A DNA stretch of 64,000 nt from Burkholderiales bacterium. GTDB lineage: Bacteria; Pseudomonadota; Gammaproteobacteria; Burkholderiales; Burkholderiaceae_D. Shown in pieces: positions 1-64,000 of the stretch; positions within the stretch are counted from its first letter, which is position 1; the number at the start of each line of letters is the position of its first letter. The DNA lies in assembly GCA_016177875.1 (NCBI GenBank), contig JACOUL010000023.1:1-64000 (forward strand), in the 5' to 3' direction. The translations under genes and the position numbers were made by a program. The notes under the pieces are model-generated. The model ran no database searches. It saw nothing but the letters and a program-made list of their open reading frames with translations, and was not told the origin of the DNA.

Positions 1-270
1 GAATTGGAAGACAAGCTGCCGCAGGAAGGAGAAGAGACAAGCAAGGGCAAGGCAGGCAATTTATGGGAAGTATGCATCAGCCTGCAAGCGCTCTTGTCCG
101 ACAGCGATGCCCAAGCCGTCGATTTGTTTGAACAGCATGCCAGCATGTTTGAGACGGCATTTGTCGAAAAATACGAAATCATTCGCAGCGCCATCGATAA
201 TTTTGATTTCGGCACGGCGCTGACTGCGCTGCAGAATGCGATGCAAGCGCACGCGGCCGCTGCAGAATGA
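1..270 (+). CDS. C-terminus of a signalling protein, probably a hybrid sensor histidine kinase (5' truncated)
   Basis: An open frame enters from the left edge and ends at TGA 268-270, so only about 89 C-terminal residues are visible. The tail is helical and acidic, with a stretch around LLSDSDAQAVDLFEQHASMF that resembles the C-terminal segment following receiver domains in burkholderial PAS-containing hybrid kinases. No phospho-acceptor histidine in an Hpt context can be recognised, so a phosphotransfer role is not supported. The call rests on resemblance of this tail only. The next gene is convergent and begins (3' end) 25 bases downstream. Confidence 0.45.
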   Translation, partial: ELEDKLPQEGEETSKGKAGNLWEVCISLQALLSDSDAQAVDLFEQHASMFETAFVEKYEIIRSAIDNFDFGTALTALQNAMQAHAAAAE

Positions 271-294
271 GATGAGAGCCTGTTATGAACTTGC

Positions 295-3198
295 CTAATA
301 GTTGTACCGAGAAATCGAAATCTGCCGCCCGTCGGGCAAGGTCAGCGTTCCTGTTGTCGTGCTGCTAAAGCTGATCGAAATATTCCCCACGTTGGAGTTG
401 ACTACCGACGCGCTTCGATATGCGCCGCCCAGCGTTTGGCCGTTGCCGTATTGCTGCCATGTGCCTAGATAGCTGGTGGAACTGCTCATAGCGGTCGGGC
501 CGGAAGCGTACCAGATCGGATTGCCAGAGCCATCGTACATATAACCCGCAAGGAACATTGTGCCGTTCTGGATTTCGATGGAAAATCCGCGCCCGCCTTC
601 GGCCGAATTCCACCACCAGCCGGCTTGCGGCGTGCCGTTCGGTACGACTGCACTCGCGCCATTCGCCACGATGTTATAGCGCTCAATAGCCGTGGTCGAT
701 CCGTTCGGCCATGTGATGATGCCGTGGGTCGTGTCGCTGAACGTAATGCCGATATTGCCGTTGTTGAGCGTGCCGGTCGGCGCAGTATATCCGCCGGTCA
801 AGGTCTGTCCGCCCATATAGGTGAGTAGCGGCGCGGTGAACGTCGTTCCGCTCACCGCAGCGGGACCGGCCGCGTACCAGGTGGCGCGGCCGCTCGTATC
901 GTACATGTAGGCGGCCATGAAAATATTGCTGCCTTGTTTTTCAATCGTATAGCCGCGCCCGCCCTCGGTGGGATTCCACCACCAGCCGCTCGCCGGTGCG
1001 AAATTCACCACGTCGCTACCGGTCGCGGTGTCCACGCGGAATACGCCTTCTCCTTTGGTGCCGGCATAGAGATTGCGCCCATCCTGCGCCAGCGTCAGCG
1101 TATTCACTGCGCGCATCGATAGTCCGGTGTTCACCTGTTGCCAGGATAGTCCGGCGGTGGTACTGCGGAAGACGCCGGAGTTCCAGTCCGCTGCGTAGAC
1201 GTTATTCGCATTCCGCGGGTCGACCACGATCGAGGTGATGATCTTATTGGCCAGCGTGTCGCTCGTGGTGGCCGCCGTCAGCACTTGCGTCCAGCTCGAA
1301 CCGCCGTTGACCGATTTGAAAATGCCTTGATCGCCGGTGCCGACGTATACCGTATTGCTGTCGGTCGGCGACAAGGCGATGGCGAATACATAAGCCGTCG
1401 GCAGATTCGAGGTGACATTGGTCCATTGCTCGCCGCTATTGAGACTTCGATAGATGCCGCCGCCGCGCGTGCCCGCATAGACGACGGAAGAATTGGTGGC
1501 GGACACCGCAAGCGCGGCAATGTTCATATTGGTCGACGTTAAGCCGGTGTTCTTTGCCGTCCAGGTGAGGCCGCCATCATCGGAACGGTAAACGCCGAAG
1601 CTCGTGTTCGGCACCGTATCCATCGGCCCGGTGAAAAATCCGCCGGATGAAAATCCCGCATAGGCGACTTGCGCATTGCTGGGGGCGTACACCAGTGCCT
1701 GAATGCCCTGGCGGCCAAACTGCGAAGTGTTCGCGAGCGAATGCCGATAGACCAGAGTCCAGGTGCTGCCGCCGTCCGTACTGCGGAAAATGCCGCCTTG
1801 ATGTTCATCGCCGATCAGCATCACCGCCGGATTGGCAGGACTGATCGCCGCGCTATACCACTCGCCGCCTTCGCCTAGAAAAGCGGTGCCGTTGAGCACG
1901 CCGGTCCAATTGCTGCCAGCATCGGTGCTGACGAACGGGCCGCTGCGTCCGATCGCCAGCAGCCGTCCGGGATTTTGCGCACTGACAGCGATTTTGTGAA
2001 TTTGCGCACCGGTATAGCCTTTGCTTAAAACTTGCCAAGTTTGTCCGCCATTCGTCGACTTGAGCACACCGCCGCCGTAGCAGTTGACCAGGAGCGTATT
2101 GGGGTCGTCGCGGTCGACGGTGATTTCAATCGGCACTCCCGCACGCACGCCTTCCGGCCCCCACTGCAAGCCGTTGGCCCCGGCGTAGCGCGTCCAAGTC
2201 AGGCCGCCGTCGCTGCTGCGATAGATCGCATAAGCGTTGCCCGCATAGACGATATTGGAATTGGATGGCGCGTAGGTGACGGCATTGAATACATTGTCCT
2301 GCGAGCCGGCGCTGGAAGGATTTTGGGGCGCCAGGACACGGGTCCAGGTGGTGCCGCCATCGATCGAGCGATAGACGCCGCCGAAAGTGCCGGCGTTATT
2401 TTCGGTATTGTGGCCGGTGGCAATGAGGGAAGTCGACGTTAGTGTCGGATGTGTCACGAGCCCGCCCACGAACAGGCTGGTAAGTCCCGAATTAACGGCA
2501 GTCCAGCTTGCGCCGCCGTCTTGCGTGCGCAGCATGCCGAGCCCTGTGATGTTGACGGCCTCGCGGTCGAATATGCCTGTGGCCATCAGCATCTTTTGCG
2601 GCGTCGACGGGTCGATCGTCAGCCAGCGCGACAGCGAGTCGCCCAGCCATACGCGCGTCCAGTTGGCGCCGCCGTCCGTTGTTTTGTATAACACGCCCTG
2701 TACGCGTTCAAATTCGGTTCCCTGAATGCCGGTGGACAGTTCCCCGGTCGCATACACGGTATTCGAGTCGCCCGGCTTGATTTGGAAATTGCGGATGGTG
2801 AGCCCGGTGTTTTCCGCGATACCGCTATCTTTCTTGACCCAGGAGGTGCCGCCGTCGGTCGATTTGAAAATTCCCCGAACGCCTTGCGTGCCGACCCAGA
2901 TGATGTTCGGATTCGAGGAGTCGATCGCCAGGCTGAAAACGGGAATGGCGTCGTTCGAAGGCCCGGTGCGAGTAGTTATGCCATTGTTGGACGATTGCCA
3001 AGTCGCGCCGCCGTCAAGGGAGCGATTGACGCCGCTCCAGGCGTCGGTGACGAAGATGATGTTTTTGTTCGTCGGGTGGACGCGCACGTTATAGCCGAGT
3101 CCGCCCAGCGGTCCGCCGGTCTTGGTCCAGGTCAAGCTTTGCGCCGTTGCGCCGCATGCAATGCACGCGGCAAGGAATGAGAACAAGAAGCGCTTCAT
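295..3198 (-). CDS. Secreted BNR-repeat beta-propeller protein with two C-terminal GWWWN modules
   Basis: The protein has 967 residues. Residues 1-19 are a classic signal peptide ending ATAQS, and a GGGGAGAG Shine-Dalgarno precedes the ATG. The body carries about 13 Asp-box (BNR) motifs of the form SxDGGxTW (for example SLDGGATW, STDGGTSW, SSDGGLTW) spread to about residue 730. They indicate one or two large beta-propellers of the sialidase/xyloglucanase/VPS10-like superfamily. The C-terminus has two roughly 100-residue repeats, each starting GWWWN.xEGGRG and ending ERYN or SRYN. I infer these to be secreted adhesion or polymer-binding modules seen in Burkholderiales. Sialidase catalytic residues cannot be assigned, so an enzymatic role is uncertain. 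It is divergent from the cytochrome peroxidase gene. Confidence 0.8.
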   Translation of the reverse strand: MKRFLFSFLAACIACGATAQSLTWTKTGGPLGGLGYNVRVHPTNKNIIFVTDAWSGVNRSLDGGATWQSSNNGITTRTGPSNDAIPVFSLAIDSSNPNIIWVGTQGVRGIFKSTDGGTSWVKKDSGIAENTGLTIRNFQIKPGDSNTVYATGELSTGIQGTEFERVQGVLYKTTDGGANWTRVWLGDSLSRWLTIDPSTPQKMLMATGIFDREAVNITGLGMLRTQDGGASWTAVNSGLTSLFVGGLVTHPTLTSTSLIATGHNTENNAGTFGGVYRSIDGGTTWTRVLAPQNPSSAGSQDNVFNAVTYAPSNSNIVYAGNAYAIYRSSDGGLTWTRYAGANGLQWGPEGVRAGVPIEITVDRDDPNTLLVNCYGGGVLKSTNGGQTWQVLSKGYTGAQIHKIAVSAQNPGRLLAIGRSGPFVSTDAGSNWTGVLNGTAFLGEGGEWYSAAISPANPAVMLIGDEHQGGIFRSTDGGSTWTLVYRHSLANTSQFGRQGIQALVYAPSNAQVAYAGFSSGGFFTGPMDTVPNTSFGVYRSDDGGLTWTAKNTGLTSTNMNIAALAVSATNSSVVYAGTRGGGIYRSLNSGEQWTNVTSNLPTAYVFAIALSPTDSNTVYVGTGDQGIFKSVNGGSSWTQVLTAATTSDTLANKIITSIVVDPRNANNVYAADWNSGVFRSTTAGLSWQQVNTGLSMRAVNTLTLAQDGRNLYAGTKGEGVFRVDTATGSDVVNFAPASGWWWNPTEGGRGYTIEKQGSNIFMAAYMYDTSGRATWYAAGPAAVSGTTFTAPLLTYMGGQTLTGGYTAPTGTLNNGNIGITFSDTTHGIITWPNGSTTAIERYNIVANGASAVVPNGTPQAGWWWNSAEGGRGFSIEIQNGTMFLAGYMYDGSGNPIWYASGPTAMSSSTSYLGTWQQYGNGQTLGGAYRSASVVNSNVGNISISFSSTTTGTLTLPDGRQISISRYNY

Positions 3199-3322
3199 TG
3201 AATGTCTCTCCCCTTTTTTTACCGGCTCACGTTCTTTAAGTTAAAAGTAGACATCAGCCGGTGAGCCTCGTCAAGATGAGAAAATCAATTCTGTCGGGTT
3301 TATCCAGGCGTAGAATCAAACC

Positions 3323-5497
3323 ATGAGATTGCAGCTCCATTCGTTGATCCTGCTTTGCTTCTGCGCGGCGACGTCTGCTTACGGCGCTACGCCGAGCGAC
3401 GGTCAAGCGGTCAATCGCCAGCGCGCCGAGCTGGGCCGCCATCTCTTTTTCGATAAGCGCTTGTCCGGCGACTGGGGCATGTCTTGCGCTTCTTGCCACA
3501 ATCCCATGCACGGATGGAGCGACGGTCGTGCGCTGGCGCGCGGATACAGCGGGGCCAATTACGGCGCCGCGGCGCCAAACGGTTTACGCTACTTTCGAAA
3601 TACGCCGGCTTTGTTTGATGTCGCCGGCGCCGACAGCTTCAATACGGATGGCCATGCTTCAAGCCTGAGCCAATCGGTGGGTGCAATGCTTACGAGCGCT
3701 CATTTCATGCATGCAGATTCCGCACTGGTCGTCGAGCGGGTGTGGCAATCTCCGCAATATCGCGTGCTGTGGAAACGGGCTTACGGCGCGCATGCGCAGC
3801 CGTCCGACCAAGGAGTGATCGCTGCCTTGAGCGAATTCATTCGCACGCTCTCGCCGGGCATGACACCATATGATCGCTATCTGCGCGGCGAGCAGGCGGC
3901 CTTATCCATTGAAGCGCAACAGGGGCTTGCTTTGTTCCAGGGAAAAGCCGGCTGCATTGCCTGCCACAGCGGACCGAGATTAAGCGATGGCAAATTCCAT
4001 CGGCTGGGTGTGCCGGACCATCCCGACATTGCCGCCGACCCGCTGCGCATGATGACGATGTTGAATCATTACGCGGCACTCCGCATGCCGGATTACATGC
4101 AAGCGAACACGGACGTAGGTCGATATGTCGTGACGCGTGACGAAAAGGATCGTGGTCGATTCAAGACGCCGGGCCTGCGCGGATTACGTTACACCGGCCC
4201 CTATATGCATAATGGCATGCTTGGAACCCTCGACGCGGTCGTCGATTTCTACGATCGAGGCGGAGGAGATGGCGCGGAACTGAAACCCTTGTCGCTGACA
4301 GTCGAGGAAAAAAAAGCCTTGGTCGCCTTGCTTGAATCCATGAGCGGCGAGCCGGTGCGTATGGAGCTGCCGCAAGTGCTTGCCTTGGCCTTGCATCCTG
4401 CAGTCGAACGCAAGATCCGCGGGAAAGTGCGCCCGGCTCTTGCCGCTTCCTTTCCACCGCTTGCGCCTTTGCCGCCGGTGCCGGTGCCGCCGAACAATCC
4501 GATGAGCGCAGAAAAGATTGCGCTCGGCAAAAAATTATTCTGGGACGGGAGGCTGTCGGGCAATGGCCAGTTGGCATGCGTGTCTTGCCATTTGCCGGCA
4601 CTCGGCTGGGGCGACGGCCAATCGACCTCGCGCGCCTATCCCGGCACCAAGAATTGGCGCAACGCGCGCACGGTGTTGAATGCGGCCTATTACAAAAAAC
4701 TTTTTTGGGACGGTGCCGCCGATAGCCTGGAATCGCAAGCGCCGAAGGCCGCGCATAGCCCGATCGAAGGGCACGGCGATTTTGCGACGATGGAAATGCG
4801 CTTGCGCTTCATCCCCGAATATGTCGCAGAATTCAGCAAAGTGTTCGGTACGGAGTGGCCGCAGATAAGCCAGGCATGGCAAGCGATCGCCAGCTACGAA
4901 AGAACCCTGGTCTCCGATGCTGCCAAGGTGCCGTTCGATCGATACATGAACGGCGACAAGCAGGCTTTGAGTCAGTCAGCCTTGCGCGGATTGGTGCTGT
5001 TTCAAGGAAAGGCCAATTGCATCACCTGTCACAACGGTCCATTGGCGACCGATCAAAAATATCATGCGCTCGGCGTGCCACCATCATCTGCGGTAAGAAA
5101 CGATCCGCTGCTCCAAATCACGTATCGCTGGAAGCAGAAGCAGCCGAGTTCGAATGCGGTGCAATTGGATGATGCCGGCTTGTACAACCTGACGCGTGAT
5201 GCGAAGGATATAGGTAAATTCAGGACGCCATCGCTGCGCGAGCTCAAATACACCGGCCCTTATATGCACAATGGCGTATTCGAGCAATTGATCGACGTGG
5301 TGAAATTTTTTAATCGAGGCGGCGGACCGGGGGCGTCGGCGCTCAAGCCTTTGGGCCTGAGCGAGTCTGAAGAAAAAGATCTGGTGGCGTTTCTTGAGGC
5401 GCTCAGCATGGATCAGCCGCTCTTGGATACCGCCCCCAATTTACCGGAGTGGCGAGCTGACGGGAAAAGCTCGAATCCCGTTCAGCCAGCCAAATGA
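3323..5497 (+). CDS. Tandem di-heme cytochrome c peroxidase (MauG/CcpA family), four heme sites
   Basis: The protein has 724 residues with an N-terminal signal peptide (residues 1-21), so it is periplasmic. Two complete CcpA/MauG-type modules lie in series. Module 1 has CASCH at 55-59 and CIACH at 211-215. Module 2 has CVSCH at 419-423 and CITCH at 566-570. Each module also ends with a TPxLRxLxYTGPYMHNG segment, whose Met/His region supplies an axial ligand or loop in this family. A Pro-rich linker (about 375-392) joins the modules. Family members usually carry one such module of 320-450 residues and reduce H2O2 or oxidise substrates with c-type cytochrome electrons. The doubled form therefore predicts four c-hemes on one chain. 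Substrate unknown. Confidence 0.9.
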   Translation: MRLQLHSLILLCFCAATSAYGATPSDGQAVNRQRAELGRHLFFDKRLSGDWGMSCASCHNPMHGWSDGRALARGYSGANYGAAAPNGLRYFRNTPALFDVAGADSFNTDGHASSLSQSVGAMLTSAHFMHADSALVVERVWQSPQYRVLWKRAYGAHAQPSDQGVIAALSEFIRTLSPGMTPYDRYLRGEQAALSIEAQQGLALFQGKAGCIACHSGPRLSDGKFHRLGVPDHPDIAADPLRMMTMLNHYAALRMPDYMQANTDVGRYVVTRDEKDRGRFKTPGLRGLRYTGPYMHNGMLGTLDAVVDFYDRGGGDGAELKPLSLTVEEKKALVALLESMSGEPVRMELPQVLALALHPAVERKIRGKVRPALAASFPPLAPLPPVPVPPNNPMSAEKIALGKKLFWDGRLSGNGQLACVSCHLPALGWGDGQSTSRAYPGTKNWRNARTVLNAAYYKKLFWDGAADSLESQAPKAAHSPIEGHGDFATMEMRLRFIPEYVAEFSKVFGTEWPQISQAWQAIASYERTLVSDAAKVPFDRYMNGDKQALSQSALRGLVLFQGKANCITCHNGPLATDQKYHALGVPPSSAVRNDPLLQITYRWKQKQPSSNAVQLDDAGLYNLTRDAKDIGKFRTPSLRELKYTGPYMHNGVFEQLIDVVKFFNRGGGPGASALKPLGLSESEEKDLVAFLEALSMDQPLLDTAPNLPEWRADGKSSNPVQPAK

Positions 5498-5538
5498 GCA
5501 GTCCAGCGCATCGATAGCGTGTAGAGTCTTTACTACGC

Positions 5539-6330
5539 CTACTTCACATTTATAAACGGCACCGCGCCGCCGGAAACATTCGGTAAGTGCCCGTCCCATT
5601 TCTCGATAGCCAGGCGCTGGTTCTCCATTTCGCGAAGCTTGATCAATTCGGGCGTGACTTGCTGGCGTTGTGCCGCCAGCGCTTCTGCTTCAGCCTTGGC
5701 TTGCGTGACTTTTTGGCGCGCTTCGACTTCGATGCGCTGCAGATCGCGTTCGGCTTTGAGCTTTAACTGTTCGGCGGTGGTTTTCGCTTCGATGGCGTCG
5801 TTGAAGGATTTCGAAAAATTGAAATTCACAATCGAAAATTCATCCACCACAATACCGTGGCGCTCCAGACGCTCGCGCAGCTTGCTCACGATCTGGTCGC
5901 GCACGTCGGTACGTTTGGCGATCAGCTCTTCTGCGGTGAAGCGCGCGGTCACGGCTTTCACGGATTCCTGCACGGACGGAATGATGATGCGCTCGCCCGG
6001 TTGGTTACCGAGGTCGCGGAATACCGAAACGGCCGCTTCCGGCTTGATGTGGTAATTCAGCGCGATCTTGGTATGCACGGTTTGCAGGTCGCGCGATGCG
6101 GCGTCACCGTCGCCTTCACCTTTTTGAATCGACACGTTTACCAAGTTCAGTGTTTGAGCAATCGGTATGCGAAAGTGAATTCCCTCGCTCATGACTTCAT
6201 TGGATGGATTGCCGAATGTCGTCATGACGCCGCGGTGGCCGGCAGGGACAGTGGCGAACGGCGCTAATAACGCTAGCAAGAACAAAATAACGACGAAGCC
6301 GATGAGTTTAGCCAGAACATTTTTCAGCAT
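5539..6330 (-). CDS. SPFH/prohibitin-family membrane protein
   Basis: The protein has 263 residues. One N-terminal transmembrane segment (about 8-28) is followed by an SPFH/band-7 domain beginning VPAGHRGVMTTFG, then a charged coiled-coil region rich in Glu/Lys/Ala (about 180-235). This is the architecture of prohibitin/HflC-type scaffolds, which oligomerise at the membrane and modulate proteases such as FtsH. No partner such as hflK or an NfeD gene is adjacent. The MBL-fold gene upstream on the same strand ends 62 bases before its start, so co-transcription is possible. It is convergent with the peroxidase gene. Confidence 0.85.
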   Translation of the reverse strand: MLKNVLAKLIGFVVILFLLALLAPFATVPAGHRGVMTTFGNPSNEVMSEGIHFRIPIAQTLNLVNVSIQKGEGDGDAASRDLQTVHTKIALNYHIKPEAAVSVFRDLGNQPGERIIIPSVQESVKAVTARFTAEELIAKRTDVRDQIVSKLRERLERHGIVVDEFSIVNFNFSKSFNDAIEAKTTAEQLKLKAERDLQRIEVEARQKVTQAKAEAEALAAQRQQVTPELIKLREMENQRLAIEKWDGHLPNVSGGAVPFINVK

Positions 6331-6392
6331 ATTTTCCCCCTAAAGAATTTTTATTGTGCGCAGCCGCGCAATATGCGAGCGAGGAAATTTTA

Positions 6393-7376
6393 TCAGTTGG
6401 GCTTGGTACGGGATGCATCTACCTTAAAATCATAAGGCTCGCCGCGCTGGAGATAGACGACTCTGTTCTGCATTTCGGCTATTTTGACGCGTTTGTTAAA
6501 GTCCTCCAACGACGATTTGAAATGATCGTAATCGTCGAAATGAATCGGAATTGCTTTGCGCGGCGCAAGTAGCTGCAGCAAATCGGCCCCTTGTTTTGCA
6601 TCCATGGTGACATGCATCATGCCGAGCAATTTTTCGCCGCCGAGGTTCAGCATCGCTAAGTCGATATCCGGATAGCGCCGTACGATCTCTCCTAAATCAT
6701 CGAAGAGAACGGTGTCGCCGCTTAAATAGATGCGGTAGTAAACGCGTCCGTCCGGCGTGCCGAATTCCAGCATGCTTCCCATCGCTTCCGGCAAAATGCT
6801 CGCTGCGATACCGTTGCCATGTCGAGCCGGTAGCGCGGTGATACGCAACACGGCGTCGCCCTTTTTTACGGCGATCATTTTCCATGGAATAAGCGGATGC
6901 AGCGCCTGAAATCCGAAGTTGCCGAGTGCCGATGCAGCTTGGGATGTCGTCATGATCGGTATGGTGCGATCCAATTTTTCTTGTACGACTTGATCGAAGT
7001 GGTCGCCTTGCAGTTGCGTGACGATAATAAGATCGAGCGGGGGCAGGCTCTCAAATGCAAAGGCGGGGTCGGTCAGGCGTTTTGCGCTGCGCCCAAATCC
7101 CAGATAGGCACGCTCTTCCTTGCGTAAAAAATTTGGATCGGTAAGGATGGTAAAACCGGCGTAGCGAATCAACAGGGTTGCATTGCCGATGAAGGTGACG
7201 GAGCCGCTTTCTAAGTTCGGCGTGCCTGGCGTTGCATGCAAGTCCAATACCGTGGCGCCTGAGGCTTGCTGCGGCGAATTGCTTCCATTGCCTTGTGCAA
7301 CGGCGTACGCGAGCGTAATCCACAGAAGCAATAGCCAAATCGTGAGCCGATTGAGGGCGTGCAATTTTGCCGCCAC
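6393..7376 (-). CDS. Exported metallo-beta-lactamase-fold (UlaG-like) protein with altered metal site
   Basis: The protein has 327 residues. An N-terminal hydrophobic segment (about 8-28, ending AYAVAQG) suggests export. The fold is that of UlaG-like MBL hydrolases: VTFIGNATLLIRYAGFTILTDP near the start, RHGNG, a YLSGDT segment and IPIHFDDYDHF near the end. The signature usually written HxHxDH reads QLQGDH here (codons at 6999-7019). Two of the zinc-ligand histidines are therefore Gln, while the Asp-His pair and the later His/Asp ligands remain. It may bind a single metal or have lost hydrolase activity. The gene lies between an SPFH gene and an AI-2E-type permease, all on the same strand. 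Confidence 0.75.
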   Translation of the reverse strand: MAAKLHALNRLTIWLLLLWITLAYAVAQGNGSNSPQQASGATVLDLHATPGTPNLESGSVTFIGNATLLIRYAGFTILTDPNFLRKEERAYLGFGRSAKRLTDPAFAFESLPPLDLIIVTQLQGDHFDQVVQEKLDRTIPIMTTSQAASALGNFGFQALHPLIPWKMIAVKKGDAVLRITALPARHGNGIAASILPEAMGSMLEFGTPDGRVYYRIYLSGDTVLFDDLGEIVRRYPDIDLAMLNLGGEKLLGMMHVTMDAKQGADLLQLLAPRKAIPIHFDDYDHFKSSLEDFNKRVKIAEMQNRVVYLQRGEPYDFKVDASRTKPN

Positions 7377-7477
7377 GATGTTCTCCCGCGATGCACTAAG
7401 CTTTCAACTTAGGCGGGAAAAAAACATGAGGCAAGTTCAAACCGGCTCAGCGGCCCATAGTTTGCCCTGTATCAAAA

Positions 7478-8575
7478 TTAGGATAGAGGCGACGCCGGTG
7501 GTTGGGACGGCTGCTCTTCTACGAAGTCTGCTTCGGTCGCCCAGGCAACCATAACCGCGTGGCCGACGGCGAGCAGGGTGGGGCCGATAAACATGCCGAG
7601 AAACCCGAACGCAAATACGCCTCCCATCATGCCCAGCAACGCACTCAAGAACGGCAGCTGCTTGCCTTTACTGATCATCAAAGGTTTGAGCAAATTTTCT
7701 GCGGCGCCGATAACAATAATTCCCCAAGAGAGCAAAAAGATTGCCCAGCCGATTTCCCCTTGGCTATAAAGCCATAGGGTCGCCGGAATCCAAATAATAG
7801 GTGCCCCCAAGATGGGCAATACGGCTAAGAAAAACGTCATGAAACCCCAAATGCCCGCACCCGGCACGCCTGCAATCCAGTAGCCGAATCCTGCCAGCAC
7901 ACCCTGAATCAAGGCATTGCCCAAGGTGCCGTATACAACGCCGTGAATCGTGTCCCCGGTTAAGCGAAGAAGATAAGGGCCTCGGTCGCCCGCGATGCGC
8001 CGTATGGTGGCTTGTAGCCATGCCAGCACAGTTTCTCCACTTACGTAAAAGAAATATGCCAAGAAGATGCTGAGCGCCATTTGCAGCACGCCCATGGCGG
8101 TTGAGGCGGACAGGGTGAGCAGCCATTGGCCCAGAGGCGCGGCAAGCTTATCCCGAATAAAATCGGCAATCTGCGGGTCGCCTTGCAGAAAGCGTGCCCA
8201 AAATTCCTCAATCTTAACGCCCACGAATGGCAACTTGGCAATCCATTGCGGAACCGGCGGTAATCCTTTTTCGATAAGACGGGTGGCGAAACTTTGCACT
8301 TCTTGGGCTTGATCGATCAGCGCCGCCACGGCATAGGCGAATGGTCCCATGACAATGAGCAACACAGCGATCACCATTAATGCCGCCGATAAAGCGCGTC
8401 GGCCGCGCAGCAATTTGACTTGATGCCGATAAATTTCCCACGTGGAATAGGCGATGATAGCGGCCCAAACCAGTGGCCCTAAAAAGGGGCGCAGGATGTA
8501 AATGCATCCGCCGATCAACAAAACAATGGCGGCAATTCCGGCTAATTGCTCAAGTAAGCGATCGCTATTTGTCAT
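7478..8575 (-). CDS. AI-2E family (PerM-like) membrane exporter
   Basis: The protein has 365 residues with about eight predicted membrane segments. The family pattern is clear: an N-terminal pair of TM helices (IAAIVLLIGGCIYILRPF), a long periplasmic or cytoplasmic middle segment (about 110-180) and a C-terminal block with VPGAGIWGFMTFFLAVLP and FGFLGMFIGPTLLAVGHAV. Family members include TqsA (AI-2 export) and sodium/proton antiporter-like proteins. Sequence alone does not say which substrate applies. The start is ATG at 8575. It ends about 100 bases upstream of the MBL-fold gene and is divergent from the small HTH gene across an AT-rich intergenic region. Confidence 0.85.
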   Translation of the reverse strand: MTNSDRLLEQLAGIAAIVLLIGGCIYILRPFLGPLVWAAIIAYSTWEIYRHQVKLLRGRRALSAALMVIAVLLIVMGPFAYAVAALIDQAQEVQSFATRLIEKGLPPVPQWIAKLPFVGVKIEEFWARFLQGDPQIADFIRDKLAAPLGQWLLTLSASTAMGVLQMALSIFLAYFFYVSGETVLAWLQATIRRIAGDRGPYLLRLTGDTIHGVVYGTLGNALIQGVLAGFGYWIAGVPGAGIWGFMTFFLAVLPILGAPIIWIPATLWLYSQGEIGWAIFLLSWGIIVIGAAENLLKPLMISKGKQLPFLSALLGMMGGVFAFGFLGMFIGPTLLAVGHAVMVAWATEADFVEEQPSQPPASPLS

Positions 8576-8738
8576 TGTTCAGCGGCAACATAGAGGCGAA
8601 TTCCGTTGCTAGGGGTTATTAATACGCCAAACAATATACGTTTTTGATCAATTTTAAGAATATTTTTATGAACTTTTTAACGGACAACAAGGTCATGTTC
8701 ATATAGCAATAATAGAGTACAAAGGGCACTGACCTTAA
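8576..8738. promoter_or_regulatory. AT-rich divergent intergenic region
   Basis: About 160 bases separate the exporter start from the HTH-like frame. The stretch 8626-8720 is much more AT-rich than its surroundings and holds a TTGATC with a following AATATTTTTATGA, a plausible sigma-70 promoter reading rightward. No operator palindrome stood out. Confidence 0.35.
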
Positions 8739-9023
8739 CATCACTCTATATCGTCGAGGCAATCATGGCAGAACGACGCCGCCTTATCGCGTAAGCTCGA
8801 AGTTGCGCCACCTGTGATCAGCAAAATTCGTCACCGCCGCCTGCCGATCGGGGCGTCCTTGCTGATTCGCATGCATGAGGTGACCGGTATGAGCATCCGC
8901 GAGCTGCGCGACTTGATGGGCGATCGTCGCACCAAGTACCGCTTGAGCGACGCTCAGGGCAAACCGAAGGCAGGTCCCGGTGCCGAAGGCGCCCAGGCCC
9001 AGCAAAGCAGCCCTATGCATTGA
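8739..9023 (+). pseudogene. Small helix-turn-helix-type protein gene with damaged or non-standard start
   Basis: The frame reads SWQNDAALSRKLEVAPPVIS then KIRHRRLPIGASLLIRMHEV and SIRELRDLMGDRR. This is the body of a small Cro/C1-like DNA-binding family common in Burkholderiales, in which homologues begin some 15 residues before NDAALSR with an ATG. Here that frame has no ATG/GTG/TTG between the TAA at 8736-8738 and the GTG at 8814. The only nearby ATG (8765) is in another frame and stops after nine codons. Starting at GTG 8814 would delete half of the HTH. The simplest reading is a frameshift or deletion near 8765-8775, making this a recent pseudogene or a sequencing error. The tail after MGDRR is Gly/Ala/Gln-rich. 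Confidence 0.55.
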
Positions 9024-9103
9024 ATTGTCGGCGCTAAAAGGGCGTAGCGGTGCTGGCTTACAAGCCAGTATGCGTCCTGTAAGGGCCGGCAATTTGGTTT
9101 GCA

Positions 9104-9583
9104 TCAAGGTTTGCGCACGCCCGGATTGCCGGTGCCTTCGGCACCGGCCGGCTCTTCGCCGCCAGCAGATCGAGGTCTGTCGATCGGGGTAACGGTAACC
9201 GGTGCGACGCCGTCCTTCTTCATATCCAGCTGCTCCGCGGCTTTTGGAGAAAGATCGACGATGCGCCCTTTGACATAAGGTCCGCGATCCCGAATTTCGA
9301 CTTCGGTGGCTTTACCGTTTTCGAGATTGGTTACCTTGGCTTTTGTGCCCAAGGGCAAAGTCCTGCTCGCCGCAATATTTTCTTTCGGGTTCATCGGCGT
9401 ACCGTCCGCCATTTTCTTGCCCGCGAATTGACGGCCGTAGTAGGAAGCTTTTCCGTGCTGGGTTTTATGGGGTTGATGCGCGCCGGCTTTCTTATCGGGC
9501 TTTTCCTTACTGCTCGAATGAGCGGCAATAGGGACGGTGAAGAGAAAAAAACAGGAGATAAGGGTAAATCGAAGTTTAGCCAT
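9104..9583 (-). CDS. rlpA: RlpA-like septal ring lytic transglycosylase
   Basis: The protein has 159 residues from the ATG at 9583, which follows a GAAGAAGG Shine-Dalgarno. The in-frame start at 9610 would lie inside the upstream gene. A signal peptide (MAKLRFTLISCFFLFTVPIA) is followed by a Lys-rich linker and a double-psi beta-barrel domain: GKASYYGRQFAGKKMADGTP, then ASRTLPLGTKAKVTNL and RDRGPYVKGRIVDLS, with the catalytic-type Asp in RDRG. It lacks the SPOR domain of long RlpA proteins. Family members cleave naked glycan strands of peptidoglycan during daughter-cell separation. It is the last gene of a three-gene minus-strand operon. Confidence 0.88.
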   Translation of the reverse strand: MAKLRFTLISCFFLFTVPIAAHSSSKEKPDKKAGAHQPHKTQHGKASYYGRQFAGKKMADGTPMNPKENIAASRTLPLGTKAKVTNLENGKATEVEIRDRGPYVKGRIVDLSPKAAEQLDMKKDGVAPVTVTPIDRPRSAGGEEPAGAEGTGNPGVRKP

Positions 9584-9593
9584 GACCTTCTTC

Positions 9594-10091
9594 TTAATTG
9601 AGGCGTCCAAATTGTACGGATTCGGAAAAATAAGGCGTAACGATCAATGCAGAAGGATTGGTGATGACGGTGGCGCAGAGTAAGCCGACAGGCGGTGCGA
9701 ATTCGCGAAACTCGACTTCAATGCGATCGGGGTCGCGAAACAGCGTTACCCTCTCAACGGCCACGCTGTAACAAGAGCTGGGCCGATTGCCTAAGAAGAC
9801 GGCAATGACCATGTTTTGATGAAAATTGATTTGCGGCAGAGACGGTAAGGGCGTCACATTTCCCGTGTGTTCACGCCAAAGCGATTCCCAATCAAAAATA
9901 TTGCGTATGACGACAAAACGCGGCTGAGTAATCGCAGAGCTCGAGTTGCCGGCAATGGTTTGAAATTCGATGGGGACAACGTCTGAACCGAAATCGCCAA
10001 AGACGGTGGAGATCACAACGCCGCCGCAAGCGGATAGCGCTAGGCACAGGACCAACGCTATCCGTCGTAACCAACAGTTTTTCAAATTCAC
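9594..10091 (-). CDS. PrcB-like lipoprotein
   Basis: The GTG at 10091 gives 165 residues beginning VNLKNCWLRRIALVLCLALS and then the lipobox LSAC-GG, so a lipoprotein is predicted. A longer open frame extends upstream but only as a shadow of the SRPBCC gene. The mature part has FVVIRNIFDWESLWREHTGN and MVIAVFLGNRPSSCYSVAVE, resembling the PrcB C-terminal domain, whose usual PTGGYSV motif reads PSSCYSV here. In spirochaetes PrcB is a subunit of a dentilisin protease complex; elsewhere the domain is of unknown function. Its stop codon lies 10 nt before the rlpA start, so translation is probably coupled. Confidence 0.7.
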   Translation of the reverse strand: MNLKNCWLRRIALVLCLALSACGGVVISTVFGDFGSDVVPIEFQTIAGNSSSAITQPRFVVIRNIFDWESLWREHTGNVTPLPSLPQINFHQNMVIAVFLGNRPSSCYSVAVERVTLFRDPDRIEVEFREFAPPVGLLCATVITNPSALIVTPYFSESVQFGRLN

Positions 10092-10110
10092 GCTTTTTGC
10101 GAGCGAGAGC

Positions 10111-10584
10111 CTATACGCCGGGTTGCGGACGCTCTTGCTCCACGGCGCCGCGCCAAGCTCCGGTTTCTTGCCCACGCGTCTCGATAAATTCTTTAAAGCG
10201 TTCCAAGTCGGCTTGGATACGACGCGATACCACACCGACCGCATCACCGACATTCTCCGCGATACCTTCCGGATCGTATTCGATTTGCAGCATGATGCGC
10301 GTGGTGTCATCGCTTATGCGGTGAAATGTCACAACGCCGCCGTTCGGTGCGCCTGCAATACTGCGCCATGCAATGCGCATATCGGGGACTTGTTCGGTAA
10401 TCTCCGCGTCCCACTCCTTGGTCTTGCCGGCGATCTCGGCAACCCAACGCAGATGCGTCTCATCCAGTTGCCGTACTTCCTTGATGCCTTCCATGAATTT
10501 CGGGAAGTCTTCGAATTGCGTCCATTGGTTGTACGCGGTGCTGACGGGGACGTTAACGTCTATGGATTTTTCAACGGTAGCCAT
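10111..10584 (-). CDS. SRPBCC (polyketide cyclase/dehydrase-like) protein
   Basis: The protein has 157 residues with no signal peptide and is cytoplasmic. The N-terminus (ATVEKSIDVNVPVSTAYNQW then FEDFPKFMEGIKEVRQLD) and the later GVVTFHRISDDTTRIMLQI mark the START-like SRPBCC fold used to bind hydrophobic ligands. It belongs to the YndB/cyclase-like group often linked to stress response in proteobacteria. It is the first gene of an operon with the lipoprotein (19-nt gap) and rlpA. GAGAGAC lies 5-10 nt before the ATG. Ligand unknown. Confidence 0.85.
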   Translation of the reverse strand: MATVEKSIDVNVPVSTAYNQWTQFEDFPKFMEGIKEVRQLDETHLRWVAEIAGKTKEWDAEITEQVPDMRIAWRSIAGAPNGGVVTFHRISDDTTRIMLQIEYDPEGIAENVGDAVGVVSRRIQADLERFKEFIETRGQETGAWRGAVEQERPQPGV

Positions 10585-10995
10585 GAGTGTCTCTCCATTT
10601 AGAACGCATTAATGAGGTAACGATTAGACAACGCAGCGATGAAAGATTCCGGTGCCTGTTTGGGGGTGGATTTTTTTTCGCATCGCACAAATAGCACTCG
10701 CGTTCGCAGCAAATAGGAAGGCCGGCCCCGACTCTTCTCACTTTTTTTTACAGAGTTGCTGCGGCGCCATTTAATTGAATGGCAGACACTGCTATGGTTA
10801 TGGAGTTACGTTGCCTGTTCGCGGTAACGTTACGAATACCAACGTCCACCGGGCGTCAGACCTGGGGCCAATAAAAATAAAAATTGAAGGATCAAAGGAG
10901 GGTGGCACCGAAACAAAGATGGCGGGCAAAGAGCCGCTGCAAGTTCGGGGCTGCTTTGTTAACCTAACAAAGCTTACGGAGCAAGGACGCACACC
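10585..10995. promoter_or_regulatory. 410-bp intergenic region with a 9-bp hairpin upstream of the CBS gene
   Basis: No convincing gene is present. A 74-codon frame at 10775-10999 has poor composition and no family look. The region must carry divergent promoters for the SRPBCC operon and the CBS gene. Two homopolymer tracts occur (T8 near 10671-10678 and T8 near 10742-10749). A perfect inverted repeat GCTTTGTTA-ACC-TAACAAAGC at 10953-10973 lies 22 bases before the CBS start. It could be an operator or an mRNA leader hairpin, and has no T-run behind it. Confidence 0.5.
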
Positions 10996-11442
10996 ATGAG
11001 TGAACGTACTGTCATTCAATCCATTTCAAGCAAGCGCGTGTTGACGACGTCGCCACAGGCAAATGCTTATGAAGCTGCCTGTGTCATGACGGACGCCAGA
11101 TGCGGCAGTATTGTCGTCACGGATCCTTCGGGTTCCATGGTCGGCATACTGACCGAGCGCGACCTGATGACCAAGGTAGTAGCACGAGGACTCGATCCAT
11201 CCAAGGCATCCGTGTCTGAAATCATGACCAAGAACCCACGCTACGTTTCACCCGAAACCAGCGTATCGAACGCGGTGTTGATCATGAAGGAGGGCGGTTT
11301 TCGCCATCTGCCGATTGTGTCTGCGCATTCGCGCAAGGTGATCGGCATGTTTTCGATTCGCGATGCGTCGCCGCGGGAATTGAGCGAAGCTGATCGGCGC
11401 GCCGAATACCTTGAATTGATGAGCGATTCGGTCGCGTATTAA
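10996..11442 (+). CDS. CBS-domain protein
   Basis: The protein has 148 residues made almost entirely of two CBS domains: SSKRVLTTSPQANAYEAACV to ILTERDLMTKVVARGLDPSK, then VSEIMTKNPRYVSPETSVSN to HLPIVSAHSRKVIGMFSIRD. The pair forms a Bateman module that binds adenosyl nucleotides (AMP, ATP, SAM or similar) and usually senses energy status. There is no fused effector domain, so it must act on a partner or as a stand-alone sensor. GGAG at 10977-10980 with AAGGA just after serves as the Shine-Dalgarno. It ends 18 bases before a strong terminator shared with the PilZ gene. Confidence 0.88.
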   Translation: MSERTVIQSISSKRVLTTSPQANAYEAACVMTDARCGSIVVTDPSGSMVGILTERDLMTKVVARGLDPSKASVSEIMTKNPRYVSPETSVSNAVLIMKEGGFRHLPIVSAHSRKVIGMFSIRDASPRELSEADRRAEYLELMSDSVAY

Positions 11443-11460
11443 TTTTCTTAAGATGCATGA

Positions 11461-11493
11461 TGAATAAAGCCGGCTTCGCGCCGGCTTTATTCA
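11461..11493. terminator. Bidirectional intrinsic terminator between CBS and PilZ genes
   Basis: A perfect 14-bp stem TGAATAAAGCCGGC (11461-11474) and its complement (11480-11493) enclose a TTCGC loop. A-rich and T-rich outer arms give the U-tract in both directions. The stem includes the stop codon and last codons of the PilZ gene on the minus strand, so one element ends both convergent transcripts. Confidence 0.85.
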
Positions 11494-11810
11494 TTGATGT
11501 ATTGCTCGATGAGGGCAAGGTCTTCTTCGTCAATTTTCGCAAAACGCGCACCGACGCGAAAATTGGCGAGTTCGGTGTTGGTCGAGCTATGTACCACGCT
11601 TGCGGTGAAACGCACTTTGCGTTCCTGTTCCGGCAAATTGAAACGAAACATATACAAGGTACCCGGCGCAAGCATTTCATTAGTTGCAAACGCGAGCCCC
11701 ATGCGCGAAATATTCAGCAGCTTGACCGGCCGCATGAAATTGCCGAATTCGTCGGCCATGACGGCATCGACCTCAAGGAATTTGCGCGGATGCTGGCGTT
11801 GTTCGATCAT
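11487..11810 (-). CDS. PilZ domain protein
   Basis: With ATG at 11810 the protein has 107 residues and begins MIEQRQHPRKF. A longer frame upstream would overlap the LysR gene and lacks homologous look. The PilZ signature is present: RQHPRKF near the N-terminus supplies the RxxxR c-di-GMP-binding Arg motif and NISRMGLAF supplies the (D/N)xSxxG motif. Family members are single-domain c-di-GMP receptors controlling motility or polysaccharide synthesis. Several c-di-GMP enzymes occur elsewhere in the window (15713-17284, 54664-56331). Its stop codon lies within the shared terminator stem. Confidence 0.85.
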   Translation of the reverse strand: MIEQRQHPRKFLEVDAVMADEFGNFMRPVKLLNISRMGLAFATNEMLAPGTLYMFRFNLPEQERKVRFTASVVHSSTNTELANFRVGARFAKIDEEDLALIEQYINE

Positions 11811-11854
11811 GGTCTCAGGCCTGCAGAATTGACTAGCTGCATTGTAAGCATAAA

Positions 11855-12760
11855 TTAAAGCGCTTGGCAGAGTTTGTAAATTTGCCCGCGTACCCATTGG
11901 CATACCGTGTCCTGATGATTTCGCTCTGGCCAGTATTGGCGGATCATGGGTGGAGGAACTTCAATGGGCGGCGGCAAAACTTGCAAGTCCAGGTGTGTCG
12001 GCGCAAGCCGTAACAGGCGCCTGGGCGAGGTGGCAATATTGTCCGTGGCGGCAACGATATAAAACACCGACAGAAAGTTGGGGACAATCACATGGAAGCG
12101 GCGTTCAAAGCCGTATTTGAGGCAGGTTTCATCGACGTTCGTCAATTGCATGCTGCGAATCGCCACCCGAACGTGACGCCCATTCTTGAATTCCTCCAGG
12201 CTCAAGTGCCCCTGAATAGCCGGATGTCCGCGGCGCACGATACACACGAAATCCTCCGCGAAGAGATCCTGGTGACGGAAATGCTCGACGAGCGGCGGCA
12301 CCGCGCCCACCACTAGATCGACGTCGCCGGACTGCAATGCCGCATGCAAATCGACGCTGTCGATGGGGATGACGCGCAAGTGGAGTTTCGGTGCTTGTTC
12401 ATCGATGATCCGCACCAAGGGGGCAAGAATCAAACTTTCGCTGTAGTCGCTCATGGCGATGCGCAGACGCCTTTCCGTGTGCCGGATATCGCGTGCGGTT
12501 TGCATCTGCAGGGCCGCATGCAGCGCGTCGAGCGCTTGCCGTATGGGGCCGGCAATGGCGTCGCTATACACCGTCGGCGTTACGCCATGCGCCTGCCGTA
12601 TGAACAACGGGTCGCCGGCGACATGGCGCAAGCGATTAATCGCTTGGCTGATCGCCGGTTGGCTTAAACCAAGCCGGGTGGCGGCGCGCGATAGGCTTTG
12701 TTCTCGATAGACGGCATCGAAGATGCGCAGGAGATTCAGATCCAGAGTGTCGATATTCAT
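11855..12760 (-). CDS. LysR-family transcriptional regulator
   Basis: The protein has 301 residues. The N-terminal winged HTH reads LDLNLLRIFDAVYREQSLSR and AATRLGLSQPAISQAINRLR, a textbook LysR start, followed by a substrate-binding domain with RRLRIAMSDYSESLILAPLV. The start (ATG 12760) is 99 bases from the divergent MFS gene, the usual arrangement in which the regulator controls the transporter. A T-N11-A-type dyad at 12774-12796 lies between them. The effector cannot be told from sequence. Confidence 0.92.
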   Translation of the reverse strand: MNIDTLDLNLLRIFDAVYREQSLSRAATRLGLSQPAISQAINRLRHVAGDPLFIRQAHGVTPTVYSDAIAGPIRQALDALHAALQMQTARDIRHTERRLRIAMSDYSESLILAPLVRIIDEQAPKLHLRVIPIDSVDLHAALQSGDVDLVVGAVPPLVEHFRHQDLFAEDFVCIVRRGHPAIQGHLSLEEFKNGRHVRVAIRSMQLTNVDETCLKYGFERRFHVIVPNFLSVFYIVAATDNIATSPRRLLRLAPTHLDLQVLPPPIEVPPPMIRQYWPERNHQDTVCQWVRGQIYKLCQAL

Positions 12761-12773
12761 ACTTGATATTCGT

Positions 12774-12796
12774 ATTCTTATATCTGATAGAAGAAT
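12774..12796. promoter_or_regulatory. Candidate LysR-type operator (ATTCTT-N11-AAGAAT)
   Basis: A perfect 6-bp inverted repeat, ATTCTT (12774-12779) and AAGAAT (12791-12796), separated by exactly 11 bases, contains the T-N11-A core of LTTR boxes. It sits between the divergent LysR and MFS genes, 14 bases from the LysR start codon, as expected for an autoregulatory recognition site. Confidence 0.55.
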
Positions 12797-12859
12797 TTAT
12801 CTATCGCCAAATATCTTAGCCTACTTTATGCTGGATGCATCTCCTTTTAGGAAATTCCT

Positions 12860-14035
12860 ATGCCGACTTTGCCGCGCCTGCGATTAGCTCACTTGCTCGC
12901 CATGACCGGCATTTATTTTTGTTCGGTCGGCTTCATGTTGCAGTTCCCGCGCTACATCCTGCGCATGGGCTGCAGCGCCACCTTGGTCGGCTGGCTGTTG
13001 GCGATCGGCTTGATACCGGCCTTGCTGCTGGCGCGCCCTATCGGAGAATGGAACCGGCGTTTGGGCGGCCGTTGGCCTATGGTGATCGGCGGGCTGATCG
13101 CGTTGGCAGGAAATTTACCCATGCTGTGGCTGGATCAGTTCGGCGTCGCCATGGTGGTGTCGCGCATCGTATATGCGATCGGCCATTCCATGTTCTTCGG
13201 CAGTTTGTTTGCACAGGCAGCGTTTATGGTCGAACACCCGGCGCAGCGCGTGAAGGTGATCGGCTGGATGGCTGTGATGACGCAAGTCGGGAATGCCGTC
13301 GGCGGTACGCTCGGAGAAATGGCCTATCAGCATAGTAACGCCGCCTATTGGTGGGGCAGCGCCGCATTCGGCTTGGCGGCGACCGTATTGGGCGCTTGCT
13401 GGAGCTTGCGGCCGCAAGCGGACATCGACGCGGAGACCAAGGCCGCCGACGCAAGGCTAAGCTGGTCCCCCGAAATATGGGCAACGGTAGCGGTTGCCAT
13501 GGCTTTTGCCGGCGCGACGCAATTCGTTCCGGCGTTCATTGACGATCTCGTCAAAAACGGCACCATTGAAAAACCGTTTGCCGCCAGCTGGTTCCTGACC
13601 ACCGCACTTTTGGTGGTGGCCTCGGTACGGCTTATCGGCGGGTATTTCGCGCAGAGGCTTTTGCATCCGCGCGTGCTGCTTGCCTGCCATTTCATCTTGC
13701 TGGCAACTTTCGTCGCCTTACCATGGATGCATACGCTGCCGGTTGCCATATTGCTCGGACTTGCTTTTGGTTTGAGCTACGGTTGGCTTTATCCGGCCTT
13801 GAGCGCGCTGGCATTCACCAACGTGCCCTCAGAAGCGCGCGGCGTAGTGTCCGGCTGGTTGATGGTGGCATTCGAAATCGGCTTTCGCTTAACGCCGATC
13901 GGCATGGGCGCGCTGATCGCCTATAGCGGCTACCGCGCGATGTTTATCGGGCTGGCCCTGGCTTACGTAGTGATCGTAGCTTTCGGCTGGAGTGTGAATA
14001 GAAGATCGCTTCAGGCGGCGACCGTAGGGACATGA
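12860..14035 (+). CDS. Major facilitator superfamily transporter
   Basis: The protein has 391 residues with about 12 hydrophobic segments, a standard MFS length. N-terminal half: LLAMTGIYFCSVGFMLQFPR, then a cytoplasmic loop GEWNRRLGGRWPMVIGG in the position of MFS motif A. The C-terminal half has ALAFTNVPSEARGVVSGWLM, typical of drug/metabolite exporters. AGGAAA precedes the ATG at 12860. Probably controlled by the divergent LysR gene. The GNAT gene starts 10 bases after its stop, so the pair looks co-transcribed. Substrate not predictable. Confidence 0.88.
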   Translation: MPTLPRLRLAHLLAMTGIYFCSVGFMLQFPRYILRMGCSATLVGWLLAIGLIPALLLARPIGEWNRRLGGRWPMVIGGLIALAGNLPMLWLDQFGVAMVVSRIVYAIGHSMFFGSLFAQAAFMVEHPAQRVKVIGWMAVMTQVGNAVGGTLGEMAYQHSNAAYWWGSAAFGLAATVLGACWSLRPQADIDAETKAADARLSWSPEIWATVAVAMAFAGATQFVPAFIDDLVKNGTIEKPFAASWFLTTALLVVASVRLIGGYFAQRLLHPRVLLACHFILLATFVALPWMHTLPVAILLGLAFGLSYGWLYPALSALAFTNVPSEARGVVSGWLMVAFEIGFRLTPIGMGALIAYSGYRAMFIGLALAYVVIVAFGWSVNRRSLQAATVGT

Positions 14036-14045
14036 AAGGGTGGCA

Positions 14046-14867
14046 ATGAACATAGTTGACCGCGAATTGCAGATAGCGTTGGAGCAAGTCGAAGCAGACT
14101 CCTGGGAACAGTTGTGCCGCGGCATTCCCGCTGAACTGACTGAGACCTTTAAGCTGACCGTCGCGCGTGAGGACGATGTGGTGATGACTCATTGCCTGGT
14201 GGCGGATCGGCCGCTGAATAATCGCGCGATCGGACTTGGCATGCAGCGGCCTTGCACCCGCGAACAGATTCACGCATTGGCGCGGCGCTTCATCGCAACC
14301 GAGATGAAAAATTTTGCATTGGCAATTAGCCCGTACGCCAATCCCGCCGAGTTGGCGCAGTGGCTGGCGGAAGTTGGCTTGGTGATTCGCGGCCATGTCG
14401 TCAAGCTGGTGCGCGACAATGCGCAGCTCGCCGAAAACGATACTGTTCTTCAGGTAAAGGAAGTCGAGCCGGCAGACAAAATGCTGTTCGGCGAGCTATC
14501 CGCACGCGCTTGGGAGCGGCCGCCCATCATCGCACATTGGATGTGCGCAGCGGTCGGTTTGCCGGGCTGGCGGCATTATCTTGCATACGACAATGGACAG
14601 CCGGTAGCAGCGGCGGCAATGTATATCGATGGGCACTATGCCTGGCTGGGAATCGGTTCTACATTGCCGCAATCGCGCGGCAAAGGCGCGCAGCAATCCC
14701 TGATCGCACGGCGCATCCAAGATGGATTAGCGCTCGGCGTGCGGCATTTCATCGCGGAGACGGAAAGTTTCAATACGTCTTGCCACAACTTGATGCGCTT
14801 CGGATTCGCGTGTGCCTACGAGCGGCCGAACTACGGCATCCCGCTCACTGAAATTAAGACCTTTTGA
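14046..14867 (+). CDS. GNAT-family N-acetyltransferase
   Basis: The protein has 273 residues from ATG 14046, which has AAAGGG five bases upstream; the in-frame GTG at 14040 overlaps that Shine-Dalgarno. The C-terminal half contains the acetyl-CoA pyrophosphate loop in LGIGSTLPQSRGKGAQQSLI (R/QxxGxG/A type), followed by HFIAETESFNTSCHNLMRFG, the beta-5 splay region. The N-terminal half looks like a degenerate second GNAT fold, as in two-domain acetyltransferases. It is downstream of the MFS gene, and a joint role in resistance or metabolite handling is conceivable but unproven. The 3' end overlaps the convergent next gene by 14 bases. Confidence 0.85.
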   Translation: MNIVDRELQIALEQVEADSWEQLCRGIPAELTETFKLTVAREDDVVMTHCLVADRPLNNRAIGLGMQRPCTREQIHALARRFIATEMKNFALAISPYANPAELAQWLAEVGLVIRGHVVKLVRDNAQLAENDTVLQVKEVEPADKMLFGELSARAWERPPIIAHWMCAAVGLPGWRHYLAYDNGQPVAAAAMYIDGHYAWLGIGSTLPQSRGKGAQQSLIARRIQDGLALGVRHFIAETESFNTSCHNLMRFGFACAYERPNYGIPLTEIKTF

Positions 14868-15432
14868 CTTCAAGCCTCAACAAATACTTCGTTGGGTTGC
14901 GTTCACGATCGGCGGTGACGTCGATTTTTTTCGCTTCCTCGGGATAGCTCACCCGCGCCGTAGCCGTGAATATGCGACCCGATTTATTGATCGCGTGATG
15001 CGGCACGGTCAGCATGCCGCGCTGCTCATAAGGTTTGCCTGGAAGGAGTTTTACGTCGGCGTCACCTGTAGGCTTGACGGCATCGAGGTCTCGTCGAGAG
15101 CGTTCCATCTTGCCGACATGCGTATTTTTTGACTCCACCACTTCTTCCATGCCGATGCGCAGCTCACGCAGTACCGTGGGTTTCTTCGCATTGCATCGCA
15201 AATGATATTCGTAACGGGCTTGCGTCTTCAGCAGGATATCCATCGGCTTGGCATCTTTCAGAACATCGAGCTTGCAGTCGAAGTATTCATTTTGCTGGAC
15301 GTTCTTGGAAAATTTGTTTGGTTCGGTCAACCATTTAATGCCGGGCATTTCCGCGTGTGCACTCATGCTCATGCCGCCGATTTCTGCGAGTGCGAAGAAC
15401 AAAAAACATAGCTTGCTTGAAATGCGCTTCAT
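14854..15432 (-). CDS. Exported protein of unknown function
   Basis: ATG 15432 has AGGGAG five bases upstream and gives 192 residues with a signal peptide (MKRISSKLCFLFFALAEIGG to AHAEM). The mature part is Lys/Glu-rich with two Cys (FDCKLDV and HLRCNAK) that could form a disulfide. Hydrophobic-alternating segments suggest an all-beta fold (for example GRIFTATARVSYPEEAKKID). I do not recognise the family. It is transcribed against the GNAT gene and overlaps its last 14 bases. Confidence 0.65.
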   Translation of the reverse strand: MKRISSKLCFLFFALAEIGGMSMSAHAEMPGIKWLTEPNKFSKNVQQNEYFDCKLDVLKDAKPMDILLKTQARYEYHLRCNAKKPTVLRELRIGMEEVVESKNTHVGKMERSRRDLDAVKPTGDADVKLLPGKPYEQRGMLTVPHHAINKSGRIFTATARVSYPEEAKKIDVTADRERNPTKYLLRLEVKRS

Positions 15433-15712
15433 GGGGCTCCCTATTTTCATTATGTCGACGTTTTGCGCACAGGCCGATCGACTACTGACTGCCATCATAT
15501 CCGAATATTTTTCATTTCACGACAATGTCGGGCGGTCGACGCAATTTGGAAGCAGGAAAGAGCAGCGGCCTTGAACGCCTGTAATGCGTTTTGTATCTAA
15601 TCGTTTATTGAACGGCAGCCACAATTCTTTCCCATCATAAATATCGATGGAAATGACTTCGATGAAGTAAGTTGCTTTTCAAATCCAAAATAAATCATAA
15701 GGAAAATGAACA

Positions 15713-17284
15713 GTGGAGCAAGCTAAACGGAAAAAGAAAATCGCAAACTTGTTCACCGCGCGCAATAGTTTTCCCCTTGTGCTGCTGTTGCTGTCTTTGT
15801 TCGTGACGTATAAGGCATGGCAGGGCGCCCAGCGCGTTGCTGATCGGACCATCGCTACTGCCTTTGACTTTCGCGTGCGTGAATTAAGCGGCTTGATTGC
15901 GCAACGCATGCAAGTTTACGAGCAAGTGTTGCGCGGCGGAGTGGGCTTATTTGCTGCGTCCACACAAATTACCCGCCAGGATTTTCATGTCTACATTCGA
16001 GCGCTTGCTTTACATCGCGATTATCCCGGCATACAAGGCGTGGGATTCTCCGTCCTTGTGCCGTCGGCGAAAAGAGTAGCGCATATACGCTCGGTTAAAC
16101 GCGAGGGTTTTCCCGAATACACGCTCTGGCCGGACGGTGCCCGAGACTTTTATACTTCCATCGTTTATCTGGAGCCGTTTTCGGGCCGGAATCTGCGCGC
16201 ATTCGGATATGACATGTATTCCGATCCCGTACGTCGTGCCGCTATGGATTTTGCGCGGGATACGGGAAAGGCTGCGATGTCGGGTAAGACGGAACTGGTT
16301 CAAGAAACCTCAAAGGATGTGCAAGCCGGTTTTCTCCTGTACTTGCCGGTGTATCGCGGTGGAAAAACACCGGAAACCATAGAAGAACGTCGCGCCAATT
16401 TGGTGGGGTGGGTATATGCGCCTTTTCGCGGGAAGGACCTCATGCATCGAATTCAAAACGGCTACGCGGAAGACATCGATCTTGAAATTTACGATGGCGG
16501 CGAAATTCGGCGCGATGCGCTCATGTATGACTCAAGCTCCTACGCCGATGAGAACGACAAACGGAATTGGCTGAAAAAAATCGAACCTATCGAAATTGCG
16601 CAGCACCAATGGACAGCGGTGATGACGGCACTGCCGACCTTTGAAAATCGCTTGGAACAAGGCAGGCCGGCGCTGATCTTGCGCAGTGGAATCAGTATCA
16701 GCTTGTTGCTCGCGCTGTTAGCCTGGGTCTTTCTTGACGATAGGGCACGTGCCATTCAAGCGGCGCATCAAGCGACCCAACTTGCACTCTACGATCCGCT
16801 CACGGGGCTACCCAATCGCAAATTAATCGCAGATCGTTTGCACCAAGCCGTCGTTATGGCAAAACGTGAGCAAGAGCGGCTGGCCGTGTTGTTCATCGAC
16901 CTGGATAAATTCAAACCGGTCAATGACGAACTTGGACATGCCGTGGGTGATTTGCTTTTAAAAGAAGTGGCTAATCGCTTACAAGCTTGCGTGCGCGAGG
17001 CGGATACGGTTGCTCGTCTCGGCGGCGATGAATTCGTCGCGCTGCTTGTCCATGCGCATGATCGGCATTCCGCCGAAGTGGCTGCGGAAAAAATGCTACA
17101 TGCCTTGATGCGGCCTTTCGAGGTCGTCGGACATCGCTTACAAATCGGCGGCAGTATCGGCGTCGCACTTTACCCGGAAGATGGGCAAGAGCCAAATTCC
17201 TTGGTTAAGTCCGCTGACGCGGCGATGTACGCAGCTAAAAATGCGGGACGCAGCACGGTGCGGTTTGCATCGGATTTATCCTAA
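15713..17284 (+). CDS. CHASE-domain diguanylate cyclase
   Basis: The protein has 523 residues from a GTG at 15713 preceded by AAGGAAAA. Layout: a short cytoplasmic N-terminus, a TM helix (FPLVLLLLSLFVTYKAW), a periplasmic CHASE sensor (about 60-300, with GVGLFAASTQITRQDFHVYI and GYDMYSDPVRRAAMDFARDT), a second TM helix (LILRSGISISLLLALLAWVF) and a GGDEF domain starting YDPLTGLPNRKLIADRL. The active motif LGGDEFVALL is intact (GGDEF 437-441), so it should make c-di-GMP in response to an extracytoplasmic small ligand. No EAL domain follows. Confidence 0.92.
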   Translation: MEQAKRKKKIANLFTARNSFPLVLLLLSLFVTYKAWQGAQRVADRTIATAFDFRVRELSGLIAQRMQVYEQVLRGGVGLFAASTQITRQDFHVYIRALALHRDYPGIQGVGFSVLVPSAKRVAHIRSVKREGFPEYTLWPDGARDFYTSIVYLEPFSGRNLRAFGYDMYSDPVRRAAMDFARDTGKAAMSGKTELVQETSKDVQAGFLLYLPVYRGGKTPETIEERRANLVGWVYAPFRGKDLMHRIQNGYAEDIDLEIYDGGEIRRDALMYDSSSYADENDKRNWLKKIEPIEIAQHQWTAVMTALPTFENRLEQGRPALILRSGISISLLLALLAWVFLDDRARAIQAAHQATQLALYDPLTGLPNRKLIADRLHQAVVMAKREQERLAVLFIDLDKFKPVNDELGHAVGDLLLKEVANRLQACVREADTVARLGGDEFVALLVHAHDRHSAEVAAEKMLHALMRPFEVVGHRLQIGGSIGVALYPEDGQEPNSLVKSADAAMYAAKNAGRSTVRFASDLS

Positions 17285-17310
17285 GAGCTTCAAACATAAT
17301 GTTTGGAGCT

Positions 17311-18420
17311 CTAAAATAAATCGAGTTGACCTTTGGTTGGAGAGATACTCGTTTTGTCCAACGGGGCCATCATCGGTTTTTTGAAGCGCGATGTATCGAG
17401 CGCGGCATAACTCTCTTTGCGCCCAGTTAACCCAAAGCGCCGTGCCGCCTTCTCGAAGCGCTGACGTATCAATTCCGCCCACACACCTTCTCCGCGCATG
17501 CGTGAACCAAAGCTTGCCTCGTAATTTTTCCCGTCATGCATATCGCGTAAGCGATTCAATACCCGCTCGGCGCGATCCGGAAAATGCGCCTGCAGCCACT
17601 GTTGGAACAGCGGATTCACTTCCCATGGCAAGCGCAGCACCACGTAGCTCGCGGTAGCGGCTCCGGCATCCGCTACCGCTTCCAGCACGCGCTCCAGATC
17701 GGGTTCAGTGACGAATGGAATCACCGGCGCGACGCTGACGGCAACGGGAATACCGGCATCGGCGAGCGTTCGTATGGTGCGTAGGCGCCGTAAGGGGGCG
17801 GCGGCACGCGGCTCCAGCGTTCGCGCAATTTTCGGGCCGAGCGTGGTGATGGTCACGGCAGCGATGGCCAGCCGATTTTGCGCCATGTCGGCAAGCAAAT
17901 CTATATCGTGCTCTATCAGTGCCGACTTCGTGATTAACGCAAGCGGATGCTCGCATTCATGCAGCACGTGCAGCACGCGGCGCGTTAAGCCGAGTTCACG
18001 TTCGCAGGGTTGATAGGCATCGGTATTGACGCCGAGTGCGATCGGCTCCGGCCGGTATGACGGTTTGGCGAGTTCACGCCGCAGTAGTTCTGGAGCATTG
18101 ACCTTCGCGAAAATTTTGCTCTCGAAATCCAAGCCGGGCGAAAGGCCAAGGTAGCTATGAGTGGGACGCGCGAAGCAATAAATGCAGCCATGCTCGCAGC
18201 CCCGATAGGGATTGAGCGAGACATTAAAGGGGATATCGGGCGATTGATTGCGGGTGAGGATGGACTTGGCTTGCTCTTCGATGACTTCCGTTTTGCGTGC
18301 CGGCACAGGCATGCCTTGTTCATCTTCATGGCGCCAGCCATCGTCGAATGCTTCCCGCAAATGGCGCTCGTGGCGCCCTTGCAAGTTAGTGACTGCACCC
18401 CGGCCTTTGAGCGGTTTCAT
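17311..18420 (-). CDS. SPL-like radical SAM protein (PA0069/Rv2578c family)
   Basis: The protein has 369 residues. The radical SAM cluster motif is intact: GCEHGCIYCFARP (CxxxCxxC) near residue 75, within NVSLNPYRGCEHGCIYC. The N-terminal KGRGAVTNLQGRHE and later GVNTDAYQPCERELGLTRRV match the PA0069/spore-photoproduct-lyase-related family, of unproven function. Its ATG lies 17 bases from a strong LexA box, on the other side of which is the imuABC operon, so it may share SOS control. This is suggestive because SPL enzymes repair DNA, but no activity can be read from sequence. Confidence 0.88.
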   Translation of the reverse strand: MKPLKGRGAVTNLQGRHERHLREAFDDGWRHEDEQGMPVPARKTEVIEEQAKSILTRNQSPDIPFNVSLNPYRGCEHGCIYCFARPTHSYLGLSPGLDFESKIFAKVNAPELLRRELAKPSYRPEPIALGVNTDAYQPCERELGLTRRVLHVLHECEHPLALITKSALIEHDIDLLADMAQNRLAIAAVTITTLGPKIARTLEPRAAAPLRRLRTIRTLADAGIPVAVSVAPVIPFVTEPDLERVLEAVADAGAATASYVVLRLPWEVNPLFQQWLQAHFPDRAERVLNRLRDMHDGKNYEASFGSRMRGEGVWAELIRQRFEKAARRFGLTGRKESYAALDTSRFKKPMMAPLDKTSISPTKGQLDLF

Positions 18421-18454
18421 AGCTTCTTCATCAATACTGTATAAATAAACAGTG
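18416..18454 (+). promoter_or_regulatory. LexA (SOS) box and promoter of imuA-imuB-dnaE2
   Basis: TACTGTATAAATAAACAGTG at 18435-18454 matches the E. coli LexA consensus at 17 of 20 positions and has the required CTGT-N8-ACAG (18437-18452). TATAAA at 18440-18445 inside the box is a good -10 element, and TTCATA at 18416-18421 could be a -35 (18-bp spacing). The predicted start of transcription is therefore about 18452. The group II intron begins at that point. The box also lies 17 bases before the start codon of the divergent radical SAM gene. Confidence 0.85.
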
Positions 18455-18819
18455 TGCGCCGGGAGACCGGTGAAGGTGAAGGGGTGAAAGTCCCCGACGA
18501 TGCAAGACCTAGCGAGTCACATTGTCCCCGAGTCATGCGTGGCAAGCCGCGAGGCTTGACGCGAAGCGTTGACAGGGGTGCTGATAGGCCAGCCATTGAG
18601 CCATGAAATGTTATTAGAGATCCGAGTGCTGACGCAGTACTGTATGTGGAAGGCGAAACCGCACGGCGCGCTATCGCAAGCGCCGGCGCGGACTCGGCGC
18701 GGTCTGAGACCCTGGCATGTCAGTACGACCTTCACGCGGGAACCGGGAGATCTCCTGTTTGACCGCTGGCAGCAGCACCGCCATGCGGCCCGCATCGGGA
18801 AGGCGAGGAGCCCAAGCCG

Positions 18820-20352
18820 ATGATGCACGAACAGGAGAAGTCGGACTTTCCCATAGTAGCGACGAAGCTGGCGAACAAATCCGGGCAACCGGAAGCGGAG
18901 CCGGTGGAGCCAAGGGGAGGGGCCAAGAGAAACACGCACCAGCAGCGCATGTGCCGGACACAGAGTCGGGAAAGCATGTCCCAGCGGCTGGAGCGTGTGC
19001 GGCAAGCCGCAAGGCAAAGAAAGCAGGAACGGTTCACCGCGCTGTTCCACTTAATCGATATCGAATTGCTGGAAACGGCGTTCTACTGGCTAAAGAAGAA
19101 AGCCGCCCCCGGCATCGATGGCGTGACGTGGCAACAATACGAACAAGACTTGGAGACCAATCTCGTGCAACTGCATGAAAGGCTGCACCGGCAAGCCTAT
19201 CGGGCGCTCCCCTCCCGCAGACGGTACATACCGAAAGCGGATGGCAAGCTGCGTCCCCTAGGCATCGCCGCGCTGGAAGACAAGATCATTCAGCGCGCAC
19301 TGGTGGAAATCCTGAACGCCGTGTATGAGAACGATTTCCTCGGCTTCTCGTATGGATTCCGTCCGAAACGCTCCCAGCATGATGCGCTGGACGCGTTGGC
19401 GACGGCAATTGCGCGCACCAATGTGAACTGGATACTGGACGCCGACATCAGCCGGTTCTTCGACACGGTCAGCCACGACTGGCTGATCCAATTCGTCGAA
19501 CATCGGATCGGCGATCCTCGCGTGATACGGCTGATCCGCAAATGGTTGGCGGCAGGCACGATGGAAGACGGAGAGATCGAACCGACAGAGCAAGGCACGC
19601 CCCAAGGGGCCGTGATCTCGCCGCTGCTGGCAAACATCTACCTCCACTATGTCTTCGACCTATGGGCAAACCAATGGCGCAAACGCCATGCCCGTGGCAA
19701 CGTCGTGATCATCCGCTATGCCGACGACATCGTCATTGGCTTTGACAAGCAAGACGACGCCAAGCGGTTCAAGCGTGCCATGCAAATGCGGCTGGAGAAG
19801 TTTGCGCTGACGGTACACCCGGAAAAGACCCGCTTGATCGAGTTTGGCCGCTTTGCGGCAGAAAACCGGGCCAAGCGGGGACTCGGGAAACCGGAAACGT
19901 TCAACTTCCTTGGATTCACGCATATCAGTGGCCGCGCCCGAGACGGCAAGTTCATGCTCAGGCGCAAGACCCGGCGCGACCGGATGCGGGCCACATTAAA
20001 GGCGATCAAGGAAGAATTGCGGCGCAGATGGCACCAGTCGATTCCCGAGCAAGGGAAGTGGCTGCGGCAGGTAGTGCAAGGGTACTTCAACTACCATGCT
20101 GTGCCGACTAACAGTCCAGCGCTGGGCGCGTTCCGGGCGCATGTGGTCGATCTCTGGCGGCGGGCGCTACGGCGGCGCAGCCAGGAAGATGACACGACAT
20201 GGGCGAAGGTGACGCGCCTGGCGGACAAATGGCTTCCCAAGGCAAAGGTCTTGCATCCTTGGCCGGTGGTGCGATTTGCCGCCAAATACTCAAGGCAAGA
20301 GCCCGGTGCGCGAATGGCGCACGCCGGGATCTGTGCGGGGGGTATGCAGTAA
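18820..20352 (+). CDS. ltrA: Group II intron reverse transcriptase/maturase
   Basis: The protein has 510 residues from ATG 18820 (ATG 18823 also possible). The reverse transcriptase blocks are clear: YIPKADGKLRPLGIAALEDK, GFSYGFRPKRSQHDALDAL, QGTPQGAVISPLLANIYLHY and the catalytic YADD in IIRYADDIVIGF. Then come the thumb/X maturase region (LNFLGFT-like block, FNFLGFTHISGRARDGKFML) and a short DNA-binding C-terminus. No Cys-pair HNH endonuclease domain is present, so mobility would rely on other primers such as replication forks. It splices the intron and reverse-transcribes it. The reading frame continues through intron domains V and VI, so the last 15-20 residues are encoded by catalytic RNA sequence. 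Confidence 0.93.
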   Translation: MMHEQEKSDFPIVATKLANKSGQPEAEPVEPRGGAKRNTHQQRMCRTQSRESMSQRLERVRQAARQRKQERFTALFHLIDIELLETAFYWLKKKAAPGIDGVTWQQYEQDLETNLVQLHERLHRQAYRALPSRRRYIPKADGKLRPLGIAALEDKIIQRALVEILNAVYENDFLGFSYGFRPKRSQHDALDALATAIARTNVNWILDADISRFFDTVSHDWLIQFVEHRIGDPRVIRLIRKWLAAGTMEDGEIEPTEQGTPQGAVISPLLANIYLHYVFDLWANQWRKRHARGNVVIIRYADDIVIGFDKQDDAKRFKRAMQMRLEKFALTVHPEKTRLIEFGRFAAENRAKRGLGKPETFNFLGFTHISGRARDGKFMLRRKTRRDRMRATLKAIKEELRRRWHQSIPEQGKWLRQVVQGYFNYHAVPTNSPALGAFRAHVVDLWRRALRRRSQEDDTTWAKVTRLADKWLPKAKVLHPWPVVRFAAKYSRQEPGARMAHAGICAGGMQ

Positions 20353-20366
20353 TGCGTATCTCTACC
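20299..20366 (+). ncRNA. Group II intron domains V and VI
   Basis: Domain V (20299-20332) folds as CCCGG-TGCGC-GAAT-GCGCA-CG-CCGGG with AGC at its base, the catalytic core of group II ribozymes. Domain VI follows, with GGTATGCA pairing to TGCGTATC and an unpaired AGTAA segment that should hold the branch-point adenosine. The 3' splice site is about 20371. Confidence 0.8.
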
Positions 20367-20395
20367 GCGACAAAAGAACAGTTCAGGAGGTCATC

Positions 20396-21151
20396 ATGTC
20401 TGCGTCCGCCGGTGGAGTCGCAGCCGCTCTCGCTTCGTCCTTGGATTCGCATTCATCGCTGAATCGTTTTATCTGGCGCGCCGATCAGATGAGCAAGCAT
20501 CATGCCGCTGTCGCACGTAGCGGCTATCCAAGGCTCGATCAAGAATTGCCCGATGGCGGTTGGCCGCGTTCGGCGTTGATCGAACTGCTATTGCAGCAAG
20601 GGGGCATTGGCGAAATACGATTATTGCGTCCAGCCTTAAAAGAAATTACCAAAGAGCGTCGTGTGGCGCTCGTTCAGCCGCCGCATTTGCCGCAAGCCGC
20701 GGCATGGCTTTCTTGGGGCATGCAGGCCGAGCGCTTGTTATGGATAAAGACGGCGCGCACGGCCGATGCTTTATGGGCGGCGGAACAAATTCTGCGTAAC
20801 GGCAGTTGCGGGGCGCTCTTGTTGTGGCAAAACCAGGTGCGTTCCGAATCTTTGCGGCGCTTACATTTGGCGGCGCAAAACGCCGATACCGCGTTTTGGA
20901 TGGTGCGGCCGCTGGCTGCCATGCATGAAGCTTCGCCGGCGCCCTTGCGGCTGGCACTCAAACCCGCTTTGCGCGGATTGCACATCGAGATAGTGAAGCG
21001 ACGAGGAGCGCATTGCGATGACATCCTCACCGTGTCGTTCGACGATGCCGTCGCGGCACCTTCCAATATATCGAAAATCAATCATGCGTCTGTGGATCGC
21101 CGTACATCTACCGTTTCTGTCATTGGAGGCATTGCGTCCGCGCTGGTCTAA
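20396..21151 (+). CDS. imuA: Mutasome accessory protein ImuA
   Basis: ATG 20396 follows AGGAGG (20385-20390) and gives 251 residues; the longer frame upstream is intron sequence. The RecA/SulA-like ImuA core is evident: YPRLDQELPDGGWPRSALIE, then AAWLSWGMQAERLLWIKTAR and LRNGSCGALLLWQNQVRSES. ImuA works with ImuB and DnaE2 in SOS-induced translesion synthesis, probably interacting with RecA. It is the first gene of the imuA-imuB-dnaE2 operon under the LexA box at 18437-18452, but separated from that box by a 1.9-kb intron. Its 3' end overlaps imuB by 68 bases. Confidence 0.93.
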   Translation: MSASAGGVAAALASSLDSHSSLNRFIWRADQMSKHHAAVARSGYPRLDQELPDGGWPRSALIELLLQQGGIGEIRLLRPALKEITKERRVALVQPPHLPQAAAWLSWGMQAERLLWIKTARTADALWAAEQILRNGSCGALLLWQNQVRSESLRRLHLAAQNADTAFWMVRPLAAMHEASPAPLRLALKPALRGLHIEIVKRRGAHCDDILTVSFDDAVAAPSNISKINHASVDRRTSTVSVIGGIASALV

Positions 21152-22553
21152 GCCGGGCAGATATGCGGTGCTGGAGCGGGATCGCGTACTGGCGATGACG
21201 CAAGAAGCAGCGGCAAGCGGCGTGCAAATCGGTATGCGCCGCAATGGCGTCATCGCGATTGCGCCGGGTACGCAATTGCATGAGCGCGATGAAGCAAAAG
21301 AGGCGGCTGCGTTGAACGATGTGGCGCTCGCTCTTTTGCAATACACACCCGAAGTTGCGTTGGCCGACGAGGCCGGCGTATTGCTGGAAGTGAGAGCGAG
21401 CTTGCGTTTCTTTCAGGGGCCGCGTGCGTTGTGCCGGCGCGTGTGCGCAACGGTAAATGCATTGGGATTCGCCGTGCGGATCGGCATGGCACCGACCGCG
21501 CAAGGTGCGCACTTGCTTGCCTGCAGAGCAGTGTGCGTAAAATCAGAAAAGCGTCGCCGCACCATGCGTATGGAAGGCATGGTGCGCCTGCTCGACGCTT
21601 TGCCTTTTACCTTGCTGCGCGAAACCCATCCCTATGCCGATTGGCTGGAAGGCATAGGCTGCACTACGCTGGCTGACGTGCGCAAATTGCCGCGCGCGGG
21701 ATTGCAGAGGCGCGGCGGCAAAGCCGTGCTGGAAGCGCTCGATCGCGCCTATGCTCTTGCGCCGGAATTATTCGAGTGGCTACAGCCGCCGCCGACATTT
21801 TCCGCATACCTGGAGCTGCCTGAGCGCATCGAGTATGCGGAAGCGGTTTTGTTTGCCGCGCGCCGCTTGATCGTGCAGATGATCGGCTGGCTTGTGGCGC
21901 GGCAGTTCGCGGTATCGCGCTTCATTCTTTTACTCGAACACGAACGCGGCCGCACCGCCATTGATCCCACGCTCATCGAAATCGCTTTGGCTGAAGCGGC
22001 CTGGCATGAAGAACATTTGACGCGGCTTTTGAAAGAAAGACTCGCACGCCTCACCTTGCCGGCAGCAATCATCGCTTTGCGCCTGAAAGCCGAGCAAGTT
22101 TGCTCCATGATGCCGCCGACGGATTCTTTGTTTCCTGAGCCCGGCCGAACAAGAGAAGATTTTCATCGCTTGCTGGAATTGCTGACGGCACGCTTAGGCA
22201 ATGCATGCGTGCTGGCGCCGATGCCGGTGGCGGATTACCGACCGGAAGTGTGCAATGCCTGGATGCCGGCTGCAGATTGCCGGTCGGTCGCTTTTAATCC
22301 GCTGCCGGCCGAGCGTCCGTTCTGGCTGCTGGAAAAGCCGATCGCTTTACTCGTGCGTGATCATCGACCGTTTTACGGCTCGCCTTTGACATTAGTGCGC
22401 GGCCCGGAGCGCATTGAATGCGGCTGGTGGGATAGCGGGTTTGCGGCGCGTGATTATTTCGTCGCGCAAGACAAGGATGGCGCTTGCTATTGGATTTACC
22501 GCGAGCGTTTGAAAGAGGAAGTACATTGGTTTTTGCATGGCATGTTTGCATGA
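21084..22553 (+). CDS. imuB: ImuB, catalytically inactive Y-family polymerase homologue
   Basis: ATG 21084 (MRLWIAVHLPFLSLEALRPR) gives 489 residues. An upstream extension to 21018 lies inside imuA and is not family-like. The protein has the DinP/UmuC fold (LRFFQGPRALCRRVCATVNA, then GFAVRIGMAPTAQGAHLLAC). It lacks the acidic metal ligands of active Y-polymerases: the N-terminal DxD-type site reads AVHLPF. This is characteristic of ImuB, which acts as the beta-clamp-binding hub recruiting DnaE2. It overlaps imuA by 68 bases and is followed after six bases by dnaE2, implying translational coupling. Confidence 0.93.
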   Translation: MRLWIAVHLPFLSLEALRPRWSKPGRYAVLERDRVLAMTQEAAASGVQIGMRRNGVIAIAPGTQLHERDEAKEAAALNDVALALLQYTPEVALADEAGVLLEVRASLRFFQGPRALCRRVCATVNALGFAVRIGMAPTAQGAHLLACRAVCVKSEKRRRTMRMEGMVRLLDALPFTLLRETHPYADWLEGIGCTTLADVRKLPRAGLQRRGGKAVLEALDRAYALAPELFEWLQPPPTFSAYLELPERIEYAEAVLFAARRLIVQMIGWLVARQFAVSRFILLLEHERGRTAIDPTLIEIALAEAAWHEEHLTRLLKERLARLTLPAAIIALRLKAEQVCSMMPPTDSLFPEPGRTREDFHRLLELLTARLGNACVLAPMPVADYRPEVCNAWMPAADCRSVAFNPLPAERPFWLLEKPIALLVRDHRPFYGSPLTLVRGPERIECGWWDSGFAARDYFVAQDKDGACYWIYRERLKEEVHWFLHGMFA

Positions 22554-22559
22554 GGCGAT

Positions 22560-25500
22560 ATGCTTGAATCGTTTTCTTCATCGGCATTGCCGGATTACGC
22601 CGAACTGCAATGCGCTTCCAACTTCAGTTTTCTACGCGGCGCATCGCATCCGGAAGAGTTGGTGGAGCGCGCAGCCAAGCTGGGGTATGCGGCGCTTGCC
22701 ATGACGGATGAATGCTCAGTGGCCGGAGTAGTGCGCGCGCATGTCGAAGCAAAAAATCTGGGCCTGCATTTAATTGTCGGCAGTTGGTTTCAATTGACGA
22801 ACGAAGACGGCAGTCCGGCATGTTCGCTGATCTTACTGGCGCAGAACCGCGAAGGCTACGGCAATTTATGCGAGTTGATTACCTTGGCACGCACGCGCGC
22901 GGAAGTGGAGAAAGGGGACTATCGCTTAGCGCCGTGCGACTTGGATATGCCGAAGGAGGGATACGTCCACTTGCAAGGCATGCCGGACTGCCTGGCGATT
23001 TTGACGCCCGCGTACGGCGTGAGTGAAGAAGAACTGCGGACGCAAGCGGCATGGCTGCGGGCGACATTTCCCGCGCGTGCTTTTGTCGCGCTCACCTTAT
23101 TGCACCGCGCGCTGGACGAGCGACATAAAAACGTCGTTGCATCGGTATGCGAAGAATACGGATTGCCCATGGCGGCAACCGGCGATGTCTGCATGCATGT
23201 CCGCTCCCGCAAACTTTTGCAAGACGTATTGACGGCGATTCGCTTCGGAAAACCGGTGAACACCTGCGGTTATGCGTTGGCTTCCAACGCCGAGCAGCAT
23301 TTGCGTTCGCGGCTGCGGCTGGCCAATCTTTATCCTGCCGAAGCATTAGCGCAAACCGTGCAGATTGCACGGCAATGTACTTTTTCTCTGGATGAATTGC
23401 GTTACGAATATCCGGAAGAGCTGGTGCCGGCAGGTCAGACGCCGGCTGCTTATTTACGCCAAGAGACTTACATCGGCGCGCATCGGCGTTATTCATCCGG
23501 TATTCCTGCGCAAGTGCAGGAACAAATCGAGCATGAGCTGGGACTTCTCGTCGAGATGCGCTATGAAGCTTATTTTCTAACGGTGTATGACATCGTTCGA
23601 TTCGCGCGCCGTGAAAAAATTCTGTGCCAGGGACGCGGCTCGGCGGCGAATTCCGCCGTGTGTTATTGCTTAGGGATCACCGAGGTCGATCCGGCACGCG
23701 GCAATGCTTTATTCGAGCGCTTCATCTCGAAAGAGCGCAACGAACCGCCCGATATCGATGTCGATTTCGAACATCAGCGGCGCGAAGAAGTCATTCAGTA
23801 CATTTATCAAAAGTATGGGAGGCTGCGCGCGGCATTGACGGCGGTGGTGATCAGTTACCGTCCAAGAAGCGTGCTGCGCGATGTCGGCAAAGCGCTGGGC
23901 GTGGACCCTGGCATTATCGACCAGGTGGCAAAATTTCATCGCTGGTGGGATGGCAAAACCCAGCTGACTGAACATTTTCGTCAATGCGGGTTGGATCCGG
24001 AATCGATCATTGCGCAGCAGTGGCGAGTCATTGCTTATGAGTTAATGGGTTTTCCTCGCCACTTGTCGCAGCACCCCGGCGGGTTCGTGATATCTCGCGG
24101 CAAATTGTCCCGGCTGGTGCCGATCGAAAATGCTGCCATGGAAAAGCGCAGCGTAGTGCAATGGGATAAGGACGATCTCGATGCGCTGGGATTGCTGAAA
24201 GTCGATGTGCTTGCGCTCGGCATGCTCTCGGTGATTCGACGTGCGCTGGAGTTTGTCGGCGCAAGAAGAGGCGAGCCTTTCGAGATGCAGGATATTCCTG
24301 CGGAAGATGCAGCCACTTACGACATGATCTGTGAAGCCGACACCATAGGCGTATTCCAAATCGAAAGCCGTGCGCAGATGAGCATGCTGCCGCGCTTGAG
24401 GCCGCGAGAATTTTACGATTTGGTGATCGAAGTGGCGATCGTGCGGCCGGGGCCGATTCAGGGCGGCATGGTGCATCCGTATTTGCGCCGCAAGCAAGGA
24501 CTGGAGCCGATTGTCTATCCGGGCAAGGAAGTAGAACAAGCTTTGGCGCGTACGCTGGGTGTGCCGATCTTTCAAGAGCAGGTGATGCAGATTGCCGTAT
24601 TGGCCGGCGGCTTTTCCCCGGGCGAAGCGGATCATTTACGGCGTTCGATGGCAGCATGGAGAAAAAAAGGCGACATCGGAAAATTTCGGGACAAGCTCGT
24701 TAAAGGCATGACGGAACGCGGTTATGACGAAAAGTTTGCCGACGCTATATTTCAACAAATTGAAGGCTTCGCCGAATACGGTTTTCCTGAAAGCCACGCC
24801 GCCAGCTTCGCATTGCTGGCCTATGCCAGTGCTTGGTTGAAGTGCCGTGAACCGGCGGCATTTTTAGCTGCGCTACTGAATAGTCAGCCGATGGGTTTTT
24901 ACACGCCATCGCAATTGGTGCAGGACGCAAGGCGCCACAAGGTCGAAGTGCGCGTGGTTGATGTAGGCATTAGCCATTGGGAAGCGACGCTGGAGTCTGC
25001 ATCAGGCGAGCAACCGGCGATCAGGCTCGGCTTTAATATCGTGCGCGGGATGTCGCAAGAAGCGGCATTGCGTATCGAAGAGTCGCGTGCCGTAAAACCG
25101 TTTGCCAATCTCAGAGATCTGGCGCTGCGTGCGGAATTGACGCGCCGCGATTTGCAAGTATTGGCCGCGGCCGATGCTTTGCGCGCGTTGGCAGGAAACA
25201 GGCGCCAAGCGTTGTGGCATGCATTGGCCGGCGAACCAGAGCGAGGAATGTTGAAAGCCGCGGCAATTGCGGAGGAAGAAGTACAGTTTGCTGCACCTTC
25301 GGAAGCGCAAACCATCACGGCGGATTACCAAACTCTCGGTTTGACATTAAGACGGCACCCTGTGGCCTTGTTGCGCCCCTTGCTGACCAAAAAACGCTTC
25401 ATGCCTGCCGAGATGCTGAACTCTTTCGCCAACGGTCAATTCGCGCGCGGCTGCGGCATCGTCACCTTGCGCCAGCGGCCGGGCACCGCGAAAGGCGTGA

Positions 25501-25718
25501 TGTTCATGTCGCTGGAAGACGAGACCGGTACCGTCAGCGTCGTTATCTGGCCCAAGCTGGTGGATATACAGCGCAGAGCATTGCTAGGGGCTTCGCTATT
25601 AGGCGTATACGGTATCTGGCAATGTGAAAACCAGGTGCGGCATTTGGTGGCGAAGCGGGTGGTGGATTTGTCGGCGTGGCTAGGAAAACTTGTTACCAGC
25701 AGTCGCGACTTTGCTTAG
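22560..25718 (+). CDS. dnaE2: Error-prone DNA polymerase DnaE2 (ImuC)
   Basis: The protein has 1052 residues, full length for DnaE2. The N-terminal PHP domain starts YAELQCASNFSFLRGASHPE; the first metal-site His is replaced by Cys, consistent with loss of proofreading-type activity. The C-family polymerase palm contains PPDIDVDFEHQRREE and, further on, DALGLLKVDVLALGM with the catalytic Asp residues. A tandem HhH region and a C-terminal OB-fold (RQRPGTAKGVMFMSLEDETG) follow. It lacks the tau-binding tail of replicative DnaE1. GAGG precedes the start by five bases. It carries out SOS mutagenesis with ImuA and ImuB. A terminator lies 90 bases beyond its stop. Confidence 0.96.
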   Translation: MLESFSSSALPDYAELQCASNFSFLRGASHPEELVERAAKLGYAALAMTDECSVAGVVRAHVEAKNLGLHLIVGSWFQLTNEDGSPACSLILLAQNREGYGNLCELITLARTRAEVEKGDYRLAPCDLDMPKEGYVHLQGMPDCLAILTPAYGVSEEELRTQAAWLRATFPARAFVALTLLHRALDERHKNVVASVCEEYGLPMAATGDVCMHVRSRKLLQDVLTAIRFGKPVNTCGYALASNAEQHLRSRLRLANLYPAEALAQTVQIARQCTFSLDELRYEYPEELVPAGQTPAAYLRQETYIGAHRRYSSGIPAQVQEQIEHELGLLVEMRYEAYFLTVYDIVRFARREKILCQGRGSAANSAVCYCLGITEVDPARGNALFERFISKERNEPPDIDVDFEHQRREEVIQYIYQKYGRLRAALTAVVISYRPRSVLRDVGKALGVDPGIIDQVAKFHRWWDGKTQLTEHFRQCGLDPESIIAQQWRVIAYELMGFPRHLSQHPGGFVISRGKLSRLVPIENAAMEKRSVVQWDKDDLDALGLLKVDVLALGMLSVIRRALEFVGARRGEPFEMQDIPAEDAATYDMICEADTIGVFQIESRAQMSMLPRLRPREFYDLVIEVAIVRPGPIQGGMVHPYLRRKQGLEPIVYPGKEVEQALARTLGVPIFQEQVMQIAVLAGGFSPGEADHLRRSMAAWRKKGDIGKFRDKLVKGMTERGYDEKFADAIFQQIEGFAEYGFPESHAASFALLAYASAWLKCREPAAFLAALLNSQPMGFYTPSQLVQDARRHKVEVRVVDVGISHWEATLESASGEQPAIRLGFNIVRGMSQEAALRIEESRAVKPFANLRDLALRAELTRRDLQVLAAADALRALAGNRRQALWHALAGEPERGMLKAAAIAEEEVQFAAPSEAQTITADYQTLGLTLRRHPVALLRPLLTKKRFMPAEMLNSFANGQFARGCGIVTLRQRPGTAKGVMFMSLEDETGTVSVVIWPKLVDIQRRALLGASLLGVYGIWQCENQVRHLVAKRVVDLSAWLGKLVTSSRDFA

Positions 25719-25806
25719 TGGACCGACACTCTGCGCCGATTTATTGATATTAGATAAGCGAGATGGGGCAGTTCTAAGTCAACGAGAGTGATCGCGCAAA
25801 TGAAAA

Positions 25807-25838
25807 AAGCCTGATTCGGCAAATACCGAATCAGGCTT
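25807..25838 (-). terminator. Intrinsic terminator between dnaE2 and PHB depolymerase gene
   Basis: A perfect 13-bp stem AAGCCTGATTCGG (25807-25819) and CCGAATCAGGCTT (25826-25838) has a 6-base loop. On the minus strand it is followed by a run of six T, so it mainly ends the depolymerase transcript. On the plus strand the tail is only TTAACTT, a weaker stop for dnaE2. Confidence 0.85.
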
Positions 25839-25877
25839 AACTTCAGCTCGAATACTCGGCCGAAGCCAGAGAATCGA

Positions 25878-27329
25878 TCAGGGGCAGGTACTATCGATCA
25901 CGTAGTAATTCGTGCCGGTCTTGCGCAGCTTGGTCGTGACGAATGTGTTGTTATAGCCCATGTTCTGATTCGAGCCGTTTGCCAGGGCATAGCTGCCGCT
26001 GGCATGAGCGCGACCGTAATACACGTGGTAGTAGTTGCTCGACTTGTAGCAAGTGCCGGCAGTCGTGGTGGTGGTCGTTGCTGTCGTCGTCGTAGTCGTT
26101 GCTGCGGCGGTCGTGGTCGTAGTGCCTGCTGCCGTCGTGGTAGTGGTCGAACCGCCACCGCCAGTCATCGGGTGAGCATTGAAGAAATTCGCTGCGGCCT
26201 GGGCTGCATTGAACCCTTTGTTGATGATCCACGGGCCGCGCGTCTTGGCGCCCGGCCACCAGTGGCCGCGTTTGACGTCTTCCTTGACCACGGTATTCGA
26301 CGAGCCGGATGCGTCGTAAGGATCGGAGGTAAGCGTGGTCACGCCTGCCGCTGCCACTTGCGACTCGGAGGCATCGATGAGCACGGTTTCCAGAGCGCTT
26401 TGGCCGAAACCGTTATTGCCGTATTTGCTCCAGGTATAGGACAAACCGTCGGGCGATCCGGTCGTGGTCGAGGTCGGCGTCATACTGATGGCTTTGCCTT
26501 CCGCGCCCATCAGATTCGCGAACGTATTGATCAAGGCTTGGCCGACTTTGATCGGCACCGTGCAATCCTTCTTGTTATGAACAACCATCACTGGTGGCTG
26601 GCGCAGGATGCTCTTCTTCATTTCGGTACGCATATTGCTGATCACGGTGGAGTCGGCCAGCGTCGTGCCCAGACCGTAAGTGATCACCGTATTGCAATCG
26701 GTTGTGCCAGTGTAAGTCGCAGCCGTTTCACTGTAGCCGATGCCTTCGACCATGACCGAAGAGGCGATAACGTCCGGGTAGGTGACTTGCATGATGGTGC
26801 TCATGGCGCCGCCGGAAGAAATGCCGGTGACGTGCACGCGATTATTGTCGACCGTGAAGCGGTTCTTCATATAATCGATCATGCGTTTGATGTCACCCGG
26901 CTCGCCTTGGTCGCGGCGGATGTTGGCGGCCAGCCAGTAACCCCAGCAATTCGGGTTGCGGCCATCGTTATCGTTCGAGCTTGCATCATTATTCTGAAAC
27001 GGATACAGGATGATCGCGCGGCTGGATTCGGCATAAGTTTCCATGCCGATCAGATCGGTCATGGCACGGTCATTTTGGCGGCAGCCATGTAAAACGACCC
27101 ACAGCGGCGCGGCGGTGCCGGCGACATATGTCGAAGGTACGTAGTAGCTGAAGTAACGCTCCTTCGAACCGGATGCAGACGAGGCTGACTGCACGATATG
27201 GTAGGTGAAGCCTGCGTACGCCTGGTTTGCTACCAGCGCAGTCAGTACAACGAAAAAACTGAATAGACTTTTTAAAACTTTACCGCGAGTGGCAAGCCGG
27301 CCGAAACCGGCCGTAAAGGTAGTAAGCAT
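25878..27329 (-). CDS. Extracellular PHB depolymerase-family esterase
   Basis: The protein has 483 residues. A long signal peptide (cut near ANQAYAG, about residue 39) follows an ATG with GGAGA upstream. The alpha/beta-hydrolase domain has the oxyanion loop VVLHGCRQN and the lipase box GISSG (169-173, nucleophile Ser171). Two Cys-containing segments (NPNCWG, NKKDC) suggest disulfides. A Thr-rich linker (about 390-425) connects to a 58-residue C-terminal domain (TCYKSSNYYHVYYGRAHASG and ANGSNQNMG) typical of polymer-binding domains in this family. It should hydrolyse extracellular polyhydroxybutyrate or related polyesters. A terminator follows. Confidence 0.88.
   Translation of the reverse strand: MLTTFTAGFGRLATRGKVLKSLFSFFVVLTALVANQAYAGFTYHIVQSASSASGSKERYFSYYVPSTYVAGTAAPLWVVLHGCRQNDRAMTDLIGMETYAESSRAIILYPFQNNDASSNDNDGRNPNCWGYWLAANIRRDQGEPGDIKRMIDYMKNRFTVDNNRVHVTGISSGGAMSTIMQVTYPDVIASSVMVEGIGYSETAATYTGTTDCNTVITYGLGTTLADSTVISNMRTEMKKSILRQPPVMVVHNKKDCTVPIKVGQALINTFANLMGAEGKAISMTPTSTTTGSPDGLSYTWSKYGNNGFGQSALETVLIDASESQVAAAGVTTLTSDPYDASGSSNTVVKEDVKRGHWWPGAKTRGPWIINKGFNAAQAAANFFNAHPMTGGGGSTTTTTAAGTTTTTAAATTTTTTATTTTTTAGTCYKSSNYYHVYYGRAHASGSYALANGSNQNMGYNNTFVTTKLRKTGTNYYVIDSTCP
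26055..26162. repeat. Low-complexity ACN-triplet tract coding for a poly-Thr linker
   Basis: About 100 bases of near-triplet repeats (plus strand GTN, minus strand ACN) encode runs of 5-6 Thr separated by Ala-Ala or Gly in the PHB depolymerase. Such tracts vary in length by slippage. Codon third positions differ, so protein-level selection for Thr is likely. Confidence 0.85.
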
Positions 27330-27523
27330 GTTGTGTCTCCATTTTATGTTTTAGGGCGGCTTTGCGCTCTTATTTTTGCTGCGCCGCACGAAAACAACAT
27401 GCATCTACGCAGGTGCGAATAGGGAGTTCGCCACCTGATAATAGGATGTAAAAGTTGATTATTGAACTGGCAATTCGGCCAGTCCGTAACGATTCTTAAC
27501 GTGGTAACGGCATGCAGCAGTCC

Positions 27524-27715
27524 TTACGTTTCGGACTCGCCCCTCTCAGGCAGAGACATCTTTTGCATGTCCTCGCGATTCACACGATGCGCTCGCCGCG
27601 GCGTTTCAGCCGACTCTTCCTGTGGCTCAATATGCTGATCGCCGGATTTCTTTTGCAGAATGCCGTCGAAATTGGAAAGTTGTTTCCTGATTCGATTAGG
27701 ATGATTCGTTCTCAT
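27524..27715 (-). CDS. Small hydrophilic hypothetical protein
   Basis: ATG 27715 follows GAGAGG with seven bases between and yields 63 residues, MRTNHPNRIRKQLSNFDGIL and so on, highly charged, without a signal peptide or Cys. I do not recognise a family. It starts 41 bases after the stop of the SRAP gene on the same strand, so it could be the second gene of that operon. The good ribosome-binding site and biased composition support it, but an overlapping plus-strand frame exists, and only conservation could settle it. Confidence 0.45.
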   Translation of the reverse strand: MRTNHPNRIRKQLSNFDGILQKKSGDQHIEPQEESAETPRRAHRVNREDMQKMSLPERGESET

Positions 27716-27756
27716 TGCTGTCACCTCTCACGCGCATGAGCCAGAGGTTAGAGCAA

Positions 27757-28440
27757 TCACTCTTCGGCGAGTTCATCGCTTAGCAGATCGGGTTGGCGAG
27801 TTACGGAGCGCGGTGCTGCTTCGGCAATTAATTGTTCTGCCGGATAGGCTTGAAAAAAATCCGGTGCATTTTCTGGATTGGCATGAAGCCAGGTCTCATA
27901 TTGCTCGGGAGCCAAAATGACGACCATGCGTTTTTCATCTTCCGGTTTGTGAAAACGCCGCATCAAGAGATGTTCATTCGCGTTGATGGTCAGCATCGAA
28001 AACGATATCAAAGGGCGGTCGTTCATACCGCCGTTCGGACGCCATTCCCAAATGCCGGCCACGCCCATTGGTCGTTCTTCCGCGTCGGAAATCTTCCACC
28101 GAACGGCTTTCCCACTTGCATAGTTAGGCTCAAAGATAGCGTCGGTGGGGATAATGCAAAACTGACGCTTGCGGAAGGCATGGCGATAAGAGGGTTTGGC
28201 CGCCACCGTTTCCGTGCGCGCATTATAGGTTTGCCGCGCCAATTTCAAATCGGCCCAAGGAGGCACCATGCCGAAGCATGCTGGAACGCATTCGACTTGA
28301 TCCGAGCCGTCATCCGATAAACGGATAATAGGAGCAAAGTAGCCGGGAAAAATTTCCGGCTTGAATGTCTTATCCGGCACATCCACATCGAAATATTTCC
28401 GCAAGCGCTCGGAGCGGGGAGGAAGGTAATTTGCACACAT
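27757..28440 (-). CDS. SRAP (SOS response-associated peptidase, YedK/HMCES-like)
   Basis: The protein has 227 residues. Mature Cys2 follows the initiator Met (MCANYLPPRSERLRKYF); this residue forms a thiazolidine link to abasic DNA after Met removal. The other catalytic residues are visible: Asn in YNARTETV, Glu in IFEPNY and His in MRRFHKPEDEKRMVVIL. SRAP proteins protect abasic sites in single-stranded DNA during SOS-type stress. The imuABC operon lies about 2 kb away, but no LexA box was seen at this start. It is divergent from the DegP-like gene. Confidence 0.93.
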   Translation of the reverse strand: MCANYLPPRSERLRKYFDVDVPDKTFKPEIFPGYFAPIIRLSDDGSDQVECVPACFGMVPPWADLKLARQTYNARTETVAAKPSYRHAFRKRQFCIIPTDAIFEPNYASGKAVRWKISDAEERPMGVAGIWEWRPNGGMNDRPLISFSMLTINANEHLLMRRFHKPEDEKRMVVILAPEQYETWLHANPENAPDFFQAYPAEQLIAEAAPRSVTRQPDLLSDELAEE

Positions 28441-28548
28441 GGCTTATTTTAGTCCGCTCTTCAAAATAAGATCATTGCTTTGATTAAGATGAATGTTCGG
28501 CCTCTCCGCTAAAGACATTATTTCTCTACGCAGAGTCGTGGAGGAATC

Positions 28549-29694
28549 ATGCAAAATTTAGGCCGCTCATATCGCTATTCGGCATTGACAGGCGTTTTAG
28601 TCCTGATGACAGCGTGTTCGCCATCGAGCAATGAAGCGTCGGCTCCCTTGCCGGCCATAACAACGACCACAGCCATCCAACAAATGGCACCGCAAGCGGT
28701 AGCCTTGCCCAATTTCGTGAATCTCGTCAAGCAGCAAGGCCCGGCCATCGTCAATATTAGTACGATTACCGTACCGGCCGGCACGTCGCGATTGCGGCAA
28801 GGCGATCCCTTGTTTGAATTTTTCCGGCGCTTCGGCGTCGAGCCGGAATTCGATGAGGCACCGGTCGCAGGTCTTGGCTCCGGTTTCATCATCACCGCGG
28901 ACGGTTACGTCCTTACCAATGCCCATGTCGTTGCCGACGCCAGCGAAGTCACCGTCAAGCTTACCAACAAGCGCGAATACAAAGCGAAGGTGATCGGCAT
29001 CGATCCCTACACCGACGTGGGGTTGATCAAGATCGATGCGAAAGATTTGCCGATGGTTACCCTCGGTAATCCCAATGCATTGGAAGCAGGCGAGTGGGTC
29101 GCCGCAATCGGCGCGCCGTTCGGATTCGAGAACAGCATCACGGTCGGCGTAGTGAGCGCGAAAGGACGTTTGCTGCCCAGCGGAAGCTACGTGCCTTTCA
29201 TCCAAACCGATGTCGCCGTCAATCCCGGCAATTCGGGCGGGCCGCTATTTAATACGCGCGGCGAAGTGGTTGGGATCAATTCGCAAATCTATAGCCAAAC
29301 CGGCGGCTACATGGGCATCTCGTTTGCCATTCCCATCGATATCGCCTTGGATATTTCCAAGCAGCTGCGCGAGTCGGGTAAGGTCACGCGCGGACGCATC
29401 GGCATTCAGTCGCAGGAGCTGACGATCGACCTGGCGAGTTCGCTTGGACTCAAAGAAGCGCGCGGCGTACTGGTGGCCGGCGTACAAAAGGGTGGGCCTG
29501 CGGACAAGGCAGGCATTCAACCGGGCGACGTCATCCAAGCGTTCGACGGCAAGACGGTGGAAAATCCGGCCGACCTGGCACGCCTGGTCGGCAGCACGAA
29601 GCCCGGCACCACGGTGGCGGTGCAAATGTTACGTAAGAAGGAGACCTTGAATATCAAAGTGCAGTTGGATGAACTCAAGCTGCCGCAAACTTAA
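28549..29694 (+). CDS. DegP/DegQ-family serine protease, apparent lipoprotein
   Basis: The protein has 381 residues with GGAGG before the ATG. The N-terminus ends VLVLMTACSPSS, a plausible lipobox (Cys about 23), so it may be lipid-anchored rather than free in the periplasm. The trypsin-like domain has the catalytic His in VLTNAHVV, Asp in DPYTDVGLIK and Ser in NPGNSGGPL. One PDZ domain (about 280-375, with GVLVAGVQKGGPADKAGIQP) follows, as in DegS or short HtrA proteins rather than two-PDZ DegP. It probably handles misfolded envelope proteins. Its last four bases overlap the convergent patatin gene. Confidence 0.9.
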   Translation: MQNLGRSYRYSALTGVLVLMTACSPSSNEASAPLPAITTTTAIQQMAPQAVALPNFVNLVKQQGPAIVNISTITVPAGTSRLRQGDPLFEFFRRFGVEPEFDEAPVAGLGSGFIITADGYVLTNAHVVADASEVTVKLTNKREYKAKVIGIDPYTDVGLIKIDAKDLPMVTLGNPNALEAGEWVAAIGAPFGFENSITVGVVSAKGRLLPSGSYVPFIQTDVAVNPGNSGGPLFNTRGEVVGINSQIYSQTGGYMGISFAIPIDIALDISKQLRESGKVTRGRIGIQSQELTIDLASSLGLKEARGVLVAGVQKGGPADKAGIQPGDVIQAFDGKTVENPADLARLVGSTKPGTTVAVQMLRKKETLNIKVQLDELKLPQT

Positions 29695-30740
29695 GCTGCT
29701 TCAAGCTCCTCCAATTTTTCCGCAGTGAGTTGATATCCCGACTCACGCCGGCGCTCGATCCCCGCCGCCGAAAAATCGGCGCCGCCGCTGGCGCTGGGAT
29801 TGACGATCTCGACGATCTTGATCGGCGCGCCGAATTGCTTCAGCACTTTATAGCCAGGGGATGTTTTCAGCATCTGCAGCTCGGCATCGTTGGGGCGCGC
29901 ATCGATCAGCTTATCGAGCGCCATGGCGAGCTTAATCATTTCCGTGGTTTTCTTGGCGCGTTTTACGTCGGTCGCCATTTTGTGGCTGAAGGCAAGCGTC
30001 ATCATGCGCGACAGCACGTCTTGCATATTTTCCGGCTCGGAGACGGCTGCGCTGGGAAACAGCGACACGATATACAAGCGCTTATCCGGATCGGGACTTT
30101 CCTCCAAGGCGTCGATGACGCGCGACAGCGGCGTGTTGTCGAACAAGCCGCCGTCCCAGTAAAGGTGTTCTGCGCCGCCGGTATGAGGCGGCGCCGGCGC
30201 TTTGGTCGCGGGAAAGCTCGGCGGCAAACTGCCGCTGGCGCGCACATGTTCCGGCAAGATCGTCATTTCATCGCTGTCGAATTCTTCCAGTTTGCCGGTG
30301 AAGACATTGGTGGCCGTTAGTATCAGCCGTGGTGCGAGCCCTTCCTTGCGTGCCTGCGGGGTCAGCTTGGAAAAATCGATATGCTTTTCCAGCGTAGCTT
30401 TCAGCGGCGTGGTGTCGTAGAGATTGGTCCAATTCATGAAATTCCAAATGTCTCTGCGCACCGTGTACATGCCGGGGCAGCCGAACAAGGACATGTTGCG
30501 ATTGACGGCATCAGGCTGAAAGGGCAGGCTGATCGTAGTGAGATCTTGCCATAGGTGTTGCAAGCTTTTTTTCGGATCGCCGTTGCGATGTCCGCACAAA
30601 ACCGACGCATTGATCGCGCCGATCGAAACGCCTGAGACGACATCGGGGAGAATGCCGCCATCGAGCATGCATTCAATCGCGCCCAATTCGAACGCGCCCA
30701 GCGCGCCGCCGCCTTGCAAGACTAAACCCGTAATCGTCAT
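29691..30740 (-). CDS. Patatin-like phospholipase
   Basis: The protein has 349 residues, no signal peptide. The patatin catalytic dyad is complete: glycine-rich oxyanion LVLQGGGALGAFELGAIECM, nucleophile motif GVSIGAIN (Ser in GxSxG) and Asp in YWDGGLFDNTPLS. It fits the RssA-like or DUF3734-like cytoplasmic patatin group, which has lipid acyl hydrolase activity. The role in this organism is unknown. Convergent with the DegP-like gene. Confidence 0.9.
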   Translation of the reverse strand: MTITGLVLQGGGALGAFELGAIECMLDGGILPDVVSGVSIGAINASVLCGHRNGDPKKSLQHLWQDLTTISLPFQPDAVNRNMSLFGCPGMYTVRRDIWNFMNWTNLYDTTPLKATLEKHIDFSKLTPQARKEGLAPRLILTATNVFTGKLEEFDSDEMTILPEHVRASGSLPPSFPATKAPAPPHTGGAEHLYWDGGLFDNTPLSRVIDALEESPDPDKRLYIVSLFPSAAVSEPENMQDVLSRMMTLAFSHKMATDVKRAKKTTEMIKLAMALDKLIDARPNDAELQMLKTSPGYKVLKQFGAPIKIVEIVNPSASGGADFSAAGIERRRESGYQLTAEKLEELEAA

Positions 30741-30804
30741 AGTGCTATTTCCTTGTGTCGCATTTGCGTGAGATGAATAGACGGAAGTATAAGCGCATTA
30801 GAAC

Positions 30805-32307
30805 TCACTTCAATACCACTCGCGCTTCATCCCCGTACTGCACCGTCTTTTTCTTGCTGATGTAATTCATTACCACTTCAGTTTCGATGGGCGACGAGTC
30901 ATCGGCAAGCAGGCGCTTGGCTTTCTTCAAGGGATCGAAGCCGTCGTTGCCGTCGGCAAGATATTCGCTGACCGCCAGCGTGTACCGGCCTTGCGGGTCG
31001 ATCGGCTTTTCTCCGATCAAGGCTTGGACAACGCGGCTGCCTTTCGGTTTTTCGGGGGCAATGATCAGTTTCATGCCGGAGACGTGCGGAAATCTGCCGG
31101 TTGCCGAGATACCCAGCTTGTCGCCGATGCCTTCAAACAGTTCGATTAATTGCGCGCCGGTCACTTCCAGCTTATAGATATGGTTTTCGAACGGCAGTAA
31201 TGCTTTCACATGCATCTTGGTCAGCGTCCCGACAGGAATCACGGTATTGCTGCGCAGTGCGCCGCCGTTGGCCAAGCCGATATCGGCTTGCATCGCATCG
31301 CGGAATGCATCGGCAATCAAATAGCCTGCGGCCGTTTCGCGCATGCGTACGGTATCGGTCCTGGCGTCCAGTGCGACGGTGGTTTCGCCAATGGGGGCAG
31401 AAAGCGCTTGCCGCAACGTGGTTTCATATTGATTGAGAATGGCGACGATATTCGCGTCTTGGTCCAGATTGGCATTGAGCGGCACCAGCTTCCATTCGAT
31501 GCGGTCGATGCGCTTGCTCGCTTTGTTCACGTGCAGCTGTGCTATCACGGCATCTTTGGCGTCGGAGCCCGCCTTGAACAGCGGCTTGCCGGCAACGACC
31601 TCCGATACCAGGAAATGGTCATGGCCGCCGAGGATCAAATCCACGCGGCAGGCTCTTGCCACCTTGCGGTCATCTTCCATATCCAAATGCGTGAGCGCCA
31701 CCACGACTTCCGCTTTTTTCTCGCGCCGCAGACGTCTGGCCAATCCGCACGCGGTACTCACGGCATTGCGGAATTCCCACTCTTTGCCCGGACGCGATAC
31801 ATTAGGTGTAGCCGCAGTAATGACGCCGATGAAAGCGACGCGGATGCCGTCGACGGCCTTGACGACATAAGGCGTGGTGCCGGCAAAGGGCTTCTTGCTT
31901 CCCTTCTTGACGATGTTGGCGGCCAGCCAGGGAAACGATGACTCGGCGATCCGCTCCTGCAAAACATCGGGGCCGTAATCGAACTCGTGATTGCCGAGCA
32001 CGGCCGCATCGAATTGCAAAGCATTGAGCATCGCGATCATTTGCTTGCCCTTGAATTCGGAAGAAATGACGCTGGGCGAAATGGCATCGCCGCCGAAAGT
32101 CAACAGCGCGCGATTGCCTGTGTCGGATGCCAGCTTGCGCGCGCTTGCCAGTCTTGCCAGTCCGACCCGCTCGCCGTTCACGGTAGGCACTTGATAGACG
32201 TCGTTGACGTGAACAATCGAAATGACCGTGTTGCCGCTGTTGTCCGCCGCTATACATAGCAGCGGCGTCATCACCATCCAACACAAGAGAATTTTTGCCA
32301 ACTTCAC
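30805..32307 (-). CDS. Periplasmic UshA-like 5'-nucleotidase/metallophosphatase
   Basis: The protein has 500 residues with a signal peptide (MKLAKILLCWMVMTPLLCIA). The metallophosphatase core contains SIVHVNDVY, FGGDAISPS, GNHEFDYG and GGHDHFLV, giving the bimetal ligands. The C-terminal 5'-nucleotidase domain (about 320-490) has GNGGALRSNT-like LANGGALRSNTVIPVG and YLADGNDGFD. It should dephosphorylate extracytoplasmic nucleotides or related phosphoesters. The first motif (HVNDVYQV) lacks the usual HG after the D-x, a small deviation. It stands alone, 64 bases from the patatin start. Confidence 0.9.
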   Translation of the reverse strand: MKLAKILLCWMVMTPLLCIAADNSGNTVISIVHVNDVYQVPTVNGERVGLARLASARKLASDTGNRALLTFGGDAISPSVISSEFKGKQMIAMLNALQFDAAVLGNHEFDYGPDVLQERIAESSFPWLAANIVKKGSKKPFAGTTPYVVKAVDGIRVAFIGVITAATPNVSRPGKEWEFRNAVSTACGLARRLRREKKAEVVVALTHLDMEDDRKVARACRVDLILGGHDHFLVSEVVAGKPLFKAGSDAKDAVIAQLHVNKASKRIDRIEWKLVPLNANLDQDANIVAILNQYETTLRQALSAPIGETTVALDARTDTVRMRETAAGYLIADAFRDAMQADIGLANGGALRSNTVIPVGTLTKMHVKALLPFENHIYKLEVTGAQLIELFEGIGDKLGISATGRFPHVSGMKLIIAPEKPKGSRVVQALIGEKPIDPQGRYTLAVSEYLADGNDGFDPLKKAKRLLADDSSPIETEVVMNYISKKKTVQYGDEARVVLK

Positions 32308-32442
32308 ATGGCCTCCTTTGACTTTATAGACGTCGCATAGTGCTAAATAATATCCGATGACGCGTTGAGCGAGAACGCCGTTTGTACAATGCTATGATGC
32401 CTTCGCAGTTCAACAATGATCAAATACAAAAGGGAGGAGCAC

Positions 32443-33798
32443 ATGAAGCGCAATGTAACGGCGATGCATGTTGGGATCGCACTAATGTTGGCAGCCGGCT
32501 TGGCTTTGCCGTCGGCCGCCGAGGCGAGCATTTGGAAGAAGATCAAAAAAACCGCTACAAAAACCACCAGCACCGTTAGCCACGCCGTTGAATCGGGTGC
32601 CAAGGATGCGGCTTCTGCCGTTAAGGACACGGCCAAAAAAGTCGAGGAAGAGGTACCCGCGGTCGGCGAGCGTGTGCATGACACCGGTGTCGCTCTCGGC
32701 AAGCAAGTTAAAAAAGATGGCGACAAGGTCACCTATGAATTGAAGAAGGACGGCCAATTGGTCGGCCACGTGGTGGTCCAAGGCGGTAAGGTGGTGGCAA
32801 CCGAGACAGTGGAGGCCGGCAAGGTTGTCGCTTCCGAAGCAGAGTCCGGCGGCAAGTACTTAGTGGATGGCGGCAAGATCGTCGGGCAGGAAGTAGTCTT
32901 CAACGGCAAAGTGATCGGCAAGACGATTATTAAAGACGGCGAAGTGGTTGGTCAGGCCGTCATCGAAGGCGGCGAATATGTCGTCAAGGAAGGCATGATC
33001 GTGCTGAAGGAAATTTCAAACCTGGTGTGCAAAGGGTTGATTTCCGCGGTTCGCGACGGTAAGCATCTCGGCACCATTCTTCCCGAATTTTCCAGCGTGT
33101 CCGGCAAGCTCAATAGCCGCACCTCTTCCAAGCGCACTGAAATCAGCGGCAAGCAAAATGCGCTGCTTACCACCATCTCCAACGAAATCAAACCGCTCGA
33201 GCAGCACGTGCCTGAATTGAAGCGCATTGCCGGACTGATGAAGTCCAATGCTTCCAAGATGCGTGATCTGTTTAGCTCGGATACGCTATGCAATTCCTCG
33301 GCTAAAGACTTGGAATCCAAGCTGCTGGCTCTCGGCTTGCAGCCGAATTTGTCCGGCACGAAGAGCGCCGGCTTGGGCGGATTTTTCATTCGCGAAGCAC
33401 ATGCCGCCTCCAAGGAATTCTATATGGCGTATAACCTCAACGGTTCCATCGCTGCCGGAGGCGGTTTGCAAACCGCGCTTTCGATCGTCACTAACTATAA
33501 GGGCAATACCGGCGTCTTCATTTCAGTGGGGCCGCAGATCGTGACCAATATTTCCGGCGGCGGCAGCGTCGGCATGCAGTTTTTCCCCAAGGTTGACCTG
33601 GGCGACTTTTCCGGTTGGGGATGGGGCATCGGCGTTTCAGGCGGACCGCCAAGCAAGATCGTCGGCGCAGGCCTTGATGTGGCCTTTGACGACTCCTTCA
33701 AAAAATTTCAAGGTTTCGGCATTAGCGGCGGCGTTGGGCTCGGAGCGATTCCTGCCGATGTCGGCGTTTCCGGCAGCTATGCGTGGAAGCTAAAGTAA
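32443..33798 (+). CDS. Secreted repeat protein of unknown function with glycine-rich C-terminal domain
   Basis: ATG 32443 has GGGAGGAG upstream and gives 451 residues with a signal peptide (ends PSAAEA). The mature protein has four parts. An amphipathic Lys/Ala/Glu-rich helix (about 25-75) resembles LEA/apolipoprotein-like repeats. Next are some eight short 10-12-residue repeats of the form dGkxVGxxVxxGG (about 85-185), such as KDGQLVGHVVVQGGKVV. A helical part with two Cys follows (about 190-300). The C-terminus (about 320-451) is rich in Gly and aromatic residues (FYMAYNLNGSIAAGGGLQTA, GWGWGIGVSGGPP), suggestive of beta-strands of an outer-membrane or channel-like domain. I do not recognise the family. 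It stands alone between a nucleotidase and an esterase gene. Confidence 0.75.
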   Translation: MKRNVTAMHVGIALMLAAGLALPSAAEASIWKKIKKTATKTTSTVSHAVESGAKDAASAVKDTAKKVEEEVPAVGERVHDTGVALGKQVKKDGDKVTYELKKDGQLVGHVVVQGGKVVATETVEAGKVVASEAESGGKYLVDGGKIVGQEVVFNGKVIGKTIIKDGEVVGQAVIEGGEYVVKEGMIVLKEISNLVCKGLISAVRDGKHLGTILPEFSSVSGKLNSRTSSKRTEISGKQNALLTTISNEIKPLEQHVPELKRIAGLMKSNASKMRDLFSSDTLCNSSAKDLESKLLALGLQPNLSGTKSAGLGGFFIREAHAASKEFYMAYNLNGSIAAGGGLQTALSIVTNYKGNTGVFISVGPQIVTNISGGGSVGMQFFPKVDLGDFSGWGWGIGVSGGPPSKIVGAGLDVAFDDSFKKFQGFGISGGVGLGAIPADVGVSGSYAWKLK

Positions 33799-33805
33799 CG
33801 TCGTT

Positions 33806-35146
33806 TTAGATACCTGAGGGATAAGTCTCCGGCATTTCTTCATGCGACCAGTGGATCGAATGATCGAGCGGCTGAACCGCAGCCGTTCGGTCGACGTGAA
33901 TCACGGCGTCGAATTGGCGTGACATGTCGGCATGGAAGTAATGGCTGACGCGTTCGCTCTCCGGCAGGTAAATCACTCCGATGGCGCGCTCCAGCCGGCT
34001 TTCGCACAAGTAGCCCTGTACACGTTCTTTGCCCCGGACCGGCAGCAAGAATCTGTTTAAGTTCATCTCATGGAAGAGATGCTCAAAGCTATCGGGCCGC
34101 GACGGGCGCACCTGTTTCAGTTCGACCGGGCTGTCCCAATCCGAGGCGGCGGATACGGTTCCGGCATGGGTCGTGAAACCCACAAGGCGGGTCTCGTCGG
34201 CGCCGTAGCGTTCGCGCATCAATTGGCCGAGATTCAATTGGCCGTGTGCGCCCATTTCGGTGGCGCGTGCATCGCCGATGTGCGAGTTATGTGCCCAGAT
34301 GACGATCTTGGCATGGCTTCCCTTGTGACGCATCAAATGCTGGCGCAAGGCTTCCAGCGTTTCCGCCATGTGGATGTCGCGCACGTTCCACGACTCGTCG
34401 CGCCCTTTGAACATGGAGCGGTAATATTGCTCGGCGTTTTTCGCGACCCGCGCATTCTGCTGAGCGTAAAACAATTCATCCGATGCGGTTTCCACATCCC
34501 ATTCAAGATATTTCGCGCGTTCCGACATGAGATAGACCAGTTGTTCCACCACTTCGTCTTCACAATCTTGATTCATGCCGAATGTCGCGGCGTAACCATA
34601 GCGCTGGGGATTTTCCGCAAGATGACCGAAGCAGCCGTAACGCTTGCGGGCAATTTGCGCGGCTTTTGGATCGACTTTATCGAGATAGCGGATCACCGCA
34701 TCCATGGACTTGCGCAAGCTGTAAAGATCCAAACCGAAAAATCCCACTCGCCACTCGGGCCGGTGTATGCCGTGGTTGTGGCGACGCAGCCAATCGATCA
34801 GCGCGACAACTTCCGTATTGCGCCACATCCATTGCGGAAAGCGTTGAAAGCCGCCCAAAGCGTGATCGGCCGTATTGTCGGCGCTCGCATGCTGCACGTA
34901 GCGGCTCACGCGCAATGCGTCGGGCCAATCGGCTTCCACCGCGACGGCCTCGAAGCCCTTCTCTAAAATTAAACGGCGCGTGATTTCGGCACGCAGGGTG
35001 TAAAACTCGCGCGTGCCATGTGTCGCTTCACCCAGAAGAACGATAGGAGCATCGCCGATCAGTTGAAGCAAGGAAGTAAAGTGTTCATGAGGACCGAGTG
35101 CTTGCGCTTCTTTGCGCAGCGCATCGACGACGGAACGATCGGACAT
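33806..35146 (-). CDS. Erythromycin esterase-family protein
   Basis: ATG 35146 with GGAGG eight bases upstream gives 446 residues. The EreA/B-like fold signatures are LLGEATHGTREFYTLRAEIT (Glu and His of the metal-independent site), AVEADWPDALRVSRYVQH and WAHNSHIGDARATEMG. Family members outside true Ere enzymes (succinoglycan-type) hydrolyse unknown esters. Resistance to macrolides should not be assumed, because this is a chromosomal broad-family gene with no resistance context. It ends seven bases after the stop of the unknown secreted protein, in convergent orientation. Confidence 0.85.
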   Translation of the reverse strand: MSDRSVVDALRKEAQALGPHEHFTSLLQLIGDAPIVLLGEATHGTREFYTLRAEITRRLILEKGFEAVAVEADWPDALRVSRYVQHASADNTADHALGGFQRFPQWMWRNTEVVALIDWLRRHNHGIHRPEWRVGFFGLDLYSLRKSMDAVIRYLDKVDPKAAQIARKRYGCFGHLAENPQRYGYAATFGMNQDCEDEVVEQLVYLMSERAKYLEWDVETASDELFYAQQNARVAKNAEQYYRSMFKGRDESWNVRDIHMAETLEALRQHLMRHKGSHAKIVIWAHNSHIGDARATEMGAHGQLNLGQLMRERYGADETRLVGFTTHAGTVSAASDWDSPVELKQVRPSRPDSFEHLFHEMNLNRFLLPVRGKERVQGYLCESRLERAIGVIYLPESERVSHYFHADMSRQFDAVIHVDRTAAVQPLDHSIHWSHEEMPETYPSGI

Positions 35147-35299
35147 GATGTTCACCTCCGCGATCGTTGGCGACGATTTGTATCGTCAAATTACTTAGAT
35201 CGTCCGGGCTATACCTAGTTCGAAAACGCCCAACATATTCGTGGAAACCAAGGCGGTATTCTGGCGTCTTAATTACATTGAATAGCCAAGGAGGGCACT

Positions 35300-35527
35300 A
35301 TGGCGCATCGACATTCGCAAGACAAGCAGCCGGCGTATAAACCTGGGCATGCCGGCTACGTTTCGGAGTTCACCCAATTTATGGATAAATTCCTGGAGGA
35401 GCATCCGGAGGCGGCGAAAAGCCAGCGCATCGGCTGGGATATTTTTTGGGATCATCAGGTCGATCCCATCGAATTGGACCGGCTCGGCCGCGACACCGTG
35501 CCGGTCAAAGGCTACGATTATTTTTAG
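35300..35527 (+). CDS. DUF3460 family protein
   Basis: The protein has 75 residues with AAGGAGG before the ATG. Sequence around GYVSEFTQFMDKFLEEHPEA and IGWDIFWDHQ matches the small DUF3460 family found almost only in Burkholderiales, of unknown function. It is charged and cytoplasmic. The gene stands alone between the divergent esterase and the convergent ppnP, and supports the taxonomic assignment. Confidence 0.85.
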   Translation: MAHRHSQDKQPAYKPGHAGYVSEFTQFMDKFLEEHPEAAKSQRIGWDIFWDHQVDPIELDRLGRDTVPVKGYDYF

Positions 35528-35548
35528 TCGCCCGCTTAGTTGCCTCAA

Positions 35549-35863
35549 TCAACCGAAGTGGCAAACGTAATCGAGCGTCTCCAGCGTTTCGATATCGAAG
35601 CTGGAATTGCCCGGCACTTCGAAGCGCTGGCCGGCTTCATACGTCTTCCAGTCGCCGCCGGCTGCCAACAGCACGCGGCATTTGCCGCCGTTGACTTCCA
35701 TGATTTCCGGTGCGCCGGTATTGAAGGTCAGCTTGGATGGGAAAATCACGCCGATGGTTTTTTTCGCGCCGTCCGGGAAGACGACCGTGTGCGAAACGCA
35801 TTTGCCATCGAAATAAATGTTGGATTTTTTAATGACGGAAACGTGGTCGAATTGGGTGCTCAT
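35549..35863 (-). CDS. ppnP: Pyrimidine/purine nucleoside phosphorylase
   Basis: The protein has 104 residues, the full length of PpnP (formerly DUF1255/YaiE), a cupin-like beta-barrel. Features include [40 protein letters not shown] and the terminal DYVCHFG, all family-typical. The enzyme phosphorolyses several nucleosides to base plus ribose 1-phosphate. It is located 38 bases after argG on the same strand, so it could be the third gene of the argF-argG transcript. Confidence 0.92.
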
Positions 35864-35901
35864 GATTTGTATTTGAGTATGTGAATTTGAAAAGGTTTGG
35901 A

Positions 35902-38203
<2,302 letters not shown>

Positions 38204-38207
38204 GATA

Positions 38208-38239
38208 AATAAAAACGGCGGCCAGTGGCGCCTGCCGCC
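38208..38239 (-). terminator. Terminator-like hairpin in the argF leader (candidate attenuator)
   Basis: Read on the minus strand, CGGCGGC and GCCGCCG (a 7-bp GC-only stem, 38215-38239, loop of 11) are followed at once by GTTTTTATTTAT, the layout of an intrinsic terminator. It lies four bases before the argF GTG. The upstream gene on the other side is divergent, so there is no earlier minus-strand gene to terminate. The element can only act on argF's own leader or on antisense transcripts. Confidence 0.6.
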
Positions 38240-38368
38240 GAAAGTTTTGTAACTTGTTCAATTATAAGGGAATTTCACCGAAAATATAAGCTGACGGAAG
38301 CGTGAAAGCTGGCTAGAATCTGGACGAATACCACCAACAATAATCGACAAGGTAGAAAGGCTGGCACC

Positions 38369-39811
38369 ATGGGTGACGAAAATCAGTCTATCGTAGACAA
38401 GCTGTTGCAGCGCATGGACAGCGGCCCCGGATTTGCCGGTTTGGGAGCTTCGGTACAAACCATCAGTAAGCTGAGCGATGAAGACGACGGCGGCACACGT
38501 GAAATGACCGCGACCATCCTGCAGGATGCCGCTCTCACCAGCAAGCTGTTGCGTTTAGCCAATTCCAGCGCACGTGCCGGGCGTAACGTATCCACCATCG
38601 ATCAAGCGATCATCATTCTCGGTATCAATACGGTGAAGTCGGTCGCACTGTCCTTGGCATTGCTCGACACCTTATCCAATAAACCCCAGTCCAAACAATT
38701 GCATGCAGAGATCGTGGCCGCCTATTTTTGCGGCACGCTTGCACATGAAATCACCCGCTGTAATGCGCCGCGCTATAACGCGCAAGAAGCGCAAGTCTGC
38801 GGACTGATGCAAAACCTTGGGCGCATGATGGCCATCTACTATCTGTATGAAGACTTGGAGCGTTGCCATGCGCAGCAGGTCGAAAAAAATATCGACGAAG
38901 ATGAAGCCGTTGTGCAGATTTTCGGTATCGGCTTCGACGGCGTAGGCGTGGGGATTGCCGAGCATTGGAATTTGCCTGATGTGATTCAGCAAAGCTTGGC
39001 AACGCAAGTCGGCAAAGCGCAGCCGCGTGCCGCCGCTAATGCGATGGGATGGCATCAGTTGTGTTCATTATTTGCGCGCCGGATAACGGATGCCTTATTC
39101 CGCCAGCCGGAATCGAGCGAAAAAATGTCGATCAATCAAATCATCACCTTCTTCAAGCCGGCACTGCTGCTGAAAGAAGACGAGGTGCGCGAATGGATCG
39201 ATAAGGCGCTCGAAAATACCGGCGAACTATTATCCGGGATCGCTTTTCCATGCGACGTCGAACAAGCGCGCACGCTGTTGCGTAAAAGTTCGGAGCGCGT
39301 CACGAGCATGCTGTCGGCGCAGGATAGCTTGGTGCGTAGCAGTCCGGATGCAGACGGCAAAATGCCGCTTGAAATTATTCAGCAAGCTTTGCGCCAGCTG
39401 CATGACGAATTCGATTTCAGCCGCACCTTGCTGTGTCTGCCGAACGGCACGACGTCGCTGGTGGCAGTCGCCGGCGTCGGCAATAACGCGAGTCAAATCG
39501 TCACTAAGTTTCGCTGCCAGGGCAATAAGCCGGATATCTTTCGGCTGATCATGAATAAGAAGGTCGATTTGTACGTGGCTGATGTGAACTCGCCGTCCTA
39601 TGCCCAATATATTCCGGATTGGTATGGCGAAGTAATTGGGGCACGTTCCTTTTTACTCATGTCGCTGGTCCAAGACGGACAGTTCCTCGGAATGTTGTAC
39701 GGCGACTTCCCGGATACGCGCGCCGATACGCCGACCCATCTAGCGCGAGTCCAGGTGCGCGATTTGCGCAATCAACTCATTCGTACGCTGCACGCCAACG
39801 CGCGGCGTTAA
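38369..39811 (+). CDS. HDOD-domain signalling protein with C-terminal GAF-like region
   Basis: The protein has 480 residues. The HDOD domain (about 10-220) begins LLQRMDSGPGFAGLGASVQT and has ILQDAALTSKLLRLANSS and CGLMQNLGRMMAIYYLYED, a non-catalytic HD relative. The C-terminal part (about 325-475) resembles a GAF domain: ALRQLHDEFDFSRTLLCLPN to YGEVIGARSFLLMSLVQDGQ. HDOD proteins act in c-di-GMP and motility signalling and stress responses without known catalysis. The gene is divergent from argF, with AAAGG before ATG. No partner is adjacent. Confidence 0.87.
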   Translation: MGDENQSIVDKLLQRMDSGPGFAGLGASVQTISKLSDEDDGGTREMTATILQDAALTSKLLRLANSSARAGRNVSTIDQAIIILGINTVKSVALSLALLDTLSNKPQSKQLHAEIVAAYFCGTLAHEITRCNAPRYNAQEAQVCGLMQNLGRMMAIYYLYEDLERCHAQQVEKNIDEDEAVVQIFGIGFDGVGVGIAEHWNLPDVIQQSLATQVGKAQPRAAANAMGWHQLCSLFARRITDALFRQPESSEKMSINQIITFFKPALLLKEDEVREWIDKALENTGELLSGIAFPCDVEQARTLLRKSSERVTSMLSAQDSLVRSSPDADGKMPLEIIQQALRQLHDEFDFSRTLLCLPNGTTSLVAVAGVGNNASQIVTKFRCQGNKPDIFRLIMNKKVDLYVADVNSPSYAQYIPDWYGEVIGARSFLLMSLVQDGQFLGMLYGDFPDTRADTPTHLARVQVRDLRNQLIRTLHANARR

Positions 39812-39850
39812 ATCCTTCCTGCTTTTTTTCTTTGTCGAACAGTTTGCAAA

Positions 39851-39897
39851 ATGTCTGCAATTTCAGTCTTGACAGAAATTGCAGACATATCTATGCT
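39851..39897 (+). promoter_or_regulatory. Palindromic operator and promoter of the GbsR-type regulator gene
   Basis: A perfect 14-bp inverted repeat, ATGTCTGCAATTTC (39851-39864) and GAAATTGCAGACAT (39875-39888), surrounds a 10-base spacer that contains the -35 TTGACA (39869-39874). After 17 bases comes TATGCT (39892-39897) as -10. Binding would cover the -35, so autorepression is likely. The predicted transcription start is about at the ATG 39905, suggesting a leaderless message. Confidence 0.75.
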
Positions 39898-39904
39898 GAA
39901 AGCC

Positions 39905-40456
39905 ATGGACCTCACACCGATTTCACAGAAATTCATCCTCCACTGGGGAGAAATGGGTACCCGCTGGGGCGTGAATCGCACCGTCAGTCAAATTCACGCG
40001 CTGCTGTATATTGTCGGCCGCCCGATGCATGCCGAAGAAATTGCGGAAACGCTGGGAGTGGCTCGATCGAATGTATCGACCAGTATCAAGGAACTGCAAA
40101 GCTGGAAATTGGTAAAAATGGCGCATATTCTCGGCGACCGGCGCGATCATTTCGAAACTTCGCTCGATGTATGGGAATTGTTCCGCACGGTAGTACGAGA
40201 GCGTAAAGAGCGGGAGTTCGATCCGACTATCGCCACCTTGCGCGAATGTCTCGCCAGCCCGGATTTGGCGAAGGAAGACAAGGCGGCGCAAAAGCGGATT
40301 GCCGAGACGCTCGCCTTGATGGAAACCTTGACTACGTGGGCCGATGAAATGCTGCGCTTGGAGCCGGCTACCTTGATGAAGCTATTAAAGATGGGCGCGT
40401 CGGTGCAGAAGTTTGTGCGGAGCGATGGTAGGGGCACCGGCAAAATCGGGAAGTAG
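39905..40456 (+). CDS. GbsR/MarR-family transcriptional regulator
   Basis: I choose ATG 39905 (183 residues, MDLTPISQKFILHWGEMGTR), the family N-terminus. The longer frame to 39851 would run through the palindrome and promoter. The winged HTH reads RPMHAEEIAETLGVARSNVS and STSIKELQSWKLVKMAH, followed by a helical C-terminal half with ATLRECLASPD. GbsR-type proteins control choline/betaine and other membrane-associated functions. A perfect palindrome covers its own promoter, and a near-copy precedes the downstream operon. Therefore I infer that it regulates both itself and that operon. Confidence 0.88.
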   Translation: MDLTPISQKFILHWGEMGTRWGVNRTVSQIHALLYIVGRPMHAEEIAETLGVARSNVSTSIKELQSWKLVKMAHILGDRRDHFETSLDVWELFRTVVRERKEREFDPTIATLRECLASPDLAKEDKAAQKRIAETLALMETLTTWADEMLRLEPATLMKLLKMGASVQKFVRSDGRGTGKIGK

Positions 40457-40478
40457 GGTCAAAATTTTTTGCCTCATT

Positions 40479-40514
40479 ATTTCTGTATTGACTGAAATTA
40501 CGGAAAATTAAGAT
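40479..40514 (+). promoter_or_regulatory. Second copy of the regulator operator, with promoter of the oxidoreductase operon
   Basis: ATTTCTGTATTGACTGAAAT (40479-40498) plus TACGGA matches the core of the first operator (39860-39888) at about 21 of 29 positions, including TTGAC at the same place. Here TTGACT (40488-40493) is a -35 and TAAGAT (40509-40514) a candidate -10 with short 15-bp spacing. The arms are imperfect, so affinity may be lower. Confidence 0.6.
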
Positions 40515-40534
40515 TAACTCCAGGAGAAATCGCC

Positions 40535-40603
40535 ATGAGCATCTATCCCTTGACCTTGCTGTATGAGGAACAAGCCTGCAAGGCCGGCAAGTGCGACATC
40601 TGA
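40535..40603 (+). pseudogene. 22-codon remnant resembling the start of a DCC (DUF393) thiol oxidoreductase
   Basis: The ATG at 40535 follows CAGGAG with eight bases between and reads MSIYPLTLLYEEQACKAGKC before a stop after two more codons. MSIYPLTLLY then Cys-x3-Lys-Cys looks like the N-terminus of the DCC/DUF393 thiol-disulfide family (usual YPLTLLYDxxCPxC). The rest of such a gene is missing, so this is either a decayed first operon gene or a short translated leader peptide ahead of the next gene, whose own ribosome-binding site lies just after it. Confidence 0.45.
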
Positions 40604-40625
40604 ATTTTTAGGCGAGGAGCAAATC

Positions 40626-41885
40626 GTGAAAGTGCTTGTGTGCGGCGCCGGTGGGTTTATCGGTCGGCATGTGTGCTCAGCCCTGGAAGAGTGCGGTCAT
40701 ACCGTCGTGCGAGGCATGCGCAAGGCTATTGCCGCCAATGAACTGGCGATCGATTTCATGTCCGACCTCCACGCGGAAAACTGGCTGCCGCGTTTGCGCG
40801 GGATCGATGCCGTGATCAATGCGGTCGGCATTCTGGACGATGGCCGGCATGCCTCGTTTTCCGCGATTCATCGCGATGCGCCGATGGCGCTCTTCGACGC
40901 CTGCGAGCGTGTCGGCGTCAAGCGTGTGATTCAAATCTCTGCGCTCGGCGGCAATGCTGCCGGGGACCTGACGCCGTATATGAAGACCAAGCGCGAAGCC
41001 GATGCGCATCTGATGGCTTCAAGTTTGAATTGGTCGATCTTGCGTCCTTCGCTGGTGGTCGGACTGGATGGCGCGAGTAGCAGATTTTTTCGCATGCTGG
41101 CGAGCCTGCCGCTCATCGGTTTACCCGGCAAGGGGGATCAAAGCTTGCAGCCGGTGCACATAGATGATCTGTGTGCGGCAGTGGTGAGTTTGCTGAAGCC
41201 GAACGCACTCTCCAGACAGATAATCGATGTGGTCGGCCCGCAGGAAATGACTTATCGCGAGATGCTGTCGGCTTATCGGGAAGCCATGTGCTTACGCGCA
41301 CCGATCTGGGTGCCGATACCCATGAGCGTGATGCGCGTGTGTGCGCGTTTGGCGGCGAGTTTGCGGCTCGGCGTGTTGAGCCCGGACACCTTGCGCATGC
41401 TGGAAGAGCATAACGTGGCGGATTCGACGACGCTTGCGAATCTGCTTGGCCGCCCGCCCAAAGGAGTGTCGTCATGGTTTGCCGGCGTTGTGCCCGAGAT
41501 GCTGCGCGCGCAAGCCATCATGGCCTGGACGCTGCCCCTGCTGCGCATCGCACTGGCGATCGTATGGATAACGACTGCAATGATGTCGCTCGGCGTCTAT
41601 CCGGTCGATCAAAGCTTGGACCTCTTGCAAGCGGTCGGCTTGCGTGGCGAGTCCGCCATGGCGGCTTTGTTGGGAGCAGGCGTTCTCGACGCCGCCCTGG
41701 GCCTTGCCACATTAGCCTTCCCGGGCAGAATGTTATGGCGCTTTCAATTCGGCCTGATCGTTTTTTATACCCTGGTGATTACGCTATTCCTGCCGCAGTA
41801 TTGGCTGCATCCTTTCGGCCCGCTTCTAAAAAATATTCCGATTCTCGCCGCGTTGGCGGTATTGGATAGCGTCGAATCGAATTAA
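40626..41885 (+). CDS. NAD(P)-binding SDR (NmrA-like) fused to a DoxX-like membrane domain
   Basis: GTG 40626, with GAGGAG upstream, gives 419 residues. The N-terminal Rossmann domain has VCGAGGFIGRHVCSAL and AVGILDD, then DLTPYMKTKREADAHLMAS, with no clear YxxxK catalytic pair. This is like the atypical SDRs that sense or bind NAD(P)H. The C-terminus (about 305-419) has four hydrophobic helices (LPLLRIALAIVWITTAMMSL to NIPILAALAVLDS) of DoxX/DUF4281 type. It is the first large gene of an operon with a DUF2269 protein, a small membrane protein and another SDR. It is controlled, by inference, by the GbsR-type regulator through the operator at 40479-40507. Confidence 0.8.
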   Translation: MKVLVCGAGGFIGRHVCSALEECGHTVVRGMRKAIAANELAIDFMSDLHAENWLPRLRGIDAVINAVGILDDGRHASFSAIHRDAPMALFDACERVGVKRVIQISALGGNAAGDLTPYMKTKREADAHLMASSLNWSILRPSLVVGLDGASSRFFRMLASLPLIGLPGKGDQSLQPVHIDDLCAAVVSLLKPNALSRQIIDVVGPQEMTYREMLSAYREAMCLRAPIWVPIPMSVMRVCARLAASLRLGVLSPDTLRMLEEHNVADSTTLANLLGRPPKGVSSWFAGVVPEMLRAQAIMAWTLPLLRIALAIVWITTAMMSLGVYPVDQSLDLLQAVGLRGESAMAALLGAGVLDAALGLATLAFPGRMLWRFQFGLIVFYTLVITLFLPQYWLHPFGPLLKNIPILAALAVLDSVESN

Positions 41886-41896
41886 TCGAGTGCATC

Positions 41897-42364
41897 ATGT
41901 CCACCTATCTCATTCTCAAAACCTTGCATATCCTTTCTTCCGTCGTGCTGGTAGGCGTCGGCTTCGGCACGGCGTTTTACCTGTTCTGCGCCAATCGCAG
42001 CAAGAGCCTGGAGGCGCAGGCGGTGGTGGCGCGTACCGTCGTTTTGGCGGACTGGATATTCACCACGCCCGCCGTGATCCTGCAGCCGGTTACCGGCATC
42101 GCGCTGCTCAAAATGGCGGGCTGGCCCATGACCACTCCCTGGATCATGTGGTCGCTCGTGCTGTATGCGATCACAGGAGCGTGCTGGCTGCCGGTGGTGT
42201 GGCTGCAGATTCAAATGAAGCAGATGGCGAATGCCGCACTGGCGAACAACACCGCGCTGCCGGTGCTCTACTGGCGCTATGCGCGCTGGTGGGAAAGCCT
42301 GGGTTATCCGGCATTTGCCGCGATGGTCGTCGTCTACTTCTTGATGGTATCCAAGCCTGCATAA
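41897..42364 (+). CDS. DUF2269 family membrane protein
   Basis: The protein has 155 residues with four hydrophobic segments: YLILKTLHILSSVVLVGVGF, a middle TRALADWIFTTPAVILQPVT-like helix, WSLVLYAITGACWLPVVW and the end PAFAAMVVVYFLMVS. The arrangement matches the DUF2269 integral membrane family, with conserved His in the first helix and Trp/Pro in others, possibly a heme- or quinone-binding role. It starts 12 bases after the fused SDR gene, implying one transcript. Confidence 0.85.
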   Translation: MSTYLILKTLHILSSVVLVGVGFGTAFYLFCANRSKSLEAQAVVARTVVLADWIFTTPAVILQPVTGIALLKMAGWPMTTPWIMWSLVLYAITGACWLPVVWLQIQMKQMANAALANNTALPVLYWRYARWWESLGYPAFAAMVVVYFLMVSKPA

Positions 42365-42383
42365 ATCGATAAGGGAGAACAGC

Positions 42384-42815
42384 ATGCGCAAATTTCTGAT
42401 CAGATGGATGTATGCCACCGCCATCGTGCATTTGCTGGTGGGCGCGCTTCTGCCGTGGATAGGCAATCTCGACATATTCAATGCATATCACCAGGGGATA
42501 GAAACGGCATTCTGGGGCGGCCCCGCGCCTGCGGCCGCGCGCGCTCAGCAGGTATGGTGGATTTCATTGTTCGGCCCGACGGTGCAGGGCTTGTCGATCT
42601 GGATGATCGCGCTGATCCATATCGCCGACCGCTATCGCAGCGCCTGGGTGTGGGCGGTGCTGGTATTGGGCATCGTGGTGTGGGCGCCGCAGGATATGCT
42701 GATTTCCCTGCGCATGAATTGCTGGACGCATGTGTGGGTCGATAGCTTCGCCGTCGCGGTGATGGTGCCGCCGCTGGTTTGGCTTTGGCGGCACGATAGG
42801 ATGCAGGGGACATGA
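42384..42815 (+). CDS. Small four-helix membrane protein of unknown function
   Basis: The protein has 143 residues, GGGAG before the ATG, starting MRKFLIRWMYATAIVHLLVG. Four hydrophobic segments carry several Trp and His (AIVHLLVG, ALIHIADR, CWTHVWVD), a pattern of buried-cofactor membrane proteins, although no cofactor motif is known to me. Its stop overlaps the next gene by four bases (ATGA), typical of translational coupling. Family not recognised. Confidence 0.75.
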   Translation: MRKFLIRWMYATAIVHLLVGALLPWIGNLDIFNAYHQGIETAFWGGPAPAAARAQQVWWISLFGPTVQGLSIWMIALIHIADRYRSAWVWAVLVLGIVVWAPQDMLISLRMNCWTHVWVDSFAVAVMVPPLVWLWRHDRMQGT

Positions 42816-44287
42816 TGGATACGCACCTGCTGGCTCTTCAATTGATGGCCGCCCAAGGTTGCCTGGGCGCTTTCGACACGCTGTATCACCACGAATTGCG
42901 CGAAGCGCTGCCGCAACGCGATACGGCCAGGCGCGAGCTGGGCATTCATGCCGCGCGTGCCCTGATCTACAGCGGCTTGTTCATCGGCCTGTCGGAGTGG
43001 GCCTGGCATGGCGTCTGGGCATGGGTGCTGCTCGCCTTGTTCGTCGTGGAAATCGTGTTGACGCTGTGGGACTTCGTCGTCGAAGACAAAACGCGCTTGC
43101 TGCCGGCAAGCGAACGCGTGACGCATACCATCCTGGCCATCAACGGTGGTGCCTTCATCATGCTGCTCGTCTTGAATCTGCCGGCGTGGCTGGCGCAACC
43201 TGCGGCTTTACATTTGCAGACACATGGATGGCTGAGCGTCTTCTTGCTCTTGTGCGGCATAGGCGTCGGCATTTCCGGCCTGCGCGATGCATTGGCAGTG
43301 CGCGACATCGGACGCCACCAGGCCGCGGAGGAAGAACTGCCTGCCGTGCATTTCGGACATGTGCCCGAGCGCGTGCTGGTTAGCGGCGCCACCGGATTCA
43401 TCGGCCAGCAGCTGGTGCAGGCGCTTTTGCGCGACGGGCATGAAGTGACCGTGCTGACGCGCGCGCCCAGGCGCGCCGCCTGGCTATTCGACGGCAAGGT
43501 GGTGTGCGTAGCCGATATGGCCGAACTGCCTGCCGAGCGGCGCATAGACGTGATCGTCAACCTGGCCGGCGAACGCATCCTGGGATGGCGCTGGACGGCG
43601 GCGCGCCGACAGAAGCTGCGCGACAGCCGCATCGCGCTGACCCAATCCATCGTGGCATGGATCGCTAGGGCACAAATCAAGCCACGCTTGATGCTGTCCG
43701 CTTCCGCGATCGGCTATTACGGTATTCAGCAGCGAGGCGATGTGTCCCAGCTGGCTGAGGATGAAGGCGCGCAGAAAATTTTCATGTCCGACTTATGCCG
43801 CGAGTGGGAAGCTGCTGCGCAACAGGCGAGCGACTATGGTATGCAAGTTATGTGCATGCGGCTGGGTCTGGTGTTCGGACGCCAGGGCGCCTTGCCGCTG
43901 ATGCTCTTGCCAATACGCCTGGGCCTGGGCGGCCCCATGGGCACAGGCAGCCAGTGGATGTCCTGGATACATGTGCGCGACGTGTTGGGCGCCATCGCGC
44001 ACTTGTGGAATTTGAGCAGGGAAGGCGGCGCTGAAAAGCCGCTAAATCGCGTATTCAATTTCACCGCGCCTGAACAAGTGTCGCAGCGTCAGTTCAGTAA
44101 AATTGCCGCGCGCGTCTTGAAGCGTCCGTGCTTCATGCCCACGCCGGGATGGCCGGTGCGATTGCTGCTCGGCGAGCAGGCAGATCTGCTGCTGGAAGGG
44201 CAGCGCGTAGTGCCGCGCCAATTGCAGGCGAGCGGATTTGTTTTTTATTACCCGGATGTGAAAAGCGCGCTCAGCTGTCTCGTTTGA
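42812..44287 (+). CDS. TIGR01777-family SDR epimerase with N-terminal four-helix membrane domain
   Basis: The protein has 491 residues. The N-terminal 160 residues hold about four TM segments (SGLFIGLSEWAWHGVWAWVL, NGGAFIMLLVLNLPAWL and others). The remainder is an SDR: VLVSGATGFIGQQLVQALLR, IVNLAGERILGWRWTAARRQ, SASAIGYYGIQQ and CLREWE-like DLCREWEAAAQQ, all typical of TIGR01777 (YfcH-like). Together with the first operon gene, both end members are NAD(P)-binding domains tethered to the membrane. That suggests a membrane redox or lipid-modifying system, but substrates are unknown. Confidence 0.85.
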   Translation: MMDTHLLALQLMAAQGCLGAFDTLYHHELREALPQRDTARRELGIHAARALIYSGLFIGLSEWAWHGVWAWVLLALFVVEIVLTLWDFVVEDKTRLLPASERVTHTILAINGGAFIMLLVLNLPAWLAQPAALHLQTHGWLSVFLLLCGIGVGISGLRDALAVRDIGRHQAAEEELPAVHFGHVPERVLVSGATGFIGQQLVQALLRDGHEVTVLTRAPRRAAWLFDGKVVCVADMAELPAERRIDVIVNLAGERILGWRWTAARRQKLRDSRIALTQSIVAWIARAQIKPRLMLSASAIGYYGIQQRGDVSQLAEDEGAQKIFMSDLCREWEAAAQQASDYGMQVMCMRLGLVFGRQGALPLMLLPIRLGLGGPMGTGSQWMSWIHVRDVLGAIAHLWNLSREGGAEKPLNRVFNFTAPEQVSQRQFSKIAARVLKRPCFMPTPGWPVRLLLGEQADLLLEGQRVVPRQLQASGFVFYYPDVKSALSCLV

Positions 44288-44410
44288 CGGTATGCTCGAG
44301 TTGTCGATTGATCTGGTAATTGGCCAAATGCTAAATGGTCGCTCTGGTATCGACCATACGTTCGTGCTGGAGGATGAACGGCATCATCGCATCCAGCCTG
44401 ACTCGTCATC

Positions 44411-46627
44411 CTAACCGGCTGCAGCCGCCGCCTTGGCCCGCGCCATATGCATTTTTTTGTAGCTGTCGATTAGGCGGCGGTGCCTGTCGAGCCCCTCCAG
44501 TTTCATACTGGTTGGCGTCAAGCCAAAGAAGCGCACGCTGCCGTCCACTGAGCCCAGCACCGCGTCCATCCGCGCATCGCCATACATCCGGCGGAAATTG
44601 GCCTCGTAGTCGTCCAGTTCCAAATCATCATCGAGCTGCACTTCCAGCACCACGTTCAAGGCTTGATAAAACAATCCGCGCTCGACCGTGTTGTCGTTGT
44701 ACTGCAAGAAGGCGCCCACCAGCTCGTGCGCCGCCTCAAATTGCTGCAAGGCGAGATGAATGAGCAGCTTCAACTCGAGAACGGTCAGCTGCCCCCACTC
44801 CGTATTCTCGTCGAATTCGATGCCGATCAAGGTGGCGATGTCGGAGTATTCATCGAGCTCATTGTTTTCCAAACGCTCAAGCAGCGCTTCCAGGCTTGCG
44901 TCGTCCAGGCGATGCAAATTCAAGATATCTGCGCGGAACAACAGCGCCTTGTTGGTGTTATCCCAGATCAAATCTTCTACAGGATAAACTTCCGAATAGC
45001 CGGGCACCAGAATCCGGCAAGCAATGGCGCCTAGCTGGTCATGCACCGCCATGTACACCTCTTTGCCCATGTCTTTAAGAATACCGAGCAGGGTCGCGGC
45101 TTCCTCGGCATTGGAATTCTCGCCTTGGCCGGAAAAATCCCACTCGACAAAATCGACATCCGCTTTGGCGCTGAAAAAGCGCCACGACACCACACCGCTG
45201 GAATCGATGAAGTGTTCGACAAAGTTGTTCGGCTCAGTCACGGCGTTGCTTTCAAAGGTGGGCTGAGGTAAATCGTTCAGGCCTTCAAAACTGCGGCCCT
45301 GCAGCAATTCTGTGAGACTGCGTTCCAGCGCCACCTCGAAGCTTGGGTGCGCGCCGAACGAAGCAAAGACACCGCCAGTTCGTGGGTTCATCAAGGTGAC
45401 GCACATCACCGGGTAGATCCCCCCCAGCGACGCATCCTTCACCAGCACCGGAAAGCCTTGCTCTTCCAATCCCTGAATCCCGGCCAGAATGCCTGGGTAT
45501 TTCGCCAGCACGTCGTGCGGCACATCAGGCAGTGCCATTTCGCCTTCCAGGATTTCGCGCTTTACCGCCCGTTCGAAAATCTCCGACAGGCATTGCACTT
45601 GCGCTTCGGCCAGCGTGTTACCGGCACTCATGCCATTGCTGACGTAGAGGTTTTCGACCAGGTTGGACGGGAAATACACCACTTCGCCGTCGGACTGCCG
45701 CGCATACGGCAGCGAACAGATACCGCGCTCACCATTGCCCGAGTTGGTGTCGACCAGGTGCGAGCCACGTAACTCGCCATCGGGATCGTAAATGGGCAGG
45801 CAGTATGCATCGAGAATTTCAGCCGGCAGCGCATCTTTAGGGCCAGGCTTGAACCAGCGCTCGTTCGGGTAATGTACAAACGCCGCATTGGCGATGTCTT
45901 CGCCCCAAAACGACCCGGCGTAGAAATGGTTGTTGTTCAGACGCTCGATAAACTCTCCCAAGGCCGATGCCAACGCGCTTTCCTTGGTCGCTCCCTTGCC
46001 ATTGGTAAAACACATCGGCGAGTGCGCATCGCGGATATGCAGCGACCACACATTGGGAACGAGATTGCGCCACGAAGCGATTTCAATCTTCATGCCCAAG
46101 CCTGCCAACATGCCCGACATATTGGCGATGGTTTGCTCCAATGGCAGATCCTTGCCCGCAATATAGGTGCTGGCGTCAGAAGCCGCGCTCGAGCTCTGAC
46201 CCAAGGTCAGCAAGGCCTGAGCATCGGCATCTAAGTTCTCTACCTCTTCAATCACAAACTCGGGTCCGGTTTGCACCACTTTTTTCACCGTACAACGGTC
46301 GATGGAGCGCAAAATACCTTGGCGGTCCTTGTCAGAGATATCCGGGGGCAACTCGACCTGAATCTTGAAGATCTGCTGGTAGCGGTTTTCCGGATCGACG
46401 ATGTTGTTATGCGAAAGACGAATATTTTCGGTTGGAATATTGCGGGTTACACAGTACAACTTCACAAAGTAAGCCGCGCATAAGGCCGATGAGGCCAGAA
46501 AGTAATCGAAGGGGCCGGGCGCCGAGCCATCGCCCTTATAGCGGATAGGCTGGTCGGCCACTACCGTGAAATCATCAAACTTGGCTTCAAGACGAAGCTT
46601 ATCGAGAAAATTGACCTTAATTTCCAT
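44411..46627 (-). CDS. ycaO: OsmC-YcaO domain protein
   Basis: The protein has 738 residues. Residues 1-135 form an OsmC domain (DKLRLEAKFDDFTVVADQPI, PFDYFLASSALCAAYF). The YcaO ATP-binding domain spans about 150-585, with ESALASALGEFIERLNNNHF, AQVQCLSEIFERAVKREILE and GAHPSFEVALERSLTELLQG holding the Glu-rich nucleotide and magnesium site. A helical TPR-like C-terminus follows. This matches the E. coli-type YcaO group, in which the enzyme helps RimO methylthiolate ribosomal protein S12. The C-terminus is Ala-rich and does not show the PxPxP of azoline-forming YcaO. No peptide-modification genes are nearby. Confidence 0.9.
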   Translation of the reverse strand: MEIKVNFLDKLRLEAKFDDFTVVADQPIRYKGDGSAPGPFDYFLASSALCAAYFVKLYCVTRNIPTENIRLSHNNIVDPENRYQQIFKIQVELPPDISDKDRQGILRSIDRCTVKKVVQTGPEFVIEEVENLDADAQALLTLGQSSSAASDASTYIAGKDLPLEQTIANMSGMLAGLGMKIEIASWRNLVPNVWSLHIRDAHSPMCFTNGKGATKESALASALGEFIERLNNNHFYAGSFWGEDIANAAFVHYPNERWFKPGPKDALPAEILDAYCLPIYDPDGELRGSHLVDTNSGNGERGICSLPYARQSDGEVVYFPSNLVENLYVSNGMSAGNTLAEAQVQCLSEIFERAVKREILEGEMALPDVPHDVLAKYPGILAGIQGLEEQGFPVLVKDASLGGIYPVMCVTLMNPRTGGVFASFGAHPSFEVALERSLTELLQGRSFEGLNDLPQPTFESNAVTEPNNFVEHFIDSSGVVSWRFFSAKADVDFVEWDFSGQGENSNAEEAATLLGILKDMGKEVYMAVHDQLGAIACRILVPGYSEVYPVEDLIWDNTNKALLFRADILNLHRLDDASLEALLERLENNELDEYSDIATLIGIEFDENTEWGQLTVLELKLLIHLALQQFEAAHELVGAFLQYNDNTVERGLFYQALNVVLEVQLDDDLELDDYEANFRRMYGDARMDAVLGSVDGSVRFFGLTPTSMKLEGLDRHRRLIDSYKKMHMARAKAAAAAG

Positions 46628-46728
46628 GGGAGAATTCCAAAAATGGTGCTCAAAGTGATGGTGCCGTTATTATCCGTCGCCCTCATCCAAGTCAGATCGG
46701 GCTCACAACAGATCGTAATCGCCTCAAA

Positions 46729-47622
46729 TCAGTAGCCGATCTTCTGCGACGACTCATGCACCAGCTGCCGATACAGCGCATGGCGGATAGCCGCGATCTT
46801 TCCATCCTCGACCGCTTGCAATATTCCGCATCCCGGCTCGTTCAAGTGATGGCAATTGTAGAAGCGGCATGTGCCCAGTTGCGGCGCGAATTCGCGGAAG
46901 GCGCGCTCCAGCATGCCTTCGGTCAAATGGTATAAGCCGAATTCCTGAAAGCCGGGCGAGTCGATCACTGCCGCGCCGGGCGCAATCGCGTAAAGGCGCG
47001 TGTAGGTGGTGGTGTGCTTGCCGGTATCGAGCGCTTCCGAAATCTCGCGTATCGCGGCGTCAGCGTTCGGCACCAGCAGGTTGATGAGAGAAGACTTGCC
47101 CATGCCGGATTGGCCGATCAGGATGGTCGATTGGTCTTTCAGCAAGGGCGACAATTTCGCAAGCGTGTCGTCAGGCGTGAGGCGTGCGGATATCTCATGC
47201 ACCGGATAGCCCAGCTTCGCATACAGCGCAATGCGTTCGCGCGCCTGCGGCAGCATTTCCGTCAAATCGGTTTTGTTCAGCACGATGTGGACTTGCACGC
47301 CGGCGGCCTCGGCGGCGACCAGGGCACGCGACACTAGATCGTCGGAAAAACTCGGTTCGGTGGCGACCACGATGAACAGCTGCGTCACATTCGCCGCCAG
47401 CAGCTTGGACTTGTATTGATCGGAACGGTAGAGCAGCGTCTTACGCTCGGCGATGGATTCAATGACGCCTTGGTTGGGCGATGTTTGCTTGACGTGCACG
47501 ATGTCGCCTACGGCAACGTCGCTTTTTTTGCCGCGGGTGACGCACTGAAGCAAGAGAGAATCGATTTGGGCGAGATAATGCCGGCCATGCGCAGCGATGA
47601 CGGTGGCGGAAAAATTCTCCAT
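46729..47622 (-). CDS. rsgA: Small ribosomal subunit biogenesis GTPase RsgA
   Basis: ATG 47622 gives 297 residues ([20 protein letters not shown]). OB-fold at the N-terminus, then a circularly permuted GTPase: [10 protein letters not shown] (G4), [14 protein letters not shown] (G1) and [11 protein letters not shown] (G3), and a C-terminal zinc finger with [14 protein letters not shown]. It matures the 30S subunit. Its ATG shares its A with the TAA stop of the pterin dehydratase gene (TAATG), so the two are translationally coupled. Confidence 0.96.
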
Positions 47623-47972
47623 TAGACGAAAGTATGGGCGTAGACGGCGTTTATCTTGGCCGCGCAAATGAAATCGTTTTCGGACAAGCCGCCCAGGCCG
47701 CCGTTGACCGAGTGGGTATTGAACTTCACTGCACAGCGATTGTAGGTGACGGTCAAATCCGGATGGTGATCCTCGGTATGGATGATATAGGCGATGGCAT
47801 TCACGAAGGCGAGCGTTTCATAATAATTTTGGAAGGAGAAGATGCGGCAGATTTTTCCGTCTTCGACATTCCAGCCCGCTACGACGGCAAGGTGCTCTTG
47901 GATTTGCCCCTCATTTAGAGCCTGCACCTGATGCATGGATTTCTTGGCGAGCAGATTGGCGGTGGTGACCAT
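47622..47972 (-). CDS. phhB: Pterin-4a-carbinolamine dehydratase
   Basis: The protein has 116 residues with the active signature [12 protein letters not shown] (EDHHPxxxxxY) and [20 protein letters not shown] at the C-terminus. It regenerates dihydropterin after aromatic amino acid hydroxylation. It is the middle gene of an operon: nine bases after the Ste24-like gene and overlapping rsgA by one base. No phenylalanine hydroxylase is near, so its partner must lie elsewhere. Confidence 0.93.
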
Positions 47973-47981
47973 GCGAACTCC

Positions 47982-49241
47982 TTATTGGGTTGCTAGCAAT
48001 CGATTGATGCGTATCGATGCCGGCGGATGCGAATCGTAAAAGGTGGAATACAGCGGGTCCGGCGTCAAAGTTGAGGCATTGTCTTCATAGAGTTTCACCA
48101 AGGCCGCGACCAGATCCGGGGCACTGCTGTATTTGGCTGCAAACGCGTCGGCTTCGAATTCGTGTTTGCGTGAAGAGATGGATGCCAAGGGAGCGAAAAC
48201 GAATGTGAATACCGGCAGCGTCAGCGCAAACAAAATCAAGGCCATTGCATCGTTGCCGGCGCCAAGCATCGGTTCGACGCCTAGCCCGGTATAAAACCAG
48301 ACTTGCGTTTTAAGGTAACCAAGTAGGGCCAGAAAGCCCAGTGACAACGCGAACAAAACGACAATGCGTTTAACGATGTGTTTGAGTTTGAAATGCCCCA
48401 GCTCATGCGCGAGCACCGCCTCGATTTCCTGCGGCGCCAAGCGGGCCAGGAGCGTATCGAAAAATACAATCCGCTTGGCGGCGCCGAATCCGGAAAAATA
48501 AGCATTGCCATGCGCGCTGCGTTTGGAGCCGTCCATTACAAATAATTCTTTGGAGGCGAAGCCCACGCGCTGCATGAGATTTTCAATCCGCGTGCGCAGT
48601 GTATCGTCGGTCAACGGCGTGAATTTGTTGAACAGCGGAGCGATGACGGTGGGGTAGAGCACCAGCATGAGTAATTGAAATGCGCTCCAGACGATCCAGG
48701 CATATAGCCACCATAAGTCGCCCGCTTTATCCATCAGCGTCAGAATCACCCAGGCAAGCGGCAGGCCGATGGCGGCGCCGAGCAAGACGCTCTTAATAAG
48801 ATCCGATACAAATAAAGCAGGCGTCATTTTGTTGAAGCCGAACTTTTCTTCCAGCACAAATTGCGCGTAGTAGCCGAAAGGCAGGTCGATGATGCCGGAG
48901 ATGAAAGCGAATGCGGCGAGCAGACCGATTTGATAAGTCATGCCGGCGCCGGTAACATGAAAGACAGCCATCGACAGCCATTGCAAGCCGCCGAGCAAAG
49001 TGAAACCGATTAAAGCGATCGTATTGACGACCAGCATGACCAGGCCCAGCTTGGTTTTAGCGACGGTATAGTCAGCCGCTTTTTGGTGGGCGGCCAGGGG
49101 GATTTTTTCGGCAAACTGCGCCGGCACGGCATCGCGGTGCGTCAGGATATGGCGAATATGACGCGATGCCAGCCAAAAGCGCAGTGTTACTGTAATGGCC
49201 AAGAAGGTAATAAACAGCAGGGAAAACGTTTGAGAATTCAT
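47982..49241 (-). CDS. M48 family (Ste24/CAAX protease-like) metallopeptidase
   Basis: ATG 49241 with AGGAAAAG gives 419 residues; a longer frame upstream is not translated as homologous sequence. It is an integral membrane protein with about six TM segments. The zinc motif HELGH is found in EAVLAHELGHFKLKH, with SSRKHEFEADAFAAK supplying the third ligand Glu. Full-length architecture like the eukaryotic and bacterial Ste24 group (N-terminal TM bundle plus peptidase), rather than the short HtpX. It is the first gene of the operon with phhB and rsgA. Divergent from orn. Confidence 0.9.
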   Translation of the reverse strand: MNSQTFSLLFITFLAITVTLRFWLASRHIRHILTHRDAVPAQFAEKIPLAAHQKAADYTVAKTKLGLVMLVVNTIALIGFTLLGGLQWLSMAVFHVTGAGMTYQIGLLAAFAFISGIIDLPFGYYAQFVLEEKFGFNKMTPALFVSDLIKSVLLGAAIGLPLAWVILTLMDKAGDLWWLYAWIVWSAFQLLMLVLYPTVIAPLFNKFTPLTDDTLRTRIENLMQRVGFASKELFVMDGSKRSAHGNAYFSGFGAAKRIVFFDTLLARLAPQEIEAVLAHELGHFKLKHIVKRIVVLFALSLGFLALLGYLKTQVWFYTGLGVEPMLGAGNDAMALILFALTLPVFTFVFAPLASISSRKHEFEADAFAAKYSSAPDLVAALVKLYEDNASTLTPDPLYSTFYDSHPPASIRINRLLATQ

Positions 49242-49305
49242 TCTTTTCCTGTGAGAAAATACGAGCCCACCACGATATCGGTGGGTAGAACCAAGGAAAA
49301 CAATT

Positions 49306-49896
49306 ATGTCACAAGCGAATGAAGCACAAGGGGCGAGCGGCACAACGCCGGCGCGTCCCAACGAATTCAATCTGGTCTGGGTCGACATGGAAATGACGGG
49401 ACTCGATCCGGACAAAGACCGCATCATCGAGGTGGCCGTCATCGTCACGGATTCGGAATTGAATGTGTTGGCCGAAGGCCCGGTATTTGCGATTCATCAA
49501 TCCGATGAAGCGCTGGACGGCATGGATGCGTGGAACAAGGGCACGCACGGCAAGTCGGGCTTGATCGACCGCGTGAAAGCTTCCACCGTTACGGAAGCCG
49601 ATGCGGAAGTCGCCATCATCGATTTTCTCAAGCATTTCGTCCCGTCCGGCAAGTCGCCGATGTGCGGCAATTCGATTTGCCAAGATCGCCGCTTCATGGC
49701 GCGCGGCATGCCCAAGCTGGAAGCGTTTTTCCATTATCGCAATCTCGATGTGTCGACCCTGAAAGAGTTGTGCCGCCGTTGGAAGCCCGAATTGGTGAAC
49801 GGTTTCAAGAAGCACCAGAAGCACACGGCTTTGGCGGATATCGTGGAGTCGATCGAAGAGCTGCGCTATTACCGGGAATACTTCATCAAGGCTTGA
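49306..49896 (+). CDS. orn: Oligoribonuclease
   Basis: The protein has 196 residues. The DEDDh exonuclease motifs are visible: [20 protein letters not shown] (ExoI), [20 protein letters not shown] (ExoII) and [20 protein letters not shown] (ExoIII with His and Asp). It degrades 2-5-nt RNAs, including pGpG from c-di-GMP turnover, which fits the several c-di-GMP genes in the window. A 72-bp inverted repeat element lies five bases after its stop. Confidence 0.96.
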
Positions 49897-49900
49897 TTGT

Positions 49901-49972
49901 CTGAGAGCCTGTTTGAAAACCTAATGCGCGACCGAAACTCCAACCGCTCGCGGTTTTCAAACAGGCTCTGAG
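49901..49972. repeat. 72-bp element with 21-bp terminal inverted repeats after orn
   Basis: CTGAGAGCCTGTTTGAAAAC-C (49901-49921) and its near-perfect complement (49952-49972, 20 of 21) enclose 30 bases. There is no T-run after the stem, so a plain intrinsic terminator is less likely. A miniature inverted-repeat element or protein-coding-free remnant of an insertion sequence is plausible. The first 12 bases TGAGAGCCTGTT also occur at 273-284, directly after the first gene's stop codon. Confidence 0.6.
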
Positions 49973-50007
49973 CGATCGACCTTTCTTGAATTTCCTGCTG
50001 CGGCCGC

Positions 50008-50997
50008 ATGACTACACCACAAGCCCTTTCTTTTTCTTCTCTGACGCCTGACGTCGTGCTCGATGCATTGGAGGGCGTCGGCTTGTATAGCGACGGCCGC
50101 TTGCTGACGCTGAACAGTTATGAGAACCGTGTGTATCAAGTGGGCATGGAAGACGGGCCGCCATTGATTGCGAAATTCTATCGGCCCGGACGATGGAGCG
50201 ATGCGGCGATTCTGGAAGAACATGCCTTTGTTTCCGAGCTGGCGCAAGACGAAATTCCCGTCGTGCCGGCAATGAGCATGGCTGGAAGTTCGCTGCATTT
50301 TTCCAATGGATTCCGCTTTGCCGTTTTTCCGCGGCACGGCGGCCGCGCGCCCGAGCTGGACGATGCCAATACGCTGGAATGGATGGGGCGCTTCATCGGC
50401 CGCATTCATGCCGTCGGCCGCCGTCGTTCCTTTGTCGAGAGACCGTCCCTCGATATCGCCAGCTTCGGCGAAGAGCCGCGCGATTATTTGCTTGCCCATG
50501 GTTTTATTCCGGCTGATCTTTTGGCGGCATGGCGCAGCGTAGCGGAGCAAGCGCTCGACGGTGTACGCGCATGTTATGAGCGCGCGGGCGAAGTGGCGGC
50601 CTTGCGTTTGCATGGCGACTGCCATGGGGGCAATGTGTTATGGACCGATGCCGGCCCGCACTTTGTCGATTTCGACGATGCCCGCATGGGACCGGCTGTG
50701 CAGGATTTGTGGATGCTCTTATCGGGTGAACAGGTGGATTGTACGCGCCAGTTGTCGGATGTGCTGGCGGGTTATGAAGACTTTTGCGAATTCAATTCAC
50801 GCGAACTGCATTTGATCGAAGCATTGCGCACTTTGCGCTTGCTGCATTATTCAGCGTGGTTGGCGCGGCGCTGGGACGATTCGGCGTTTCCGGTGGCGTT
50901 CCCCTGGTTTAATACGCACCGCTACTGGCAAGACCGGATTTTGGAATTGCGCGAGCAAATTGCCCTAATGCAGGAGCCGCCGCTTTGGCCGGCTTAA
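50008..50997 (+). CDS. srkA: SrkA/YihE-type stress-response protein kinase
   Basis: The protein has 329 residues of the choline-kinase/RdoA fold. Motifs: SYENRVYQVGMEDGPPLIAK (ATP loop and Lys), RLHGDCHGGNVLW (Brenner-type catalytic HGDxHxxN) and HFVDFDDARMGPAVQDLWML (metal DFD). Family members are Ser/Thr kinases protecting against stress-induced death via the Cpx or MazEF-linked system. It is downstream of orn, with the inverted-repeat element between. A rare divergent start pattern is not seen. Confidence 0.9.
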   Translation: MTTPQALSFSSLTPDVVLDALEGVGLYSDGRLLTLNSYENRVYQVGMEDGPPLIAKFYRPGRWSDAAILEEHAFVSELAQDEIPVVPAMSMAGSSLHFSNGFRFAVFPRHGGRAPELDDANTLEWMGRFIGRIHAVGRRRSFVERPSLDIASFGEEPRDYLLAHGFIPADLLAAWRSVAEQALDGVRACYERAGEVAALRLHGDCHGGNVLWTDAGPHFVDFDDARMGPAVQDLWMLLSGEQVDCTRQLSDVLAGYEDFCEFNSRELHLIEALRTLRLLHYSAWLARRWDDSAFPVAFPWFNTHRYWQDRILELREQIALMQEPPLWPA

Positions 50998-51025
50998 GCA
51001 GCGACGCGCTTGCTTGGCGCATGCG

Positions 51026-51364
51026 TTATACCCGCTTGCTGGTCTTCGCCAGCGTATCAAGCGATTTGATAATCTGTTCCGGTGTGCCTGCGCTATTGGC
51101 GAGTAAAACAGCGCGCTCGATCGCATCGTTGCGCCCCGTCTTGGGAAAGTAATCGAGCAGATAATCGCCGCTCTCAACACCAGCTAAGCCGCGTTGGTCA
51201 TCCTTAGCCAGTTTGCGCACGTACCATATTGCATAACCATTGGCCTCTTCACAGCAGTAGATCTCAATGTGGTGATAAGGGCCGAGCGGGAATTGTTCAG
51301 GATCGGTATGCCACACGACCTTGCGCCAGACATGGTTTTTTTTGGATTCGGTGATCATATCCAT
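51026..51364 (-). CDS. Small hypothetical protein
   Basis: The protein has 112 residues from the ATG at 51364 with AAGGTGG upstream; a second ATG (51358) follows. It is charged and soluble, with CCEEANGYAIWYVRKL and SGDYLLDYFPKTGRNDAIE, and no signal peptide or TM segment. I do not recognise the family, though the tail ERAVLLANSAGTPEQI resembles helices of small stress proteins. It stands alone between srkA and the Lrp gene. Confidence 0.6.
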   Translation of the reverse strand: MDMITESKKNHVWRKVVWHTDPEQFPLGPYHHIEIYCCEEANGYAIWYVRKLAKDDQRGLAGVESGDYLLDYFPKTGRNDAIERAVLLANSAGTPEQIIKSLDTLAKTSKRV

Positions 51365-51433
51365 GGTGCCACCTTTGCTTGCTAGTCCATCACTAATTTA
51401 CCGGCAATGCCGGCTGAATATATATTGATGGAT

Positions 51434-51880
51434 CTAAATTTGCCGGCGTTCTATTTTCCTGCTCAAGATAATAGAAGTCGAGGTTTGCTTGACGCCGGGC
51501 ACCATGCCGATTTTGTCCAGCAGCTGGTCGAGCGCGACGGTCGAAGGGCAACGCAGGGTCAGCATGTAATCCATCGCGCCGCTGACCGCACATAGCGTTT
51601 CCACTTCTGGCCATTGCTGGAGCACGTTGACTAAACCAGGGGCAGCATGGGGATCGATAGCGATCCCGACATAGGCGCATACGGCCGGTTGGGCCGGGTC
51701 TTGATTCAAGCGCACGCCATAGCCGCCGATAACGCCACGCTTTTCCAGATTATTGATACGGGCGATCGCCGTTGTGCGAGCAATGCCGATCCGCTTGGCT
51801 AAAGTAGCCACGGGCAGCCGCGCGTCATCCATGAGGAGAGCAAGCAGCTTTTTGTCGGTTTCATCCAATTGATGTTTCAT
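51434..51880 (-). CDS. Lrp/AsnC family transcriptional regulator
   Basis: The protein has 148 residues. HTH: LDETDKKLLALLMDDARLPV and IGIARTTAIARINNLEKRGV, with an RAM ligand domain (SGAMDYMLTLRC). Lrp proteins sense amino acids, and this one is divergent from the dehydrogenase/aldehyde dehydrogenase pair at 52061-54667. By analogy with lysine-responsive Lrp regulators it probably controls that pair. The short palindrome TTGTACAA lies just upstream of its start. Confidence 0.9.
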   Translation of the reverse strand: MKHQLDETDKKLLALLMDDARLPVATLAKRIGIARTTAIARINNLEKRGVIGGYGVRLNQDPAQPAVCAYVGIAIDPHAAPGLVNVLQQWPEVETLCAVSGAMDYMLTLRCPSTVALDQLLDKIGMVPGVKQTSTSIILSRKIERRQI

Positions 51881-52060
51881 TTAATGCAATTTGTACAATG
51901 AGTCTGGTCGATTTGTAGTGAAAGCATACTCCAGCGCGGCACTTTTGGCGCTGTTAATTGACAGCAAGCCTCCCTACAATTTCGATATGTCTGCTTGGGA
52001 ACACACAAATGTTGTTTCGTTCCCACAATGAAGCCGGTGTTGCCAAAGGGAGTGATCAAA

Positions 52061-53152
52061 ATGAAAACGAAACTCATCCTGCTAGGTGCCGGCAAGATCG
52101 GCGATGCCATCCTTAATCTCTTGTCGCATAGCGGCGACTATGATGTCACTGTCGCCGACCGCGATGCAGAACGCTTGGAGCATGTACGCGCGGCAGAATT
52201 CCCCGGCGTGAAAACGGTAGAAGCCGATTTGACGGATAAGCACGCAGTTGCTGAACGCATTAGCGGCCACGACGTGACACTGTCGGCTTGCCCGTTTTTT
52301 TTGACGCCGGTGATTGCCTCCGCGGCCAAGCTGGCGAAATCGCACTACTTCGATTTGACCGAAGACGTCGAGAGTACGCGCGTGGTGAAACAGCTGGCTG
52401 AGAATGCGGATACCGCTTTCGTGCCGCAGTGCGGATTGGCACCGGGCTTCATTTCGATCGCGGCGGCCGATGTCGCCAGCCGCTTCGAGATGTTGCGCGA
52501 CGTGCATATGCGGGTGGGCGCGCTGCCGATTTATCCGAACAATGCGTTGAAATACAACCTGACCTGGAGCACCGATGGTTTGATCAATGAATATTGCAAT
52601 CCCTGCGAAGCGATCGTCGATGGCGAATTACATGAGACGCCGGCGCTGGAAGAAGTCGAACGTTTTTCCTTGGACGGCATCGATTACGAGGCATTCAATA
52701 CCTCGGGTGGTTTGGGCACCTTGTGCCATACGCTCGACGGCCGCGTACAGAATCTCAACTACAAGACCGTGCGTTATCCGGGCCATCGTGACATTATCAA
52801 GATGCTGGTGCGCGACTTGCGGCTCGGTTTGCCGGAGCGTCGTCCGATTTTGAAGGAAGTGTTGGAAGCCTCGATTCCCATCACGCGCCAAGATGTGGTG
52901 CTGGTATTCGTGACGGTGTCCGGCATGCGCAAGGGACATTTGGAGCAAGAGACGTATGCCAAGAAAATCTATAGCCAGCATGTCAATGGCCAGCACCTAT
53001 CGGCGATACAAGTGACGACGGCCGGCGCTATTTGCACGATGGTCGATTTGCTGCGAGAAGGCAAGCTGCCGCAGAGCGGGTTTGTTCGGCAGGAACAGAC
53101 GAAGCTGTCCGATTTTCTCGATAACCGCTTCGGCCGTTTCTATGCCGTATAG
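52061..53152 (+). CDS. Saccharopine dehydrogenase-family enzyme (candidate L-lysine 6-dehydrogenase)
   Basis: ATG 52061 with AAAGGGAG gives 363 residues; a longer frame to 51995 has no family N-terminus. The Rossmann loop reads LILLGAGKIGDAILNLLSHS, and PCGLAPG-like QCGLAPGFISIAAADV is the family active-site region. Length and sequence fit short single-domain saccharopine dehydrogenase-like proteins, some of which are L-lysine 6-dehydrogenases that form piperideine-6-carboxylate. The next gene, six bases downstream, is the matching aldehyde dehydrogenase. Exact substrate is an inference. Confidence 0.82.
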   Translation: MKTKLILLGAGKIGDAILNLLSHSGDYDVTVADRDAERLEHVRAAEFPGVKTVEADLTDKHAVAERISGHDVTLSACPFFLTPVIASAAKLAKSHYFDLTEDVESTRVVKQLAENADTAFVPQCGLAPGFISIAAADVASRFEMLRDVHMRVGALPIYPNNALKYNLTWSTDGLINEYCNPCEAIVDGELHETPALEEVERFSLDGIDYEAFNTSGGLGTLCHTLDGRVQNLNYKTVRYPGHRDIIKMLVRDLRLGLPERRPILKEVLEASIPITRQDVVLVFVTVSGMRKGHLEQETYAKKIYSQHVNGQHLSAIQVTTAGAICTMVDLLREGKLPQSGFVRQEQTKLSDFLDNRFGRFYAV

Positions 53153-53158
53153 GAGCGC

Positions 53159-54667
53159 ATGATGGAAACAGTAATCGATTTGCTGGCCGACTTGGGCGTC
53201 GATTTTGAACAATATCGCGGCAAGGATATTACAAGCCGTAGTCCGATCGACGGCAGCATCATGGAAGGTTTGCGTGCCGACGATGCTGAACAAGTCGCGC
53301 GGAAAATCGGCGCTGCGCACGATGCATTTCTCGCTTGGCGCCAAGTGCCGGCGCCGCGCCGCGGCGAGTTGATTCGCTTGTTCGGCGAAGAATTGCGCGC
53401 GCACAAAAGCGAGCTTGGCGAACTCGTTACGCGCGAGTCCGGCAAGATCCTGCAGGAAGGATTGGGTGAAGTGCAGGAGATGATCGATATCTGCGATTTC
53501 GCCGTGGGCCTGTCTCGCCAGCTTTATGGATTGACGATTTCTTCCGAGCGTCCGGGACATCGGATGATGGAGACTTGGCATCCACTGGGCGTGGTCGGCG
53601 TGATCTCGGCGTTTAATTTCCCTGTCGCGGTATGGTCATGGAATGCAGCGCTGGCATTCGTGTGCGGCGATGCAGTGGTGTGGAAGCCTTCTGAAAAAAC
53701 GCCGCTCACCGCCCTCGCGGTGCAAGCTTTGTTTGAACGCGCGATGCAGCGCTTAGGCGGCGATGCGCCGGCGGGGTTGTCGCAACTGATTATCGGCGAC
53801 GCTTCATGCGGGCAATCCTTGGTGGAGGATGCACGTGTGCCTCTGGTTTCCGCAACCGGCAGCACACGCATGGGGCGCGCGGTAGCCCAGCATTGCGCGC
53901 AGCGTCTGGCGCGCACGATTCTGGAGTTGGGCGGCAATAATGCCATGATCGTCGCGCCGACAGCCGATATCGAAATGGCGGTGCGCGCCATCGTGTTTTC
54001 CGCGGTGGGCACGGCCGGCCAGCGCTGCACTACGCTGCGCCGGCTGTTCGTGCATGAAGACATCTATGATGCATTGGTGCCGCGCCTGAAGAAAGTGTAC
54101 GCGTCGCTACCGATTGGTAATCCATTGGAAAAAACCACCTTAGTCGGCCCGCTCATCGATGGACAGGCATTCGCAGCCATGCAAGCGGCTTTGGCTGCTG
54201 CGAAATCCGAACAAGGCAAAATTTGCGGCGGCGAACGGATTGATGTGTCCGCGTGCGGCGGCGGATTTTACGTGCGTCCTGCATTAGTCGAGATGCCGGC
54301 GCAAACCATGACCATGCATCATGAAACCTTCGCGCCGATTCTCTATATCGTGCGCTACCGCGATTTGCCGCAAGCGATCGTTTGGAATAATGCCGTTCCG
54401 CAAGGCTTATCGTCTTCCATTTTTACGCGCGACCTGCGAGAAGCTGAACTCTTTATGTCGGCAACCGGCAGCGATTGCGGCATCGCCAACGTCAACATCG
54501 GGCCGAGCGGCGCGGAAATCGGCGGCGCATTCGGCGGCGAAAAAGATACCGGCGGCGGTCGTGAGTCAGGATCGGATGCATGGAAAGCGTATATGCGGCG
54601 CGCCACCAATACGGTTAACTACAGCGATGCGCTGCCGCTGGCGCAGGGAATCAGTTTCGAGATTTAA
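53159..54667 (+). CDS. Aldehyde dehydrogenase, AmaB/ALDH7-like (piperideine-6-carboxylate dehydrogenase)
   Basis: The protein has 502 residues with AGGAG ahead of the ATG. The catalytic Cys is in GTAGQRCTTLRR, and the Glu in RTILELGGNNAMIV. SGKILQEGLGEVQEMIDICD, the C-terminal RESGSDAWKAYMRRATNTVN and NVNIGPSGAEIGGAFGGE match the ALDH7 (antiquitin)/AmaB group that oxidises alpha-aminoadipate semialdehyde to aminoadipate. It is six bases after the saccharopine dehydrogenase-like gene, so lysine to aminoadipate is a reasonable pathway. It overlaps the convergent REC-EAL gene by four bases. Confidence 0.87.
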   Translation: MMETVIDLLADLGVDFEQYRGKDITSRSPIDGSIMEGLRADDAEQVARKIGAAHDAFLAWRQVPAPRRGELIRLFGEELRAHKSELGELVTRESGKILQEGLGEVQEMIDICDFAVGLSRQLYGLTISSERPGHRMMETWHPLGVVGVISAFNFPVAVWSWNAALAFVCGDAVVWKPSEKTPLTALAVQALFERAMQRLGGDAPAGLSQLIIGDASCGQSLVEDARVPLVSATGSTRMGRAVAQHCAQRLARTILELGGNNAMIVAPTADIEMAVRAIVFSAVGTAGQRCTTLRRLFVHEDIYDALVPRLKKVYASLPIGNPLEKTTLVGPLIDGQAFAAMQAALAAAKSEQGKICGGERIDVSACGGGFYVRPALVEMPAQTMTMHHETFAPILYIVRYRDLPQAIVWNNAVPQGLSSSIFTRDLREAELFMSATGSDCGIANVNIGPSGAEIGGAFGGEKDTGGGRESGSDAWKAYMRRATNTVNYSDALPLAQGISFEI

Positions 54668-56331
54668 TCAGCTGCAAGTAAGGGCATCGGCTTGCCGAAG
54701 TACCAGCCCTGCCCGTAAGCGACATTCAACTCGCGCAGCATTTCCACCGTCTCTAAGTCTTCCACCCATTCGGCAATTACCGATAGGCCGAACACGCGCG
54801 AAATTTCGACCATCGCTCGTACGAACACTTGGTCGTTCGGGCTCTTGGGCAGCTTGGCGATAAAGGAACCGTCGAGTTTCAAATAATCGAAATCGAGTTC
54901 CTTGATGTAATAGAAGGAGGAGAAGCCTACGCCGAAATCGTCCAATGCAAAGCGGCAGCCGAGTTCCTTGATGCGTTTGACGAAATGCCGCACTTCGTCG
55001 AGATTGTAAAAGGCTGCGGTTTCGGTCAATTCGAAGATGATGCGGTGCGGATCGATCGCCAGTTCGGCCATGCGGCTTTCGATGAACTGCAAGAGCGCGG
55101 GATCTCCTATTGATTTGCCGGAAAGGTTGATCGCTACGCCCGCGCCTTTGGGCAAGCGATCCGCTTCCGCCAAGCAGCGCGCCACGATCGCCAGGTCAAG
55201 CCGTTCAATCAAGCCGAACACTTCGCAGGTTTTGATCAGTTCACCGGTATTGCACGGCTTGCCGTTTTCATCCAGGAGCCGCAACAAGGCTTCGTAATGG
55301 CTGACTTGGCCGGATTGCAGATCGGTAATCGGTTGATAGTGCATTGCCATGCGCGAGGGATTGTCGAGTGCGGCGCGCACCAGTGACAGCGTGTTTAATT
55401 GGTGCGACAGCTCAAGCTTGCGCGCTTCATCGGCTTCCGAATAGATATGAACCTTGCTGCGGCTTTGCTGGCGCGCCAAGTGAAGCGCAAAATCGGCGCG
55501 ATTGAGCAATTCCTCGACATCGTTCGCGTTGTGCACGCAGACGCCGCCCCCGACAAGATTGAGGCTAAAGGCATCTCCCGACAAAACTATCTTGACGGCT
55601 TCAACTGCATGCACGATTGCGCCGGCATGCGCGTTCGTATCTTCGTGGCCGAGATCGGGAAGATAAGCGGAAAACACATCGCCGCCAAATCGCGCCAAAA
55701 GATCGGTGGGCGAGACGTGTTGCGCGAGCGCGTTCGCGGCCAGTTGCAGGATGCGATCTCCCTCGGCGCGGCCATAGCTATGATTGACATGGTTGACGCC
55801 GCTGATTTTGAAGAGCAGCAGGGCACCGCGCGCGGCGGGCAGCGTATGTCTGAGGCGTTCGGCCAGCTGCACGGCAAATTCGTTGCGATTGATAAGATTG
55901 GTGAGGCTGTCATGGCGGGCGGCATTGGTGGGATAACTTGCCGGGCTTTGCTCCTTTTCGTAGCGTGCAATCGCTTCGTTCAGCGTAGTGCGCAAATGAT
56001 CGATGCGCAGCGGCTTAGTGAGGTAGGCGTAAGCACCCCGCTTGAGCGAGGCGACTGCGTGTTCGGCGTCGTCATGCGTGCTGATCATGATGACCATGGG
56101 CGGCTTGCGCATTTGGCGGCAGGCTTCCAATAAGGCAATGCCGCCCATGCCGGGCATGGCAATGTCGCATAATACGACGTCGAACAAAGCTTGTTCGAAT
56201 AACGCGAGCGCTTCTTCGGCGCTGCCGGCGACTGCGACCGCAAAACCTAATTTTTCCAGCATGGATTTGCCGGCCAGACGTTCCACCGGACCGTCGTCGA
56301 CCACGAGCGCCGTCTTGTATTGATCAGTCAT
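54664..56331 (-). CDS. Response regulator with degenerate GGDEF and EAL domains (c-di-GMP phosphodiesterase)
   Basis: The protein has 555 residues. Receiver domain 1-125 with acidic pocket VVDDGPVE and phospho-Asp 56 in LCDIAMP. The GGDEF motif at 216-220 reads GGDVF, so cyclase activity is probably lost although the fold may still sense GTP. The EAL domain is intact: HYEALLRL (EAL 347-349) and DDFGVGFSSFYYIKELDFDY. It should degrade c-di-GMP under control of phosphorylation. It is the third gene of a minus-strand cassette with a CheY-like protein (5 bases apart) and a hybrid Hpt protein. Confidence 0.92.
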   Translation of the reverse strand: MTDQYKTALVVDDGPVERLAGKSMLEKLGFAVAVAGSAEEALALFEQALFDVVLCDIAMPGMGGIALLEACRQMRKPPMVIMISTHDDAEHAVASLKRGAYAYLTKPLRIDHLRTTLNEAIARYEKEQSPASYPTNAARHDSLTNLINRNEFAVQLAERLRHTLPAARGALLLFKISGVNHVNHSYGRAEGDRILQLAANALAQHVSPTDLLARFGGDVFSAYLPDLGHEDTNAHAGAIVHAVEAVKIVLSGDAFSLNLVGGGVCVHNANDVEELLNRADFALHLARQQSRSKVHIYSEADEARKLELSHQLNTLSLVRAALDNPSRMAMHYQPITDLQSGQVSHYEALLRLLDENGKPCNTGELIKTCEVFGLIERLDLAIVARCLAEADRLPKGAGVAINLSGKSIGDPALLQFIESRMAELAIDPHRIIFELTETAAFYNLDEVRHFVKRIKELGCRFALDDFGVGFSSFYYIKELDFDYLKLDGSFIAKLPKSPNDQVFVRAMVEISRVFGLSVIAEWVEDLETVEMLRELNVAYGQGWYFGKPMPLLAAD

Positions 56332-56336
56332 GCTGT

Positions 56337-56732
56337 TTAACGATTGGATTTGAGGCAGGCTTCGATCGCGTCGGTGAGCTTTGCTGCGGTAAACGGTTTA
56401 ACGACAAAGCCGTTGGCCCCCGCTTGCAATGCATTGCGTACGTTATCCATGGTCGAAATTGCGCTGACCATGATGATGCCGGTTTGCGGCAATTTGCGCC
56501 GGATCTCTTGGGTGGCCTCGTTGCCGTTCATCTTGGGCATTTGTATGTCCATGAATACGACATGAGGTCTGAGGCTCGCGCACATTTCAAGGGCTTTTTC
56601 GCCGTCGGCTGCTTCGCCGACTACATTGAACAAATGCTCTTGCAGCAGCAGGCGCAGCACATAGCGTGTCGTCGCGTCATCATCTGCGATGAGCACGTTG
56701 ATATTGGCATTTTTTTTGAGTGGATTGATCAT
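56337..56732 (-). CDS. CheY-like response regulator
   Basis: The protein has 131 residues, a lone receiver domain. Acidic pocket VLIADDDATTRYVLRLLL, phospho-Asp in VVFMDIQMPKMNGNEATQEI, Thr/Ser and Lys in IIMVSAIS and FVVKPFTAAKL. With no output domain it must signal by protein contact. It lies five bases from the REC-EAL gene and seven from the Hpt hybrid gene, so it probably takes phosphate from that hybrid's Hpt. Confidence 0.92.
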   Translation of the reverse strand: MINPLKKNANINVLIADDDATTRYVLRLLLQEHLFNVVGEAADGEKALEMCASLRPHVVFMDIQMPKMNGNEATQEIRRKLPQTGIIMVSAISTMDNVRNALQAGANGFVVKPFTAAKLTDAIEACLKSNR

Positions 56733-56739
56733 CGTGTTT

Positions 56740-58236
56740 CTAGGTCGATTCGATCATGGTTTTCAATCGCGCTTCAATTTTCGCGTATTCCATTGTAATT
56801 GCAGAAAGTTTCACTTCGATGTCTTGTAAATTGGATGCTTTGCTGCGCATTTCTACTTCTCTGCAGATTGCGGCTAATGCGGTCGCGCCGATCGAAACGC
56901 AGCTGCCGGAGAGCGAATGCGCCACTTGTGCAACTTGCCGAGCGTCATGCGTTGCGGCCGCTTCGCGCAAAGCCTCGATGCGTTTCGGGCTATCGGATAA
57001 ATAGACGGCAGCAAGTGCGGCAAAATCGGCGCCAAACATTTGTTGCATGGCCGCTAGCTCATCGCTGCCTGGTGCGGCAGCAGAAGTGGGCGTGACCTTC
57101 TTCGGCATCAACCAGCGCGATAAGGCGGTGCGTAAATCGCTTAAGCGAATCGGCTTGGCGAGAAAATCATCCATGCCGGCTTCAGCGCACCGTTCGCGTT
57201 CACCTTGGATGGTGGATGCTGTGACAGCAATGATGGGTGTGTGGCCTTCGGTTTCCGCTGCCCGGATGGTCGTGGTGGCTTGATAGCCGTCCATGCGAGG
57301 CATTTGGCAATCCATCAAAATAACGTCGTAATGGCGATGAGCATGCATAGCCACCGCTTGCCGGCCGTCGACCGCCGCTTCGGCATGGCAACCGAGATTT
57401 TCCAGCAAGCGCAGCGCGACTTGGCGGTTGATGTGCACATCGTCTGCCACGAGTACACGATAGCCGGAAAACGGGCGCGCATTTTCTTGTTCGGGCACAC
57501 TCAGGGGGAGGCTCTCGCAGGCGATAAAGCCCGGCTCCTTGCCGTTCTGCATGGCTTGACTGAACGCACCGAGAACATCTTCCAGGGCTTGCTGCGGCAA
57601 GGGCCAAGTCAGCCAAGCGGAAAATCCGGCGTGCGCCAATCGGTCTCTCACGTCGCCGTCGGCGGGCGTACCGATCAGCACCAAGCGTAGTTCACGATAG
57701 GCAGGGTCGGACTTGAGTGCGGCGCCGAGGGTTTCGCCATCCACACCGGGTAGCTGGCGATCGAGGAAGGCGACATGGTAAGGCGCGTTTGCGCTCGATG
57801 CCTGCTCCATCGCATTCAATACCGCTGCGGCGGATTCCACCCCGGTAGCGTCCACGCCAGCCTGCGTTAATGCTTGCGCCAGTAAGGTGCGCTGGCGCGT
57901 ATCGGCGTGGGCGAATAAGACGCGCAAGTGCAAAGGGCGTTTGGCCGAGTTCGCAGCCGCGGAGGCAGTTAGTGCGCCTAAATCGGCAAAGCCGGGGATA
58001 TTGTCCAAGCGCTTCAATAATTGCTCGGCACTGGCGTAGGCGGTTACTGCCAGTTCGCGCTGAGACGGGGTGAGTTCACCGGCAAGCAAGAGCTCAAGCG
58101 TGCCGATGATGCCATTCATCGGCGTGCGGATTTGATGGCTGATATTGATTTCGGCTGCGGGCACGTCTTGTTCGCGCTGGTTTTCCCGCTTGTTATTCGG
58201 TTGCACGGTGGTCCCTTGGTCATTCGTTCCAGTCAA
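56740..58236 (-). CDS. Phosphorelay protein HisKA-REC-REC-Hpt without an ATPase domain
   Basis: The protein has 498 residues. A HisKA-like helix has phospho-His 34 in INISHQIRTPMNGII, but no HATPase (N, G1, G2 boxes) follows. Instead come a degenerate receiver (about 102-225, phospho-Asp 159 present but acidic pair replaced by AHAD), a full receiver (about 258-375, DD 265-266, Asp 309, Lys 361) and an Hpt domain (H440 in VAHSLSGSC). It cannot autophosphorylate and must receive phosphate from another kinase. It is the first gene of the c-di-GMP cassette with the CheY and REC-EAL genes. Confidence 0.85.
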   Translation of the reverse strand: MTGTNDQGTTVQPNNKRENQREQDVPAAEINISHQIRTPMNGIIGTLELLLAGELTPSQRELAVTAYASAEQLLKRLDNIPGFADLGALTASAAANSAKRPLHLRVLFAHADTRQRTLLAQALTQAGVDATGVESAAAVLNAMEQASSANAPYHVAFLDRQLPGVDGETLGAALKSDPAYRELRLVLIGTPADGDVRDRLAHAGFSAWLTWPLPQQALEDVLGAFSQAMQNGKEPGFIACESLPLSVPEQENARPFSGYRVLVADDVHINRQVALRLLENLGCHAEAAVDGRQAVAMHAHRHYDVILMDCQMPRMDGYQATTTIRAAETEGHTPIIAVTASTIQGERERCAEAGMDDFLAKPIRLSDLRTALSRWLMPKKVTPTSAAAPGSDELAAMQQMFGADFAALAAVYLSDSPKRIEALREAAATHDARQVAQVAHSLSGSCVSIGATALAAICREVEMRSKASNLQDIEVKLSAITMEYAKIEARLKTMIEST

Positions 58237-58369
58237 TCTTAGAACGTCTCACTCAATGAAACAAGCGTGAAGAGAGGATTGTCGCTTTGGGCAAGCTTTC
58301 CGTTTCTCTCGAATACGTGCAGTTTTTTGATTTGTCGTAGCAAATCGTCAACGGCACGCAGCGGCGTTT

Positions 58370-59047
58370 CTATTGCGCAGGTATGTGCACCATCGGCGTG
58401 CGCTTTGTTTCCAGCCAGGCGGCCAGGCCGGTAAAAATGGCGTAAAAGACGAGCCCTTCCATTGCGGCGATATGTTGAGTAACAGGCGGCGGGCCGAAAG
58501 AAATGACGACTTGGACGGCTAGCATGACGAGGCCAAGCGCGATGACGCCGTATTCGCCGAGCGTCGATGTCGCGCGAGTCGTGCGCAGGTAGAGCCAAAT
58601 GCAGCCGAATAAAAGGACGACTTCGAGCATGAGCGCCGGCACCGCATAATTCCACAAACCTAAGCCGACCTTGTGAGTGTCGCCGAACAGCGGCAAATCC
58701 GGCACGTGAACGACATAGTCCAGCAGCCAATGCGAAAACACGGCCAGGGCCAAGATCACGCCGGTTTTCATCGCCTCACGCGAACGGCGCCAATTTCTGC
58801 ACAGGAGATAGATCAATATGCCCCAGCCGAGCGCACCGGCCAGGCTGTGCGTATAAGGCATGTAATACAAGTCGAGCGGATTGGATGCGGTAAAGCCGGG
58901 CACGATGCGAAATTTTTCGATATCCAGCAAGACCAGGCTCGCCCATGCGATGTCGACGAACTGCACCGCCAGAAAAAGTACCCATAGCGGCAGTTTTTTC
59001 TCCATGCTTTTGGCGGCAAAACTCACGGCATAGTGACCGATGAACAT
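58370..59047 (-). CDS. Membrane protein of the YdjM/DUF457-like metal-dependent hydrolase type
   Basis: The protein has 225 residues with about six TM helices. MFIGHYAVSFAAKSM at the start, YTHSLAGALGWG and FSHWLLDYVVHVPDLPL give His/Asp-rich edges like those of the YdjM or phospholipase-like membrane hydrolases. No substrate is known. It is located between the cassette and the large hybrid kinase on the same strand, ending 134 bases upstream of the cassette. Confidence 0.72.
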   Translation of the reverse strand: MFIGHYAVSFAAKSMEKKLPLWVLFLAVQFVDIAWASLVLLDIEKFRIVPGFTASNPLDLYYMPYTHSLAGALGWGILIYLLCRNWRRSREAMKTGVILALAVFSHWLLDYVVHVPDLPLFGDTHKVGLGLWNYAVPALMLEVVLLFGCIWLYLRTTRATSTLGEYGVIALGLVMLAVQVVISFGPPPVTQHIAAMEGLVFYAIFTGLAAWLETKRTPMVHIPAQ

Positions 59048-59065
59048 GTGTCGAGATCTTTTGCG

Positions 59066-62000
59066 TCAGCCCGCGACGGGTAGCGCAGTCAAACCTTGCT
59101 CAAGCGCTTGCACGGTTTGTTCGATGGCATGCCGGAAATGCTGTAATTGATCGGCAGTGGCGCTTTCATCTTTGATGGCGTCTTCGGTGGCCGCAGCCGC
59201 TTCGGCAAGCCGATTTGCGCTGACGTTCGCGGCCATGCCGCGAATTAAATGGGAAATTTCGCGCAAGGTCGCGCGATCATCCTCTTTTAGCGCGGCATTG
59301 TAGCGGCCGAGAGCGTCGTTCAAATTCGGCAGCACCATGGCAAGAATGCGGTGATAGATATCGATACTGCCGCCGATGCGCTCCAACATTTCGTTCGCAT
59401 CAAAGCCGGGAATGTCGAGCGGCTTATGAGCAGAAGCGGGGGCGGCAGCCTCATGACCTTTCGGTACGGCGAGAGGGCTCGCATCCGTTTGGCCGGCGTC
59501 GAGCCAGCGTTCCAGCGTTTGATAGAATAACTTGGGATCAATCGGTTTGGCGATATGGTCTTGCATGCCGCTTTGCAGGCATTCCTGGCGCTCGTCGACG
59601 GTAGCGTGAGCCGTCATGGCGATAATCGGCAGCGTTGCAAAGCGTGCATCGGCGCGTATCCGCATGGCGGCATCATGGCCGCTCAATTCGGGCATTTGCA
59701 AATCCATTAAAACGAGGTCGTAGGCGTTTCGGCCGCCGGCCAGTACTTTTTCCACAGCGATGACGCCGTTATCGGCAATGTCAACGCTGAGGCCGGCCGC
59801 TTCCAGCATTTCTTTTGCGATTTGCTGGTTGACTTCATTGTCTTCGGCCAAAAGTACCTTGCGGCCGCCAAGATCTGGTATTGCTCGTTGATGCATGGGC
59901 TGGCCGGAACGGTTGCCGTCTTTGGCCAGCATGCGCGCCAGCATGTCATGTAATAGCGAGGCATTGACCGGCTTAAAGATGACGCCGGCTACCGGCGCCG
60001 CATCGGCTTGCTGCAATACTTCCGAGCGGTCGCGGGCCGTTACCAAAATAACTCTCGGCGTTTGGCCGAGGCTTGCATCTTTGATGGCATGCGCAAGCTC
60101 GATGCCGGTCATGCGCGGCATGCCCACATCCGACATCACCAGGTCGTAACGATGCGCTTCATCGGCGGCGCGAATCGCGGCCAAGGCTTCGGCGGCTGTC
60201 GCCGCGGTATTGACCTGCATGCGAAAGCCGCGCAATGCACTGGCCAATACTTCTTGTGCATCCAAATCGTCGTCGACCACCAATACGCGACGCCCCGCAA
60301 GCGAGGTTGCCGATGTGGCGCCATGGCTGACCGTTTGCGTGCTGGTATGGAAGCGCAGGGCAAAGCTGAACACCGAACCGCGATCGTATTCGCTTTGCAC
60401 GTCGATCGCGCCGCCCATCATTTCCACCAGGCGCTTGCTAATGGTCAGTCCGAGGCCGGTGCCGCCATATTTACGGGTAGTCGAGCCATCGGCTTGGGTG
60501 AAAGCTTGGAACAGGCGAGCCAGCTGTTCCGGCGTCATGCCGATGCCGGTGTCCCGCACTTCAAAACGCAGGTGCACTGAGTCCGGTCCAGAGTCGAGCA
60601 AGCTGCAACGAACGTGAATCTCGCCTTTGGAGGTGAACTTGACGGCGTTGCTGACCAAGTTGGTGAGCACTTGGCCTAAGCGCAGCGGATCGCCAAGTAA
60701 ATGGTCGGGGACTTCGGGCGCGACTTCGCAGCGGTAGGCGAGTCCTTTTTCCGTGAGACGTTGACCGGTAACGGTGGCGACATTGTCCAGCACTTCGGTT
60801 AAGGAAAAGTCGATTGCTTCCAAATCGAGCTTGCCGGCTTCGATCTTGGAAAAATCCAGGATGTCGTTAATGATGCCGAGCAGCGCATTGGCGGCGCGGT
60901 GAATTTTTTCGACATAATCGCGCTGCTTGGCGCTCAATTCCGTTTTCAGCGCCAGGTAAGCCATGCCGATGACGGCATTCATCGGCGTACGGATTTCGTG
61001 GCTCATGTTGGCCAGGAATGCCGACTTTGCATGGGAAGCGTCTTCCGCCACTTGCTTGGCAACTTCCAGCGCGCGTTCGCGTTCGAGGAGTTTTTGGTTT
61101 GCCAGCGATAGTTCCGCCGTGCGCTCTTCTACGCGCTTTTCCAGCACGCGTTCGGAATGCTTCAAGGTGTCGACCAGTTCTTGCTGAGCTTGTTCCTTTT
61201 CTTTCTTTAGTTGGTTGAAGCGATCCGCCAACGCGAGTGAAAGCAAGAGCATCTCCGCGGCGGAACCGATTTGCATGCCGTAGATCGTGATAAACGTCGG
61301 CACCGTCAAGCCTAAACTACGGCCGGCGGTGAGTACGGCCGCCCCGACCAGGCAGCCGAATGCCAGCAAAAAAATCGGCGCGCTGCGCTGCTTGCGTTTG
61401 AGGCATACCAGTGCGACCGTCAAGGCCAGCAGCATATTCAAGGCATCGATCGCAATGCCGATACGGATCATTTTGTCGAACGACAGAGCAAATCCCGTCA
61501 TTTGCAGCAAATTGATGCCCATGAAGAAAACCATCACGCGGTCGAGCATAGGAACGGTCTCGCGCGTTGCCAGCAGCCGCCGCTCAAACAGCAATAAACA
61601 GAAACCATTGCTGGCAAAACCGATCATGGAGGCGATGCGTGCCCAATTCGGCGATTCCGGCCACAAGAATTGGTAACCGAGACCGCTATAGGAGCCCAAC
61701 GCCAACGCGCTGCTGAGGATAAAAAGTACGTAGTAAAAGTAAGCGCGGTCGCGCAGCGCTACAAACAGCAGCAGGTTATAAATGCCCAGTGCCAGCAGCA
61801 TGCCGAAATACAGGCTTTGCACCATGTATTCGCTTAACGCATGCATTCTGAAGGCGGACGGCACCCACAATTTGCCGGGAATATCGACCGAGGTCCCGGA
61901 CACTACGCGCATGTAATAGACGGTGTCCGCTTTGGCGGGAATGTTCAGCGGGAATACGAAATTGCGATGAGGCGTCGGCCGTTCGACGAACGGCCGCTCA

Positions 62001-62416
62001 TGCCCGGTGAGAATGCGTTCGAATCCCTTCTCGCCTGGTTTGTAGAACTCGACGCGATGCAAATGGGGATAGCCGATTTCGAGCCAGCGTTCTAGATCCA
62101 TCTGTTCTGAATTGCGCAAATTCAGGCGTAACCAAATCGCCGAGCGACTGAGGCCGAAATTAACGGAATCGCCTTTGCGTTGATACGGTTGAAAGCGAGC
62201 GGCCGTTCCGTCTTTCACGATATCGTCGATGGTCAACTGCTGCGTCGTATCTTCCAGCACTTCCCAATACGGCGTGAGATTAATCGGCACCGCTGTGACT
62301 TTTGCAAACACGTTGGTGCTACCGACGCTTGAGAGCTCGACGCGCTCTGCGTGCGCGGAGCCACTTCCCAAGGCAAAGGCCAAGATCAACAACAGCAATC
62401 GAAAAAATAAACCCAT
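59066..62416 (-). CDS. Hybrid histidine kinase with 7TM-DISM sensor, two receivers and Hpt
   Basis: ATG 62416 gives 1116 residues with a signal peptide (MGLFFRLLLLILAFALGSGS). A TTG at 62488 would add 24 residues and lacks support. Layout: periplasmic 7TMR-DISM extracellular domain (about 26-195), seven TM helices (about 200-405), coiled coil, HisKA (His473 in FLANMSHEIR), HATPase (LVSNAVKFTS, DTGIGM, GGTGLGLTI), REC1 (Asp763), REC2 (Asp905, MDLQMPELSG) and Hpt (His1056 in EISHLIRGMA). A complete phosphorelay in one chain, likely sensing carbohydrates or other envelope signals. It could feed the separate cassette downstream. Confidence 0.93.
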   Translation of the reverse strand: MGLFFRLLLLILAFALGSGSAHAERVELSSVGSTNVFAKVTAVPINLTPYWEVLEDTTQQLTIDDIVKDGTAARFQPYQRKGDSVNFGLSRSAIWLRLNLRNSEQMDLERWLEIGYPHLHRVEFYKPGEKGFERILTGHERPFVERPTPHRNFVFPLNIPAKADTVYYMRVVSGTSVDIPGKLWVPSAFRMHALSEYMVQSLYFGMLLALGIYNLLLFVALRDRAYFYYVLFILSSALALGSYSGLGYQFLWPESPNWARIASMIGFASNGFCLLLFERRLLATRETVPMLDRVMVFFMGINLLQMTGFALSFDKMIRIGIAIDALNMLLALTVALVCLKRKQRSAPIFLLAFGCLVGAAVLTAGRSLGLTVPTFITIYGMQIGSAAEMLLLSLALADRFNQLKKEKEQAQQELVDTLKHSERVLEKRVEERTAELSLANQKLLERERALEVAKQVAEDASHAKSAFLANMSHEIRTPMNAVIGMAYLALKTELSAKQRDYVEKIHRAANALLGIINDILDFSKIEAGKLDLEAIDFSLTEVLDNVATVTGQRLTEKGLAYRCEVAPEVPDHLLGDPLRLGQVLTNLVSNAVKFTSKGEIHVRCSLLDSGPDSVHLRFEVRDTGIGMTPEQLARLFQAFTQADGSTTRKYGGTGLGLTISKRLVEMMGGAIDVQSEYDRGSVFSFALRFHTSTQTVSHGATSATSLAGRRVLVVDDDLDAQEVLASALRGFRMQVNTAATAAEALAAIRAADEAHRYDLVMSDVGMPRMTGIELAHAIKDASLGQTPRVILVTARDRSEVLQQADAAPVAGVIFKPVNASLLHDMLARMLAKDGNRSGQPMHQRAIPDLGGRKVLLAEDNEVNQQIAKEMLEAAGLSVDIADNGVIAVEKVLAGGRNAYDLVLMDLQMPELSGHDAAMRIRADARFATLPIIAMTAHATVDERQECLQSGMQDHIAKPIDPKLFYQTLERWLDAGQTDASPLAVPKGHEAAAPASAHKPLDIPGFDANEMLERIGGSIDIYHRILAMVLPNLNDALGRYNAALKEDDRATLREISHLIRGMAANVSANRLAEAAAATEDAIKDESATADQLQHFRHAIEQTVQALEQGLTALPVAG

Positions 62417-62488
62417 GAAAAAGCGCGCGGTGAGGGGGAAATCAGGTTTCAAATCTGCAACAAATTCTATCGCAGCAATTTCATTCAA

Positions 62489-62621
62489 ATTCGATAAATC
62501 CCACTTTAGTCGGAGATAAACAACGTTAGCTCTTTAAAAGTTTCCAGTTGTTAATGAAATCACATAATATGGCCTGCAAAAAAACGGCCGCTAAGAATGC
62601 CGGTTCATTTGGGAGATACCT
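62489..62621. promoter_or_regulatory. Divergent intergenic region between hybrid kinase and GMC oxidoreductase
   Basis: About 130-200 bases between the two starts include AT-rich stretches (AATTTCATTCAAATTCGATA). Promoters for both genes must be here, but no operator palindrome was noticed. Confidence 0.3.
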
Positions 62622-64000
62622 GTGGGATTCAAACCAGAGTACGAAGCGCTCATCATCGGCAGCGGATTCGGCGGTGCCGCCATGTGCGCGCGCCTTTCTA
62701 AAAAATGGCCAGGGCAAGTCATGTTGCTCGAGCGCGGCAAGGCATATCCGCTCGGCAGTTTTCCGCGCAGTCCCAACGACCTGGCGCAAAATGTCTGGTG
62801 CCCTGAAGACGACAAGGCTCGACGGCCGCACGCCGTACGCAAGCGCCGCGAAAAGCATCGTTCGCTGACGGGGATGTTCGACATTCGGCATTTCAATAAG
62901 ATCGATACCGTCACGTCTGCGGGTTTGGGCGGCGGTTCGCTGATCTACGCCAATGTATTTCTGCGCCCGCCGGAGGTCGTGTTTTCACAAGGCTGGCCGG
63001 CTGGAATGAGTCGCGAAGTGCTGGCGCCTTACTACGACGTGGCGCAGCAAGTGCTGGGTGCGCAGCCGATTCCGCCGCATCAAGATAAACGCGACCGCCG
63101 CTTTATCTTGCGCACCGAGCAATTCCAGAATTTTGCGCGCCAAGAAGGCTTGCCGAGCAAGCTGGCCGATATTTGCGTCTACTTCGGCAACGATTACAGC
63201 TATCGCGGCGGCGCGCAGCCGACGGCAATCGGTGAACAAGAATTGAACCGCTATGGCGCACGGCAAACCTCGTGCACTTACTGCGGCGAATGCGATATCG
63301 GCTGTAACGTCCACGCTAAGAACACAGTGGATCACAACTATCTGTATGTGGCGCGGACGCGTTATCAAGCGATCGTACGTACGGAAATTATGGCGGATCG
63401 CATCGTGCCGCTCGACCAGGATGGCAAGGACGATCCTGCCGGTGACGGCAAGCATGGTTATCGCGTGGTATATCGCGATATGCAAACGGGGCAGGAGCAT
63501 AGCGCTACCAGTCGGCGCGTAGTGGTCTCGGCCGGAACGCTGGGCACCACGGAATTGCTGCTACGCTGCAGGGAGGTGCACCGCAGCCTGCCGAACTTGT
63601 CGCAACGGCTCGGGCAAGGTTTCTCCGGCAACGGTGACTTCCTATCGTTTTCGATGGACGGCAAGCGCGAAATCAATTCGACCTACGGTCCGGTCATCAC
63701 GCAATACACCGATCACCATCTGTTTGAAAATCACAAACCGGGCCAGGCTTTCTTGCTGGAGGACGCGAGTTATCCGACGCACGCCGCCTGGTCGGCCACC
63801 ACGGTGGAATCGGTGCTCGATCCGATTCAGCGCCTGGTCTGGTTTATCAGCCAGTTGTTCCACTACTTGTTCGACCCCAAATACCAAGGGCGCCGCAGCA
63901 GCAACGTCGGCTACCTGATTCAGCGTTTGATGCGCCACGATTTGTCGCAGTACAGCGCGGTGCTGCTGTGCATGGGACTTGACAAGGCCAACGGCACGGC
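62622..64000 (+). CDS. GMC-family oxidoreductase, cholesterol-oxidase-like (3' truncated by window edge)
   Basis: GTG 62622 with GGGAG upstream opens a frame that stays open to the right edge, so at least 459 residues are visible. The N-terminus YEALIIGSGFGGAAMCARLS is an FAD-binding loop, and TSAGLGGGSLIYANVFLRPP is the second GMC signature. A Cys cluster SCTYCGECDIGCNVHAKNT (CxxCxxCxxxC) follows at about residue 219, a feature of this GMC subgroup. RRVVVSAGTLGTTELLLRCR is a later FAD-binding element. Substrate is unknown (alcohol, sterol or similar). Transcribed divergently from the hybrid kinase. Confidence 0.87.
   Translation, partial: MGFKPEYEALIIGSGFGGAAMCARLSKKWPGQVMLLERGKAYPLGSFPRSPNDLAQNVWCPEDDKARRPHAVRKRREKHRSLTGMFDIRHFNKIDTVTSAGLGGGSLIYANVFLRPPEVVFSQGWPAGMSREVLAPYYDVAQQVLGAQPIPPHQDKRDRRFILRTEQFQNFARQEGLPSKLADICVYFGNDYSYRGGAQPTAIGEQELNRYGARQTSCTYCGECDIGCNVHAKNTVDHNYLYVARTRYQAIVRTEIMADRIVPLDQDGKDDPAGDGKHGYRVVYRDMQTGQEHSATSRRVVVSAGTLGTTELLLRCREVHRSLPNLSQRLGQGFSGNGDFLSFSMDGKREINSTYGPVITQYTDHHLFENHKPGQAFLLEDASYPTHAAWSATTVESVLDPIQRLVWFISQLFHYLFDPKYQGRRSSNVGYLIQRLMRHDLSQYSAVLLCMGLDKANGT

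Follow-up and report, generated by a model that had tools for sequence, protein, structure and literature searches.

According to the available text of a 2015 review, group II introns show three kinds of target specificity, directed at homing sites, terminators and attC sites, respectively (PMC4424553). A known intron, Kl.pn.I5 (alias Se.ma.I1) of Klebsiella plasmids, belongs to the same clade as the intron analyzed here, as judged from the copy on plasmid CP023932, listed as carrying Kl.pn.I5 (PMC6764390), rather than from the pK245 reference copy. In the accessible part of the account of its homing site, the latter is described as intergenic with a conserved IBS, and the strings 'lexa', 'sos' and 'umu' have 0 occurrences in this text (PMC3522654). 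Two Kl.pn.I5 insertions arose in a hospital outbreak, at sites that are not given in the consulted portion of the report (PMC8269217). The phage introns MK448228 and ON470608 are reported as apparently intergenic in the available excerpt of another study (PMC12350094). In the literature searched, we found no description of a target specificity for LexA boxes. Here, we analyze a 64,000-nucleotide stretch of DNA from a Burkholderiales bacterium (contig JACOUL010000023.1; hereafter, the window) and propose, with a probability of roughly 90%, that the LexA operator itself acts as the homing site for a mobile group II intron found there, and that the insertion upstream of imuA represents one such event.

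Results

The locus comprises the following features, given with their positions in the window.

17311-18420, minus strand: divergent PA0069-family radical SAM gene
18435-18453, plus strand: 5' exon part of the proposed homing site, TACTGTATAAATAAACAG followed by T, with the LexA core box at 18437-18452
18454-20371, plus strand: group II intron of 1,918 nt (GTGCG ... CCGCGAC), intact-looking
18487-18712, plus strand: core of ribozyme domains I-IV (Rfam RF02005, group-II-D1D4-6; 170.5 bits, gathering score 49)
18610-18614, plus strand: candidate EBS2 loop GTTAT, pairing with positions -10 to -13 of the site at 4/5 positions, with weak statistics
18639-18646, plus strand: EBS1, ACTGTATG, complementary at 7/8 positions to IBS1, which consists of the right box half and one further base
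18820-20352, plus strand: intron-encoded reverse transcriptase/maturase of 510 aa (TIGR04416; 383 bits, cut-off 300)
20298-20332, plus strand: putative domain V hairpin, from its fold
20334-20371, plus strand: putative domain VI, from its fold, and intron 3' end, with a bulge containing the likely branch-point A at 20364
20372-20395, plus strand: 3' exon and imuA leader with AGGAGG (ribosome-binding site, identified by eye)
20396-21151, plus strand: imuA (NF033429; 228 bits against 150)
21018-22553, plus strand: imuB-type ORF (Pfam IMS, PF00817; no NCBIfam match)
22560-25718, plus strand: dnaE2 (imuC), error-prone DNA polymerase (NF004225; 1545 bits)

The LexA box, CTGTATAAATAAACAG, lies at 18437-18452, just where an initial annotation of this DNA had put it, and matches the LexA core at 8/8 positions. 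A complete-looking group II intron adjoins the box, as this annotation had also claimed, with its first base (18454) one base past it, and the 3' exon begins (20372) with the final base (A) of the 20-bp operator. The gap between the intron end (20371) and the imuA start (20396) indeed amounts to the 24 nt that had been noted. The window intron is inserted one base past CTGTN8ACAG; this motif occurs at three sites in the 64-kb window, compared with 0.35 expected, a number that was reached in 0 of 100 shuffles. Both intron ends, GTGCG (18454) and CCGCGAC (20371), were fixed by comparison with relatives and with empty sites in E. coli; they conform to GUGYG (5') and AY (3'), which are conserved in the relatives. 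The sequence at 20296-20371, comprising the putative domains V and VI, folds with -41.6 kcal/mol (z = -4.4), with no Rfam match for domain V/VI at an E-value of 0.01. A YADD motif is visible by eye in the maturase, whose Pfam matches at an E-value of 0.001 are limited to RVT_1 and RdRP_1 and do not include an HNH endonuclease domain.

The matches of imuA, the imuB-type ORF and dnaE2 to their respective families bear out the imuABC-type operon predicted downstream of the intron. The true start of the imuB-type gene probably lies later than that of the ORF. Without the intron, the ORF starts of the radical SAM gene and imuA would be 57 bp apart, with the LexA box between them. The host genome contains lexA (C13:95639), preceded by its own box, which ends 27 nt 5' of the gene. 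A survey of imuA yielded 41 places, 30 of which were examined as loci, one of them the host's own; the box is conserved in 21 of the 29 loci from relatives, where an exact core was present at most 300 nt upstream of the gene.

Copies of the intron recur at LexA boxes. In the host genome, a second copy (contig C32), 100% identical over its 135 intron nucleotides, adjoins the perfect box CTGTATATTTATACAG with unchanged spacing, and the genome contains at least three copies, because the 3' junctions on contigs C49, C51 and C46 all differ. All five loci on genome contigs whose maturase is 80-82% identical along its entire length (L009, L010, L011, L013 and L016) are located at a box. The insertion position, between CAGT and A (CAGT/A), is common to replicons of Burkholderia, Paraburkholderia, Pandoraea, Cupriavidus and Klebsiella/E. 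coli, with imuA, umuDC, sbmC and a cloacin gene among the adjoining genes; the copies in Klebsiella and E. coli are found on plasmids, in prophages and on chromosomes, those of Burkholderiales in soil bacteria. A search pattern blind to the flank detected an exact CTGTN8ACAG motif at the insertion spot in 47 of 57 copies on viral contigs, with the rest comprising six copies with one core mismatch and four tandem copies; in DNA of even composition, any given place would show an exact core with a chance of about 1 in 65,536. With a pattern requiring ACAG, the left half was also present in 74/79 viral cases. A non-random set of 24 named records, picked out of listings, included 13 with an exact box, nine with one mismatch and two with none. 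The phage introns MK448228 (L097) and ON470622 (L098), which are near-identical, sit at CTGTATATAAAAACAG. Overall, 87 of 98 distinct flanks are LexA-like, in a pool that is biased because it includes flanks from the ACAG-requiring scan; among these 87, the CTG of the left half is invariant (in part a selection criterion) and the preceding TA is found in 94-95%. Since the plasmids or prophages that contributed many of the flanks are related, these counts do not represent independent events.

Empty sites are provided by umuD of E. coli K-12 and sbmC of E. coli ATCC 8739, both of which join precisely at CAGT/A. Filled and empty flanks differ at 2+0 (umuD) and 0+3 (sbmC) of 150+150 bases, and the precise empty sites of this sister intron imply past insertion. 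Introns that are 99.8-100% identical are found before umuD, sbmC, an integrase gene and a cloacin gene, as well as opposite a plasmid-borne umuD, in a comparison that leaves out L005 and L091, both missed by the 3' pattern. The copy on CP023932, positioned at the box before the cloacin gene, shows this degree of identity (99.8-100%) to those at the umuD and sbmC boxes of E. coli. At a query cover of at least 80%, close kin of the Klebsiella-type intron were detected in 4,078 of 72,556 plasmid records and 201 of 5,426 complete E. coli genomes; only these counts are used, because matches to the 94 flank bases of the query contribute to the totals of 277 genomes and 4,290 records. The plasmid places total 4,925, with the flanks of plasmid and E. 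coli copies read for a sample.

Target sites covary with the intron RNA. Across 90 flank/EBS combinations, flanks form on average 6.28 of 8 possible pairs with their own EBS1, compared with 3.95 for the EBS1 of other introns; 2/90 combinations show only 3-4 pairs. The complementarity between EBS1 and IBS1 reaches 8 nt in several copies, and in L013, a G at position -1 of the site is met by a compensatory C at position 1 of EBS1. EBS2 pairing is only suggested by a slight excess (4.58/5, compared with 4.05/5 in shuffled loops). In the alignment showing the change in L013, L006 is represented by 135 nt and L065 is aligned at its start only. The window intron itself shows two mismatches in all (EBS1 7/8, EBS2 4/5). 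Together, EBS1 and EBS2 reach from -1 to -13, with the left half of the box lying outside this span.

In a maturase tree, the LexA-targeting members and L093 form one clade with a support of 98/100, which includes the window intron. L093, from Caballeronia (82% maturase identity), is not located at a LexA box; its site lacks the CTGT/ACAG arms, and both its EBS1 and EBS2 match this new site. The specificity of the lineage is thus not fixed. L095 retains the right half of the box only, with the left half replaced by an IS end, and L029 (82% identity over the best segment only) has neither an exact box in its locus nor a recognizable 5' end. The notion that all relatives target boxes was rejected, since the out-of-clade introns L012, L014, L015, L026 and L062 do not; their EBS1 loops fit their own sites. 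This comparison covers relatives with an alignable 5' end and leaves out L017-L025 and L027-L030; for the ten Planctomycetes copies (L017-L025 and L030), inspection did not reveal the 5' end. When the intron DNA was compared with 399 genomes of the order, scoring two candidates per genome, no long match above 70% identity was found outside the host genome; among the matches, the box was sought in four loci (L062, L063, L065 and L090). The exact 18-mer of the intron 5' end, compared with 369 genomes of the class, matched the host genome only, so that the clade is patchy among the species examined.

Discussion

The view that the LexA operator serves as a homing site is built on the identity of the site, the precision of insertion at two E. 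coli sites, the covariation of EBS1 and IBS1 and the presence of near-identical copies at different boxes. The initial annotation had treated the intron as an insertion at the SOS promoter of imuABC. Its placement holds, but it is not a one-promoter event, since the box is the recognition site across Burkholderiales and Enterobacterales. In the mechanism that we envisage, the intron RNA would recognize the box's right half by RNA-DNA base pairing through its complementary EBS1 loop, ACUGUAUG, and probably the box center through the EBS2 loop, with the ribonucleoprotein reverse-splicing, by a route that we infer, into TACTGTN8ACAGT/A. The left half, TACTG, which is nearly always present, may be read by the maturase or through the local DNA context. 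Because insertion occurs one base past the 16-bp core, the LexA core survives, and LexA would be expected to still bind the box afterwards. As LexA boxes are conserved across species and found on plasmids, prophages and chromosomes, they represent portable intergenic landing sites.

It is nearly inconceivable that the intron arose by ordinary insertion into the imuA promoter region, with the box being a coincidence or reflecting a general preference for promoters. Close relatives have been called 'intergenic' in the available text of published work (PMC3522654; PMC12350094), but the same single-base offset recurs at 47 of 57 flank-blind viral places and, allowing one core mismatch, in 22 of 24 named records. 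The flank counts and the E. coli empty sites thus rule out insertion by chance or promoter preference. Another scenario, which we judge quite improbable, is that the palindromic box is read as a stem-loop in single-stranded DNA, in the fashion of class C introns. Relative to shuffles, the box 20-mers from four sites fold more stably (z = -2.2 to -4.6), into hairpins of 6-8 bp with -2.6 to -4.3 kcal/mol, so that the palindrome may have a role. In addition, the left half is conserved without pairing to an EBS, and a replication-linked single-stranded target is plausible given that no endonuclease domain was found. However, these hairpins are weak and would mask precisely the bases recognized by EBS1, complementarity between EBS1 and IBS1 extends to 8 nt, and the retargeted L093 matches its armless site through EBS1 and EBS2, making a hairpin-only target unlikely. 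Participation of LexA itself, with the ribonucleoprotein guided to, or favoring, LexA-bound or LexA-regulated DNA, would explain why the left half, with its invariant CTG and frequent TA, is conserved beyond the reach of EBS1 and EBS2. It is also favored by the number of octamers complementary to EBS1 (YATACAGT) expected by chance, about 0.8 per 64 kb, which would amount to dozens per genome. Yet such a role, which we regard as improbable, would be superfluous if the maturase read the left half, as the maturases of other introns do with distal 5' exon bases according to the accessible part of PMC3522654; bound LexA might block the site, and TA already precedes the left half in 18 of the 21 natural boxes upstream of imuA in relatives.

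The initial annotation had further suggested that the message starts at the first intron base, cannot be spliced and serves to dampen or SOS-induce the expression of imuABC or the intron. The TATAAA within the box could act as a -10 element, placing transcription initiation no more than about two bases from the intron, and several copies lie in sense orientation upstream of SOS-type genes (umuD, sbmC, cloacin and imuA). However, a scan of 18300-20500 for sigma-70-like promoters found 0 compared with 0.6 expected, and SOS operators of E. coli occupy varying places relative to the start, according to the consulted portion of PMC5999292. Moreover, the intron points away from imuA in L091 and L013, from an imuA-like ORF in L009 and from umuD in L096, L194, L198, L199 and L216-L219. 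Because this orientation, away from the SOS gene, is shared by many copies, dampening or SOS induction cannot explain the whole pattern, and we consider this reading possible but doubtful. Under homing to the LexA operator, sense insertions would bring the intron RNA under SOS induction and burden the SOS gene with a leader of intron sequence. In a more far-reaching and rather unlikely extension, the intron might be a parasite of the stress regulon that uses the operator as a landing site, is located at or close to the start of SOS transcripts, is switched on by damage when LexA leaves, produces a linear RNA nearly devoid of a 5' exon and homes via this RNA, thereby coupling its spread to DNA damage and the expression of mutagenic polymerases.

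In clinical and soil bacteria, the promoters of umuDC, imuABC, sbmC and bacteriocin genes contain an insertion that is annotated merely as 'ltrA' and might affect SOS mutagenesis as well as the expression of colicins. The question of a damage-driven retroelement becomes directly testable, and the combination of an operator-reading EBS1 with a naturally retargeted variant offers a clean case of specificity evolution.

Among the known systems, the Klebsiella-type copies share about 73% maturase identity with the window intron and differ in their EBS1, which fits AAACAGT rather than ATACAGT. The phage introns MK448228 and ON470622 are members of the window intron's lineage and located at the box, and that of ON470608 shows a 72% match to the window maturase. 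E.c.I4 and other IS-targeting introns likewise spread in multiple copies by homing to a repeated target, but the E.c.I4-type target lies inside IS elements, according to the available text of PMC3522654, whereas that of the present lineage is a host regulatory site. Group IIC introns, which target terminators and attC sites, similarly insert just past a dispersed palindromic regulatory motif, rather than targeting a single gene or IS. In contrast to them, the window lineage shows long EBS1-IBS1 pairing, and its motif is a repressor operator. The 5' flank of the window intron is a LexA box with a weak hairpin and no terminator hairpin, in a scan that covered terminators and whose two terminator-like sites both lie inside the intron on the opposite strand. 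A transcription-factor operator would add a further target class to the three named in the review text available (PMC4424553).

An intron next to the LexA box of imuA

The initial annotation described a group II intron at a LexA box upstream of imuABC-type genes, and all of these elements are present in the window:

17311-18420: PA0069-family radical SAM gene, divergent, on the other side of the intron from imuA
18437-18452: LexA box CTGTATAAATAAACAG, read from the sequence
18454-20371: group II intron, first bases GTGCG, last bases CCGCGAC
18487-18712: match to Rfam RF02005 inside the intron
20276-21151: open imuA frame, extending upstream (20276-20395) over the 3' end of the intron
20396: start of imuA, followed by an imuB-type ORF and dnaE2

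The intron starts one base past the box and ends 24 nt upstream of imuA, the same gap as annotated before. Its encoded protein scores above the cut-off of the group II maturase model TIGR04416, and domains V-VI show a good fold, with the Rfam domain V/VI models absent among the matches. In an intron-free arrangement, the ORF starts of the radical SAM gene and imuA would be just 57 bp apart. The open imuA frame across the intron end is probably a chance feature. The earlier observation is real, and it is of more interest than first reported.

The host genome contains at least three copies, with 5' ends on contigs C49, which carries the window, and C32, and with distinct 3' junctions on C49, C51 and C46. 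The C32 copy is preceded by a perfect LexA box, CTGTATATTTATACAG, at the same spacing as in the window. Downstream of the intron end at the start of C51 lies a ParA-like ATPase gene that scores below the model cut-off; the intron end at the terminus of C46 adjoins an ORF that appears TIR-like by eye.

Many related introns occupy the same position

A maturase search of genome contigs yielded 22 loci, and the box position was readable in the nine whose intron 5' end could be aligned. The box lies at the same spot in all five loci with 80-82% identity over the whole maturase, of which three are from Burkholderia cenocepacia and two from Paraburkholderia, and is absent from the intron 5' end in the other four alignable loci (L012, L014, L015 and L026). 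L029, one of the remaining 13 and 82% identical in its best segment only, has no exact box anywhere in the locus and no recognizable intron start. In Planctomycetes bacterium SV_7m_r, a relative with 54% identity is present in ten copies (L017-L025, L030), which lie amid dispersed palindromic repeats, CTCTCCCGC...GCGGGAGAG.

In tblastn searches, at least 5,000 plasmid records contained relatives, the best 5,000 records including seven at 80-90% and 4,233 at 60-80% identity; four phage records had relatives of about 72% identity. Among 24 named records, a non-random choice, the core CTGTN8ACAG one base upstream of the intron was exact in 13, carried one mismatch in nine and was missing in two. 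Both exceptions are self-explanatory: in L095, the end of an ISL3-type element (inverted repeats GGGTCTTCCC) replaces the left half, and L093 has an altered EBS1, an intron loop pairing with the 5' exon, that fits its own site.

In viral contigs, a pattern comprising only the first 45 bases of the intron, irrespective of the flank, found 57 places in 53 stretches: 47 exact boxes, six with one core mismatch and four tandem intron copies. A pattern requiring ACAG found 79 places, representing 67 different 40-nt flanks, and 74 of the 79 places also had the left half. Related prophages are included in these counts. Head-to-tail introns follow a single LexA box in L128 (6088-11865, four starts) and L162 (1103-4237, two starts), both with a period of 1,909. 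Such tandems reflect either a site that is usable again after insertion or assembly effects.

Comparison of empty and filled sites revealed an exact join between CAGT and A, one base past the core, both at umuD (E. coli K-12 versus AR_0118) and at sbmC (ATCC 8739 versus strain 44), with neither duplication nor loss and with 2+0 and 0+3 mismatches, respectively, over 150+150 flank bases. The introns at umuD (L195), sbmC (L193), a cloacin gene (L211), an integrase gene (L197) and plasmid-borne umuD (L194) are 99.8-100% identical, which suggests a recent spread.

Recognition of the target site

An alignment of the first 330 nt of 21 introns identified EBS1 as the one loop that varies along with the 5' exon:

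ACTGTATG: ATACAGT-type boxes
CCTGTATG: site with terminal G
ACTGTTTA or ACTGTTAA: enterobacterial type, commonest site end AAACAGT
ACGTTATG: L093, site end TAACGT
Private loops matched to their own sites: L012 (one G-T pair), L014, L015, L026, L062

Across 90 flank/EBS combinations, EBS1 formed a mean of 6.28 of 8 pairs with its own site versus 3.95 for the loops of other introns, the weakest pairing (3-4 pairs) occurring in only two combinations. EBS2 pairing with positions -9 to -13 (4.58/5) was slightly above that of shuffled loops (4.05/5). We have high confidence that this intron lineage homes to LexA boxes through EBS1 pairing.

The EBS1/EBS2 pairing does not cover the left half of the box, yet this half is nearly always there. 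In random sequence, about 0.8 octamers complementary to EBS1 would be expected in every 64 kb, and pairing with the right half by itself would therefore permit many other sites. A second factor, most likely the maturase, probably reads the site as well; conceivably, a weak hairpin of the palindromic box helps recognition, or LexA itself takes part.

In a midpoint-rooted maximum-likelihood tree of 20 maturases, all 11 LexA-targeting members and L093 form one clade (support 98/100), and the LexA-targeting label requires two changes. The simplest reading would be a single gain, followed by a later switch in L093. This clade member, from a Caballeronia sp. SBC2 plasmid, lies at a non-LexA site matched by both its EBS1 and EBS2, and thus appears to be a natural specificity switch.

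Neighboring genes and regulation

The orientation of the copies varies:

Opposite imuA: L091, Burkholderia anthina (annotated region)
Divergent from imuA (NF033429, 207 bits): L013
Divergent from an imuA-like ORF (by eye) with an adjoining imuB-like ORF: L009
Before umuDC: Klebsiella and E. coli plasmids, E. coli AR_0118 chromosome (annotated regions)
Before sbmC: E. coli strain 44 chromosome (annotated region)
Before a cloacin gene or an integrase gene (annotated regions)
Divergent from umuD (annotated regions)
PA0069 radical SAM gene 3' of the intron: L016

In the window, the PA0069-family radical SAM gene and imuA share the 57-bp LexA-box region, and in L016, from Paraburkholderia silviterrae, the intron lies at a box preceding a gene of the same kind, which suggests that this gene is SOS-controlled. 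An exact box core is found within 300 nt upstream of imuA in 21 of 29 loci of relatives.

Where the insertion is in sense, the operator could bring the intron under SOS control; elsewhere, the gene retains the sequence on its operator side. Within the window's box, TATAAA may act as a -10 element, in which case transcription would begin at the first bases of the intron. We only infer this start, since a promoter scan around the intron found nothing and, according to PMC5999292, SOS promoters differ in where the operator lies relative to the start. The SOS-driven, unspliceable message proposed initially, with its effects on mutagenesis, is treated as a hypothesis.

Relation to known systems

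Our comparison draws on portions of PMC3522654, PMC12350094, PMC4424553, PMC8269217, PMC6764390, PMC11047700, PMC8876359 and PMC5999292. Group II introns at LexA boxes were undescribed in the titles and abstract openings listed by the searches, where subscription papers are sparse, so that an earlier report may exist. The target class is one that we did not find described in this literature, and the element itself is of a known kind.
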